From Aphrocallistes beatrix (Eukaryota; Porifera; Hexactinellida; Sceptrulophora; Aphrocallistidae), in contig OY725499.1 in the NCBI GenBank assembly GCA_963281255.1, positions 4,705,421 to 4,769,420 of the forward strand: a stretch of 64,000 bases of DNA. The letters are read 5' to 3'. This document shows positions 1-64,000 of this stretch, one piece after another (positions within the stretch are counted from its first letter, which is position 1; each line of letters starts with the position of its first letter). Both the position numbers and the translations under genes were made by a program. A model generated the notes under the pieces. That model made no database searches, was not told the origin of the DNA, and saw only the letters and a list, made by a program, of their open reading frames with translations.

Positions 1-1000
1 TTTCTTCAACCGACATCCACAAGGATTTGATGGAGGTTTATAATGATAGAACTCTTCCATATTCCACGATAGTTGACAGGACCCGACGTTTTCGTGAGGG
101 AAGAGAGTCGATAGAAGATAAGCCCAGAGCAGGGAGGCCGATTTCCGGCGCCAGTGACAAATTTGTCCTCGAGGTTTCCGAATTACTTGAAGAAGACCCC
201 CTATTTCATTGATGGAGATAGCTAATGCAGTTGGGGTCTCAACGGGAACCGCTCATACCATTGTGCATGACAATTTTCAATTTAGGAAAATCTGCGCTCG
301 GTGAGTCCCGCATGCACTAGCACAGGCCCAGAAAACTAAGAGGGTTCAATGTGCTCAAAAGTTGCTTTCTGACTTCGATAGAACCGACTCCAGGAGTCTA
401 TTCGAGATCGTGACTGGTGATGAGACTTGGGTGCGTTATAGCGAGCCTTTGTCAAAGGAAGCTAACAAAGTATGGGTAGCTAAAGGCCAGGACCCACCAA
501 TAATCCCTCGATATGACTTCCGGAACCCCAAGGTTATGTACTGCATATTTTTTGATTCTTATGGTCCAGTGTGCCAGATTTGTGTCCCCAAGAATACCAC
601 TATTACTGGATCATTTTACATGAGTGAGTGCCTATCTGAGGTTGAGAAATTCTACCACAATCGACGGCCAAGGACTGGAACTCGAGGATTGAGATTATTG
701 CATGATAATGCCCGACCCCACTAGACCAAACTGGTAAGGGAAAAGTTGGAAAGTCTGAGAGTTGTAGAGCTAGATCATCCTCCCTAATCACCAGACCTCG
801 CTCCATGCGACTTTTGGCTCTTCCCTAAGCTGAAGAAACACCTTTCAGGGAGGGAATTCGAAAGTCGGCCTCACCTCGGATCTACGATTTTTCAGTATAT
901 GAAAGGTATACCACGTGGAGACTTCAAAAAAGTTTTTTGGATTGGATTAAGAGGCTAATACTAGTTATACAGCATCAAGGAGAGTAGTTCGAGAAATTGC
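1..1000 (+). pseudogene. mariner transposase pseudogene (D,D34D type), 5' end cut by window
   Basis: This is a degenerate transposase of the Tc1/mariner superfamily. The N-terminal helix-turn-helix part is visible at 27-205 (RFREG then EDKPRAGRP). The catalytic core follows: VTGDETW (first Asp) near 410-430, LLHDNARPH (second Asp) near 697-721, and SPDLAPCDFWLF (third Asp) near 790-825. I count 34 residues between the second and third Asp, the mariner spacing. The copy is dead. The frame shifts near 205, and there are stops at 302-304 (TGA), at 722 (TAG just after ARPH) and near 786. The left terminal repeat lies outside the window and I could not place the right one confidently. Confidence 0.9.
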
Positions 1001-1081
1001 AGCATTGATATTAATTATATTACTTGTTTTGGGGAAAGTATACTATGATAACGACTACTTATTGAATGCCCGTAGTAGTAC

Positions 1082-1521
1082 TGTTGTGTATGATTTTGAG
1101 ACCCGTATGATTTTGAGACCAGTTATTAACTAGCTTATACACCACTGACCAAGACAATATCGCATGTGTGCAAATTTTAAGCTATAAGGAACAAACGGGC
1201 TAACCAACAACAAGCTTGTTTTAATAGTAAAAGTTTTCAAAATAATCATTCATTTCCACGATAAAAATTAAATTGCTCAACACCAATTGTTGTACACTAT
1301 AAATATCAACAGATAATTATCGTTATCAATCACCAAGTCGAAAATTAATAGCTAGAATAGCAATGCCACATTGTATTGAACACAAAACAATTTAGCAAAG
1401 GCAAGTTACAACGATAGATTAATATATATATCCCAAGATTTAAACATAGACAATGAAACAATGGATAACTAGTATTAATAACTGGTCTCAAATCACACGG
1501 GTCTAAAAATCATACGCAACA
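1082..1521. mobile_element. Non-autonomous TIR element, TGTTG...CAACA ends, 4-bp GTAC target duplication
   Basis: The element begins TGTTGTGTATGATTTTGAG and ends with its imperfect inverse (roughly 50-bp terminal inverted repeats). It is flanked on both sides by GTAC (1078-1081 and 1522-1525). No coding capacity is seen. TGTTG termini with a 4-bp duplication are what I recall for Ginger-type DNA transposons (TGTNR ends); that assignment is inference. The ends resemble those of the larger element at 7174-8134. Confidence 0.75.
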
Positions 1522-1667
1522 GTACAAACAAACTTCGCTTGCTTTCGCTGCGCGGCATGCGCGCATTTTTTTATCTGGCCAAGTCATCCTTCGGGATCTT
1601 TTCTTATACATTCCGTATTTTATAGAAAAGCCCATACTAATTAGATTTATTCATAGTTTACTTTATA

Positions 1668-1851
1668 CAGTCAGGGTCGCTTATTGTGAACCCGCTTAAT
1701 ATGAACATTCGTTTATTATGAACAAACCTCCTGGTCCCAATTTCATTTTTAGATAGGATTTGTATTGAATCAAGCTCGCTTAATAGGAAGTATCTCTATT
1801 ATGAACAGATTTTTTGGTCCTCTGGTGGTTCACAATAAGCGACCCTGACTG
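1668..1851. mobile_element. pogo-like MITE, TIR CAGTCAGGGTCGCTTATT
   Basis: A near-palindromic 184-bp element runs from CAGTCAGGGTCGCTTATTGT to the inverse ending CCCTGACTG, bounded by TA on each side (1666-1667 and 1852-1853). CAG ends plus a TA duplication fit pogo/Tigger-type Tc1-mariner MITEs. Other copies of the family lie at 21906-22074 and 23884-24029. Confidence 0.85.
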
Positions 1852-1866
1852 TATAAAGCCTAATAA

Positions 1867-2149
1867 TAAAAGCACTTAGAAGTGCCCATAAACGACCTCT
1901 GAAAATCACCAATATTGTTACAAATTTAACCTATTGCGCAACCGGTGACTAATGATGACTAATCTAAATTTTAACAACGGATATGGGTACTTTGACACCA
2001 TATTTATATATGCTGGTAATACATTCTTAAGCTCTATTGTGCTTTGTTAATGATTTAAGGCAGCTCATGTTTTAGCTCAACCATCTTCTACCGCATCCCT
2101 AGTCCTAAATCCGCATGTTACTGTGAAGCCTTATATACAGTAGGCTATG
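1867..2149 (+). repeat. Fragment (right arm) of the long palindromic repeat family C
   Basis: This stretch matches the right arm of the complete 1.08-kb palindrome at 11565-12648: the same order of CACTTAGAAGTGCCC, GGATATGGGTACTTTGACAC and the terminal GTAGGCTATG. The left arm is missing and the boundary abuts the MITE ending at 1851. It lies about 135 bp upstream of the caspase-gene exon. Confidence 0.8.
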
Positions 2150-2284
2150 ATTGATTATATTATTGGGTTCGCTTATTTTGAGTCTGCATGATATGAAATT
2201 AAATATACGTATCTCAACTATTACCAACGTTTGATTGACTGTTTATTTCCTAGTTTTACTCTTTCCTTTTGTGCAATCCTTTAG

Positions 2285-5200
2285 ATCTTCTTACAGAGAT
2301 TCGGGATAGAGGAGATGATTTTACTGAGCTCTATGAGCAAGCTTGCCTAGAAGGTGAGCATGACGTTCAGTTTTTCAGGATTTTGATAGTGGGACCTGAA
2401 GGAGTGGGAAAGACTAGCTTACTGAAAGCTTTGAAAAATCAACCTTTCAATGAAAATGAGGATTCTACAAATCTCATTGATAAAACAGATATTACTATTG
2501 CGGATGTAGGCATGGAATGGATTCAAGATGTGAATGTAAAAGATCATTTAATCGAGACAAGAGAGAATTGCGCTGCTAATGTAGCCATATACAACTTTCA
2601 AAATGAAAAGGAGACAAGAAGTACTAATATAAAAAAGGTTTCATATGAACAAGATCCTGTAGGACAAGTTCAGGTTAAACCAGTTGATGAAATTCCTGAA
2701 GATCAAAATTGGGATCAAAAAAATCCCAGAGATCAGGTTGGGAAAAACAACGTGCCTGAAAATCAAGGTATAGGGAAGAATAATCCTAAAGATCAATTTA
2801 CCGATAAAACTGTTTCCGAAAATCAAGTGATGGGAAAGACAATTCCTAAAACTAAATTTAAGGATAAAAGAGTTCCTGAAAATTTATTCACGGAAAAAGC
2901 TATTCCTAAAGCTGAAGTTGCAGATAAAAGGGTTCCTCAAAGTCAAGTTACGAAAAAAACAATTCCTGAAGATCAAGTCAGGAAAAATATCATATCTGAA
3001 AATCAAATTAACGAGAAGACATTTACTGAAATTAAAATGAAGGGAAAAGTAGTTAATGAAGAACTCGTGGATAGGATACGGAAAAATTTAGATAACGACC
3101 ATCCCTCTGATCCGCTCAAATTTTTCACAGTTTGGGATCTAGCAGGACAATCCTTTTTATTCAGTATGCATCCTCTGTTCCTTGCACAAAAAGCTGTCTA
3201 CCTAGTCGCTGTTGATCTCTCGGTTAGCCTCAATGATAAAGTTATTTTTAGGAAAGATAGAAAGTTTAAAAGATTGGATAGGCGTGAATTGGAAGAGAAA
3301 ACATACTTGGATATAACATTATACTGGATACGTACCATATACTCTGTGACAAGTTCTGCTGGAAATAAAAAGGGAAAATGGAAATCTAGAATTGTGATAG
3401 TTTTTACTAAATCTGATAAAATACTTAATCCTGAAGATAAAGCTAAAGCTAACTTTGAGGAAATTAAGAGAAATCTCAATCAGAAAACTAATTGTATGGA
3501 GATGGTAGACAAGAAATATCACATAGTAAGTTCAAAAGTGAGGTCTATTGAACATTTAAAATCGTTAAAGAATTATATTATCAGTAAAGGCGAACTTTTA
3601 AACACAAAACTACCCATCAACTGGTTAGATTTTGCTTTAAAGATTTTTTCACATGAAAAATCTGCTTTGGGCGGAAGAGATATTGAGAAGTTCGCGAATG
3701 ATGCAGAATGTGAGGGACCCGTACAGATCCTGGAGTGGTTCCACTCAATAGGAATTTTCTTCTTTAGAAGAAACATTCTATTCAAGTCACCGTCTGATTT
3801 GTTAGAGGTGATTTTTCATATTATTGCGCCAGAGTACTTGTATGTAAAAAAAAAATCAGATTTTCCACCGGACGTTGACAAAGCTGTGGAGAAAGCACTT
3901 CCAGACATTGATAGAGCTATGAATGAAGCACTTTTAACTGAAACATTTCTAAACATTATTCTAGAGATTAACTCCCTTCTCCATGTTAAATCTGAGATAC
4001 TTCAGCTATGGGGAGAGTTTGGTATAATATTGTACGAACACAAAGAACAACAGGAGTACTACATTCCTTATTTGTTCACTCAAGACTTAGAAAATGTTTA
4101 CAATTCTAAACCAGATTATCAAAACACTCTAATTCTCTACATTTATTTTTCTGATTTCCAGATACCCACTTCATTCTACTTTGCTTTCCTATCACTTTGT
4201 GTCGGAAGAAATCCTGAATCAGTTCTGGATCATGGATTTGATTGGGTGAGGTTTAAATGGGATGATAACATTACCTGCATAGTTGATAGTCCTAAAGAAG
4301 ACCCATACATCCGTATTATCCTTCTGGGGATCAATTTAACACATTCCTCATCTGATATATCCTCTCTAACCCTTCAACTCGAAGAATGGATTCTAGACAT
4401 AAAACTTACTAACATTGTAACTGGGAAAAATGCGAAAATAGTTCTTAACTGTCCTTGTGGTTCGTTTAAATCTAAACCTATTATTCCTTGTGCTTATTAC
4501 GAAGCTTATATAAAGTGTTTACCTTATGAGCCATTAGTCTGCAAAAAAATAGACCAAGAAACCTCAAAATATAATCAGTATTCTTGGTCATTTTTTAATA
4601 GGTACACAAATCCATTCAAAAATATCCCTTCTCAACTAGGAAAGGACTTTCTTGCGAAAAAAAATCCAAAATTATGTGAAGACTTTTTTGAGGGAAATAC
4701 TACCTTTGATCAGTTAAACTTGATACCTCTTCTGAAAGATTTGCGCATAAATGATTTGATTGATTATGATGAATTTGCTGAATTTTATCAGTTGAAAGAG
4801 ACTGAGAAGAGAAATTTTTTATTAGAAAAGCTTCCAAAGGGAAAGGCATGGGCTCAGAAATTCTATGAAATATTGAAACATAATAATGATTATCGCGATG
4901 CTACAAATTTGTTTGAAAAATATGTTATTGAATGGCTCAGTTCAGATAAACTATCAGAGAACCCAGGTTTCACGCGATATCCATTTTATCACAATCCTTG
5001 TGGAGTCTGTCTTATAATCAACATTTGTAACTTCGACGATGCCGAGGGAATTAGGAGGAATGGCTCCGAGGCTGATGTTCTTAATTTAGAACAGACTTTT
5101 GAAAGTATGAATTTTCTGATTCGTTCATACCAAGATTTAAAGCGGTCTGAATTTCTAGAAGTGTTGAACGATATTCGCACTTTAGATCACTCAGATTATG

Positions 5201-5769
5201 ACACATTTTTCTGTATAATAATGTCGCATGGTGATGAAACGGGGATATTTCCAAGTGACGTAGCTACAGAAGATCAAATCTCTATCAAAGAAATTCGAAA
5301 TCTTTTCACAGATGAAAACTGCGAAAGTTTAAAAGGAAAGCCTAAAATATTTATTGTTCAAGCATGCAGGGGAGATAAAAAGCACGAAATCCAGAATATA
5401 AAGAAAGGTTCATCAAAATACACGGATCTAGACTCTGGCGAAACTCCCAAGCCCAAAACTGAAACTCCTCAGAAAGAAATAGAACAATCTAGGAGAGAAC
5501 AAAAGGGTACGATACCTGCTGATTTTTACACACCACAAGCAACAGTGAAAGAATATGTCTCATATCGTGACCCCATAGAAGGAAGCTATTTTATTAAGAC
5601 TCTATGTTCAGTTTTGAAAAAACAGAGATTCAACCATCATCTGGTTGATATTATGATAGAGGTGCGTAGACAAGTATCTGAAGAAGAAATAAAAATAGGA
5701 ACACAAATAACACAACAATGTACAGAAGATGATAATAACACATTGAGGCACCCATTTTTTGTATATTAA
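2285..5769 (+). CDS. Roc-COR GTPase fused to CARD and caspase domains (5' exon missing)
   Basis: The exon opens after a CCTTTAG acceptor (2283-2284) with a split codon, so at least one upstream exon is missing; the first in-frame Met (about codon 84) would lose the P-loop. Codons are numbered from 2269, where the open frame starts. Domains in order: Roc GTPase with P-loop GPEGVGKTS (42-50), thirteen exact 10-residue repeats (142-271), DLAGQ (290-294) and TKSD (380-383); COR (about 445-700, ILEWFHSIGIFFF); a CARD-like helical domain (about 799-885); and a caspase (about 905-1166). The caspase has catalytic His987 in MSHGDETG and Cys1033 in QACRG. Its p10 starts near 1083 and contains YRDPIEGSYFI. 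All key caspase residues are present, so it is likely an active cysteine protease gated by a ROCO-type switch. Known ROCO and caspase families suggest cell-death or immune signalling. I know of no standard name for this fusion. Confidence 0.88.
2692..3081 (+). repeat. Coding 30-bp tandem repeat (13 decapeptides) inserted in the Roc GTPase domain
   Basis: Thirteen units of exactly 30 bp encode variants of (I/V/N)P(E/K)(D/N)Q-x-x-(D/G)K-x. They lie between the P-loop and the DLAGQ motif, where switch I would be. The translated units alternate IPED/NPKD-type and VPEN-type starts. They are rich in Lys, Glu, Gln and Asn, which suggests a flexible or extended insert of variable length. Confidence 0.9.
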
Positions 5770-5985
5770 GCAAATTAATCGACTTTATTTGAATGCAAAT
5801 TTTGCTACGTAAAACTTCATTAATGGCAAGAGTCTTTAGTATGCTATGGCTAGAGACCATCTTTCAGCTGATATAGGACTTTTTATTTTAAATATAATGT
5901 TTTCGAAAGTGTACGATATTTTTTTGTTCTTTTTTTTACAATAATTACATAAAGTAAAATATCTTGAAAATCTTATACATGTATC

Positions 5986-6421
5986 CTTCGCCGTTCGCGG
6001 GGGTTACGTTCCTGAGAATTGTAGAGAAGGCAAAATCGCGAACGGCAAGACGTTAGTTCAATGAGAATAGTGGGGTTACGTTCTTAGATTATAAAAACGA
6101 CGCTAGATACAGTTTGCTAAATACGTTATTGATTCAATAGTTGAGCTGTAATACTGATACAACACTGGCACAAGTGAAATGGTGGTAATAAATGAAGTGA
6201 TAAATGAAAGATATAGACCCCCTAGTGGCAAACCTAAGTACCATACCTAAATTGTAAAGTCTAGCCTTCATTTCTAAACCTAAATTGTAGATACGTGTAA
6301 GGTTATAGACTTATGGTAGCCCATGAAACTACTGAAGAGAGTAATGAAAACCACGAATACTCGAGGGAACGAGTCACGAATAGCAAAACAAGACTCAAAA
6401 ATTTTCCGCGAATAGTCGAAT
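5986..6421. repeat. Degenerate inverted-repeat element (CCGTTCGCGG / CGCGAACGG)
   Basis: CGCCGTTCGCGGGGG near 5990 is inverted as TCGCGAACGGC near 6033-6046. Related CACGAATA and CCGCGAATAG words recur at 6354-6420. This looks like a decayed DNA-transposon derivative, but I found no clear duplication or exact ends. Nothing coding is seen. Confidence 0.35.
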
Positions 6422-7125
6422 CCGAATTGATTGAAAAATTTGCAAATTGTAGAGATATGAAAATTGGCATGGAGGTGTCAATGATATGACTACGATCAAG
6501 TTCTAAGATCTAAGCGAAATTTTCACTCCTCTGCTAAAAATGGAAAACAATTCTTCACGACTTTTCTATAAATTATACGAGGGTCGGCTGAAGAGTTTAT
6601 AGGTTGACTAGTCATGAGTTATGTTAGACCAATGAAATTTTGCTACCATTTTTATTACAAAATGCATTTTTTATTTACCACTAAAGCATTATTTAGTAGT
6701 TCATAGATTACTTTGAAAGTTGGTAATAGCGAGTATTTGCAAAAATGTACAACATTTTGCATCGTGGATTTATCAAGTACAATCGCCATATTCTCCTGAT
6801 TTGGCACCATCTGACTTCCATCTGTTTCTGAACTGGGTAAACATTTGGCTTTAGAGCAATGTTGGAGCGATGACGAGATGATACCCGCTGGAAAGGACTG
6901 CTTTACCCTTCCCGGAAGAAAAATTATATACCAAGGGGATCCAGGTGCTGCAATACCGGTCCCACACATAGTCCCATCCCACACATGGTCCCATCCCATA
7001 AGGATATCATACTTAGCCTACGAACTTTTCAGCCGACCCTCATATATGACTTCATTATCACAATAGAAATATTGTCCGACACTACAATAGATTGTCATTG
7101 TATATAATATTTTGTATATAATATT
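6422..7125 (+). mobile_element. Family E element copy, interrupted by a mariner
   Basis: The part at 6422-6577 (CCGAATTGATTGAA..., GTTCTAAGATCTAAGCGAAA) and the part after 7043 (GACTTCATTATCACAATAG...) match in order the uninterrupted copy at 52471-53035. The gap is exactly filled by the mariner-derived element 6578-7042. The 3' end merges into the palindrome starting near 7131. Confidence 0.7.
6578..7042 (+). mobile_element. Internally deleted mariner element with TIR GAGGGTCGGCTGAA
   Basis: Inverted termini of the form YGAGGGTCGGCTGAARAGTT are flanked by TA (6576-6577 and 7043-7044). Inside, near 6787-6840, the + strand still encodes YSPDLAPSDFHLFLN, the third catalytic Asp block of mariner transposases. 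The rest of the transposase is deleted, so it is non-autonomous. Confidence 0.85.
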
Positions 7126-7173
7126 CAGAGTAACTTGCGGATTTGAGCCTAGGGATGCGGTAGATGGTTGAAC

Positions 7174-8134
7174 TGTTGCGTGGTATTCTGAGGCACCGTG
7201 GTATTTTGAGGCACTAGTCAAATTAACCATGGATATTCAACTTGCGTGGTATTCTGAGGTACCGTGGTATTCTGAGGCAACACCAACCTGTGATCATGAT
7301 GCGATCATTTACATAGTTCTAATTTAGACAATGACTTTCCATTTGAGTAGTGATACTTGTATGTTTTCCCTGCTCTAAATAGTGTATTGTGCTTCATGAC
7401 CTGGAATGCTTATTAAATAATATGTTTATTCGTCTCATTATTCAGGACATACAATACAAATAGAAAAAAATCTGTGAGTACTGTTGCGTGGTATTTTGAG
7501 ATATATCGTAGTATTCTGAGATTTTGTTTCGCTTACTCAAATGGCATTGTGGTTCAATCGGTTTCATCGTAACCTGATAACCACCGCCACCAAATTGTGG
7601 AACATGACACAATTTGATGGCACGCGACACAATTTACTATGGTAGAACCCCATATGGACCATGGATAAAGTATATGTTTCATTCATGCCATCAAATTGTG
7701 TCATGTTCCACAATTTGGTGGCGGTGGTTATCAGGTCACGATGAAACCGATTGAACCACAATGCCATTTGAGTAAGCGAAACAAAATCTCAGAATGCTAC
7801 GATATATCTCAAAATACCACGCAACAGTACTCACAAATTTTTTTCTATTTGTATTGTATGTCCTGAATAATGAGACGAATAAACATATTATTTAATAAGC
7901 ATTCCAGGTCATGAAGCACAATACACTATTTAGAGCAGGGAAAACATACAAGTATCACTACTCAAATGGAAAGTCATTGTCTAAATTAGAACTATGTAAA
8001 TGATCGCATCATGATCACAGGTTGGTGTTGCCTCAGAATACCACGGTACCTCAGAATACCACGCAAGTTGAATATCCATGGTTAATTTGACTAGTGCCTC
8101 AAAATACCACGGTGCCTCAGAATACCACGCAACA
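7174..8134. mobile_element. Foldback element with ends TGTTGCGTGG...CCACGCAACA, GAAC target duplication
   Basis: A 961-bp element with arms of about 450 bp forms an almost perfect palindrome centred near 7654. It is flanked by GAAC (7170-7173 and 8135-8138); the unoccupied sequence TTGAACTAATG survives in the related copy near 11637. The words CGTGGTATTCTGAGG recur in both arms. There is no transposase. Open frames in the arms are palindrome artefacts. Confidence 0.8.
7482..7826. mobile_element. Second foldback element inserted at the exact dyad centre of 7174-8134
   Basis: Termini TGTTGCGTGGTATTTTGAG and the inverse are flanked by GTAC (7478-7481 and 7827-7830). Removing this element plus one GTAC leaves the outer element as a continuous palindrome centred on GTAC (..TGTGAGTACTCACA..). 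The loop at about 7622-7686 is the only unpaired part. Confidence 0.75.
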
Positions 8135-9514
8135 GAACTAATACATGAGCTGCCTTAAATCATTAACAAAGCACAATAGAGCATAGTAATGTATTACCAG
8201 CATACATAAATATGGTGTCCGTTGTTAAAATTTAGATTAGTCACCATATGGTTGTGACAAATATTTCTTATTGCGCAACCATATGGTAACTAATCTAAAT
8301 TTTAACAACGTACACCTTATTTATATATGCTGGTAATACATTCCTAAGCTCTATTGTGCTTTGTTAATGATTTAAGGCAGCTCATGTATCAGTTCAACCA
8401 TATTCTACCGCATCCCTAGTCCCAAATCCACAAGTTAATGTGAGGCCTTATATACAGTAGGCTATGCATGCACCTAACTTTTCTTCTCCTGTTCTGGGTT
8501 ACATTTTTTGGGCAACTAGCATGCAACTACACTAGTCCTGCCATACTAGAGTATAGTGATTTGTATAAATAGATAAAAGTGATTCTCAGGAAACATATCA
8601 AAACGTATTTACAGCAGATTTCAACAAATTTTCAACGCTTCCTATTGATTCAACATTGAAGTAAGTTTATTAAAATATCAATATCTTTCTGAGTGGTTTA
8701 AACATTTACGTGATATGTGATACGTGATGAAATTCTCAATTAAATATATTTAAAAATGTGAAATTTAAATAATCTTATTCAGGAACGGCACTAGCTTGGT
8801 ACCAAAGTACAGCCTATTTTAGTGTTTGGAGGGGCGCACACATTTGTTAAAATATTGGGGATCTTTTATAGCTGTCGATTTGTATACTTCTCGTCCTTTA
8901 GCAAAAATGAGATGATATGTACGTACTTCTTTGGCGACTTGCCATTAAATTATATAGTTTTGGATTTTCTGGTGTCGAACGTACGTCTGTCTGCTCGCTC
9001 GTTAGCTTGACTTTTGACTTATTGATATGGATTATACCCAACTCAATGATATATACAAGTTAAAATACTCTCTAACCTGATGTAAGGATTATTCATGATT
9101 TCACATTTTGCCTCAAAATGTGACTTAAGTGGTGACCAATAAAATTGGAGGATTTCAATTTAACTGCAGAATTAAATAAAATTGGTCAGTATGGTATACT
9201 TAGACCTGACTCTATACAAGTTAGTACCAGTCTCTAATCTTGAAATTTGATTGACTGAAATGAAAGAATGTTGACAAAACATAACTCTGCTGACTAATGA
9301 AATTTTATTGGAAACTACGCTTGGGAAACCTTAATTCCCTTGGTTAATGCGGCTTTTCAGAGATATCATACTATTTTGTGACGCTGCTTCTCATTATACT
9401 GAGCCATGATGCTAATAGTGATAGTTAATTTGCAGCTATGAGTCGGTGACTCTGCTACAATTGAAATAATATAGTCCTAGCTCATGTTACCAACGAAATT
9501 GCACTTAGTATATA

Positions 9515-9704
9515 CAGTCGACTCCGCTTAATAATAGGGTCACTGTTTAATCGGGTCAACCGCTTAATTGGACCACTTTTGGCAGGACCGGAATAGTTCT
9601 CACACGTAGAAGCTAATACAAAATATTTTCGGTTAATAGGGTTCTCCGCTTAATCATGGAAAATGTCCTCTGACCGATGTGACCCTATTAAGCGGAATCG
9701 ACTG
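9515..9704. mobile_element. pogo-like MITE, TIR CAGTCGACTCCGCTTAAT
   Basis: The element runs from CAGTCGACTCCGCTTAAT to ATTAAGCGGAATCGACTG and is flanked by TA on both sides. It is 190 bp with no coding capacity. It shares termini with 29949-30080 but differs from the CAGTCAGGG family. Confidence 0.85.
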
Positions 9705-10540
9705 TAGTACAGAACCATAATCATATGTAGTCGGAATTATACGTTTCCCGAGTATTCAATAGACAATGACAATACATTAAGTTGTATCATTTCTCCTGAA
9801 AACTGGTTTGCTAGAGTTGGACTAGCTCGATCCCCTGCTATGGCCATGCTCTAAACTTTTTTTAAATATTTTAGCAACTGTTTTAGGTAAAATTATTTAA
9901 ATATACATCAATTTAAAAGAGTATTGATGTGATGTGCATTTTTAACACTTCTGGTTGGTATTGTAAAAGAAATACATTATTGTTGCATCGATATTTTTAG
10001 AGATTTGTAGATTTTTATTATCTTTCAAGACTTTAAACTAAAGAATATAGTATTGGTAAAGTTATGCTGAATAACTAATTATAATGGAGGAGTGTCAGGT
10101 AGTTTCAAGGTCAGAAAGTGGTTGCACCATTGATTGTGTCCTAGTAAGACATCTCCACCAGTGTGACGTGTCTAAAGGCTGGCCTAAGAATATTCTAGAA
10201 AAGATTATAAAAGATTATTGTAACTTGAACTAATCAGTATTTATGACTAAATGGTAAATTCCATTTGTATTTGTATCATCGATCTTAAAACATGCTTAGT
10301 TCTGAAACCACGCCTTACACAGAAAGTTCATTGAATGCAGCACAATTACATTTTATTCAACTCATTTTGGAAAGATTTTTGCTAATTCAAATATAAACAC
10401 GTATACTCCTTGCACACTAAAATATTCTCATATAATTATCTTCTATTAATGGAGTCAGTACCATATGATCATTAGTGGATGTACGTAATTTAGCTTCAAA
10501 TTCGTATTCTTCTCATTCGAGTTACTCACTATTTTTCGTG

Positions 10541-10689
10541 CGATTTCGATTATAATAGTAGGACAGACATATTTAGAGATGTTATCTCCCATATAATTAA
10601 TTAATAGTGACCGCAGGCGCACAAAGGGCGCCTCCGGCAGACACAAAGTGTCCGCCAGCCCGCAGCACAAGCAAGCGAAGCGCGCTTGT
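10541..10689 (+). mobile_element. 5'-truncated family D element (3' GC-hairpin tail)
   Basis: This matches only the last ~150 bp of family D (ACAGACATATTTAGAGATGTTATCTCCC, then the GC-rich tail ending GCGCGCTTGT). The upstream body is absent. Confidence 0.7.
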
Positions 10690-10838
10690 TGTATTTAAGT
10701 TCTCTTCTATGGAAAGATGCCTTTATGACATTGATGATTCTACGACCGTCCATATTTGGGGATGTACAATTGCACTTTGCTTGCTAGGGCTGCGCAACAG
10801 GTGGTCGCTTTAGATGCCTACGCTTACTTTAATTAATT

Positions 10839-10918
10839 ACAAGCGCGCTTCGCTTGCTTGCGCTGCGCGGCTTGCAGACACTGCGTGTCCGCAGAGTCGC
10901 CCTGCGGGAGCCGGGGGA
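10839..10918 (-). mobile_element. Solo GC-hairpin tail of family D/E, reverse orientation
   Basis: The sequence starts ACAAGCGCGCTTCGCTTGC and runs through GCAGACACTGCGTGTCCGC to CCCTGCGGG. Only the tail is present. It is closest to the tail of the family E copy ending at 53035 (both have GCAGGGCGACTCTG). Confidence 0.7.
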
Positions 10919-11200
10919 TTAATCAATAATTTACTATTGATCACTCTCACTAATTAATGACCAAATTAAGTAGATGAAATTGAACTGTCATGTTAGAGTA
11001 TCTTTTTGTTCCATACCTTAATTCCATTTAAACAAAAGTAAACAAATAATTTATCAAATTTACTTGAAAATATGATATTCTAAATCTACACCCCTGAAAA
11101 CCCCATATCAACCATTTTATCCTTTATAATTAATCATTGTGTCCGCCTGCCACGCATATAAATACTATATTAACATTATTTTAGCTCATTGTCTTGATAG

Positions 11201-14200
11201 ATGTCTTCTATGACAGTTAATATGCAGAATTTAGTGTTCTTCTTAAAAACGGAAGTCTCCTCTGGAATTTGGAAGAGATTGCTCCTCACTTACAGATTTG
11301 GTGCTCTTGAGTTGGATTTGGAAGAAGCTTTTAAGTTTTGTTTAAAAAGAAAGATAATCCAAAAGGATTTGATAAACTTAAGTGTTGCCTTTCAGAGTGT
11401 CGAAAGAGATGATCTTGCGTCTAAACTCCAACCATATATGTTGTCGTTTTCTGAGATGAGTGACACTGAATTTGAGAATTATTTTTTATTTGTTACTAAG
11501 CAAAATAAGAAAAAACATTATAGATATTATACAGAAGATAATTCTGGTTAGTTCATTAAGTTATCCCATAGCCTACTATACATAAGGCCTCACAACTGAT
11601 TGTGGATTTTGGACCAGGGATGCGGAAGAAGACCGTTGAACTAATGCATGAGCTGCCTTAAATCATTTACAAAGCACTATAGAGCTTAGGAATATATTAT
11701 CAGCATATATAAATATGGTGTCAAAGTACCCATATCCATCGTTAAAATTTGATTAATCACCATATGGTTGCGCAATAGGTTATATTTGTGACAAATTTGG
11801 TGATTTTCAGAGGCCGTTTAGGGGCACTTCTAAGTGTTTTTACTGTAAAATTTTTCGCATAGAACTGAGATATGAATGGGTTAATACGAAAAATTTGGAA
11901 TTTTTTCATGGAATGTTGGTACATTCCAGTGTTGCTATGGAAACGTGTTTTGGTCAGTTGGCGTTATATCTTGAAAACTGCAATGGCTACACATTCAAAT
12001 GTAATTCCATTTGATAGCGAATATACTACTTCCTATTAAGTGATAATATAATTTCGACCTCTAAATTCAATAGTTTATGAGATATTCGACAATGTACCAT
12101 ATTGGTCACATTTGATAATTTGTCGATTATCTCATAAACCTTTGAATTTAGAGGTTGAAATTATATTATCACTTAATAGGAAGTAGTATATTTCCAATCA
12201 AATGGAATTACATTTAAATGTCTAGCTCTTGTGGTTTTCAAGATATAATCCCAACTGACCAAAACACGTTTCCATAGCAACACTGGAATGTACCAACATT
12301 CCATGAAAAAATTCCAAAATTTTCGTATTAACCCATTCATATCTCGGTTCTATGCGAAAAATTTTACAGTAAAAACACTTAGAAGTGCCCCTAAACGGCC
12401 TCTGAAAATCACCAAATTTGTCACAAATATAACCTATTGCGCAACCATATGGTGACTAATCAAATTTTTAACAATGGATATGGGTACTTTGACACCATAT
12501 TTATATATGCTGATAATATATTCCTAAGCTCTATTCTGCTTTGTAAATGATTTAAGGCAGCTCATGCATTAGTTCAACGGTCTTCTTCCGCATCCCTGGT
12601 CCAAAATCCACAATCAGTTGTGAGGCCTTATGCATAGTAGGCTATGGTTATCCTTACTATTAAAACTCGATTAATGTTTATATATATCTGTAACGAATTG
12701 ATTGAAGAAACTGCCGGTCATAGAAAGCTAATTTTTGGCATGTGGGAGTATTTTGGCTATGGCTCCAGTAAGTTCTGAGCTCAGAGCAAAATGTCGACTC
12801 ATCATGGAATTATGACGTCATTGTCACATTTTTAAAAGTTAAGCAACACAGTTATTCGGGCATAACTCAGCCATTATAGGAGATAGAAGGCTGAAATTTT
12901 AATAGAATCTGTATACTAATATACCTCACATATGATGCGACTTTCATCAAAAAATGATGACTCATCACTTTGTTATGACGTCATCATTACGCATCAAAAA
13001 TTTTAAAATTGACAAATTTGGTGATTTTTCGAGTGATATCGATTAGCACAGTAGAACAGACATATTTAGAGATGTTATCTCCCTTATAATTAACCAATGT
13101 GACTCCAGGCGACCGAAGGGAGCCTCCGGCGGACACGAAGTGTCCGCCAGCCGCGCAGCGCAATCAAGCGCGAAGCGCGCTTGTCCTTACTATTAAAACT
13201 CGATTAATGTTTGTATATATATATATATATCTCTGTTACGAATTGATTGAAGAAACTGCCAGGCCCAGAAAGCTGATTTTTGGCATGTGGGAGTCTTTTT
13301 GGCTATGGCTCTAGTAAGTTCTGAGCTCAGAGCAAAATGTCGACTCATAATGGAATTATGACGTCATTGTCACATTTTAAAAAAATTAAGCTACACAGTT
13401 CTTCGGGCATAACTCAGCCATTATAGGAGATCAAATTTTAATAGAATCTGTATACTAACACGTCTCACATATGATACAACCATCATCAAAAAATGATGAC
13501 TCATCACTCTGTCATGACGTCATCATTACCCATCAAAATTTATATGCACTCTGGACTTGTCAATATATGAATTTTGATGGTCAAGATTTCTTGTTGAGTA
13601 GTGTGAGCGATATTCTCGACATCACTGGTATTCCTATTGCAAAAATATTCAATATATACCTAACGTAACTAAATCTCAAAAATTTGCTCGATATTGTCAC
13701 TTTTGATTTTTTAGAGTCGTGTATTCCCAAATCGTATTTCATATATGTCATTACAACTGAAAATATGGCTCAACATTGGTCTTGATTATATACGCTTTCG
13801 TTATAGTAGAATGACTTTTAGGTAGCATGTTTTGTTGATTGTTATTCAACCCCATACTTGCAAACTGTCCCGTTTTTAAATGAAATTTTCCCATTATATG
13901 TCCCGATTTTTTTAATTCTATGTATAATACTTTTTTATTGCGTCCCGCCATGTCCCGCGAAATTCAACGCTGCTTCCCTTTTTTATCATGGCTCAGGTTG
14001 GCTATGCAACCCAAAATTTACTTCTGTGACTATTTTCTTATTTAATGTGCATACTAAGATTTTAAAATACCCTATAATTTTAACATTTGTATTTCTACAG
14101 GGATATATGACCTGTTTAACCTGAAAGAACTCATAGAGAGACTGAGCAGAGACGACATCAAGAAACTGCTCGATGCTCTGTCAGTACCAGAAGGTGTCTA

Positions 14201-17200
14201 CCATTGGGAATCTGATGCAACATACTTTCTGATCGCGTTGAAAGGATGGACAGAATTCAACCCTTTCAGTTTCTACAAATGCCTTAACTCCGTACGACCA
14301 GACTTAGTTCCTATCGCTCTCAATATCAAATGGTTGTGCACTAACTACCCTGTAACTCTAACCACAGAACCATTAACCATCAAAAGCTTCATTGAAACGC
14401 TACAGAATGGAATATCGATCCTAGACTTGAAAATACTGCACATCGAGCACTACAAAGGAAAAACCAGTGAGGAAGTTTGCTTTGAAACTACGATGCAACT
14501 TTTGGTTACAAACAATTTGATTCAAGGAGACTTGTCCAGTTTATCTCAACTACTGAACAGCCTCAAACTGAACGAACTTGTACAAAGACTCCAACCGTAC
14601 AAAGCAGCCTTTCAAACTATGTCAGATCAAGAATTCACTTCCAAATTCAAGAAAGAATTGACTCGTCTTGGAAAGCAAATAGTCGAATGGGAAAATTTAG
14701 TGAAAGTCCACCTAGAAACCCAATTCAGGGACGTGAAACAGATGTTAGGGAGTGATACGGCTGTCAGCCTAGAGAAGGTGTACGTCGATCTGACAATACT
14801 CAAGCAGATGCCGAGAAGAGTGAAACTAGAAGATGAGACGACATACAACGAAATTGCATATTTGAGGAAAATTGCGAATAAAGAAGTTGAAGTTTCTCCG
14901 ATAAACTTCACTGAAGAACTGAAATCCTGCGACCCGTCCAAGCCAGAAATATGGTGTTTCATCGGAAACCTCGGATGCGGTAAAACATTCCTGTGCAACC
15001 GCACCGCACTCAGATTCGGGAATAACGAAGTATCCGCATTCTCCTACTCTCTGTGCATCCCCTGCAAGAATAAAGAGTGGCACGAGATGGAGTCTTCACG
15101 TGTGGACGCAGGTTTCCCAATCACCACCGAATTCATTTGTCAATGGCTTTGCCTCGGTCTACCAGTCGGTCCCAGTTGGACGACACAACTGGCAAAGCAC
15201 ATCCATATACAGACGGAGAAGGACTGCTACTGATCGTAGACGGTTTGGACGAATTCACAAAAGATGTCCCCTTCGACAAAACTCTCCTCTTCCTCCTCCT
15301 GACCAGACAGACTCTGACACGGTCCTTCATCCTACTGACCAGCAGGCCTGGCGCCTGGACAGATGTGTCAACTTCGCACCAGCTCCACATCTCCACCTTC
15401 TTCCAAGTGTTGGGGTTCTCTCCTGAACAGAGAGACCTGTACTTCGAGAAACAATTTGAGGACACTTCCCTGTTCGATCGGTGCACTGGCCTCCTCGATC
15501 GTTACGACGAGATGAAACAGCTGTCTCTGATTCCAGTGAACGCGTCCCTGTTCGCTGCCCTGCTGAAAAGTGAAGAAGGAGCTCGCATCCACACACTGAC
15601 ACAACTCTACTACGAGCTGATTCTGTACCTGATACGGCGACAGCTGGACCGAATGGGATTCGAAGAATTAACTGAAGTAAACGAAATCTGTGAGCTGGAT
15701 AGCGGCGTTGTGGAATGTCTGCACGAGATCGGTTATATCGCGTACCAGGGCGTGGCCATGAGGGAGATGATCTCCGACAAAAAGGTGCCACTGCAAATTG
15801 GAAGTGTGAAGATGGCCAGCCACTGTCTGGGTCTCGTGCACGAATATGTGAGAGAGGAGAAGATGGGTTACTTCACGAAGGTGTGGTCTTTCGCTCATCT
15901 GACCATCCAAGAGTTCATTGGTGCCATCTGGCTTCATAGCACGAAATGGCACGACCAGTGTCTGTCCGTGAGGTTCATTGTGCATACGAACGACGTGTTC
16001 TCCCAGTTCCGCATGGTGGTGAGATTCCTGTGTGGACTGTTGTCCGACCAGTCAATGAATGTGTTTTATCTCCTCTACAAACACGTGACACCTCGCCCTG
16101 TTCCCATCTCCCAACTTCCTGAAGTTATCCAACTCAGGTTTCAAAGTTATGTATTATTCAAATACACAGGCTGGAATGAATTCACGGAAAAGTTTCTCCA
16201 ACTGAACGCCATGCTACGTGAATCGAACTCTGAATCCATTTCGAAATATTTCAACGCGTGCAGACGTTTCCTGCCTGAATCAATCTGTTTGTACATTGAG
16301 AGTGCAGTGACTCCCAACGAGTGGCTCTGTTTCCTCGAATCCCTGCCACTTCTTAGCCACATCCACCTCATTTATGTGGATTCTTATTACGTCACTCCGG
16401 AACAACTCTTCCTTCTATTAGAGTCCGTTGAACAATGCTCTGTGGATTGTGTAGCATTGAAATTATCCAGGAAATCTAACACAGAAGTTCTCCCTTATGC
16501 GAATGTAATCCAACGCACTCAGCTGTCTAACACTAAGCTAAGTTTAGACCTGTACGATAGTAAGCTAACTGAAACTGAAACAGTCAAAGCCTTATTCTCC
16601 TCCTCAGCCAATCAGATTATATCAGGCCTGCGTTTATATAATAATGAATTTCCTCCTGACACTTACAGTCTGCTGACCAATCAGATATCAACTTGTCAGA
16701 AGTTAGTATATATACACAGTGACACCTCTGAAAGTGAAGTTCTATTTTCAGCTCTTTCCTCTGCCACACACATCAATGGATTACACCTCTATCTCATTCC
16801 CACTAAATACCATCAACAGCTGTTCTCTCTGCTGCCTACACTCCCTAACCTCAGAGAAATATCATGGGATGACTACTCTATTCTACCTCACATAACACAC
16901 CTCTCTACTCTGTCCTTCCTAGATATAGGATATAATCAGGATACTCGTGTCAACCTCTCAGACAGTCTGCTACAGCTGCTGGACTCAAACAGACACTCAA
17001 TCAGAGTATTGGAATTATGGAATTTAGAGAATATAGGATTCAGCAGTTTAGATGGATTTCTCCGTTGTTTGCATTTCTGTACTAATTTAGTACAGCTGGA
17101 ACTACATGATGCTCGTTTAAGTTGTGATGATGTCACTCTCTGGTGCTCGACACTTCACAGTCTCACTTCTTTACTATATTTGCGTATTTCCGATGTCTTC

Positions 17201-17458
17201 CTATCTGACTCAGGAATGTTGAGTCTGTGTAGAGGTCTTCTCTTCCATCCTACCATTAGATATTTGTGGGTATACGACTGTAAACTGAGTTCCGATTCCT
17301 GTCAACCTCTCAGAAACCTGATTCCTACCCTCACACAGCTGAAGTACCTGAAAGTGGATGGACTCTCTGGACCAGAAACTGAACCTATCAAACTCCTCAA
17401 GCTAACAGCTGATCAGTATGCTATAGAGCATGAACTTGATTCGGTAATAATAAGTTAA
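11201..17458 (+). CDS. NLR-type protein: tandem death-fold domains, NACHT, LRR; frameshift in NACHT
   Basis: Two exons are proposed. Exon 1 is 11201-11546 (ATG start; donor G|GTTAGT). Exon 2 is 14101-17458 (acceptor TTTCTACAG). The phase-1 join reads EDNSG-IYDLFNLKEL. Exon 1 encodes a DED-like helical domain. Exon 2 starts with a death-like domain (about 14103-14340), then a second DED-like domain (about 14360-14650) similar to exon 1; both end in LQPY...F..MSD.EF. NACHT follows, with Walker A GNLGCGKTF (about 14964) and Walker B LLLIVDGLDEF (about 15226). Next comes a winged-helix type segment (FAHLTIQEFIGAIW, about 15890), then LRRs from about 16,300 to the stop. The two NACHT halves lie in different frames: a shift of one base near 15195-15215 separates LAKHIHIQ from DGEGLLLIVDG. 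That means a pseudogene allele, a sequence error, or an unusual short intron. The likely role is as an intracellular immune sensor. Confidence 0.82.
11565..12648. repeat. Complete 1.08-kb palindromic repeat, family C, inside the NLR intron
   Basis: A near-perfect inverted repeat runs from CCATAGCCTACTATACATAAG to the inverse ending TAGTAGGCTATGG. Arms are about 520 bp, with a short spacer around 12,092-12,118. Arm divergence is low. There is no open frame of note. Other copies are 7131-8466 (interrupted) and 1867-2149 (one arm). It may be a foldback DNA transposon; I could not define a target duplication. Confidence 0.85.
12656..13187 (+). mobile_element. Family D element, full copy with GC-hairpin tail
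   Basis: The head is TTACTATTAAAACTCGATTAATG with a short TA run, then GTAACGAATTGATTGAAGAAACTGCC. The body contains two TGACGTCAT words. The tail is a chain of hairpins, including GGCGGACACGAAGTGTCCGCC-type (9-bp stem, GAA loop), ending GCGCGCTTGT. No protein is encoded. Related copies are 13188-13545 (+), and 55802-56313, 56313-56888 and 57177-57726 (all reversed). Confidence 0.75.
13188..13545 (+). mobile_element. Family D element, second tandem copy lacking the tail
   Basis: It directly follows the tail of the first copy with the same head (TTACTATTAAAACTCGATTAATG, longer TA run) and body. It breaks off after CATGACGTCATCATTACCCATC, before the GC tail. The tandem head-to-tail order matches that seen on the other strand at 55.8-56.9 kb. 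Confidence 0.7.
13546..14100 (+). other. Remainder of the NLR intron
   Basis: AT-rich sequence runs up to the acceptor TTTCTACAG at 14092-14100. Short open stretches here show no family resemblance and are not called. Confidence 0.5.
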
Positions 17459-18770
17459 ATTTAGAATATGTAACTGGTGTCAGTTCGTAATCTCACTTTA
17501 CAACACTAAATATTGACTATATTAATCTTTCATTTCAGTTTTTATGATCAACTGAGTTTCTGTTCCCACTCCTGATTCGGCACTTCACACCTCCCGAACC
17601 TCTCTAATTCTGAACAATTTTTGCATTTTTGTGAAATTGAATTCCTTTTACTGATGATTAATTTGTTGTTTATTTTTCTAGACAAACATTTAGGTGACTT
17701 CCTGTGCTGATCCTTTAGCCGCAGACATTCCTATCCCCCCTTTTCATCTCTATTAGAACTCTATTGACTTAATCTTGTTTATTTGTGGTTTTGTTGATTT
17801 CTGAATAATTTTGTGAGTCTAATTATGTTTCAAACACTTGGTCGGGTAATTAAATATCTGATCTCAGAAATCGCTGAGATCCTTGAAATAGCGGACATAC
17901 AAATCGCATCTTTGAATATTCAAATTATTTTAATTCATTGCATGTGGCTTCTAGTGTCAGTCCGTCCTACGACCGTATGTCCTTTCCTGGAAAATCGATT
18001 GGACCAAATTATACCGAAATTATTCTGATATTCCTTATATAGTTATCACCTGAGTCAAAGCTTTGAACACTCAGATGCCTCTGTGATATTAAATCCCTAT
18101 AATTTCATTCTGTGATATAAAATCCTATAAACAGAATGGTAGACACTTTCTGATGGAAATTTAAGGGAATCTCTAAAGAGCAGATCAATCAAAGAAAACC
18201 CTGTATCGTTTTTAATTTGAATATCTTTGGACAAGTTAAAAATTCATGGCAAACTAAACATTCGGAGGATTGGTTAAAATAAGAAAATATTGCATATCCG
18301 GCAACATAATTAATACATTCAATTTGAGAGTATCAAAAATAGGGGTTTTAATATTAAGCAAAGTATCTGTGAAAGATTATATATCAATTTCTAAATATAT
18401 TTCTTCGTCATTATCATCTGCAAAACTTAATTAAGGCATATCGTATCGGAAGTTCGGAACCAGTTTGTTCAATATACAGACATTTAAGAAGGTTAGATAA
18501 CTGAAAATTTGACAAAAGGATATGTTATAATGGGAGCCAGACATTTATTGGTGATAAAGAGTGATGCTCTAGTGCAAGTATTGCTATTGATGCAGCTGAG
18601 GAGCTGAATTAACCGTGACCTAAACTTAAATTCATCTCTTCCGTAACATCAGTTAGTTTCATTACAGGTGTTCTGCTCCCAGTTACTCAGAATCTCGTTT
18701 TATCCAATTCCTGACAGTTTATCACTACGGGATCAGTCCTAACTGCTGCCTGTAGCTATCATTAGATTAG
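17459..18770. other. Intergenic region between the NLR and MAPK15 genes
   Basis: I see no exon or repeat I can name. It must contain the NLR 3' UTR and the MAPK15 promoter. It marks the switch from repeat-rich, AT-rich immune genes to the compact GC-exon gene block. Confidence 0.5.
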
Positions 18771-21700
18771 ATGAGCGGGATGAGTGAGGAGGTGGAGGGA
18801 CACATATCACGGCACTACGACGTGAGTAAGCGCATCGGGAAGGGCGCGTACGGAGTGGTCTGGAAGGCGGTGGACCGCCGCAACGGAGAGATCTGCGCAC
18901 TGAAGAAGATCTGGGACGCATTCCGCAACACGACGGACGCTCAGCGCACGTACCGAGAAGTCTTCTTCCTGACTCGCTTCTCCTCGCACCAGAACGTGGT
19001 GCAGCTGCTCAACGTTATCCGAGCAGACAACGACCGAGACCTCTACCTCGTGTTCGAGTACATGGACACAGACCTGCACCAGGCCATACGCGCCGGGATA
19101 CTGGCAGACGTGCACCGCTCTTACATCATGTACCAGCTGCTCAGTGTGAGTACGGCCGAATACCGGGATAGTACCAGAATAATACCTGGATAGTACCGGG
19201 ATATTTGAGTGGTTGAACCAGGGATGTATTCTGATATGTCAGTGTCATTGGAAAGAGAGGTGTAATGTTTTTAGCAGTGGTAATAGCCTGAAGGGTATTT
19301 ATGAAATAACCAACGAATTTATAGGAAGTTCTGTGAGCACATTTATACAAATGTTCTGTTTCAGGAATATCCAGAGCACAAAAACTAGTCTTAGTTAGCT
19401 TGCGATGTGAGTCTACATTGGGGCTCTGGATTGTCTGATGAATCTTGGGAATAATTGGCGCCCGTAGGACCGATACGATTAATACATTTCTATGGATGCA
19501 TACGTAATATACGAGTCTAGAATAAATAAGAAGTTCATATTTCTATGTAATAAGAACGCATTGGTTTACTTCACATTCCTCTGTAGGCTACTTGCTATTT
19601 GCACTCTGGAAACGTGATTCACAGAGACTACAAGCCTAGCAACGTGTTACTCAATGTGGAATGCTTCGTGAAAGTAGCAGACTTCGGATTAGCTCGCTCC
19701 CTCTGCCAAATTCCACCCTCCCATTCCGGTAGTCAGGGCGAGGAGCTGTCCAGCGTTCCTTCTGAGCCTCTCATGACGGAGTACGTGGCCACCAGGTGGT
19801 ACCGCGCGCCAGAAATCCTCCTCAGCTCCTGCCGCTACACCAAGGGAGTGGACCTGTGGTCTCTGGGCTGCGTCCTCGGAGAGATGCTCTCCAGCCAGCC
19901 GCTGTTCTCAGGTGACCCCACCTCCCACTTAACTCTATGCACGGACTCATCCATGGTTATAATAACCTCAACAATATACGAACAGTGCTAAGCATTTTAT
20001 CTAGCTAGTCTGGTATCATGCGTGGAACCAGCATGCTTGTAGTGTGATTCGATTTTGTGCCGGGTTTCAACATCCCTGGAATTACAAGATTAACCCCTGT
20101 GTGGGTGTTATATTATTTTCATCACCTTTACAAAAAGTGTCGGACTGGAAAATCCTAGATAAACCCATGGTTCAACCTAGACAAATATATCGTCCAATAT
20201 GGTGCGATTTGGTCCAATAAATTTGCTAGGAACGAGAAACGTACGGACATTATACGCAGGTAATGCCATAAGGTATCTATGCTGGAACTGGACAAACTAC
20301 GGATTCACGAATAAATCCCAGTCCCTAGAACTGCTCTGATTGGCTGCTGTGTAGGTAGTTCCAGTCTGAACATGATTTCCCTCATCAGCTGTTCGCTGCC
20401 GGCTCCGTCGCGCGATGACGTCACGAGTCTGCAGTCTCCATACGCGGAGTCTACGCTGCAGCACGCGCGCGGGAAGAAGCGCCGCTCCCTGGCGGACCGC
20501 TGTCCGGGGGCCGGACCCGAGGCCCTGGACCTCCTCTCCCGGCTGCTCAGGTGGAACCCGGACAAGCGGGTCCCCGCCAGGGACGCTCTCTCGCACCCCT
20601 ACGTCTCCAAGTTCAGCGACGGACACGAGCTCTCCGACCTACGCAGTGACGTCATACCAGACATCACAGGTTAGTCTGACAAGACCAGACTCTGCATCCA
20701 TGGTTCATTAGCACTGAGATTAGTGCTGTTATGACGTGACAGTAGATAGATTTGAGTTCTATAACAGTAACGCCGATTCATTATAGCTTGATATCACCAT
20801 GGATCATAGGCACCTAGTTTTGGAAAGTAGAACAAAACCTGGAGGGCTAAGGGCGAGCGACGGTAAGGGGGGTATGGGGGGCTTGCCCCCCATAATTTTT
20901 AAAAAATCTTAGAAGCTAAAATATCAATATATAGCTATTGTTGTTACCTAAGGAAAAGAAAATCTCGTACTATGGTGGAATAAAATTGTAATTGGGATAT
21001 ATATTTAGACTCAATTAATTAACATAATTTTGGGGTTTAGTTGTAATCTATAAGTTTGTGTGAGTTCTGCCATACCACAGCTTCCTCCACTGTTATACTG
21101 CCCAGCACCACGGCCCCCCACAGGCTCCTAACCTGCCCCCCCAGGTACCCTCACTTGGCGCCTATGCCATGGATACACAAAGCCTTTAATAAATACCTTA
21201 AAACCCACGCTTGCCACAGGAATGTGTTGCGTCATTTCCGGTTTAGGCCATTTTCAATGGGGAAGCCATACAAGTTTGGGGTTATTACTATAAATAGAAA
21301 AATCCCAAATGCTTTCAAGGGTTAAATTCCAGGGGTCATTTCTATTTATAGCAAATACCGCACTTCTAAGGTTTTCCCGCCCAAAATGACTTCGGAAATG
21401 AGTTAGCAAAAATCTAGCTCCATTTAAGAGTTTTAATTAATACCTTGCGCATCCATGGTCCATATTGGGTATCAAACTAGATTGAAACTCAATACAGTTC
21501 TGAGTCAGTTCATTCTCGTCTATTTATACTCTAATATTAAATCTGCATTGTAGATGACGTCATCCTATCAGTGAGTGAGTACAGAGAGAAACTCTACTCA
21601 GATATCAAACTGACCAATGAGAATAGAGCAGATAAGCGCGCCAAATCAGTTGAACCACTAGCCACACATTCCATAGACGCAACCCCGTCTCTTAGCACTG

Positions 21701-22492
21701 CTCGCACCCTGAGAGAGGTCAGTTCCCGGAGAGAAGTTCCACTTTTCTCTCTCAAGAGCACTCCTGTCCTCCTCAGAGGCTCCTACAGCCCCAAACAGGC
21801 GCCAAAACCTCCTCCTCCAGCTGGGAAGCCCACCGCCCCTCTCAGACCAGCTGTCTCTCCAGGTCTGTTCAGCCAATCAAATCTGAGCTCCACTGAATCT
21901 GTGTACAGTCAGGGTGGCTTATTATGAACATTCGTTTATTATGAACTAACCTCCTGGTCCCAAATTCATTTTTAGATAGGATTTGTTTTGAATCAAGTTT
22001 GCTCATAATAAAGTATCTCTATTATGAACAGAATTTCTGGTCCCCTGGTGGTTCACAATAACCGACCCTGACTGTAATTGCACTGTTCTATCACGAGCTT
22101 AGATCTTGATAGAATGTGTATACATTCATATATGGTTCAGTGAGAGGAACCTTTGCACCACATTGACCTTCTATTCCAATGGTCAGGTGTCAAATAGTTC
22201 AATCCAGAGGCGTAGTCAGGGTGCGGCCGAAACCTCAAAGGCTGTGCCACTAAATTTCACAAACTAGCATTGGGTGCCACTCTCTCATAGAATAGAACTG
22301 GATTGCCGCACCTAACATAGTTTATATCCAATAAGTCTACCCTGGTGATGGATGTGGCATGAGTTATGTGTGACTTCTGTAGGCGCCGGGATCAGACACT
22401 CGGACAGTCAACTGTCGCTGAAGGCCAAGAACCAATCGTTCGGAGTCATCAGCCGCGCAGACATGCGCAGTGTTCTGAACAAACCTTTCTAG
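18771..22492 (+). CDS. MAPK15: Atypical MAP kinase ERK7/MAPK15
   Basis: Five exons are proposed: 18771-19145, 19587-19911, 20355-20669, 21554-21862 and 22383-22492, giving 477 residues in unbroken phase. Kinase landmarks are the glycine loop [13 protein letters not shown] lysine, HRDYKPSN catalytic loop (Tyr at the variable HRDxKPSN position), DFG, and the TEY activation motif in [14 protein letters not shown]. After the kinase core comes the ERK7-like [10 protein letters not shown] segment, then a Ser/Pro-rich tail ending [21 protein letters not shown]. The family is a basal-body/cilium-associated, largely self-activating MAP kinase. The donor of exon 4 (CCAG|GTCTGT) is weak; reading through it runs into the MITE at 21906, whose sequence supplies a stop. 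The AMACR start lies 111 bp downstream. Confidence 0.9.
21906..22074. mobile_element. pogo-like MITE in the last MAPK15 intron
   Basis: Same family as 1668-1851, with TA on both sides and ends CAGTCAGGGTGGCTTATT / CCGACCCTGACTG. It sits 43 bp downstream of the proposed exon 4 donor and provides an in-frame stop if that donor is skipped (tail SQGGLL). Confidence 0.85.
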
Positions 22493-22603
22493 ACAGCCAA
22501 TCAGATTTAATGCACTGTTCCATACTAATTAAGTTCTGTACTCTCTTTCTTACTCGGCGCTATATTCTATAATATCCACACTTCCGCTAGCTGATTGGTA
22601 GAA

Positions 22604-24523
22604 ATGGCGCTGAGGGGGCTGAGGGTCCTGGAAATGGCGGGTTTGGCGCCCGCCCCGTTCGCGGGTCTGATCCTCTCCGACTTCGGCTGTGACGTCATCC
22701 GAGTGGACAGGTGCTCGCCGCACCAAACGGACACTCTCTCCCGCAACAAGAAGTCCGTCGCGCTCAACCTCAAGCATTCCGAGGGCGTGTCCCTGTTGCT
22801 AGGGCTGGTACGTGCGAGTGACGTCATCATAGAGCCGTTCCGTCCGGGCGTGATGGAGCGGATGGGTCTGGGTCCGGACGTCTGTCTGCGGGAGAGGCCG
22901 GGGCTCGTATACGCGCGGCTGAGCGGCTACGGACAGGAGGGACCGCTGCGGGCCAAGGCGGGCCACGACGTGAACTACCTCGCCGTGAGCGGACTGCTCT
23001 CCTGCCTCGGACCCAGGGGACACCCGCCACACCCGCCAGTCAACTTCCTGGCAGACTTCGCAGGTCAGTCAGCTAGCTGTGTAATGTGTGGGGTCTTAGG
23101 ATCAGTCTCTGTGCTATAGCAAGGTCGGTGACCTATGGGAGCGGAGTTGGAAATATTTGTGGGTCGACAGACTGACATTTATGTAGATTCAGGGTTGGTA
23201 ACTCTAGACAGGCGTGCCACTAGCACACAATGTCATGAATATATTTGCATTATAAGTGAACTGGTACACTTCACTCAGAAGGTTGCCTACCTCTGCTATA
23301 GCATTCCTCCATCAGATTCCATTCTGCAGTGGTTTTGTAGAATTGGTGTGAACTCACTATTATAATGCTTGTGGCTGAGGTTAGCTTATCAGAAGAGTTA
23401 ATATTAGAATATATGCATTGACACTAACCAAGCACTGCTTGGCTGAGCTGCCACTTCACACCTTTCCTCAGGTGGCAGTCTGCTGTGCGTGGTGGGAATC
23501 CTCTCGGCTCTAATCTCGCGCTTCAGCAGCGGACGCGGGCAGGTGGTGGACGCCAGCATGGTGGACGGGGCCGCCTACCTGTCCACATTCCTTCTCTCCA
23601 CTCGGTCGCTAGGGATGTGGCAAGGGGAGCGGGGGACGAACCTCTTGGACGGAGGCGCGCACTTCTACTCGGTGTACCGGACCAGGGACGGGAAGTTCCT
23701 GGCGGTGGGCGCCCTGGAGCCTCAGTTCTACGCTCAGCTGCTGCAGGGACTCCAGATATCCGGCGAACTCCCCCACCAGATGGACTCAGACACCTGGGCC
23801 GGGATGAAGGAGAAGTTCCAGGAGGTAACACCTCTTAGCTCATCTTCTAAGCTCCAATCCTTGCACTGTCCTATATAAGGCTGCAGTCAGGTCGCTTATT
23901 GTGAACCACCAGGAAAATATGTTCATAATAGAGATACTTCATATTAAGCGAACTTGATTCAATACAAATCCTATCTAAAAAAATGACATTGGGACCAGGA
24001 GATTTGTTCAGAATAAGCGTCCCTGACTGTACTTATTGCCATATATGGCAGTGCAACCAGATTATTTTAGGATTAGTTAGTATCTCTGTTGATTTAAATA
24101 TATTCCACCTTTGCTGTAGAAAGTCAGTTGTTAGTGTTACTCGTGTTGATTCATAGAACAACCAATGAATAACCTGAGTTGTCTCCTCAGATATTCCTGA
24201 AGAGAGATCGAGATGATTGGCTGGAGCAGTTCGAAGGTTTGGACGCTTGTGTCACTCCTGTCTTGGACCTGCATTCCGGAGAGGCTGCCCGTGACAACGC
24301 TAACGCCTCCAGGAATGTGTACGACCTATCTTCACAGCCCTACATTCCAAACCCAGCTCCCCGTCTCCAGGAAACGCCCGCCTCTTCGCTCCCTTCAAGA
24401 ACTCCCTTCGTGGGGGAGCACACACATTCCATTCTCTCAGAAGTGTTGTCAATGAGTGATCACAAAATTCGAGATTTATTTGAACGAAAAGTGGTACAAT
24501 CTTACCCAGCAACGAAACTCTAG
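22604..24523 (+). CDS. AMACR: Alpha-methylacyl-CoA racemase
   Basis: Three exons, 22604-23063, 23472-23824 and 24191-24523, give 381 residues, close to the 382 of the human enzyme. It is a class III CoA-transferase-fold protein that epimerises 2-methylacyl-CoA esters for branched-chain fatty acid and bile-acid-type oxidation in peroxisomes and mitochondria. Visible family features are the opening LRGLRVLEMAGLAPAPFAG, RNKKSVALNLK, GYGQEGPL..KAGHDVNY (catalytic His) and NFLADFAGG (catalytic Asp) across the first intron, and the C-terminal DACVTPVLDL. The protein ends ATKL, only a weak match to the SKL-type peroxisome signal, so targeting is uncertain. The start ATG (GAAATGG) is the first in frame. 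Intron 2 carries a MITE. Confidence 0.93.
23884..24029. mobile_element. pogo-like MITE in AMACR intron 2
   Basis: A third copy of the CAGTCAGGG family, in inverted orientation relative to 21906. The ends CAGTCAGGTCGCTTATTGTG and CGTCCCTGACTG are slightly degraded, and the left TA is altered. Confidence 0.8.
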
Positions 24524-24745
24524 TGAAGGAATTTGTATAGAGTGTACATTTTAGAGATTTTATTAAACTTTATTCTTCGTTCCTAGTTCCTCTCAAAATG
24601 TGACCGAAGCGCGTTTAGCAGAACTTGGACAGTTTACTTTTTAGTGCGGCTCTTAGCATAGGAATGTCTTATGTCAGATCTGCGTCTAACGTACGTCTGC
24701 TCACTCCTGGAAATTCTATTGGACCAAATTTGGACCATATATTCC

Positions 24746-24865
24746 CAGGGCCGGCGCCACCGGGGGTGGTCCAGACACCCACTGCGTCCTGTTTTATCAT
24801 ATTGTACAATATATATCCCTCCTTAAATGGACACCCACTACCGATAAAACATGGCGCCGGCCATG
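24746..24865. mobile_element. Short hAT-like TIR element
   Basis: CAGGGCCGGCGCCA at the left is inverted at the right as TGGCGCCGGCCATG (one mismatch). The element is 120 bp and non-coding. hAT is suggested by the CAGGG ends, but I see no 8-bp duplication. Confidence 0.5.
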
Positions 24866-25034
24866 ATTCCTTATATGGTAGAGATTTGAACCTGGGTCCA
24901 AATTCTGAAAATAAGAATGGACTTTCTTGGCACTATAAAACTACAAACAACTAAAACCGTGGACAATTCTAAATTTAGAACCGCTGTCACTCCTCACACT
25001 ATTCTATAATGTATTGTTCCTAGTTAGCTCTAGA

Positions 25035-28000
25035 ATGGGAGTAGTGAAGTCCGCTCGCACGAAGGCCTACTTCAAGCGGTACCAGGTGAAGTTCCGGCGG
25101 AGGAGAGAGTGCAAGACGGACTACTACGCGCGGAAGCGGCTCATCACTCAGGACAAGAACAAGTACCGGTCCCCCAAGTACCGGCTCGTGGTCCGCTTCT
25201 CCAACAAGGACGTCGTCTGCCAGATCATCTACGCCAAGATCGTGGGCGACCACGTCATGTGCGCCGCCTACTCGCACGAGCTCCCCAGGTGCGAACTCAG
25301 CTATAAATAGAACTGACACCAGCGCTGGTAGCGATTCTGGGATGAGCCAAATCAAACTCCCTCTCCCAGAGTTTGAGCCGAAATTAACCGTGAATTCCTC
25401 GTAGAGAATCGTGGATATTTCCTTTACGACACTGCTCCAATTTAAAATATTTCGGTTGCCTCGTCCCAATCCTTGAACGTCGAATTGCGCTTGGATTAGC
25501 TTTATTTATCGTTTATTGGTTATTTCATAATATCAGTGTCGACACACAATGTTAAGATCTCGCATATGCATACCACAGGAGTTAACTGTGCATTCCAATG
25601 AGGCGTTGCTGTTGCTAGGTACGGCGTGAAGGTGGGGCTGACCAACTACGCGGCTGCCTACTGCACGGGTCTGCTCTTGGCGCGGAGACTCCTGACGCAG
25701 CTGAACATCGCAGACAAGTTCGAGGGCAAGACCGACCTGGAGGAGGAGGACTCCACTCTGGCGCCCGATTCCGCATTCCGCGCCTTCCTGGACGTTGGCC
25801 TGACGCGCACGAACAAAGGGAACCGAGTCTTCGCCGCCATGAAGGGAGCCGTGGACGGAGGCCTGGACATTCCTTTCAAGGAGAAGTGTCTCGTAGGGTG
25901 AGTTCACTGCGAGGATTGAGCCAGTCTATTGGCTGCATTCCATAACCAATCCATGTTGCTAGGTTAGTGTTATTATAACGGAGTCACTGTCTGTTACTAA
26001 TATGTACCAGTGTTAAATCTCATTCATTCCATCAAATACTAAAACGAACCAGAAATCCTCTCTGTATCCCTGGGCTAACTTCTCTCTTAGTTATTCTTCG
26101 CTGCAGTGTTTGAACTAACTTCACTGGTTTGAACGTTCAACAGCATTTTGTTTAATCGAAATATTCTGTTAATTAATCTATTTATAGATTATTAATTGTA
26201 ATCCTCACTGTTTGCCTACTCAGTTCAGTGTAAGCTCAGATTCATGGATTTTGTATGCGAATTCTCGTAAACAAAGAATTGCAATTGCAACTAACATTAT
26301 TGTCTAATCGAGCAGACAACAGAGCTGTCCTGCGATGTCTGAGATCTGCGAATCATGAATAATACGCAGCGAGAGTCTCATATAAACTCAGATCCACTAG
26401 CTTATGCCGATAATAGTACTTAGGAGCTGAGCTGAACTGACATTCCATTCCTCCCTTCCCGTAGCTACAACGACAAGGAGAAGGAGTTGGACGGCGCAAA
26501 GCTGCGCAGTCAGCTGTTGGGCGGACACGTGGCGGGCTACATGCACAGACTCCAGGACAAGAAACCCGAGGAGTTCCAGTCCCACTTCTCCAGATTCATC
26601 AAGGAGGGACTCACTGCGGAGGGTCTGGAGGAGATGTACAAGTCCGCACACGCAGCCATCCGTGCGGACCCTTCCCGCCAGAAGAGAGAGAAGGTGAGGA
26701 GTGTTCCCGATCCCGTCAGTTGCTCCACTGACCAATGAATCCGCTCCTTCCGCTTTGATTTCTGCATAAACTCGTTTCTATAAATAGAGAAGTCCAGTGT
26801 CATTTCTGATTTAGCTTTAAACAGCTGTTGGAGTGAGTTCGTTTACGTGGCTTATTAACAAATTCTAAATTACTGTTAATAAGACTTTCTTCCCCAAAGA
26901 TTCCATTATAGCTAGATAGCTCTTGCTCTACTGTATTGTTGTAACAACAAATTAGTTGCTTTCAATAGTTATTAACAATAAATAGAACATTAGCAATTTT
27001 GCATAAACTTAAATTGAAATTTTCCAAAACCTAAATAAAAATTTTGATTATTAATGCATTTATATCTAAAATACACGCTTCAAACGAGTATTAAAATATT
27101 AAAATGTTGTTAACAAGAGTGCTGTTTCTATTCTGAAATTCACTGATCAATTAGCCGTATAGTACATACTATACTGACTAGTACTAGTTTGTGTATAACG
27201 CACCACGAATAAGACTGAACTAATTCAAATGGAATATTGCGAAGACATTCAAACACTACAATATGTTTAAACTAGCTGCCAGTATTAGTGCAAATTCCAG
27301 AGTCTCATAACCTAGCAACCCTCAGAACCTAGTTAGGCAGAGTAGGTGTTATCATAGCAACGCTAGCAGGTAGGAAGAATGCTGGTTAGTGTGAACTGAG
27401 CTAATTCTAAGAGAATCCCGTTTCTACAGTTTCTCATTGTTAACCTCAGCTGTGTTATGCTCTGAGTGCTAATTATATAACGGCTGCACACACTCGTTTG
27501 CGATTGGTTGTAATTACGAGTTGAATCAGCTGATTTGGTGCGAGAAGCTGACAGCTGACATTGATTGACAGATTCTATCTGAGAATCAGAGCTATTCCAT
27601 TCAGTGACAACTTCCGTGTATCCTACTAGCAGCATTCCAGAGCTCAGGAATGAAACGCGATGATAACTGTAAATACTGAGTCGAACTGTGAATTCTGATT
27701 CGTTCCTAGCTATGAAATCCACAGCTACAACTCAATCCATCACTGCTCAATAGCAGTGTTGGATGGATTGGCTTAGTTGCTTATTCGCATCGCAGTACGA
27801 ACTGAGTCTGTAGTACTGAGTTGTTTACAAAGTTGTTGTTGTTGTTTACAAAGTTGTTGTTGTTGTTTACAAAGTTGTTGTTGTTGTTGTTGTTTACAAA
27901 GTTGTTGTTGTTGTTTACAGGTGACGGAGCATAAGAAGCTGAAGCGCAAGCGGAAGCTGAGTTTGGCGGAGAAGAAGAATCGAATAAAGCAGAAGAAAGC

Positions 28001-28052
28001 CTCCGCACTCAAGCGCGCCGGACGCACTGCCGAGGCGATGGAGCAGAATTAG
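25035..28052 (+). CDS. RPL5: 60S ribosomal protein L5 (uL18)
   Basis: Four exons, 25035-25288, 25619-25897, 26465-26693 and 27921-28052, give exactly 297 residues, the human length. It binds 5S rRNA and delivers it to the large subunit with RPL11. Family blocks are clear: [26 protein letters not shown] and QDKNKY, then [25 protein letters not shown]. These are followed by [25 protein letters not shown], and the lysine-rich tail ending [12 protein letters not shown]. Exon phases agree throughout. The 1.2-kb last intron ends in a GTT-rich minisatellite that abuts the acceptor. Ribosomal-protein introns often host snoRNAs, but I could not identify a convincing one by eye. Confidence 0.97.
27819..27920 (+). 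repeat. GTTGTTGTTGTTTACAAA minisatellite running into the RPL5 exon 4 acceptor
   Basis: Units of about 18-27 bp (GTTGTTGTTGTTTACAAA with variable GTT number) repeat about five times. The last TTGTTTACAG serves as polypyrimidine tract plus AG of the splice acceptor, so repeat turnover directly affects the splice site. Confidence 0.85.
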
Positions 28053-28241
28053 GGACTCTAGGCAATTAGTAATGACTGCATTCTACTTTGAGTATGCGTT
28101 GTTAGGGAATAACATTAGAGAATAGACGTATGATCTGCTTTATACCGCATTCCGTGTACCTGGGCCGTTGCTATGCAAGTGCATTCCTTAATCTACGTGA
28201 GTTACTAGGTTACCGTTTGTTATTAGCTCTAGAGGTGTTAG

Positions 28242-31200
28242 ATGGCGACTCACGCTTCACACCATTTCCTCCAATCAGCTCTCTTCCAATGGGTGAGTGA
28301 AGTTTTAAGAAATGTTATTTTAGACTCAGGTGTCAGGATCAATTCAGCCGTTGCTTACTCGCTGTGTTCTATTTATAGATCGTCTCGTTTTCAAGAGGGG
28401 GCGGGAGGGGTTTGGGGATGGAAGACCTGTCGGACGGGACTATCTTCGGAGAGGTGGCTCGAATTATGTGAGTTGTCTTCTCTACTAACACTCACATTCC
28501 TCACATTCCTTACATTCCTTTCTTTCCCTCAGTCACCCGGACTCATTCCCTGAGTCTGAGATGATCACGGACTCTTCAGATCTCCTCTCTCGCTTCCACA
28601 ACCTCTCAACCGTCATGAACCACCTGCTGGCATTCACTCAGGTCTGAAGCTCTGGAATGATTGCATGGAATTCTGATCTTTTCCTTGTTGTTTGATTGGT
28701 GCATTCTGTAGACACAACTGAGGTCTGTGATTACACTGGAACTGCCAGAACTCTACCGAATAGCTTCAGATCCTTCAAGCAGTGAGTTGCCTACGACATA
28801 GTCACCTAGTTGTGTAGTTGTATAGCTGTGTAGCTGTATAGCTGTGTAGTTGTATAGCTGTATAGCTGTGTAGTTGTATAGCTGTGTAGATGTGTAGCTG
28901 TATAGTTGTATAGCTGTGTAGTTGTATAGCTGTATAGCTGTATAGCTGTGTAGATGTGTAGTTGTATAGCTGTGTAGTTGTATAGCTGTATAGCTGTGTA
29001 GATGTGTAGTTATGTAGCTGTATAGCTGTGTAGTTGTATTGTTGTATAGCTGTGTAGCCGTATAGCTGTGTAGTTGTATAGCTGTATAGTTGTATTGTTG
29101 TATAGTATTGCTTCCAAATTGATTTATTCGGGGACGCAGCATTGTCCGAATTTCTAAGTTGTCAATTTCCCGAATTGTTATTTAGAATATTGTCACAATA
29201 TTCTGAAATACGATTTCGGGAAATTGACAACTTAGAAATTCTGACAAATGCATGCGCTTCATTACTCGCCAAGATACGGAGCTAAATCCCTGGTGTGTGC
29301 TGTCTGAGACATCAGAGCTTGGTAGCAGTGTAGCATGTGTGGTGTACTTAGATAAAGGCATCGACGAAGTGGAGAAGCTGATTCTGATCATTCTCGGCAT
29401 CGGAGTGGAGGTGAGAATCTATATATACCTCAGAGAGTAGAGTTCTATTTATAGCTGTGAGTAGTGCGAGAACCGCGCCCCCCTGATCGAGAACATGAAG
29501 GAGCTGTCCCTGGAGAACCAGGAGAGCTTGGTGGCGCTCATCTCTGACGTCACGAAGAACTACATGCACTCCCTCGAGTTCGACGAGACGAAGGAGGAAG
29601 TCAACCTCTCCTCCACCTACTCCGCTCTCCGGAAAATAGCCAATGAGCGCACGCAGTACTATCAGGTATGCTAGCACAGCTGGCGTTCTCTCTGCTTGCT
29701 CTGATTGGCTGTTTCGTAGTTGGTGCAGGACTCCAAGCAGATGCCACTCACGAGCAAGAAGACCCCCGAGCGACCGTCCGCTCTGGACCTGTCCAAGTCC
29801 AACCTCCAGAACGACCTGCCCGAGCCCCCGCCCACCCCCGGGACCGTCTCCGCCATTCAGAGCGAGAACTCTTCTCTCCGACGCAGACTCAACCAGATCC
29901 AAGCAGCAGCGTGAGTCGGGACCATGGACACGTCGCTCAGTTGGAGTACAGGCGACTCCGCTCAATCGGGACGCTTTGGCCCGATTGAGTGGAGTTCCCA
30001 ACTATCAATTTAGTATTAGCTTCTATGAATGGGAACCATTCCGTTCCTGGGGACTTGTCCCGATTAAGCGGAGTTGACTGTAAATGAGTTTGTAAGTCAT
30101 GCCTAGAAATCGATTACAGTGGAGTTCGCCTCTTATTAACTTCGCGTATTAGCAACATTTTTGTGACTAACTCCAAGTTGCTAATAAGCGAATTCTACTG
30201 TAATCGAAATTCCTCGTCATATGTCACACGAGATTGTTTAATGGGAGATCTGTATGGAACTCTGTTCGTTTTTCAACTATGCTCTTACAACGATAATCCC
30301 GAAGTACAATGCAATACAGGGTTTCTTTCAGGATTTTATGTAAGGGGGGCAAATGAAGGTTTGTAGAACTATAGGGGGGCCATGGCCATTTTCAATCATA
30401 CACTTAAGTCATTTCCAAGGGGGGGGGCAAAAGCCCCCCCCTGAAAGAAACCCTGCAATATCCACTTCAACCGCATAGCAATAGTTCCAGTTCTAATTCT
30501 AAATCATTGTTACAGCACACACTTAGAAGGTAATAGCGTCCTTGTTAAGATGATTGAGCTCATGTTGGAGTTATGAACTCCAGCTCAGCGATTAGCGCCT
30601 CTCCGACGTTATTCACGATTCTGGCCATCCCGTTATCCTCCGTGAACTTCCAGTACAAGCCCTGCTTCTTGATACTGAAACTCTGGTCCGCTCCTTCCTG
30701 TGTCCACTCAAACGCCTCTTTTCCTGGAGAGAACATCTCGGGCAGTCCTTTGAACAGCTCCTTCACTGGGTCCGGCTGTCGCAGGAATTTGTCGATGTTC
30801 ATGAAACTGCAAGGAATGTGGTCCCCGGAGCGGACTTCAGGGGAGAGGTAGGGGCTGGTTAGGAATTGGGAGTTTCTGGGTAAGGAGGTGAACACCTGGT
30901 ACGCGAACACGATGAGATGGTCACCTTTAGGTTGAATAACGTGCAGTGCAAACTTGTCTTGCGGTAGGCTGCTATCCTGGAAAAGGAGGAAGTCGAGAGT
31001 GGAAGTTGGTTGGATTATAACTCCTTCAAACGGGACAAACATTTTTGCCAGTTTTCCTTTGAAATACTCCAACTGAGGCGTCAGAAAGTTGATTATTATT
31101 TCAGTCCTAGATTCTTTTCCGAAGTATTTGTGTAGCGCCTGGCTTACCACCTTGATATCAAGCTCTTCTGATTGGACAGTTCCTCCCGTCCCGTCTTTCT

Positions 31201-33650
31201 CAGTTCCGAACTTACTCGCCATCTCTTCAGCTCTGTAATGCATCTGTGCTTATATAGCTGTGTAACCTGACACCAGAGCTCCTCCTAACTCTCAGAATAT
31301 TCGATCCTGTCACTCCCATTCTTTGATTGGAATCTTGTACGTTATTCCGACCACGTGGTCAGGTCATGGTCTTTGCAGCTGCTTCAGCTGAGCTTGGATA
31401 TTGGATCAATGAACGGGATTGACAGGATGGAATGTTCCTGAGTGAAGAGGAGGAGCTTTTGGATTTTTTTTGCCTAAAATTGGTATCTCTTCATCTCAGC
31501 TTACCGCATTACTCTTGAGCTAACTTCATTGCAGGGATGAGAGGCAGGAGTTGGTGGAAGATGTGCAGCAGGAGATTCAGAAGAAAGAGGCGCTCGTTTC
31601 GAAGCTGAATCAGGAGGTAGCCACCAATCAGCTGATCCTTCCTCCTTTCAGCTATTTATAGAATCTGTCTGTCCATAGAAACGCGAGCTGCTACGAGAGG
31701 CGCAGAGTGCCGCAGCCCTGAAGACGGAGCTGGACTCGATGCGGGATAAGGTAGAATAGTGGACCATGGATGCACGGTGTGTTATGTTGTGTGTAGGCGA
31801 GCAAGCTGGACAAGATGGAGAGCGAGAACTCAAGACTGAGGGAGAAGCTGGAGGATCTGGACTACTACAAAAAGCAAGTGTCAGACCTGAAACAGCAGAA
31901 ACTTCTCTCTGAGGAGTCCCGCATCAACGTAGACGAGAGAGTGGCCGCCCTCAGCGCCAAGCTCAAGTCCTACGGTGAGTGGCAGCTCCCACATCATAGC
32001 ACTATTAAGCATATAGCATAGGATAGGATAGCATAGGATAGGATAGCATGACATAGGATAGGATAGCATGGCATAGCATAGGATAGGATAGGATAGCATG
32101 GCATAGCATAGGATAGGATAGCATGGCATAGGACAGCATGGCATAATAGAGTGTGCGTAGATGAGATGAGTCTGGACTACACGCGGCTGAAGGGACAGCT
32201 GGACGCGCTGGCGCAGGAGAGAGAGATGGACATGACGCACATCAAGGAGCTGCTGGAGAAGAACACGCAGCTGGAGATAGAGTGCCAGAATCTGTGAGTT
32301 CTCTCCACCGCCATACATACCTAGCGTCTCAGCTCAGTGTGATGTTCTCCAGGCTGAGTGAGAGGTCCAACCGGGACCTGGAGGCCTCCCTGGGCGCCTC
32401 CACGCCGCAGTCCCTGCAGTCGGAGCTGACGGAGACGGAGGCCACCCTGCGCGCGCAAGTGTCGCTGAAGGAGCGGGAGCTGGCGGAGCTGCGCGGCGCC
32501 AAGGAGCAACTCCCGCAGCTGCAGTCCGCCAACCGCGAACTCGAGCGCAACAACCTGCGCCTCACCTCGCAGCAGCACTCGGACCGCAAGGACAGCATGC
32601 GGCTCAAGGAGGTGCGTGCCATATAAGGAAGGGACTTCCTTATATGGTATGGCTCAGCTGTGTGTTGTAGGAGGTGGAGCTGCTGAAGGTGAAGGCGAGC
32701 AAGGTGGACCGTCTGGAGATCGAGGTGTCGGAGGGCCGGGCCCGGGCGCAGGAGCTGGAGCGGTACCGGCAGAAGGTGAAGGAGTACCGCGTCCGCTCCG
32801 ACCAGCTGCTGGAGAGCAAGGCGCTGCTGGAGGAGGAGCTCTCCTCCCAGAAGCACCGCCTGGAACAGCTGGCCGACATCCAGCAGGAAGTCTACTCCCT
32901 GCGCGCCCAGCTCGACTCGCTCAACGAGGTTCGTATCCTTATATGGGCATGCTACGTCCTTATATGGACATACTACTTCCTTATATGGACATACTACTTC
33001 TTTATATGGGCATGCTACTTCCTTATATGGGCATGCTACATCCTTATATGGACATGCGGGCTGTGTAGGAGAGACAGGTGGACCTGGACGCGGTGCAGGA
33101 CCTGATGAAGCAGAACGCGCAGCTGGCGCTGGAGAACCAGTCCTTCCTGGAGCAAGGCCCGCCTCCGTCGCCGAAGGAGCGGCCGCGCACGCCGCTCACG
33201 CCCCTGGAGAGTCCCTTCTCGCCCGCGCGGCCCACCGAGGCGGAGATGGCGCTGCGGGCCAAGGTCCTGCGGCTGGAGAGAGAGGCGCGCGAGGGAGAGA
33301 AGGCCGGCGAGCAGCTGCGGCACGCCCGGGCCCAGGCGGAGGAGTACGAGAAGTCCGTCAAGCGCCTGATCTCTCAGAGCCAGAACGCCAAGCTCGAGAT
33401 CGCCAGGCTGAAGGAGGTGAGTTCTCCTCTTCGCGCAAGGCTATGCCCTTATATGGAGTTGTGTCTAGGAAGTGGAGACGTACAGGCACCGCACTGAGCG
33501 GATGGAAGCGATGAAAGGAAAACTCAAAACTTGCGAGCAGAAACTGCTGGAAATGGAACGCGTGAAAGCTAACCTCCAAGACCTGAAGACTGAGAATATC
33601 CAGCTCTTCGAGACTAAAGCCATCCTACAGGTGATTGATTGGTTGATTGG

Positions 33651-33701
<51 letters not shown>

Positions 33702-36700
33702 GTTAAACAGGAGGAAGTGAGTGCGCTGACTAACAAGACTCAGAAGATGAGTTCTCTGCAATCGGAGAATGCGATGTACAAAGTCCGTCTGGACACGCTG
33801 GAGCAGGAGAGACAGGAAGAGCTGCACAAGATGCATCAGCTGCTGGAGACCAACGTCAAGATCGAGATGGACAGACACCAGATGTCAGTTCCTACCCAAT
33901 CATCTCTTCGCCTTGTGTTCTATAATTAGTCAGCTGTCTCCCTTCTAGCAAGGACCAGCTGGAGCTGCTGGAGGATAGCTTCACTCAGCTCGGACACTCC
34001 GACGCCCCCGCCACCTCCCCGCGCTCCCCCGTGCGGACGCAGGGCCCCGACCTGGAGGAGCGGGCCAGGAACCAGGCCGCCCTCCAAGAGATGCAGCGAA
34101 TCACTCAGAAAATGGCCGAGCAGGCCTCCGAGGACAAATCATGCCTCCTCAGACTCAGAGAGGTCCGAGAACCCACTTGATCCTCGCAACGAGGCTTAAG
34201 CGCATTTCCTTTGAATAACCAATGACTTATTCTGTTTTGAGGTAGAAAGTAGCTAGTCTGATTCTGCCATAGTTACGTGTTTGTTGCATAGGAATTGAAG
34301 CGCGAGCAGCAGAAGGTGCTGGAGTCCCAGTCAGAGCTGGCGGCGGCGCGGAACGATTTAGAGGATTTGCGGAGAGAAAAGGAACTTCTGTCCGAACAGG
34401 CCGAGTCCCGATCTCGCCAGCCCACGCCCCTGGACATCAGGTGCCAGCATCCTACACTAGAACTCTATCTGCATAGCGATCTACCAGTCCCGTTGCTAGG
34501 TACGAGGAGAGCTACACGGACACGATAAAGCACAAGGAGGAGCGGATCCGAGTTTTGGAGACGCGGTTGGAGGAGGCTCTGTTCCAGATGAACTCCTTGA
34601 AGGAGCAGAACATCTCTCTGCGCCGCAACGTCTCCACCTCGCAGCCCAACCTTAGGATGGCGGAGATGTCCTTCAGCTCCCTGGCGAACAGAGACAGCGA
34701 GTCCCGACAGCTGCCACACCGCACGCATTCCATTAACACCTCTGGTCTCTCGGCACGGGTCAAGCAGGAGAGAGACAGAGCCAACCGTGGCCGCTACACC
34801 CCCAGTCCCGAGCAGACGTCCCCCCCGGCCGTCCGCAGGTAGACTCGCCGTCCAATGTCTGATTCTGCTGGTCTAGCGCATAGCTTTAAGAATAGCTTGA
34901 TAGGCTGGATGGCTGTGATTTAGGTGTGAACTTGTGTCCTCTAGGGGTCCGGAGGGTCAGGACCCGTCACCCACGCCGCAGGGCTACGGGAGGCGGACAG
35001 AGGAGGGAGGCCGCTCGAGAGAACAGATCCGCTCCCTGAAGGAGGACAACAAGAGTCTGGTCTCGGACCTGCTGGGCGCCAACCAGCTGGTGGCGGAGCT
35101 GGAGACGAACTTGTGCCGCTTCCAGGACAGAGGCGAGATGCTGGAGGCGCTGAACCGCACCCTCGAAGAGGAGAACAAGGCCCTCCTCGCCCAGACCAAC
35201 AAGCTCCTCGTGCAGGTGAGTTGGGTAGAGATGGTCTGATAGCTCCGTAGAGTGTTTGATTCCTGTTGCTTATGAATGGCTGCGTTGGTTACGGTTCCTG
35301 ATTCCTGGAATGTGAGGTTGTGTGTGTGTAGAATCAGGACCTGATGGTGCGCACGCTGGAGTCGAAGGACATCATGATCGAGGAGGAGCGCATCTTCAAC
35401 GATCGGCTGGGAGAGCTGGAGGACGACAAGACCAGACTGGTGCACCAGCTGGAGACGCACAAGCGCGAAATTCTGGCCGAGCAGATAAAGGCCCTCAAGG
35501 AGAAGAGGTGAGCCTAGCAACGCCACCTCCGCTAGGAATGCTGAGCACTGCTAACTACAGAGAGTGTCTGTGTGTAGGAAGGCAGGATTCGTGAAGCGAG
35601 GGGCGCAGGCGATCGGGAAGAAACTGAAGAACATCCGCAAGCGCCAGGAGGAAGAGGACGCCAGGTACAAACCCTCTTTCTCCGACTCCAACGCGCCGTC
35701 CCGCCTGAGCGCCTACTCCGGCCTCTCCTCCGGACTCCTGCACGAGGACCCCGACGACTTCCGCGCCGACCTCACCGCCGGAAGCTTCGCGTCGGAGGGC
35801 AGCGAACTGGCGGGGGGGAGTGAGCTGGCGGAGGGGAGCGAACTGGCCGAGGGAGAGGGACTCAAGCGCCAGTCCTCCTTCAGGAAGCGGGTGAGTTGCT
35901 ATTTATAGCTGAGGCTGATTGGCTGGAGAGGTGTGAGGTGTGTGTCTGTAGCGGCGGTCCAGTGGGAAGAGCCAGCCGGGGGGCGGCGTCTCTGCGGGGT
36001 CGATCTCCTCCGCGGGCGGAAACACCAGCTCCGAGATGCTCTCCCTCTCCGACTTCCTGCACGAGCAGGGCAAGAGCTCCAGCCGCAAGTCAGGTACCCC
36101 GTAATGTTGATTTAGGTGTGAAATGTGAATATGCACTTCCATAAAAGCAGAATTCATATCTAAATAAAGGAATCCTTACACAGAGTGTGATAGAGATCAG
36201 TGTTGGATTCTGTCCTATCACTACAGTTTCCATTCAGTAGAACATGTCGATAGAGTCAGGACAATATCTATCCTAGCGCATCATTATATATTTGTATCTT
36301 TGATTTGTGGTGCTTGAATAGCCAATCATTCTCTCAGATTCCGGGTCCGGGTCCCAGCGGTCCGACCAGCTGACTCCGTCGCAGCTGAACCTGAACTCCA
36401 ACTCCAACAACAACCAGCCGTCCCCGGGGCTGGGCTGCGTCCAATCAGAGTCCGACCTCTGCTCCCTCTACTGCGACCCCTGCAGACCCCGCAACTCCAC
36501 CTTCCTCCTCCCGGACAGATCCCCCGTCAGCCGCAGAGGTACGGGTGGGAGCTATTTTTAGTTCCGTGTGTTATGTGCTATTATTAGATCTTCACATGAC
36601 GTCATCCCCGAACTCGCATTCCAAGAGGCCACTGCTGCCCACCAGCAAGCCGCACCGCAGACTCGTGATGACGTCACAGCTCCGGAACAGCAAATACCCC

Positions 36701-37901
36701 TTCCCCTCCGACCACGCTCTCTCCTGCTCAGACCTGCTGGACGTCTGCTCGCAGGACTCTCCCAGGTACTCAGCAGTAGGTACCAGTCTATGTCCGGATC
36801 CTAGATTCCCAGTAGTACCAGTCTATGCCACATCCTATATCCCAGTAGTACCAGTCTATGCCACATCCTATATCCCAGTAGTACCAGTCTATGCCCGGAT
36901 CCTAGATTCCCAGTAGGTACTCAGTCTGGTTACGCTGAATGGGACTAGCTTCTCTATATTAGCTATTAGCATTGCTAGAATTTGGTTAAAGTTTGAGGCG
37001 ATCTTGCGACTGAGGATAAAAGATAAATATCGGCCAATGAGCTTAATTCCGTTAGCTGCGGTCTGAGCTAGGTTGTTCTTTCAGGTCGCAGCAGAGCTTC
37101 GGTTCGGAGTCGGCGGGCGCCACTCCTCCGCGAGGGCCTCAGTGGCAGAAGCGCCACTCAGTGGCGACCACTCAGCCGCGCTCCGTCCCATCGCAGGGCC
37201 CCTTCATCACGCGCACCTTCTCGCACGGACAGACGCGCGCGCGGACAAGTCCCCTTAGATACGCATCGGCGCTCCCGGAATGCTCCGTTCTGAAGTCGGT
37301 CGGGGACCTGGAGCCCAGGGGGGCAGACGGGCCAGGAGGCGTCCTCTCACAGCTGGGAGTCACTCTCCCGTCTCAGATTATCCAAAGGTTAGAAACGGAA
37401 GTAGACATTAGGAATGTTTCGTTGCAACTCACTAACAGTGAGTAGATTGTTGGAACCAGTTCCATCATATAACATTGTATCTCCAATCCATTAATCCATA
37501 GTTCCTTCATGCATTAAGTTTATTAGCCGTCTATTCAGTGGAATGTTTCTCTTGCGTTAGAGTATCCTTTCCAAAAATTATAATTTTGACACTGACTAGA
37601 CCAGAATGGTTTACTAATGCAATCAGCGCCAAATCTGCGATCAATTTATTTTAATTTTCTAATTAATACGCGGGACAAACAGTTCAGAATCCGAGGAGGC
37701 TGTTAGTCAGGATGTAATTATGGTTTGTAACATTTTAGAGTTAACTCTTCCACCTCGACTCCTCCCAGACCCACGCCCCCCAGCGGATACCCAAACAATT
37801 CATTCGCATCTGGACCGGCCAACAACCAATCACATTCCGATGTCGACACACCTGGTAACCAGGGAAACACCTCTGTTTACTGTGAATTCGGATACATTTG
37901 A
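28242..37901 (+). CDS. CCDC88: CCDC88 (girdin/Daple)-family HOOK-domain coiled-coil protein
   Basis: I place 27 exons, in phase, giving about 1627 residues: 28242-28292, 28379-28467, 28533-28641, 28712-28781, 29352-29410, 29465-29665, 29720-29910, 31535-31616, 31679-31750, 31797-31974, 32161-32293, 32353-32611, 32671-32928, 33069-33416, 33469-33630, 33711-33883, 33949-34162, 34292-34440, 34500-34838, 34945-35215, 35332-35507, 35578-35890, 35952-36093, 36338-36538, 36588-36765, 37085-37387, 37739-37901. The N-terminal HOOK domain (LSDGTIFGEVARI, RFHNLSTVMNHLLAF) is followed by about 1000 residues of coiled coil and a Ser/Pro-rich tail. Total length favours CCDC88 over the shorter HOOK proteins. 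The tail holds LSLSDFL (36039-36059), matching the G-alpha binding-and-activating motif. The last two exons are the least certain. Confidence 0.85.
28806..29105 (+). repeat. Minisatellite of GTATAGCTGTGTAGTT-type units in CCDC88 intron 4
   Basis: About 300 bp of alternating 9-10-bp units (GTATAGCT, GTGTAGTT, GTGTAGAT). It lies entirely within an intron. Long open frames on either strand here are products of the repeat. Confidence 0.9.
29144..29246. repeat. Perfect-arm palindrome in CCDC88 intron 4
   Basis: TCCGAATTTCTAAGTTGTCA at the left is inverted at the right (29215-29244), and the centre (AGAATATTGTCACAATATTCT) is itself palindromic. The whole ~100 bp can fold into one hairpin. Confidence 0.8.
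29949..30080. mobile_element. pogo-like MITE in CCDC88 intron 7
   Basis: Ends CAGGCGACTCCGCTCAATCG and CGATTAAGCGGAGTTGACTG are flanked by TA (29947-29948 and 30081-30082). It belongs to the same family as 9515-9704. Confidence 0.85.
30117..30200. mobile_element. 84-bp pogo-like MITE
   Basis: Ends CAGTGGAGTTCGCCTCTTATTA and TAATAAGCGAATTCTACTG are flanked by TA on both sides. This is a third, very short subfamily. Confidence 0.8.
30317..30455. mobile_element. TIR element with CAGGGTTTCTTTCAGG ends and 5-bp CAATA repeat
   Basis: CAGGGTTTCTTTCAGG and its exact inverse CCTGAAAGAAACCCTG bound 139 bp, including G/C runs. CAATA flanks both ends (30312-30316 and 30456-30460). I cannot assign a superfamily. 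Confidence 0.7.
30560..31243 (-). CDS. Unrecognised single-exon protein nested antisense in CCDC88 intron 7
   Basis: An intact 227-codon frame runs from 31243 to a stop at 30560, entirely inside the 29911-31534 intron of CCDC88 and on the opposite strand. Met8 (GAGATGG, 31222) has the better start context, and a TATATAA-like box lies just upstream at about 31247-31256 read on the minus strand. The product is soluble-looking: no signal peptide, no membrane segment, mixed charge, balanced codon use. It ends AELEFITPT. I do not recognise the family. Absence of introns and the intronic location fit a retrogene or a young intronless gene. Base composition is more AT-rich than the CCDC88 exons around it. 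Confidence 0.7.
   Translation of the reverse strand: MHYRAEEMASKFGTEKDGTGGTVQSEELDIKVVSQALHKYFGKESRTEIIINFLTPQLEYFKGKLAKMFVPFEGVIIQPTSTLDFLLFQDSSLPQDKFALHVIQPKGDHLIVFAYQVFTSLPRNSQFLTSPYLSPEVRSGDHIPCSFMNIDKFLRQPDPVKELFKGLPEMFSPGKEAFEWTQEGADQSFSIKKQGLYWKFTEDNGMARIVNNVGEALIAELEFITPT
32013..32148 (+). repeat. CATAGGATAG / GCATGGCATAG minisatellite in a CCDC88 intron
   Basis: About 135 bp of 5-10-bp units (ATAGCATAGGATAGG...). It lies between exons 31797-31974 and 32161-32293. Confidence 0.9.
32936..33053 (+). repeat. Intronic minisatellite of tandem CArG-like units
   Basis: Six ~21-bp units (CCTTATATGGRCATRCTACNT) fill the intron 32929-33068. Five carry the exact SRF/CArG-type word CCTTATATGG (32937, 32958, 32979, 33021, 33042); the sixth has CTTTATATGG. 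Two further exact words flank the previous intron (32619, 32638), and one follows at 33447. Confidence 0.85.
33632..33706 (+). repeat. (TTGA)n microsatellite between CCDC88 exons
   Basis: A run of TGATTGATTGGT and GATT units fills the 80-bp intron between 33630 and 33711. Confidence 0.9.
36772..36917 (+). repeat. Minisatellite (~36 bp unit) in CCDC88 intron 25
   Basis: Four copies of CAGTAGTACCAGTCTATG plus CC(A/G)CATCCTATATCC-like variants start immediately after the donor at 36766. Confidence 0.85.
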
Positions 37902-37999
37902 GTCTCTATTGTACACCTGTGACTGGAAATATTTTATATGATTTCAACTATACTCATTCGCACTCTTATTACGCTCTACGAAACTCTCCCACCTCTAAG

Positions 38000-38039
38000 C
38001 TATTTATAGTACAGTTCATACGCATATCTCCTTATATGG
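38000..38039 (+). promoter_or_regulatory. Paired MEF2-type and CArG-type words between CCDC88 and ARL6
   Basis: CTATTTATAG (38000-38009) exactly fits the MEF2 consensus CTAWWWWTAG. CCTTATATGG (38030-38039) exactly fits CC(A/T)6GG, 20 bp away. They lie about 100 bp after the CCDC88 stop. Binding is inferred from motif only. Confidence 0.4.
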
Positions 38040-38874
38040 TCATACTAGCCATTACATGACTAGAGTTAAAATCTTACTTTAGTACGAACTAAATTTCATA
38101 TCCGTTAAAGGGGTTTAAAGTTATTTTATTTGGTGTGAAGTTAGAAATATTTTTAACTGTGTGAGAGTGAAATCTAACTTAGAAAGGTTAATGTTATTTT
38201 GTTTACGACTTAGTGAGGTGTTTGTTTACAACTTAAACCTCCAAAACGTAAGTTTTAAAACTTTGGCAAGAGTCGATGGTTCTCGCACTTCAGTTCTCTA
38301 AGAGCTGCAATACTCTCAAATAGAGTTTACATAGTTTATCATAAGATACATCGCGAAGTAGGAATGCACAGATTGGATGCTCAGTTCTGCTCCTCAATTG
38401 TAGTGCAGAGGTGCGATGAGATTGGCAAAGAAAGCATTTCTTAGACAATCCTGGGTAGAGACACGGGACAGGAATTCCACTTCATTAATCCAGACGCCTC
38501 ATCGATCCTAACTGATTAGCTTGAAACTCGGTGGATGGATTAACCTATCAAATCATCAAATCTCTGAAAGTTAAAACCATTCCTCAACGCTGGTTCTAAA
38601 TTTTCATCCAAAAATTCCAATATTCTTCATACATACAGCTCTATGTGGAGATTTAGAATATCTTCAATCAGTCATAGGACTATCAGTATCGGTGTTTTAG
38701 AATGTTTACTAGTAGAATGCAATCTTATTATTGTAGTCTGATTCAAATTCATTTTGCCTCCTAAGTATGGAATCTAAGATATTCTCGGAAAGGCACCGTT
38801 TCGGTACTCAGCCTCTAAACCCATTATTCAGTGTTCCATGTGCCACGTCGCTATGACAGTTGTCCGTGTTAGCT

Positions 38875-39909
38875 ATGGCAGCTCTAGACAGACCTAAGCC
38901 CGCGAAACCCGGTCTCTTCTCCCGCCTGGCCTCCTTCCTGGGACTCAAGAAGAAGGAAGCGCAGATCCTCTGCGTCGGCCTGGACAACTCAGGTTAGTCG
39001 CGAGTATGCAACACTGCATTCCTACAGGCTATCCAGTTGTTAGGACACACCTAATTTACGGAATGGAACGGAACCATTTCGGGAAATCTGAGCGCCTAAT
39101 TTACGGATAGTCCGTAAATTAGGCATTTATAATATCCGGAGCCGTTCCGTCAAGTTCCTAAATTAGGTATGTCCAGTCGTTAAGTTGCATCTGTTCTTAC
39201 ATTTTTTCTTGTGCTGGCGTTGCTAGGCAAATCGACGCTGCTGAACTACATGAAGCCGGAAGGGTACAAGCGCGAGGATTTGGCGCCCACGATCGGCTAC
39301 TCGGTGGAGAAGTTCTACGCGGGCAGAATCCAGTTCACAGTGTTCGACATGTCCGGGCAGGGCCGCAGCCGCGCGCTGTGGGAGCACTACTACAAGGACG
39401 CGCACGCCATTCTCTTCGTGCTGGACTCCAGCGACAGGATCAGGATGGAAGTGGCGCGCGACGAGCTGAACAACCTCCTGCACCACGCAGACCTCGTGGA
39501 CAGACAGGTGCGTCCATGGTCCGGTCACGTCTAGAATCTATGGGAGATTAAGGGAGTGTTGCAGTCTTAGTATGAGAATGCGTGTATTCATACAAGGATA
39601 ATCCAGATGGAAATTGAGAAATTTAATAAACGGGGGGATTCGGACCCTTCTAGAGTACGCAGCCACAGCTGATTGGCTAGTGCCCGCGGGCTGTGTGGTT
39701 ATAATCGCGCCTCGCAGGTACCCATTCTGTTCCTGGCCAACAAGATGGACTGCAAGGAGGCGCTGAGCGCCATCGAGGTGTCGGTGAGTTTGTGTCTGCA
39801 CGAGATCCACTCGCAGAGCTGGCACATCTGCGCCACCAACGCAGTGACGGGGGAAGGCGTGCAGGAGGGAATCAGTTGGGTCAGCGAGCAGATCAAGAAC
39901 AAGTTGTGA
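38875..39909 (+). CDS. ARL6: ARL6 / BBS3 small GTPase
   Basis: Three exons, 38875-38992, 39227-39507 and 39718-39909, give 196 residues. It is an Arf-like GTPase that recruits the BBSome coat to membranes for ciliary traffic. It has [26 protein letters not shown] (P-loop), PTIGYSVEKF (switch I), FDMSGQGRSRALWEHYYK (switch II, the ARL6-specific MSGQGR), LDSSDR, ANKMD (G4), and WHICATNAVTGEGVQEGISWV (G5 and C-terminus). The N-terminus is about 10 residues longer than in vertebrates and starts MAALDRPKP; the residue after the initiator Met is Ala, so there is no Arf-type myristoylation glycine. The P-loop is split by intron 1. The RPP30 start lies 109 bp downstream on the same strand. Confidence 0.95.
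39045..39171. mobile_element. Palindromic MITE in ARL6 intron 1
   Basis: CCTAATTTACGGA occurs near both the left end and the middle, and its inverse TCCGTAAATTAGG follows; the outer ends ACACCTAATTTACGG and TCCTAAATTAGGT are inverted. It is about 125 bp with no clear target duplication. Confidence 0.6.
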
Positions 39910-40018
39910 CTCTATTTATAGTCTGTACTGTTCCTTTGTGCGTATCTTATTAACATCGCTCACTTTAAGACTCAGCACTGAGTTAGTTCGGGAGTTGTTA
40001 GCATTAGCAACCGCAGGC

Positions 40019-41851
40019 ATGCACTCGCCACACGACCTGTACATTCCAGAGGGGCCGTCTCGTAACCAGGTGGCGCACATGCTATGGACACTTGGTTACA
40101 AGACGGTTGCTGTGGTTACTCAGGTAAAACTGCCACTTGACGACACAGCACATTCCAAGCGTTCCAAGCCCCAGATTCCGTCTCCAGGCAAGCAGATAGA
40201 CTGGGACCATGGATTGTCCGCGGGGCTGAGTCTGCCGAGACCGGAGTTTCCTCCCGCGCAGCTGTCCCGCCTGCACGTGGTGGCGGAGGGCGTGAATCAC
40301 CTCCACGCGCTCTCCTCTCCACAAGCCAGGGACTATGACGTCATCAGCGTGGAGCCCAGGAGCGAGAAGGTAGGCAGCTAGCGATGCGGGGGGTCCAGGA
40401 TGGGCCAACCGAGATAATATTAATATTTATAGATAGCCTCCTCCGCTCGTGAATTCTGAGTCCAACGGGCCTAGATCTGGACTTATAGACTAAGGACCTA
40501 GCACTCAGTGTCTGGAGTTAAATCAGTGCATCTACGAGTGCTATAAATAGAAAGGAATTCTCATTCCTGCCAACCGTCCAAGATTGGCAGTACTTACAAT
40601 AAATGAAATATTGCAAATTTTTAATATTCAATATTTCATATTCCCTTAGAATATTCGTGTTGTCGTACGTGGCGGGTTAATTGGACTGAAACTGCTTATT
40701 TCGGATAATCATTCTCGCCACAAGGATTTCCTAATTATTAGACTTAATTTGGTGCTCAATCAATGCAGAATTCCTCTTTAGTTTAATCGTATTTTGGAAA
40801 CTTTATTTGATAAAAATGTTTACTAATTAAATTGGTTCCTACAACGGTTTGGATGCAGTAAACAACCCAATTTGGTGATTATGACTCTGTCTAGATGCAT
40901 CTTTATTCGTTTTTCAGTTTCTTGGTTTATTCGTGTTTCAAGCTAAATCCTGGACGGTTGGTTGGTAAGAGAATCAATGTAGTCTGGGTTTTGTTACGAA
41001 CGGAGTGAGTGAGCTAAATTTAATTATTAGAAGTGTAAACAAACGAAATCGCGTCCAGGAATGAGCAAATTTCAGAGGGAATTTGGCCGTAAAGTTGGCA
41101 GGAATGACTTCTCTGTCGCTTGATGGTTTAGGTGTGGCAGAGCCTGACTCAGTCTTCTCACCTCTCCTCCCTCTACGACCTGGTCTCCTGGGACCTCACT
41201 CAAAAGCTGCCATTCCATCTCAAGAGGAGCGTTGTCAAGGTGCTGCATTCAAAAGGTGTCAAACTGGAGGTTGGTTACCATGTCTGAGATTGGAATGTGG
41301 TTGTTACGGCTATTTATATCAGATCCGGTACGCGGGGGGTCTGGCGGGCAGCTCCAGTCTCCGGAACCTCCTCTCCTCCGCCCTGGAACTCTCGCGGATC
41401 TGCTCCAGCCCCGATCAGCTGATCCTCTCCTCCGGCGCTAAATCCCCTCTCGAGTGCCGAGCTCCGTCCGACCTGTCCAACCTCGCGACGCTCCTGGGAG
41501 TCCCCAGGCACCAGTCCCGCCTCCTGACCAATCAGAACCCCGCCTCCCTCCTGAGGAGAGCAGCTGTCCGCAACTCTTCCTTCAAAGGTGCGTCTATAGA
41601 TAGAACTCTTTGCCTAGCTACGTGAGTGACGCATTGGAATGTGTACAGGTGTGATATCGGGCGCAGGGAGTGAGTTAGTGGCAGAAGAGGACAGAGCTGC
41701 TCTGAACAGATTGGAACTCGCAGACACCCTAGCAACACAGGAATGCGGGGAAGCTATAAATAGAACAGAGCTGAGGCAGACGAAGAAGCGGAGTAGTGAC
41801 CTCCCAGAGACCGGAAGTAAGAAGCAGAAACCGGAGCCTGACACCTCTTAG
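40019..41851 (+). CDS. RPP30: Ribonuclease P/MRP protein subunit p30
   Basis: Four exons are proposed: 40019-40369, 41132-41281 (a later acceptor at 41152 is possible), 41323-41587 and 41649-41851. They give about 322 residues against 268 in human. The family is a TIM-barrel-like protein subunit of RNase P/MRP, which processes pre-tRNA and pre-rRNA in the nucleus. Evidence is the order of conserved pieces: DLYIP...LGYKTVAVV, YDVISVEPRSEK, QKLPFHLKRSVVKVLHSKGVKLEVGY, SSLRNLLSSALELSRIC, ILSSGAKSPLECRAPSDLSNLATLLG, and the lysine-rich C-terminus KKRSSDLPETGSKKQKPE. The donor after exon 2 (CAT|GTCTGA) is weak. The 760-bp first intron shows no recognisable element. Confidence 0.88.
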
Positions 41852-42619
41852 TTCCATTATGATCTGTATTCTCCGAAAATGCTAATATTACGTATCAACG
41901 AACTAGCAACTCAAATGCTGTCGTGGAATGTGATTATTCAGGGCGAGGGGAACTTTCTCAATAGCAACTGCGAGGAGCTATGGAATGTCAGGTGTGCGGG
42001 AGTGGTGCAATAGAGTTCTATGTTTCAAGGACACTCATTACGAGGCAGACTTGCTAATCCTAGAATTGCACTTCGAACAGATTAGAAGTGTTTGCTCATT
42101 CCTAATACAGCAGAACCTGAATAATCCGACACTCAGGAAAGTGTCACACCATTCAGTACGAACTGAATTGTGATGTGGAACTAAGTCGGATTAGAGGTTC
42201 GCTGTACTAAGATGAGTTCAGTGTTAATGCAGTGACGCTGTGGCTAATTAGAGATTATAATATCTAACATGATAGAATACAGAGCAAACTTTAATGCAGA
42301 CAATTTTACAAAATGTGTCATCGTTAAAACTCTACTTGGACACATGAGACAGGGAAGAGCTCGGTTTCCGGTGCTCCGAGTTCAGGTGTTTCTAAAAATA
42401 AATCAAAAGGTGAATGTTCTAAAATTATGAACTAACAGACAGGATAAGAATAGAAAATAGAAAATAAAGAACGTAGACAAGATATGAATAGCAGCGGCGC
42501 CAAAAACGAAATAAAATTTGATCTCCCAGTTCTTCAATCAAATAAACAAATAATAGAGATTCCTTTAAGATTGCGCAATCTCCAATTTAGAATGGTCATA
42601 GTAAGGTGTCGTCTCGGAT
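41852..42619. other. Convergent intergenic region RPP30 / PP2C
   Basis: The 3' flanks of two genes meet here. I see no exon I can support, although a further PP2C exon could lie here if the GTAAGT at 42639 is used as a donor. Confidence 0.5.
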
Positions 42620-44254
42620 TTAAGGAGAACATTTACTTACAGAAGCGTTGCTAGGTTCAGTATGCGTCATCTGCTGAAACTGCTCCTCCACGAACTGATG
42701 CCTACGGGAAATGGTAACAGCTGATCGCAGAGGTGTGAACGCATGCACACATACCTGAATGCGACCTCGTAGCTAGGGTCCAGAGAGGAGACCAGCTCCT
42801 GCATCAGCATGTGCATCTGCGGCTCCGTTCCGTTGGCCTGACAGGCCTGGACGTACTCTACAACGGAGGAGTGTCACTCTGAGCATCCATGGTCCGCTAA
42901 TGTCATAACTCACCATGCATCTTCTCCAGCATCAGAGGCTTGGCCTCATCGAACAGCTCTTTATCCTAACAACCAAATAGCGCATAAATATGCTAACTCA
43001 CACGCGACGGAGTAGCTCACCTTGTCAGCCGCGGTCTGCGAGAATTTCGGCGCTCCTGAAAACGTGACGATGACAGCTGTCATGTTGTCTCTGCTGTTCT
43101 GTGAGAACGAAACAATAGTAAACAAACAAACAAACAAACAAACAAACGAGGCTCGCGGCTGCCGACCTTGTAGAGGGACTTCTCCAGGAGTCCGGCGGCT
43201 GTGTCGCGCAGGTCCGAGACGAGCAGGCGGGACAGCACCAGCTCCGCCACCTCTTCGTTCTCCATCACGTCCCACACGCCGTCGCACGCCAGCACCAGCA
43301 CCTGGTCCTCCCCCGCGCGCTCCAGCAGGAACACGTCGGGCTCGGGACTCACCAGCTGCCGCTCGGGGGGCAGCTTCCTCTGCGCTTTGTAGTCGAAGTC
43401 GCCGAGCGCGCGCGACACGGCCAGACTCCCGTTCACGCGCTGCATCAGCACGGCGCCCCCGGCCGCCTCGATGCGCGCCTTCTCTCCCTCCGCGAAGGGC
43501 TTGTGGTCCGTGCTGGACAGGAGCACCTGCACACACAAATTAAGCCTGCGCAGTCGGAACAAACAAGTACGGATGTGCTACACTGGAATTAGCGCTACAC
43601 AGCTCACTCAAGGCATTCCTGCGCTAGCATTGCGGAGCTGAGTAATCCCTGGTCCTAAATGAGAGGTGCGTTGGAACTCACCTTTCCGTCGCGCGCGAGC
43701 ACAGCTCTGCTGTCGCCGCAGTTCGCGAGAAAGACGTGCCTGGGAGAGATGAGAGCGGCCACGGCCGTGGTGCCGCTGCGGTCAGGGGGCGGCTTGCTGG
43801 TGAGTTCCTTCCGCAGACGCTCGTCCATCTCGAAGAAGCCTTTCCTGACGGCGGCGCGCACCTTCTCGGGCTGGTACTCCTCGCCCGACACCTCCAGGCG
43901 CGGGAGGATGCACTCGATCAGCAGAGTCGAGCAAGAGGCGCTCGCGCGACTGCCCGCGTGTCCGTCGAAGACGGCGTAGAAGCTCCAGCCCTTCAGGCGC
44001 GAGTCGAGTCCGCCGAGGTCCGGGATCACGCACGCGGAGTCCTCCATCTCCACGCGCCAGCCCTGCATTCCCACGGAGCAGAAGCGGGAGTCGCCGGGGC
44101 CTGCGCCCGACTGGAATTCCTTTTGGACGGCTGGCTTGTCTAGAAAAACGCCCATCCGCACTCTCCTGGGTCTCTGTTTGTTTCCGGATTTTATTACAAA
44201 AATAACAACAAAGATTGTCAACAGTCCGGTCAGGAGCAGCAGCTCTAGAAACAT
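42620..44254 (-). CDS. PP2C-family Ser/Thr phosphatase with N-terminal membrane anchor
   Basis: Six exons on the minus strand, 44254-43682, 43526-43167, 43098-43021, 42965-42914, 42857-42755 and 42701-42620, give about 415 residues. It is a metal-dependent phosphatase closest to the PPM1A/PPM1B group. Motifs present are GMQGWRVEMEDS, FDGHAGSRAS, SGTTAVAALIS, LANCGDSRAVLARDGK, DHKP, GGAVLMQRVNGSLAVSRALGDFDYK, LACDGVWDVM and SRDNMTAVIV, so all metal-binding acidic residues are there. Unlike PPM1A it begins with a hydrophobic stretch (residues 3-21) followed by basic KQRPRRVR. Met34 starts MGVFLDKP, the usual PPM1A-type N-terminus with a possible myristoylation glycine. Two start sites could give anchored and lipidated forms. 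The exon 6 GTAAGT may be an unused or alternative donor. Confidence 0.93.
43111..43147 (+). repeat. (AAAC)n microsatellite in a 68-bp PP2C intron
   Basis: About nine AAAC units make up over half of the intron between exons 43167-43526 and 43021-43098. Confidence 0.9.
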
Positions 44255-46175
44255 CTAGCGACGAGCATCTAAGTCTAAAGGAATGTCAGCAAGTATTGGG
44301 AAGAATACCGTCCCTATCTACTCATAAAGTATAGGCGAGACACTCGTGTAGTTAATAGGGCCGTAGCTCTCTCAATAACTTCCAAATCCATTTTATATTG
44401 ATAATATTAAGAATTGTCCAAAAGGACCTAACAGTCCCGAGTCGTAGCCCAAAGGCTACGGATATTTTCTAAATTTCAGAAGTGGGAGGAAGCTGATGGA
44501 AATAAATGGGGATAGTCATTGGTCATGAAATTAACGGCAGATCCTAGCCTAGATTCTAGGCTTGGAAATGATTTACTCAAAATAGCGAGGGACGCCGTTT
44601 CCCCGCTTTGCCCTGGAAAGCATTCCTGCCAAAACCCACCAACCAATCCCGAGTCTACGCCCCGAATACGGATCATGTAACCCGAACTGTTGATGCAATA
44701 AAGGAAGTGCGCCTTTGAGCCTATAGCAGAGGTCTATGAGGGGATACGGACACTTATACCCATGAGGGTCCGGCCCGTCCAAGGGGTTCAAATGTCTCCT
44801 GGACCCTCTCGTTACGCGCCTAGGCAAGCGTAACCTAACTGCAGTTGTGTAGCGTATCCCTCAATCGAGGATTTCCAGATTCTTCTAAGTGCGGCGTTTA
44901 AGTATTCAGTTGAGAATTGCCCGAGACAGAGAATGGAGCCAATTTTAAACCAATAAAATCCCTGTCATGACTGCATTCAGAGCAGCTAAGAATAGCTACA
45001 TTGTGAAACGGGAGAAGCTGTGTAATTGCAATGACTGAGCCTGACAGATTTCCAACAATTGCACTCCTATTTCTGCCCAGATTAAGTTAGCACGGACAGC
45101 ACATGGCTGCACACACTTGCTAATTGAGGCGTCGTCAGTTTGTATTGTCTAGTGCGGGCGGACCAGATAGTACAGCGATGCAAGGGATGTCTGCTCTCAA
45201 TTCTAATACTCTCATTCAGGAGATTCATTAGTATCATTACATGCATTCGCAATAATATACCTTGCAATCTCCTATTACTGTACACTCTGAATTTAAGTCT
45301 GTGATAGTTAGAAATAGAGCATGCGGTGTGTCCTCTGAATACGCAGGAAGGCCGTTAGAAAATGTAAATTGCTTGTAACTATTCTTTGAGAAGAATAGTT
45401 ACAAGCAATTTACAATTTATAATTATCCAAACCAAACCAAAAGCAGAGATAAGACACTGTGGAGGAGGCGGCATAGAGACAGACCAAACTTTAAATCGAT
45501 TTCAGAATTTTCTAAAACTGAAATATGGTAGAGATGGCTTTGCTGACTAAGACTCAGCATTAATGTTAATAAACCATAATCCCACACTTCCTCCAGAGCT
45601 CCACAGCCACATGATAGCTCGGACGATTGCACAAGATTGTGCTGATGGTTGGGAAACATAAAAATTTGCTTGCAGCTAATTGATTCGATTAAAATATGAA
45701 AGTAAGAAATGATTAGAACATCTTTTCAATTAGAAAATACAGATTTACTTTGTCTCGCTTGAAAGCACATTTTATTTTCTGATGGAGCAACTAGTGCTAG
45801 CGCAGCAATGGCTCAGCTCTCTCGAGTGTGTTTGCGGTTGTTCTGATTCCTCGCGAGTTTCACGCAGTTAGCTCAGACACGAAGCCATAGAGTGAGCTTA
45901 ATTAGGACAATTAACTTCGTTAATATTATTCAAGCGATTGTGTCGTGTCTCGATAACGGAGACAGATTCTACAGCGAATATCCCAAATAGCAGATTACGT
46001 TTGATATCAATAATCTTAACGAGGTGTTATATATGATACCATCACTACGCCAAGGAAGCATTGGAATGTGTGGTGTACTGAGTCGGCTGGCGGCCGCAGA
46101 TAGCACTGTTCATGTATTGTCTGAGTGGCAGAGTATAAATAGGCCAGTCAGGCGCTTTACGAGAGAATTGGAAAA
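44255..46175. other. Divergent intergenic region between the PP2C gene and the 46176 gene
   Basis: No exon is supported. It contains a near-perfect hairpin at 45362-45417 (GTAAATTGCTTGTAACTATTCT and its inverse, short loop). A duplicated-looking GC-rich block near 44.4-44.8 kb is not assignable. Confidence 0.5.
45362..45417. repeat. Near-perfect inverted repeat, 22-bp arms
   Basis: GTAAATTGCTTGTAACTATTCT is followed after a loop of a few bases by its exact inverse. It could be a tiny MITE, a cruciform-forming site or a hairpin RNA precursor; nothing distinguishes these by sequence alone. Confidence 0.75.
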
Positions 46176-48270
46176 ATGGATAATTCAGCGAGCGGCAGGC
46201 ATCAGATAATGAAGAGGACACAGCCCAACATTCTCGGACAATTCGAGTGAGTTATGTCGTTAGGCCGTTATCATTTCACTTTTTCTAGAATGCAGCATTT
46301 AGTTATGACCAATTGCATCTTCCATTTGTCGCACATTTGCATACCTATCCTCTGGATACGTTGCTACACTAGTTTGCTCAGTGTACGCCGGCGGATCTCG
46401 AAAGTAGAAATGAGCAAATCAATTGAATTAATTAAATCCCCTAGGCCGCTGCTGTCCGCGGAGACGCTCCTGACGCAGCAGCTGGAGAGGTGGGGCGGGC
46501 AGATTTCGCTGTGCGAGTCCAGCCCGGCGGAGAGAGAGTTCACGGTGTCCGTGGCGGAGCGGAGTGGGCCCGCGCACTACAAAGTGTCCATCCACGGGGA
46601 CAGCTCCTGCGTCATCAACGAGGTCTACTACTCCGAGCTGGAGCAGGGCCTCAGCGCAGTGGCCGCGCTGCACGGAATTCGGACAGTCAGCGCGGACAAG
46701 GGACAAGTGAGTCCGGCTAGTGCGGCCGAGGAGTGAGAGAGCCACTAACCACTAACTACCCCGAAGCTCTAGGCTAGTGTCAACTTTAAGTGCTGTGGTC
46801 CACAACTTAAAAATATTTATGAAGTTCTAGTCGATGATTCCAGTTTGAATTACTGAATGCGACCTTAGCAGTTCAGACGTTACGTAACGCAAACTCTGAT
46901 TCTCACTCCATATGTCACGCTTCTAGGCCATCTTGTAATGCATAATGATTGGCTGCCACACTTTACTGCCTCTCACCCCTTGGAAGCGTTACGTGACGTT
47001 TTACCATTAGAGATAACCTAAGACAGCACAGCTTAGAATGAAAGGAATATTTCCTTGTCTGCGGTTTCATCGGTATTCCTTTAGGCGGTGGAGCTCCCGG
47101 ACAGAAAGAGCAAGAAGTCTCCGCTCAAGATCTGGCGCCGACTCAGCATCGGCACCATCCTCCGGACGGACGTGGCCGAGCAGCGCGTCTCTCCGCAGAA
47201 ATCTCCGCGGCAGGTCCGCCGCTCCAACTCACTGCGGCTCTTCCACGGGAAAGTCACGCGCAAATTCTCGCTCAAGAACGCCGGCCAGGACTCGGTGTTC
47301 CGGCCCGCGGCGAGCGAGGACTCGCTGCCGGTGTGGCCGGAGCAACAGGCGCAGTCGCACCCGATCATCTCCGGCCCCGTGCGCCAGTTCGTGATGCCGT
47401 CCCCGGTGGAGGCGCCCTTCACGCACGCGACCCTCCCGCGGCACTCCAAGGACCGCAGCGGTTCGCTGTCTGGCGGGTCGGCGGGAAACCTTCCGCAGCA
47501 CACGGACCTGGACTCCGCCATGGTCAGCGCCGAGGCGCGCAGGGAAGAGCGGCGCCCGCGCAGACAGAGCGAGCACCTGGACTTCGCTCAGCACCGGAAG
47601 CTGACCCGGTCCGAGTCCCTGGTCCGGGACCAGCTGGGCGGGTCCCCGACGCCCGCGCCGGGACACAGACTCAGCAAGTACGCGCGCAGCGGCGGCAGGT
47701 AGGTACGCGGCGTCCAATCTTTCGGACTTTGATCTCTTCTCCCGATTCCTAGACTGGACTCGCGGTCCCCAGAGCAGCCGGCGCCCGCTCGCCCCAGTGC
47801 GCACGCGTACGCGGCTCCGCACCGGCCAGTCACGTGGCGCATCTCCAGGCGCACCGACGAGCCGGCGTGCTACTCTCAGACGCTGACCTGTCCCGGCGAC
47901 AGGCCGCAGCCCTACGCGCTGGACAGCAGAACGGCCGCGCGCTTCTCTGTCTTTCCGATCGAGTCTGCGCTCCTCAAATCAGGTAACTTTCCACTTTCTA
48001 GAGTTAATCTCAGTTTGGATTTAGTTTAAGGGTAGATGCGAATCTGAACGAAACATTGGTCGATTAGTTTCAACATTTCTCTAAGAATAGTTTAATTATC
48101 CTGCATTAGATAGTAATGACACCACACTGCAACGTCTTAGTGTTATGAGCTAACTGTGTGTAGGGAGTGTGCAGAGTTCGAGGTCGAGGGAGAGCAAGGT
48201 GCAGGGAGAAGAGATTGAGGCTCCGAAACAGATCCGAAGTGTGTTCACTGTCTCCGTGCAAGAATTGTAG
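46176..48270 (+). CDS. Unrecognised basic, Ser/Arg/Pro-rich protein
   Basis: Five in-phase exons, 46176-46246, 46445-46706, 47085-47698, 47753-47982 and 48164-48270, give about 427 residues, so I take it as a real gene. The N-terminal ~110 residues look folded (LLSAETLLTQQLERWGGQ, then AHYKVSIHGDSSCVINEVYYSELEQGL) but match no family I know. From about residue 112 on the protein is strongly basic and probably disordered, with many RRxS/RSxS sites that basophilic kinases favour (WRRLSIG, RRSNSLR, LTRSESL). It ends IRSVFTVSVQEL. Exons are very GC-rich, like those of its neighbours. No membrane segment or signal peptide is seen. It is transcribed divergently from the PP2C gene and convergently with alpha-actinin. 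Confidence 0.75.
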
Positions 48271-49230
48271 GGAATTATCAGAGAGAATTACTGATTCAGT
48301 TCTCAGAGGCGTTCCAAGTGCTGTATCAGGTTGCTACGTACAGACAGACATGAGATGGAGGCTAGCAGCTGTGCTAAATTTGCATATTTAAAAAATTAAT
48401 TAAATTCATACATCTCTTTTCTGTAACGTTCCATCTCGGCGGGTGGTGTGAAGTTAATTACTTAAGATCCAGCCGATGTATTTATTCTTTGCTGGATTTC
48501 AGTGAAATAATTCAAGGCTCCTCCCAGAAATAAAAGGAGCATTGGCAGGGGAACCACGAGGCTATAGTCCCCTGGAGTTTCATCTTGTCTTCCATCTCGT
48601 TAATAATAAGAAAGGGCGACAAATAATCATTTCAATAATTCTTATTTCCAATGAATTAACTGATGTGTTTAGTTCGCATTGATTTTTCCTTACTTCCCTT
48701 TGAGCAATATTCTAAAGGTAAAATGTACTAACTCTAAGATCCCTAATTTGGATGCTCACTAGCTGTAATACCGATTCTCCCTAAAATGATTGCTTCCGCC
48801 CTGAAAGGGAGCAACGCATCCACTTTTAAACTAGAACATTGACAACTGAACTGCCAGTGCACCTCTTTGCCACGAATAATTCCAGCGGAGTGAATGGGAC
48901 AGAAAAAAATAAAACATCGAATCAGCAACCAACAAAATCTAGCATAAATTGATTAAGCACAAAACTAGATTGATTCATTGGTGCCATTAGACATATGACG
49001 AGGTAGTACTAGCACACACGCTGATTGGCTGGGATATAATGTGTCAAATACCGGAGTGAGATGCCCGCCAAGAGAAGAGAGTAGAGCAGACAATCTTATT
49101 CACATAATGCATAGGGTATAATCATAACAGTGCAGAACAGGATACACTACCTACCTCAGATATCAAAACTAATAATATGATAACAAAACTAAATATAGAA
49201 CAATTCACTCAGAGCTATCATAAAACGGTC
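48271..49230. other. Convergent intergenic region
   Basis: AT-rich 3' flanks of two genes. No exon or named repeat is seen. Confidence 0.5.
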
Positions 49231-52200
49231 CTAGAGGTCGGAAGAGCCGTAGAGGGCGGAGGCGAAGTCCGAGTAGTCCAGGGCGCCCTCGGGCGCCTCT
49301 CCTGCGGTGTAGGGCTGCATGTGCGAGAGGCAGTACTGCGCCTGCGCCTCTCCCAGCTCCCGCTTTATCTCGTCGGGCATGATGAACGGCTACAGACAAG
49401 GAAGGGTAGCGCACTGAATGGCTCAACCAATCGAATCGCGGAGTCTGGCACTGACCTTGTCGCCGGCGAGGATCTTGAAGGAGTCGGCGACCTGCTCCGC
49501 CGTGTCCTTGTCCACGGTCTCCTGCGTCATGAAGTCGATGAACGCCTCCAGAGACACGAACCCCGTCTCGTTGGGGTCCACCTTCCCCAGCAGCCGGTCC
49601 AGCTCGGGGTCCTAAGGACAGGGCGGTCAGAGGTATGAAGTGGAGACTCTGACGCCACACGACTTACCTCCTCCCCTTCTGCACTCAGCTTGTAGCCTAG
49701 CGACAGGAGGCAGGATCGGAATTCAAACTTGTCCAGCTTGCTAGACTTGTCCTGTGAGAGTTCAAAGGTGAAGCAGGAGTTCACAAAATATTTATGTAAA
49801 CAAATGTTGTTGTTTACCTTGTCAAAGTACTGGAAGGACTTTCTGAACTCTTCCAACTGCTCCTCGCTGACTCCGGTCTCGTCTCTGATCAGAATCTACA
49901 GCAGACATTAGCGCAGTCCTAACACTCTAAACCGCCACAGCCGTACCTGATTGTCGATCTCGTTGATGCTCTTCCCGATCTGAACCTGCAGCGACTCCCA
50001 CGAGTTGCGGATGGTCTAGAGAGAAATAGAGATATATAGAAAGAGGAATATAGAGAGAGAGGGAGAGAGGGAGAGAGGGAGAGAGATAATCGAGGCAGAC
50101 ACAAACTTAGCCGCACTGGCAGCCGCGTACCTCGATCTTGAACTCGGTGTGCGGGTTGTCCAGCACGAGCTGCTTCTGCAGCGTGGCCGTGATGTTCTCC
50201 AGGTCGTCCAGGGTGGCGTTGGAGTCGGACAGCTCCTGAGAGAAGTCCAGCAGGCGCTGCTTGTGGTCCTCCAGAGCGCCGCTGATGCTCAGTCCCAGCT
50301 GCGTCAGCTCCAGACTCTTCGCCTCCAGCCACGGCTCGAACCTACAGCGGAGCAGTTCTGACTGAGGAGCCAATGGAAATCGACAGTGAGCATTGACAAG
50401 ATCGGGACAGAGTCCGCTGAACTCGAATCGGCAGCGGCGATACTGTAAATTGAAAGAACGCACTTGTTGGCTCCGTCGGCGAACTGCAGCCTCAGCTCCT
50501 CGTTGGACTGTTGGTTCCGCATCTCCTCCTGCAGGCGGACATCTCTCCCCTGCAGCCCTTCCGCCTGCAGCGCGTCGAACTGGGCCTGGATTGCGGGGTA
50601 GGTCAAGGAGGTGTAAGGGTTTCGCGCCTCAGAGCCTTCGTCCAGGCGCCGCTGAATGTCCTCCAGCTCCGCCAGCTCTTGCCTCCTCAGCTCCACCTGT
50701 CCGCCCAGCTCCTGCAGACTGGCCAGCAGCTCCTAGCGACCGAGAATGAGCTATTTATAGCCACAGCGGCGGGAATAGAAGCACACTCACCTCCACTTCC
50801 TGAATGGAGTGCGCGTTGATTGCGTCACTCAGATCTTCCTCCAGGTCTATCATCCACGTGTCCAGCACCTAAGAGCAACACTCATTCCACTCCATTCAGT
50901 ATGATGGAGCATCACAATGGGATATCTCGGTCTCCGTTACCTCCATTTGGACCATGAATTTTGCTAACTCTCCGGTTAAATCATTCTGGGCAGAAAGCCA
51001 TTATAAAATGTGGATACAAATCCCGATGCTATTAAGCATGATGGAACGTTCCATAATGAATATCTCAGCGCTGAAGCAATCGCTCTTAGTAACTTATCAT
51101 CACGTACTGAAGCCTTCTTGGCGAACTCGAGTCTGAGCTGGTCCAGGTGCTGCTGCTGCGTAATAGCCGCGTCGATCAGGCCACTGCGAATCTGTGCGAG
51201 GTTCTGTAAGTTCGTCCAATCAGTCTCGATCGTCTGCAGAGTGCAATCGTAAGCACACACAATGCGAGTCTGCACAGCAAACAAACTTGTAACATTTCGC
51301 ATTCAATCCTACCTCGGCTTTCTCCTTGAAATCGTCCGCTTTGAAGTAGCCTTGCTTCCTAACGAACAAAAGTTCAATGGTATCGAGTGGCAGGAACGGA
51401 ATAGGAACAGACTCACTCTAACTCCCCGGCGATCTCGTGCAGCTTCTGCAGTCTCACTCCGTGCGTGTCTGCGTCTGACATGAACGCCTCGTGCTGCCTC
51501 TTCAGACCCTGCGCGGCGGAGTGTAAGGAGGAGAACAGTCCCAGATTCTGGGCGGAGAACTCACCGTGACCTCCGACAGGTTGAGGCCGGTGAACTGGTT
51601 GTCCATCAGCTGGTCCGGCTTCCCTTGCATCCACTCCTCGTGCTTCCTCGCCTTCATCTCGAACCTGCTCGCCAGCTGCTCCAGTCTCTCCAGCCTAAGC
51701 ACAGCACATAACCACTGCGGACGCGAGTCTACTCAGCTTTAATCACCGTTTGAGGTCCGCCAGGAGGAACTCCTCGTATCCGTTCTCGGCGTTGCCCAGC
51801 CGCTTCCACGCCTCCGCGATGTCTGAGACCATCTTGCCCTCGGAGGGCGTGTAGGCGGGGCGCGAGGAGATCCTGAGTTTGGTCTGGAGAGTGTTGTAGT
51901 GCGTCTCCAGCAGAGCTTTCTCCTCCGCCTTGGGCGGCTTCTCCGCGCGGATGTACGTCCGGAAACTCTCCAGGCGCTCCTAACACACGAATAGCATAGC
52001 AACGCTGTGGCAACATAGGAATCCTGAGTTTACATGTCAGACTACAAATTAATTGGAGCAGGTCCTTAGATCGGAGCTATCAACGTACAGTAGCAGACAC
52101 GAGGCTGGACTCTCCCGTTCTGTCCTGTAGCTGCGGGATTCTCTGGTTGATCCACTCTAGCAACTAAACACAAGACAAGAATGTCAGTACGAACTACGGG

Positions 52201-54477
52201 CATGGGATTAGAGTGCAGAAGTCCGCTCACGTCAGAAGCCAGAGACTCGTAGTGCAGCATCATCTTCTCGTTCTCCTGGTTCACGTCCAGAACCTTGCCT
52301 ATCCGCTTGGCCGCAGTCTCGGCCTGCTGCGTGGAGGAGAATGCGTGGTAGTAGGAGCTCACGTACGTCATCACGGCCTTCTCGTCCGGCTTGATGGAGC
52401 CCAGCATGTCTACGAGATGACGTCATCACACCGCATGTTAAAATGCTAGGATTTTTTTTGTGTGTTTGTCCGAATTGATTGAAGAATTGGGAAGTCATAG
52501 AGGTGTGAAAATTGGCATGTAGGTGTCAAATGATATGACTACGTTTAAGTTCTAAGATCTAAGCGAAATCTTCACACCTCTGCAAAAAAAATGGAAAACA
52601 ATTTTTCACACCTTTTCTATACAATACTATGTACGACTTCACTCTCACAATAGATATCATTATAAGACATTATTGTAGGTTGTCATTGTTATTAATACTT
52701 CAAAGCAATAACTTATATGAATGTCTCAATTATATATTACAGTGTATGGCAGTTAAAAAGGTTATTTGTATATTTTCACACCTTTATATACATATTTTCA
52801 CACGATTTGACGAATTTTGAAAATTATGCTAGAGACTAGCTTCCAACGGTTGACATGGGGTTTTCAGGAGTGTAGATTTCGAATATTATATTTTCGGATC
52901 CATATGAAAAATTATTCGTTGACCTTTGTTTACAATATATATATAAAGGTAAAAAAATCCCTGCACCCGCAGGGCGACTCTGTGGACACGAAGTGTCCGC
53001 AAGCCGCGCAGCGCAAGCAAGCGAAGCGCGCTTGTACATAACTATGACATCATCACGCGCATAGTATAGACATAACTATGACGTCATCACGCGGCATAGA
53101 AATAAGACTTACCCTCCACGTCCAGCATTCGAGGAATGTCCAAGTGCTTTTCTGCGACATCGAAGGCCAGAGCGAGGTTATGCTTGTCGTTTCCCTAAAA
53201 CAAATCGACTCATTAACCCAGCCGAGCAGAACAATGCTGAGCTCGCACCTTCTTGAGAGAGCTGAAGTCGATCAGATCGGGTCTGTGTCTGTGGATGAGG
53301 GCGCAGAACGCGAGTCCGTCCTTGAAGCTAGAAGACAGAGCGTAAGCCTACAGAAGGATCGGTCTAGCTAGAGTACCTCATGTGGAAGTTCTGCACATTC
53401 ACGTGTTTGTATCCCTTCGTCTTCTTCTGGCACCAGAGCAGTAATCCCTCCTTAGCGCTCATCTCTGCACAACGATGAGATCATGTCAATGGAATGCATA
53501 GAATATAATGGTAGAGAAAATAACTACGCATAAGTTGGGAAATCTAAATGTGCTGAGGCTTATCTGTGTTTTAAATGATCAATCAATTTTCAGGGTTAAC
53601 AGATGTCGAATGTATTCATCACAAATAAATTTGACACTTTTTCTGTGTACTTCCACTCTACTCACAACAACAAAGTAGAAACCGACCTCCAACGGAGATG
53701 TCCTTGATCGCGAATCTTAGAATGATAGTCCATATCATCCCCAGCGTCATCGTCAGGTTTCCATCCACGATATCTACACACATTCCACATATTTCAATAC
53801 ATTGCCAATTCCTCCTCTGAGGATTAGCTAATATATCCACACTGCTTCGCATCAAACGATGCCAAGAAAGCAGTGGGATGTATCGTACTAATTCCCTCTC
53901 CAGGCGTCCTCTCGTCGGAAAGATGGAATCTAGTCTGACATAGCATCACGTTATATAACTATCTATAATTTCTACAAGCTAACAACCAGTAAGTTATAAT
54001 GGAATGTTAACACTTCTTACTCACCCTCCGCGTGCATGCCGACAAGCTTCATGTCCTTAGATTTGAGGAAGTCCAGCCCTTTGCGGACGTTGTTCACCAG
54101 ATGGATGCGCAGGTTTCCTTTCTCAGGGGAGCTCACCTTCTCTCCCGAGATGATTTCCAATAATTTCAATAATTTACGTCCGTTCCTGAAGTCCACGTCT
54201 ATCTCCTCAATCTGCATCCCCGCCTTCTTCAGGTGGCTGTTGCACCACGCAGCGAAAGTCTAGACAATAGATTGGATTCACGGGCCTAGCCAAGTGACAG
54301 GCAAATTCTGAGCATGAGTGGCACGTGGCACATGCTGGCAGAGCAGAGTAGGCAGATGAGAGAACAAACCTTTTTCTGAATCTTCTGCCAGAGCGGGTCT
54401 TGCTTTCCATTGGACTTATCGATGCTAGGACTCTGAAGGCCTGAGTCGTTGAGAGCTGATTCGTCAGAAATACTCAT
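49231..54477 (-). CDS. ACTN: Alpha-actinin
   Basis: Minus strand, 22 exons in full phase, 902 residues (family about 890): 54477-54370, 54259-54025, 53773-53687, 53464-53377, 53327-53249, 53194-53113, 52409-52231, 52163-52089, 51979-51747, 51694-51565, 51508-51417, 51358-51313, 51233-51108, 50985-50941, 50868-50791, 50732-50464, 50341-50131, 50015-49947, 49895-49818, 49751-49668, 49611-49456, 49389-49231. It is an antiparallel actin cross-linker. It has two calponin-homology domains ([60 protein letters not shown]). Four spectrin-type repeats follow from about [10 protein letters not shown], and then a calmodulin-like EF-hand region ([14 protein letters not shown]). The C-terminus is [18 protein letters not shown], a PDZ-binding end like ESDL. 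One intron carries the family E element. Confidence 0.96.
52471..53035 (+). mobile_element. Family E element with GC-hairpin tail in an alpha-actinin intron
   Basis: The head is CCGAATTGATTGAAGAATTGG (shared core with family D), the body differs from D, and the tail is the same GC hairpin chain (GTGGACACGAAGTGTCCGC, GCGAAGCGCGCTTGT). It lies inside the intron 52410-53112, antisense to the gene. The other copy is 6422-7125. Confidence 0.7.
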
Positions 54478-55801
54478 TCTAAACTAACTGGAACTAAGCA
54501 GATGCAAGCTAGAACCAATGTTATATCAGCTGCACAGTGAATAGGAGCATGGAAATCGAGTCGATTAGTCATAGCAATGGAAACTCTGATGAGAGATAAG
54601 AGTTAATGATTATTGAATAAGGAATTGATACTAATTATGGAGTGCTGTGGAGTGTACATCCTTACTTCTGGCAATACAATTATCAGTAGTAAGAAAAATG
54701 CAATTGAAATCACTAACTGATTACACAAAGAAGATAAAACTGAACAAAGGAAAATGGGAAATTGGTAGGCCATTAGACAATCGTGAAAAATTAGATCGCG
54801 GTCCAGATCCCGATCATTTTGTAGATGACACAATTCTTATCGGAACTAAAATTCAAAATATGGTACTAATCAAGCCTTAGTTATCAGAATACGTAATAGT
54901 CTTCTAGCGCTGGAAGAAGACTCAAATTGGCAACAGCATAGAAAATAGAAAAAGTGAATGATAATGAGGAGGGAAGATCATACAAAATTCCAAAAATGAT
55001 CGGGCTAAAAAAAGATGGCGATCCTTCATTCGATCATTTAAAAAACAGATCGCCGACTCTCATTCTAACGTCAAAATAGGATCACAATCGTGATCGGCGA
55101 TCCTATTGGCCTAGAAATTGAATCAAATAAGCCGCAATGATTGACACTTTTGCGCGGCTCCGATGCGCTGCGAGACAGATTTGGGATTATACATCTACTT
55201 CCAAGTAATTATTAATGCCGGAATTCGTGACATTATTGGAAGCAGGTGCTAAGCCTAGAGGAGGGGATGGGAGTCAAGGCGCATACTCGGGGTGCTGAGT
55301 CAATAGAAAATAATGGTACCAACCCTATCAAAGCCTACGCCAGGTTGCCTAGCCGCCATTTCATAATGTAAAGGGTCTAGAAGTCACGAAGATAAATAGG
55401 AGCAGATGGAAAGAGAGCTTTTGCTCAATGTGCAAAATGTATTATGAAGATATATAGGTATATTTATAGTACATTGAGAGGATATTCTGTTTGGAAATTT
55501 GAAACAATATAACTGAAAGTGTTCACTTAAGTATGTTGAATCAATTTAAGCAGGATATTTTAAATGTTCTTTGAATTCATAATGATAGCCATTTGAGTGT
55601 CGAATAGACACTTGCTTAAGTATCTAATAACTTTGGGTTATATCACTGCTGAGTATATGGTCACTATTGTAATCACAGTTAATTCCTGTAAATCAGGGCA
55701 ATTACTTCATTACTAAATTATTAGGGACAAGGAATGAATCAAATTTCAGTCGTTAAAGAATAATGAAAAAAAGTAATGATAGATATAGTGATATATTAGT
55801 T
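54478..55801. other. Intergenic region upstream of alpha-actinin
   Basis: No exon is supported. It should contain the alpha-actinin promoter. A local GATCGGCGATCC-type inverted repeat near 55.0-55.1 kb is unassigned. Confidence 0.5.
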
Positions 55802-56313
55802 ACAAGCGCGCTTCGCTTGCTTGCGCTGCGCGGCTGGCGGACATTTTGTGTCCGCCGGAGGCTCCCTTCAGTCGCCTGGAGGTGACATTGGTTAATTATA
55901 AGGGAGATATCATCTCTAAATATGTCCATCTTAGTGTTTTAAAACCGATTTCACTCGAAAAATCAACAAATTTGTGAATTTTAAAATTTTTGATGCGTAA
56001 TGATGACGTCATAGCAAAGTGATGAGTCATCATTTTTTGATGAAAGTCGCATCATATGTGAGATATGTTAGTATACAGATTCTATTAAAATTTCAGCCTT
56101 CTATCTCCAATAATGGCTGAGTTATGCCCGAATAACTGTGTTGCTTAACTTTTAAAAATGTGACAATGACGTATAATTCCATGATGAGTCGACATTTTGC
56201 TCTGAACTCAGAACTTACTGGAGCCATAGCCAAAAGACTCCCACATGCCAAAAATCAGCCTTCTGCGCCCGGTAGTTTCTTCAATCAATTCGTAACAGAT
56301 ATATATATATATA
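55802..56313 (-). mobile_element. Family D element, reverse orientation
   Basis: The tail comes first on the + strand (ACAAGCGCGCTTCGCTTGC..., GGCGGACATTTTGTGTCCGCC). Then follow the body with TGATGACGTCAT and the head CTTCAATCAATTCGTAACAG plus a TA run. It abuts the next copy head to tail. Confidence 0.75.
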
Positions 56314-56806
56314 TACAAGCGCGTTTCGCGCTTGCTTGCGCTGCGCGGCTGGCGGACACTTTGTGTCCGCCGGAGGCTCCCTTCGGTCGCCTCAAATCAC
56401 ATTGGTTAATTATAAGGGAGATAACATCACTAAATATGTCTGTCCTACTGTGCTAATCGATATCACTCGAAAAATCACCAAATTTGTGAATTTAAAATTT
56501 TTTGATGCGTAATGATGACGTCATAACAAAGTGATGACTCATCATTTTTTGATGATAGTTGCATCATATGTGAGACATGTTAGTATACAGATTCTATTAA
56601 AATTTCAGCTTTCTATCTCCTATAATGGCTGAGTTATGCCCGAATAACTGTGTTGCTTAACTTTTTAAAATGTGACAATGACGTCATAATTCCATGATGA
56701 GTCGACATTTTCGTCTGAGCTCAGAACTTACTGGAGCCATAGCCAAAAGACTACCACATGCCAAAAATCAGCTTTCTGCGCCTGGCAGTTTCTTCAATCA
56801 ATTCGT

Positions 56807-56858
<52 letters not shown>

Positions 56859-56888
56859 CAAATATTAATCGAGTTTTAATAGTAAGGA
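56313..56888 (-). mobile_element. Family D element, reverse orientation, with long (TA)n at its head
   Basis: Same structure as the preceding copy. The head junction carries about 22 TA units and then ATTAATCGAGTTTTAATAGTAAGG. A second partial head with its own TA run follows at 56889-56941. Confidence 0.75.
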
Positions 56889-57101
56889 TATATATATATA
56901 TATATATATATACAAATATTAATCGAGTTTTAATAGTAAGAATGAAGATAATTTCACCCAAAATCCATTTCTTTGGCAAAAATATCTACTGTAGTTTGAA
57001 TTATCATCGTAAATATTCTCAAAGGATTAATTGTATTAATACGAAGTAAAATATATTTATCACGAAACAAAATTTCTGCTACAGTTCTGATTGCATTAAT
57101 G

Positions 57102-58091
57102 CAAGGGTGCTCAAACGGTGGGCCGCGAGACCATTCGCTGTGGCCCGCGGATAATTCGCTTGTTTTCATTATTTATATATACAAGCGCGCTTCGCTTGCT
57201 TGCGCTGCGCGGCTGGCGGACACTTAGTGTCCACCGGAGGCTCCCTTCGGTCGCCTGGAGGTGACATTGGTTAATTATAAGGGAGATATCATCTCTAAAT
57301 ATGTCCATCTTAGTTTTAAAATCGATATCACTCGAAAAATCACCAAATTTGTCAATTTTTAAAATTTTGATGAGTAATCATGACGTCATAACAGAGTGAT
57401 GCGTTATCACTTTTTGATAATAGTTGCATCATATGTGAGATATGTTAGTATACAGATTCTATTAAAATTTCAGCCTTCTATCTCCTATAATGGCTGAGTT
57501 ATGCCCGAATAACTGTGTTGCTTAACTTTTAAAAATGTGACAATGACGTCATAATTCAATGATGAGTCGACATTTTACTCTGAGCTCAGAACTTACTGGA
57601 GCCATAGCCAAAAGACTCCCACATGCCAAAAATTAGCTTTCTATGATTGGCAGTTTCTTCAATCAATTCGTTACAGATATATATATATATATATATATAC
57701 AATAATCGAGTTTTAATAGTAAGGATACAGTAGATTGACGTGCTTCATCACTGTCATTAGCTAAATTTCGTAGTTTAGGTTGATTTTTCTGCATTGTTAT
57801 TCTCCTATGAACAGTACATAGTATATCCCAAATCTAGGTTTAGTACTATTGTCCACTTGCTAGAAAACAAGCAAAAGAGACATCAAATGATTTGAATCCA
57901 TTCAAAAGATTATAATTTAAGTCAATAACCTGAATTTACAAGTAGAATCCATCGTGAATGCAATATGAGGTCAAATAGTATAGCTTGAAAATTGATTAAA
58001 CTAAAGCCAGAGGCGATCTATGATTTGTGGCCCATAAGGAGGAGCCTAATTTTTAAAGTGGCCCGTGGATTTAAAAGTTTGAGCACCCCTG
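57102..58091. mobile_element. hAT-type element with 8-bp CATTAATG duplication, interrupted by family D
   Basis: Ends CAAGGGTGCTCAAACGG and GTTTGAGCACCCCTG are inverted and flanked by CATTAATG on both sides (57094-57101 and 58092-58099). An 8-bp duplication and such termini are the hAT signature. The element is non-coding and is split by a family D copy at 57177-57726. Confidence 0.9.
57177..57726 (-). mobile_element. Family D element nested in the hAT element
   Basis: It is bounded by ATATATACAAGCGCGC and TTTTAATAGTAAGGATA. It inserted next to a TA-rich stretch of the hAT element, so it is younger than that element. Confidence 0.75.
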
Positions 58092-58639
58092 CATTAATGT
58101 AACCGTAGACAAATGACAATTCAGCGTACTTAGTATAAAACAAGAAAGCGACGTAGTGTTTCTCGGTCCAATCCTCTCGATCGTTATCGAATTCACTTGT
58201 GATACATATGGGGTTGCCATTAATTAATTTAATCCCATCTTCGTCGCCAGTGTAATATCTTTGCCAATGAACAATGAATAGTCAATTGAATAACTTAACA
58301 ACAATGCATACTACTCTAGAGTATTTAAACTAAACAAAAGTAATAAGGTATCTAGGCAACATTAGATAAACAAATAATAGAAGATTCTAGAATCCTAAGC
58401 GCTAGCTACTACAATATATAAATTGAATGCAAATATAATTTAATCATTCAAAGGCACATTTATTTAACTTGGAAATCGTATTCACCACACTCTAATTACA
58501 AACGGTATAATCGCCCAAGTCGAATACATTCCCTCAAGATAAATAATGGGAGCCTAGGAGCACAAAAGAAGCCACAGGCGAATATAAAGAGTATGAATGA
58601 CGCGCAAGGTATGCAAACGAAGTACACATTTTAATCGAA

Positions 58640-59068
58640 TACCGTATTGCTTCGAATAAGCGCCCGGGCGCTTATTTATTTCGTGCCCCCTTTAGACCCG
58701 GCGCTTATTCAAACCGGCGCTTATTCAAGCCCCGGCGCTTATTTTTTTCATTCGCTAATTTGACCCGACGCTCTTTTTTTGCTTACTACATTGACTGGCA
58801 CTTTTATTTTTGGCACAACTGAGAATGTTAGTTCTATTAAAAAGGATATTGTAATGTTTCAAAAAGCACTTCTATCTATGCCACTACTGAGAATACTAGT
58901 TTGATATGATTTTCAGACAACTAAAATGCCCCGGCGTCCGACGCTTATTCGAGCCCCGGCGCTTATTCAAGCCCCGGCGCATATTTATTTCGCTCACCCT
59001 TTATACCCGGCGCTTATTCAAACCGGCGCTTATTCAAGCCCCCGGCGCTTATTCAGGGAAATACGGTA
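58640..59068. mobile_element. TIR element rich in CGGCGCTTATTC words
   Basis: Ends TACCGTATTGCTTCGAATAAG and CTTATTCAGGGAAATACGGTA are inverted. The interior is repeated GGCGCTTATTCAA(A/G)CC words in both halves around an AT-rich core. It is non-coding and no superfamily is assigned. Confidence 0.65.
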
Positions 59069-59228
59069 GTTGCTAAAAATTGATTGGAAAGAATAAATCA
59101 AATTAATCTTATTAACAAATATATGAACTATCATTTCAACTGAACTTAAAGGCAATGAGTGGAAAATATATGGAAATGAGTTAATTCAAATTGTGGTAAG
59201 AGTAGAGTGATTAGTAACAGTAGAGCGA

Positions 59229-62200
59229 TGCCTTTTGTCGGTGAGTGGGGTAGAGTGTGGCATTTTGAGAATGGAATCGGCAGATCTGAGCGGGAATGTA
59301 GGCATTTCATAGTGTAAAACAGAAGTGGAGTAAGGGAAAGCGAGTCTTTTGAGTTGGAAATAGCGTTTGAAAGGGCGTGAAAGGGTGTCTTTTTGTGGCT
59401 GAGGGGGGTAGAGTGTGGCATTTTGAGAATGGAATCGGCAGATCTGAGCGGGAATGTAGGCATTTCATAGTGTAAAACAGAAGTGGAGTAAGGGAAAGCG
59501 AGTCTTTTGAGTTGGAAATAGCGTTTGAAAGGGCGTGAAAGGGTGTCTTTTTGTGGCTGAGGGGGGTAGAGTGTGGCATTTTGAGAATGGAATCGGCAGA
59601 TCTGAGCGGGAATGTAGGCATTTCATAGTGTAAAACAGAAGTGGAGTAAGGGAAAGCGAGTCTTTTGAGTTGGAAATAGCGTTTGAAAGGGCGTGAAAGG
59701 GTGTCTTTTTGTGGCTGAGGGGGGTAGAGTGTGGCATTTTGAGAATGGAATCGGCAGATCTGAGCGGGAATGTAGGCATTTCATAGTGTAAAACAGAAGT
59801 GGAGTAAGGGAAAGCGAGTCTTTTGAGTTGGAAATAGCGTTTGAAAGGGCGTGAAAGGGTGTCTTTTTGTGGCTGAGGGGGGTAGAGTGTGGCATTTTGA
59901 GAATGGAATCGGCAGATCTGAGCGGGAATGTAGGCATTTCATAGTGTAAAACAGAAGTGGAGTAAGGGAAAGCGAGTCTTTTGAGTTGGAAATAGCGTTT
60001 GAAAGGGCGTGAAAGGGTGTCTTTTTGTGGCTGAGGGGGGTAGAGTGTGGCATTTTGAGAATGGAATCGGCAGATCTGAGCGGGAATGTAGGCATTTCAT
60101 AGTGTAAAACAGAAGTGGAGTAAGGGAAAGCGAGTCTTTTGAGTTGGAAATAGCGTTTGAAAGGGCGTGAAAGGGTGTCTTTTTGTGGCTGAGGGGGGTA
60201 GAGTGTGGCATTTTGAGAATGGAATCGGCAGATCTGAGCGGGAATGTAGGCATTTCATAGTGTAAAACAGAAGTGGAGTAAGGGAAAGCGAGTCTTTTGA
60301 GTTGGAAATAGCGTTTGAAAGGGCGTGAAAGGGTGTCTTTTTGTGGCTGAGGGGGGTAGAGTGTGGCATTTTGAGAATGGAATCGGCAGATCTGAGCGGG
60401 AATGTAGGCATTTCATAGTGTAAAACAGAAGTGGAGTAAGGGAAAGCGAGTCTTTTGAGTTGGAAATAGCGTTTGAAAGGGCGTGAAAGGGTGTCTTTTT
60501 GTGGCTGAGGGGGGTAGAGTGTGGCATTTTGAGAATGGAATCGGCAGATCTGAGCGGGAATGTAGGCATTTCATAGTGTAAAACAGAAGTGGAGTAAGGG
60601 AAAGCGAGTCTTTTGAGTTGGAAATAGCGTTTGAAAGGGCGTGAAAGGGTGTCTTTTTGTGGCTGAGGGGGGTAGAGTGTGGCATTTTGAGAATGGAATC
60701 GGCAGATCTGAGCGGGAATGTAGGCATTTCATAGTGTAAAACAGAAGTGGAGTAAGGGAAAGCGAGTCTTTTGAGTTGGAAATAGCGTTTGAAAGGGCGT
60801 GAAAGGGTGTCTTTTTGTGGCTGAGGGGGGTAGAGTGTGGCATTTTGAGAATGGAATCGGCAGATCTGAGCGGGAATGTAGGCATTTCATAGTGTAAAAC
60901 AGAAGTGGAGTAAGGGAAAGCGAGTCTTTTGAGTTGGAAATAGCGTTTGAAAGGGCGTGAAAGGGTGTCTTTTTGTGGCTGAGGGGGGTAGAGTGTGGCA
61001 TTTTGAGAATGGAATCGGCAGATCTGAGCGGGAATGTAGGCATTTCATAGTGTAAAACAGAAGTGGAGTAAGGGAAAGCGAGTCTTTTGAGTTGGAAATA
61101 GCGTTTGAAAGGGCGTGAAAGGGTGTCTTTTTGTGGCTGAGGGGGGTAGAGTGTGGCATTTTGAGAATGGAATCGGCAGATCTGAGCGGGAATGTAGGCA
61201 TTTCATAGTGTAAAACAGAAGTGGAGTAAGGGAAAGCGAGTCTTTTGAGTTGGAAATAGCGTTTGAAAGGGCGTGAAAGGGTGTCTTTTTGTGGCTGAGG
61301 GGGGTAGAGTGTGGCATTTTGAGAATGGAATCGGCAGATCTGAGCGGGAATGTAGGCATTTCATAGTGTAAAACAGAAGTGGAGTAAGGGAAAGCGAGTC
61401 TTTTGAGTTGGAAATAGCGTTTGAAAGGGCGTGAAAGGGTGTCTTTTTGTGGCTGAGGGGGGTAGAGTGTGGCATTTTGAGAATGGAATCGGCAGATCTG
61501 AGCGGGAATGTAGGCATTTCATAGTGTAAAACAGAAGTGGAGTAAGGGAAAGCGAGTCTTTTGAGTTGGAAATAGCGTTTGAAAGGGCGTGAAAGGGTGT
61601 CTTTTTGTGGCTGAGGGGGGTAGAGTGTGGCATTTTGAGAATGGAATCGGCAGATCTGAGCGGGAATGTAGGCATTTCATAGTGTAAAACAGAAGTGGAG
61701 TAAGGGAAAGCGAGTCTTTTGAGTTGGAAATAGCGTTTGAAAGGGCGTGAAAGGGTGTCTTTTTGTGGCTGAGGGGGGTAGAGTGTGGCATTTTGAGAAT
61801 GGAATCGGCAGATCTGAGCGGGAATGTAGGCATTTCATAGTGTAAAACAGAAGTGGAGTAAGGGAAAGCGAGTCTTTTGAGTTGGAAATAGCGTTTGAAA
61901 GGGCGTGAAAGGGTGTCTTTTTGTGGCTGAGGGGGGTAGAGTGTGGCATTTTGAGAATGGAATCGGCAGATCTGAGCGGGAATGTAGGCATTTCATAGTG
62001 TAAAACAGAAGTGGAGTAAGGGAAAGCGAGTCTTTTGAGTTGGAAATAGCGTTTGAAAGGGCGTGAAAGGGTGTCTTTTTGTGGCTGAGGGGGGTAGAGT
62101 GTGGCATTTTGAGAATGGAATCGGCAGATCTGAGCGGGAATGTAGGCATTTCATAGTGTAAAACAGAAGTGGAGTAAGGGAAAGCGAGTCTTTTGAGTTG

Positions 62201-64000
62201 GAAATAGCGTTTGAAAGGGCGTGAAAGGGTGTCTTTTTGTGGCTGAGGGGGGTAGAGTGTGGCATTTTGAGAATGGAATCGGCAGATCTGAGCGGGAATG
62301 TAGGCATTTCATAGTGTAAAACAGAAGTGGAGTAAGGGAAAGCGAGTCTTTTGAGTTGGAAATAGCGTTTGAAAGGGCGTGAAAGGGTGTCTTTTTGTGG
62401 CTGAGGGGGGTAGAGTGTGGCATTTTGAGAATGGAATCGGCAGATCTGAGCGGGAATGTAGGCATTTCATAGTGTAAAACAGAAGTGGAGTAAGGGAAAG
62501 CGAGTCTTTTGAGTTGGAAATAGCGTTTGAAAGGGCGTGAAAGGGTGTCTTTTTGTGGCTGAGGGGGGTAGAGTGTGGCATTTTGAGAATGGAATCGGCA
62601 GATCTGAGCGGGAATGTAGGCATTTCATAGTGTAAAACAGAAGTGGAGTAAGGGAAAGCGAGTCTTTTGAGTTGGAAATAGCGTTTGAAAGGGCGTGAAA
62701 GGGTGTCTTTTTGTGGCTGAGGGGGGTAGAGTGTGGCATTTTGAGAATGGAATCGGCAGATCTGAGCGGGAATGTAGGCATTTCATAGTGTAAAACAGAA
62801 GTGGAGTAAGGGAAAGCGAGTCTTTTGAGTTGGAAATAGCGTTTGAAAGGGCGTGAAAGGGTGTCTTTTTGTGGCTGAGGGGGGTAGAGTGTGGCATTTT
62901 GAGAATGGAATCGGCAGATCTGAGCGGGAATGTAGGCATTTCATAGTGTAAAACAGAAGTGGAGTAAGGGAAAGCGAGTCTTTTGAGTTGGAAATAGCGT
63001 TTGAAAGGGCGTGAAAGGGTGTCTTTTTGTGGCTGAGGGGGGTAGAGTGTGGCATTTTGAGAATGGAATCGGCAGATCTGAGCGGGAATGTAGGCATTTC
63101 ATAGTGTAAAACAGAAGTGGAGTAAGGGAAAGCGAGTCTTTTGAGTTGGAAATAGCGTTTGAAAGGGCGTGAAAGGGTGTCTTTTTGTGGCTGAGGGGGG
63201 TAGAGTGTGGCATTTTGAGAATGGAATCGGCAGATCTGAGCGGGAATGTAGGCATTTCATAGTGTAAAACAGAAGTGGAGTAAGGGAAAGCGAGTCTTTT
63301 GAGTTGGAAATAGCGTTTGAAAGGGCGTGAAAGGGTGTCTTTTTGTGGCTGAGGGGGGTAGAGTGTGGCATTTTGAGAATGGAATCGGCAGATCTGAGCG
63401 GGAATGTAGGCATTTCATAGTGTAAAACAGAAGTGGAGTAAGGGAAAGCGAGTCTTTTGAGTTGGAAATAGCGTTTGAAAGGGCGTGAAAGGGTGTCTTT
63501 TTGTGGCTGAGGGGGGTAGAGTGTGGCATTTTGAGAATGGAATCGGCAGATCTGAGCGGGAATGTAGGCATTTCATAGTGTAAAACAGAAGTGGAGTAAG
63601 GGAAAGCGAGTCTTTTGAGTTGGAAATAGCGTTTGAAAGGGCGTGAAAGGGTGTCTTTTTGTGGCTGAGGGGGGTAGAGTGTGGCATTTTGAGAATGGAA
63701 TCGGCAGATCTGAGCGGGAATGTAGGCATTTCATAGTGTAAAACAGAAGTGGAGTAAGGGAAAGCGAGTCTTTTGAGTTGGAAATAGCGTTTGAAAGGGC
63801 GTGAAAGGGTGTCTTTTTGTGGCTGAGGGGGGTAGAGTGTGGCATTTTGAGAATGGAATCGGCAGATCTGAGCGGGAATGTAGGCATTTCATAGTGTAAA
63901 ACAGAAGTGGAGTAAGGGAAAGCGAGTCTTTTGAGTTGGAAATAGCGTTTGAAAGGGCGTGAAAGGGTGTCTTTTTGTGGCTGAGGGGGGTAGAGTGTGG
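59229..64000. repeat. 158-bp tandem satellite array, about 30 units, continuing past the window
   Basis: Head-to-tail units of 158 bp (GTAAAACAGAAGTGGAGTAA...GTAGGCATTTCATA) show no difference that I can see between units, except the first partial unit (TTGTCGGTGAGTGGGG in place of TTGTGGCTGAGGGGGG). The + strand is purine-rich. Because 158 is not a multiple of 3, a 104-codon open frame on the minus strand recurs in every unit; this is a repeat artefact. Each unit contains one GGAATGT. A centromeric, pericentromeric or subtelomeric position is possible but not shown. Confidence 0.97.

Follow-up and report, generated by a model that had tools for sequence, protein, structure and literature searches.

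The window analysed here, a stretch of 64,000 nucleotides of Aphrocallistes beatrix DNA, contains a long single exon (2285..5769, + strand) that very probably joins a Roc GTPase, a COR domain and a caspase in one protein. The product is most likely a nucleotide-gated initiator caspase of innate immunity that works as one chain, the gating being the part that we infer.

Open Frame and Exon

The stop-to-stop frame extends over 2254..5769 (+) and comprises 1171 aa without an internal stop, whereby the exon accounts for approximately 1,161 codons and closes with a TAA stop at 5767-5769; residues are numbered from the codon at 2269. This length is not due to chance, since shuffling the bases of the first 10 kb 100 times produced no frame longer than 165 aa. 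Moreover, GC peaks at codon position 1 in seven of seven segments, including a repeat insert described below, with a lead of 0.06-0.235 across the segments. In the flanking DNA, 25 overlapping pieces of 500 bp gave leads of 0-0.12 (≤0.042 in 23 of the 25). Among the three segments of 4201-5766, the lead is weakest in 4201-4700, where it is exceeded by two of the 25 flanking pieces. The continuous 3.5-kb frame claimed in the earlier note is thus borne out by the open frame and its codon periodicity. The motifs reported there were also recovered, namely GPEGVGKTS (residues 42-50), DLAGQ (290-294), TKSD (380-383), SHGDETG (986-992), QACRG (1031-1035) and YRDPIEGSYFI (1099-1109).

Two genes might have been read as one, if a hidden intron or separate promoters divided Roc-COR from CARD-caspase. 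We consider this very improbable, because the frame has no stop, so that a hidden intron would itself have to be stop-free in frame, and because GC is highest at position 1 in all three segments of 4201-5766, most weakly in 4201-4700.

At its 5' end the exon is preceded by a candidate splice-acceptor AG (2283..2284, +), and 80% of the bases at 2263-2282 are pyrimidines. In this frame, position 2285 falls on the middle base of a codon, hence the putative exon begins one base into that codon, and a literal reading from 2285 meets many stops. No in-frame ATG was found upstream of the P-loop within the open frame; therefore, a 5' exon is missing, which perhaps carries a sensor. A scan of the first 2.2 kb for ATG plus donor yielded short and weak candidates for this exon, several of them within a mariner remnant, and they were not trusted. 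No second copy of the protein was found in the window at E up to 0.1, nor were relatives of the whole protein found in plasmids, IMG/VR or GTDB genomes, where the IMG/VR and GTDB searches reach close relatives only.

Roc GTPase and COR Domain

The Roc domain proposed in the earlier note is recognized by Pfam above the cut-off (PF08477, E=5.9e-12, 46.3 bits vs. 27). It is split into a first part at 2356..2469 (+; Pfam Roc on this half, E=1e-5) and a second part at 3115..3588 (+; E=2.2e-5, 25.1 bits vs. a cut-off of 27). The first part holds the P-loop (G1, 2392-2418, +) and a switch-I-like threonine, T67 (2467-2469, +), and the second part holds DLAGQ (G3, 3136-3150, +), TKSD (G4, 3406-3417, +) and a G5-like SSK (3529-3537, +). 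G1, G3 and G4 are therefore all present, and residues G42, G47, K48 and T67 are common to 74 of 74 prokaryotic Rocos of our alignment A1. In addition, phmmer with the second part matched the Roc domains of LRRK2 and CtRoco. Judged from these motifs, the GTPase is complete-looking.

The two parts are separated by a lysine-rich, low-confidence insert of about 190 residues (residues 68-261; 2470..3051, +), for which the AF2 model gave pLDDT values below 50. TRF reported a period of 60 with 3.2 copies at 2784-2978, and by eye one can discern around twelve degenerate copies of a decapeptide of the form xVPENQVxxK. This repeat insert in the GTPase is absent from the earlier note. As it lies directly behind the switch-I-like threonine, it could disturb GTP hydrolysis. 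Within the exon, Pfam detected no LRR, ankyrin or similar N-terminal repeats; such repeats before Roc are usual, if not universal, in the Roco family. Neither NACHT nor NB-ARC was matched by Pfam in the protein, and nSTAND6 scored 14.8 bits against a cut-off of 27.7.

A predicted COR, ordered COR-A then COR-B (residues 445-710; 3601..4398, +), directly after Roc is supported by profile alignment, HMM, AF2 and Foldseek. An HMM of 76 prokaryotic Roc-CORs gave 74.1 bits for the whole protein and 16.4 bits for residues 431-790 alone, compared with 8.2 bits for the best of 500 shuffles. A COR-only profile on residues 451-790 reached 8.5 bits, which is under its best shuffle (9.5). With hhalign, 97.5% (E 5.9e-12) was obtained over residues 287-688, and 71% for residues 431-790 alone, with a score of 43.0, whereas the best of 60 shuffles scored 28.95. 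By phmmer, CtRoco (3dpu, E=7.6e-4) was weakly linked to a stretch that covers the second half of Roc and the start of COR. The AF2 model had a pTM of 0.67 and 10-residue means of 72-94 over residues 431-710, and it is drawn towards the Roco fold, because the rows of its alignment were all Rocos. Foldseek of this model returned Roco proteins on all PDB ranks 1-31 (CtRoco, MbRoco2, LRRK1, LRRK2), and the superposition on 3dpu and 3dpt, which represent Roc-COR and COR-only structures, was moderate (TM-score by target length 0.54-0.60, rmsd 4.4-9.0 A). Since the Pfam models of COR-A and COR-B found no match in the protein, while phmmer, HMM, hhalign, AF2 and Foldseek lend support, we call this COR divergent.

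The end of COR is possibly marked by a CPC motif (residues 728-730; 4450..4458, +), which by eye resembles the vPCnC motif of 7 of 74 prokaryotic Rocos; its columns hold no prokaryotic letters in alignment A1, and pLDDT is below 50 there. A match of NCBIfam SigV to a piece of COR (E=0.00063, 19.5 bits vs. a cut-off of 190) was taken as chance, and the NCBIfam and PADLOC profiles yielded nothing useful.

CARD-like Block and Caspase Domain

A CARD-like helical block follows at 4708..4893 (+; residues 814-875). Pfam CARD scored 18.7 bits (E=0.0018) and 19.1 bits (E=0.0013) against a cut-off of 23.9, and none of nine controls made from this piece (8 shuffles and 1 reversal) matched any Pfam family; CRISPR_Cas9_WED, an unrelated family, scored equally on it (E=0.0013). 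AF2 of the piece as a lone sequence gave an all-helical but poor model (pLDDT 46), for which Foldseek returned no match at E up to 10, and a comparison of the piece with PDB sequences likewise gave none at E up to 10. We hold the presence of a CARD to be probable. Of the COR and CARD blocks that the earlier note had proposed, Pfam thus calls neither above its cut-off, while the deeper tests succeeded for COR.

The caspase domain (5002..5715, +; residues 912-1149) is clearly recognized as Peptidase_C14 (PF00656, E=3.9e-48, 164.6 bits vs. a cut-off of 21.4). Animal caspases (caspase-3, -8, -9) are its best matches among solved structures, with E=1.1e-34 for caspase-3. The predicted catalytic histidine H987 (5227..5229, +) and cysteine C1033 (5365..5367, +) align with the SHG and QACRG of caspase-3, as do the pocket-type stretches flanking them, which may include residues of an S1 pocket for cleavage after Asp. 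The caspase named in the earlier note is confirmed by this alignment and by the Pfam score. Furthermore, a candidate self-cleavage site, TDLD|SG (5425..5439, +; DLDSG at residues 1053-1057), is located in the linker of large and small subunit, a linker whose counterpart in the caspase-3 alignment is the region between the subunits; the protein might be cut there. The window caspase had no match in the frames of a 102-member Roco set (phmmer, E up to 10). Six IMG/VR loci selected by the degenerate pattern F(I/V)IQACRG were set aside, as none of their frames longer than 60 aa gave a match to this caspase (E up to 1).

Genomic Neighborhood

An NLR-type gene with a NACHT (E=1.1e-12) and ribonuclease-inhibitor-type LRRs is located at 14058-17458 (+). 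This NACHT-LRR gene, about 8 kb downstream, is not mentioned in the earlier note. Its frame is apparently broken near 15190-15230. On the other side of the exon, a remnant of a mariner-type transposase is found at 305-721 (Transposase_1, E=1.3e-8).

CARD-caspases are normally recruited through separate CARD proteins. Roc-COR might accordingly serve only as a scaffold or address, with the caspase activated via CARD-CARD contact with a separate receptor and the GTPase not gating it. The NLR-type gene on the same strand would be a possible receptor; however, its N-terminal part weakly matches DED (E=0.78) and not CARD, and the apparently complete set of GTPase motifs would be superfluous in a plain scaffold. 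We regard this explanation as unlikely.

Alternatively, the exon could be a decaying or non-expressed product of domain shuffling beside transposon remnants, a recent open frame without stable function. The transposase remnant, the seemingly broken frame of the NLR neighbor and the missing ATG before the P-loop would fit such an origin, but about 1,161 stop-free codons with GC highest at position 1 in every segment, and the retention of catalytic and GTP-binding motifs, speak against it and render it quite improbable.

Proposed Mechanism and Significance

We consider the chances to be even that the protein is an animal Roco protein with a CARD-caspase as its output and that the caspase is activated within one chain. 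That the activation is gated by nucleotide, a reasonable idea already put forward in the earlier note, is slightly less probable. In such a mechanism, COR would pair the molecules, or keep them in a closed form. A signal acting on Roc or on a putative missing N-terminal sensor would determine which nucleotide Roc carries, and this nucleotide would alter the state held by COR. Freed or clustered CARDs, together with the COR dimer, might then join two caspase domains, whereupon the caspase would cut itself in the linker (candidate TDLD|SG) and begin cell death or inflammatory cleavage. A single chain would thereby replace the receptor, adaptor and procaspase of an inflammasome or apoptosome. The direction of the switch may differ from what might be expected. 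The bacterial CtRoco is mostly a dimer when it carries GDP or is nucleotide-free, and a monomer when it carries GTP (PMC5714945). Such a dependence of oligomer state on nucleotide speaks for a gate of this kind; because GTP gives CtRoco monomers, however, the assumption that GTP dimerizes the protein and activates the caspase may have the wrong sign. More tentatively, the protein might correspond, in animals, to the Roc-COR-protease proteins of bacterial defence, as one in which a GTPase of the LRRK2 type directly controls the caspase of the same chain and the insert tunes the switch.

Behind LRRK2 in Parkinson's disease lies the open question of how Roco proteins relay their nucleotide state to the output domain (PMC11052575). 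If the proposed reading is true, a natural Roc-COR with a caspase output would offer a simple and quantifiable readout of the Roco switch, namely substrate cleavage. It would also imply that animals retained or reinvented the bacterial plan of a GTPase switch with a death protease, would add to the known routes of caspase activation in animals, and would mean that a single protein might act as the sensor of a signal and as the trigger of cell death.

Comparison With Known Systems

The idea of such a fusion has forerunners. In bacteria, Roc-COR proteins that end in a caspase have been described (PMC8195603) and provide a precedent for switch and protease on one chain. The statement of the earlier note that no described protein with this architecture is known to its author therefore needs narrowing to animals, for which full-text searches of one open-access library found no description of a Roc-COR-CARD-caspase. 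The animal Roco proteins include LRRK1/2, DAPK1 and MFHAS1 (PMC6337361), and in invertebrates Roc-COR is found joined to TIR, Death or kinase domains (PMC9334734, PMC5094078). They share the Roc-COR core with the window protein, and DAPK1 and some invertebrate forms are joined to death-fold or TIR domains; in the sections of these three papers considered here, a caspase or CARD output is not described, and the words "caspase," "CARD" and "TIR" have no occurrence in PMC6337361.

The prokaryotic AP-GTPase(Roc)-COR proteins carry at least 24 kinds of C-terminal output, caspase included, as well as N-terminal LRRs (PMC8195603, in part). They resemble the window protein in having a Roc-COR switch and a C-terminal output on one chain, a likeness that concerns the layout rather than any question of descent, and they differ from it in their prokaryotic hosts, in the N-terminal LRRs, which are not seen in the window exon, and in the CARD, which is not mentioned in the excerpted part of that paper. 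In our own searches, the COR profile was positive in 10 of 10 genomes and the caspase profile in at least 24 of 30 Roco-bearing genomes; among the matches listed for the 10 genomes that underwent both searches, none placed Roc-COR and a Pfam caspase on a shared frame. Two loci (L009 and L101) encode LRR-Roc-COR-A-COR-B-CHAT on one frame, with those Pfam domains above cut-off, CHAT being a member of the caspase clan. Among the matches listed, the published prokaryotic plan was thus found here for CHAT only and not for caspase proper.

Caspase-9, caspase-2 and CED-3 are CARD-containing initiator caspases. The window protein shares with them a CARD or CARD-like block directly upstream of the caspase, the histidine and cysteine, and an Asp-containing linker; unlike them, it carries a GTPase-COR of about 700 residues ahead of the CARD, and we know of no CARD-containing initiator caspase with an NTPase on the same chain. 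In the NLR inflammasome and the Apaf-1 apoptosome, an NTP switch gathers caspases, and the window protein may be likened to both by analogy. Their switch is a STAND ATPase, whereas the window protein would combine a Ras-type GTPase and COR with the protease on the same chain.

Results

The earlier note had proposed one continuous exon running from Roc to caspase, and this is upheld by an intact stop-to-stop open frame of 1171 aa on the + strand (2254 to 5769; residues are numbered from the codon at 2269), against a longest frame of 165 aa after base shuffling of the first 10 kb (100 shuffles), and by the codon-position GC content. Position 1 had the highest GC in all seven segments of the frame, the low-complexity segment included, and its lead was 0.06-0.235 in exon segments versus 0-0.12 in flanking DNA (25 overlapping 500-bp pieces); the lead of the weakest exon segment (4201-4700) was exceeded by 2 of the 25 flanking pieces. 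Since the open frame holds no in-frame ATG upstream of the P-loop, and a candidate acceptor AG ending at 2284 is preceded by a pyrimidine-rich tract, the frame is most naturally read as the last exon of a gene with its first exon(s) upstream. A search of the window DNA 5' of the frame did not find such exon(s). A mariner-type transposase remnant (305-721, + strand; Pfam Transposase_1, E=1.3e-8) lies upstream of the gene.

The proposed Roc switch was recovered in the whole protein by Pfam with 46.3 bits, above the cut-off. The match is split into two stretches because an insert of about 190 residues (2470-3051, + strand, residues 68-261) interrupts the domain between the switch-I-like Thr and DLAGQ; each half alone matches Roc (E 1e-5 and 2.2e-5), with bits just under the cut-off. 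This insert, absent from the earlier account, is rich in lysine and asparagine, contains about 12 degenerate decapeptides (counted by eye) and includes a tandem repeat at 2784-2978 (60-base unit, 3.2 copies; TRF). It sits in the part of Ras-like domains that moves with the nucleotide and could therefore tune or blunt the GTPase switch.

The Pfam models COR-A and COR-B gave no match in the protein, and a Roc-COR profile was therefore built. At least 114 Roco loci were fetched from GTDB with a degenerate pattern for the motif WDFGGQE; among the loci listed, 102 frames of 250 aa or more carried the motif, and the 76 that were long enough (bacterial, with at least one archaeal) entered the profile. 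It scored 74.1 bits against the whole protein and 16.4 bits against residues 431-790 alone, where the best of 500 shuffles of the piece reached 8.2; a COR-only profile gave 12.8 bits (best shuffle 9.5). For residues 451-790, the Roc-COR profile remained over the best shuffle (10.8 bits) and the COR-only profile fell under it (8.5 bits). With hhalign, residues 287-688 aligned in order with the Roc-COR profile (97.5%, E 5.9e-12), and residues 431-790 alone reached 71% with a score of 43.0, the best of 60 shuffles being 28.95 (8.2%). Against PDB sequences, phmmer gave a weak match to the studied bacterial Roco CtRoco (3dpu, E=7.6e-4), covering the latter half of Roc and the beginning of COR.

Conservation was judged outside the fetching motif in the prokaryotic rows of an alignment with the protein (A1). 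G42, G47, K48 and T67 are common to all 74 rows, and G495 (73/73), P600 (65/74), P633 (58/74), W659 (71/73) and G687 (59/73) are also kept; two near-invariant positions are altered, W510 being D and G554 being A. A CPC motif (residues 728-730) resembles the vPCnC seen by eye near the end of 7 of the 74 prokaryotic stretches, the two not being aligned in A1. An AlphaFold model of residues 1-800, made with these 74 rows, had a mean pLDDT of 64.5 and a pTM of 0.67, with pLDDT of 70 or more in 429 of the 800 residues; 10-residue means were 72-94 across residues 431-710, and pLDDT stayed below 50 in the insert and for the most part after residue 728. In Foldseek, ranks 1-31 were all Roco proteins, including the COR-only structures 3dpt_A and 3dpt_B, and 30 matches had an E of 0.001 or less; superposition on 3dpu and 3dpt was moderate (TM-score by target length 0.54-0.60). 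Since its rows are Rocos, the model depends on the Roco assumption, of which the shuffle-controlled scores are independent. The proposed COR thus escapes the Pfam models but is supported by the custom profile, hhalign and this Roco-based model.

The block between COR and caspase is probably a CARD, as suggested earlier, judging from its sequence and its place directly upstream of the caspase, where a CARD is expected. Pieces of the gap of 136 and 98 residues matched positions 13-77 of the 85 in the Pfam CARD model (E=0.0018, 18.7 bits, and E=0.0013, 19.1 bits), but both stay under the cut-off of 23.9, and the whole-protein scan gave an E of only 0.48. As controls, the 136-aa piece was shuffled eight times and reversed once, and none of these sequences matched a Pfam family. 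CRISPR_Cas9_WED scored equal to CARD on the CARD-like piece and is taken as a chance match. The piece found no match among PDB sequences, and its lone-sequence model was poor (pLDDT 46) and found none in Foldseek.

The caspase looks intact, in line with the earlier note, which read it as apparently active. Peptidase_C14 matched residues 912-1149 with 164.6 bits, above the cut-off, and the best match among solved structures (best 60 of 239) was caspase-3 (E=1.1e-34). This alignment preserves the histidine of SHG and the cysteine of QACRG, along with arginine-bearing stretches flanking them on both sides, whose arginines presumably form the Asp pocket. A TDLDSG in the linker between the prospective large and small subunits is a plausible self-cleavage site.

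Some 8 kb further downstream, likewise on the + strand, lies an NLR-type gene (14058-17458) with NACHT (E=1.1e-12), an NLRC4_HD2-like region below the cut-off and ribonuclease-inhibitor-type LRRs. It spans two overlapping frames, and the apparent break near 15190-15230 (by eye) would reflect a pseudogene, a short intron or a sequence error. A short frame (11201-11551, + strand) is similar to part of the NLR N-terminus (36% across 59 aa, E=1e-6) and is possibly a remnant or exon of a paralogue. Beyond the NLR gene, Pfam identified a protein kinase, CoA-transferase III, ribosomal protein L5, an Arf-type GTPase and PP2C; 4 of 10 selected frames of the window had no Pfam match. The genes of the window identify its host as an animal. 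A satellite with strong GC skew (59233-64000; 158 bp unit, 30.2 copies, 99% alike) extends past the window end.

Discussion

What the predicted sequence gives directly is the parts of the protein and their order. Building on these, the nucleotide would control the state of the molecule, COR would dimerise or close, CARDs might cluster, and the caspase would be activated by proximity. According to PMC5714945, CtRoco is monomeric with GTP and mostly a dimer in its GDP-bound or nucleotide-free state, and PMC11052575 also describes the GTP-bound form as monomeric; two versions of gating can therefore be drawn. Either the GDP-state dimer would pair the caspases directly, or GTP would open the molecule and free the CARD to cluster. 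We slightly favour opening by GTP, because initiator caspases are held off at rest.

The earlier note knew of no described protein with this architecture. Roc-COR with a C-terminal caspase is already known in bacteria: according to PMC8195603, caspase is one of at least 24 kinds of C-terminal domain carried by bacterial Roc-COR (AP-GTPase-COR) proteins. In animals, Roc-COR joined to TIR, Death or kinase occurs in Aplysia and sea anemones, according to PMC9334734 and PMC5094078. PMC12909245, on sponge NLRs, names both CASc and COR in the list of domain abbreviations for one of its architecture figures, and an animal Roc-COR with caspase may therefore already be in print.

Among the Roco loci listed, 17 frames had at least 625 aa past the motif, and the C-terminal part was scanned in 10. 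CHAT was found in two (L009 and L101, E about 2e-33), TIR in three (two above the cut-off, L092 below) and PNP_UDP_1 in one; one had only a COR-B tail below the cut-off and a weak Fib_alpha, and three had no domain match. CHAT is a member of the caspase clan. The two prokaryotic frames L009:3-2837 and L101:3-3311 carry LRR, Roc, COR-A, COR-B and CHAT, each above the cut-off, and read as one-chain GTPase-protease proteins.
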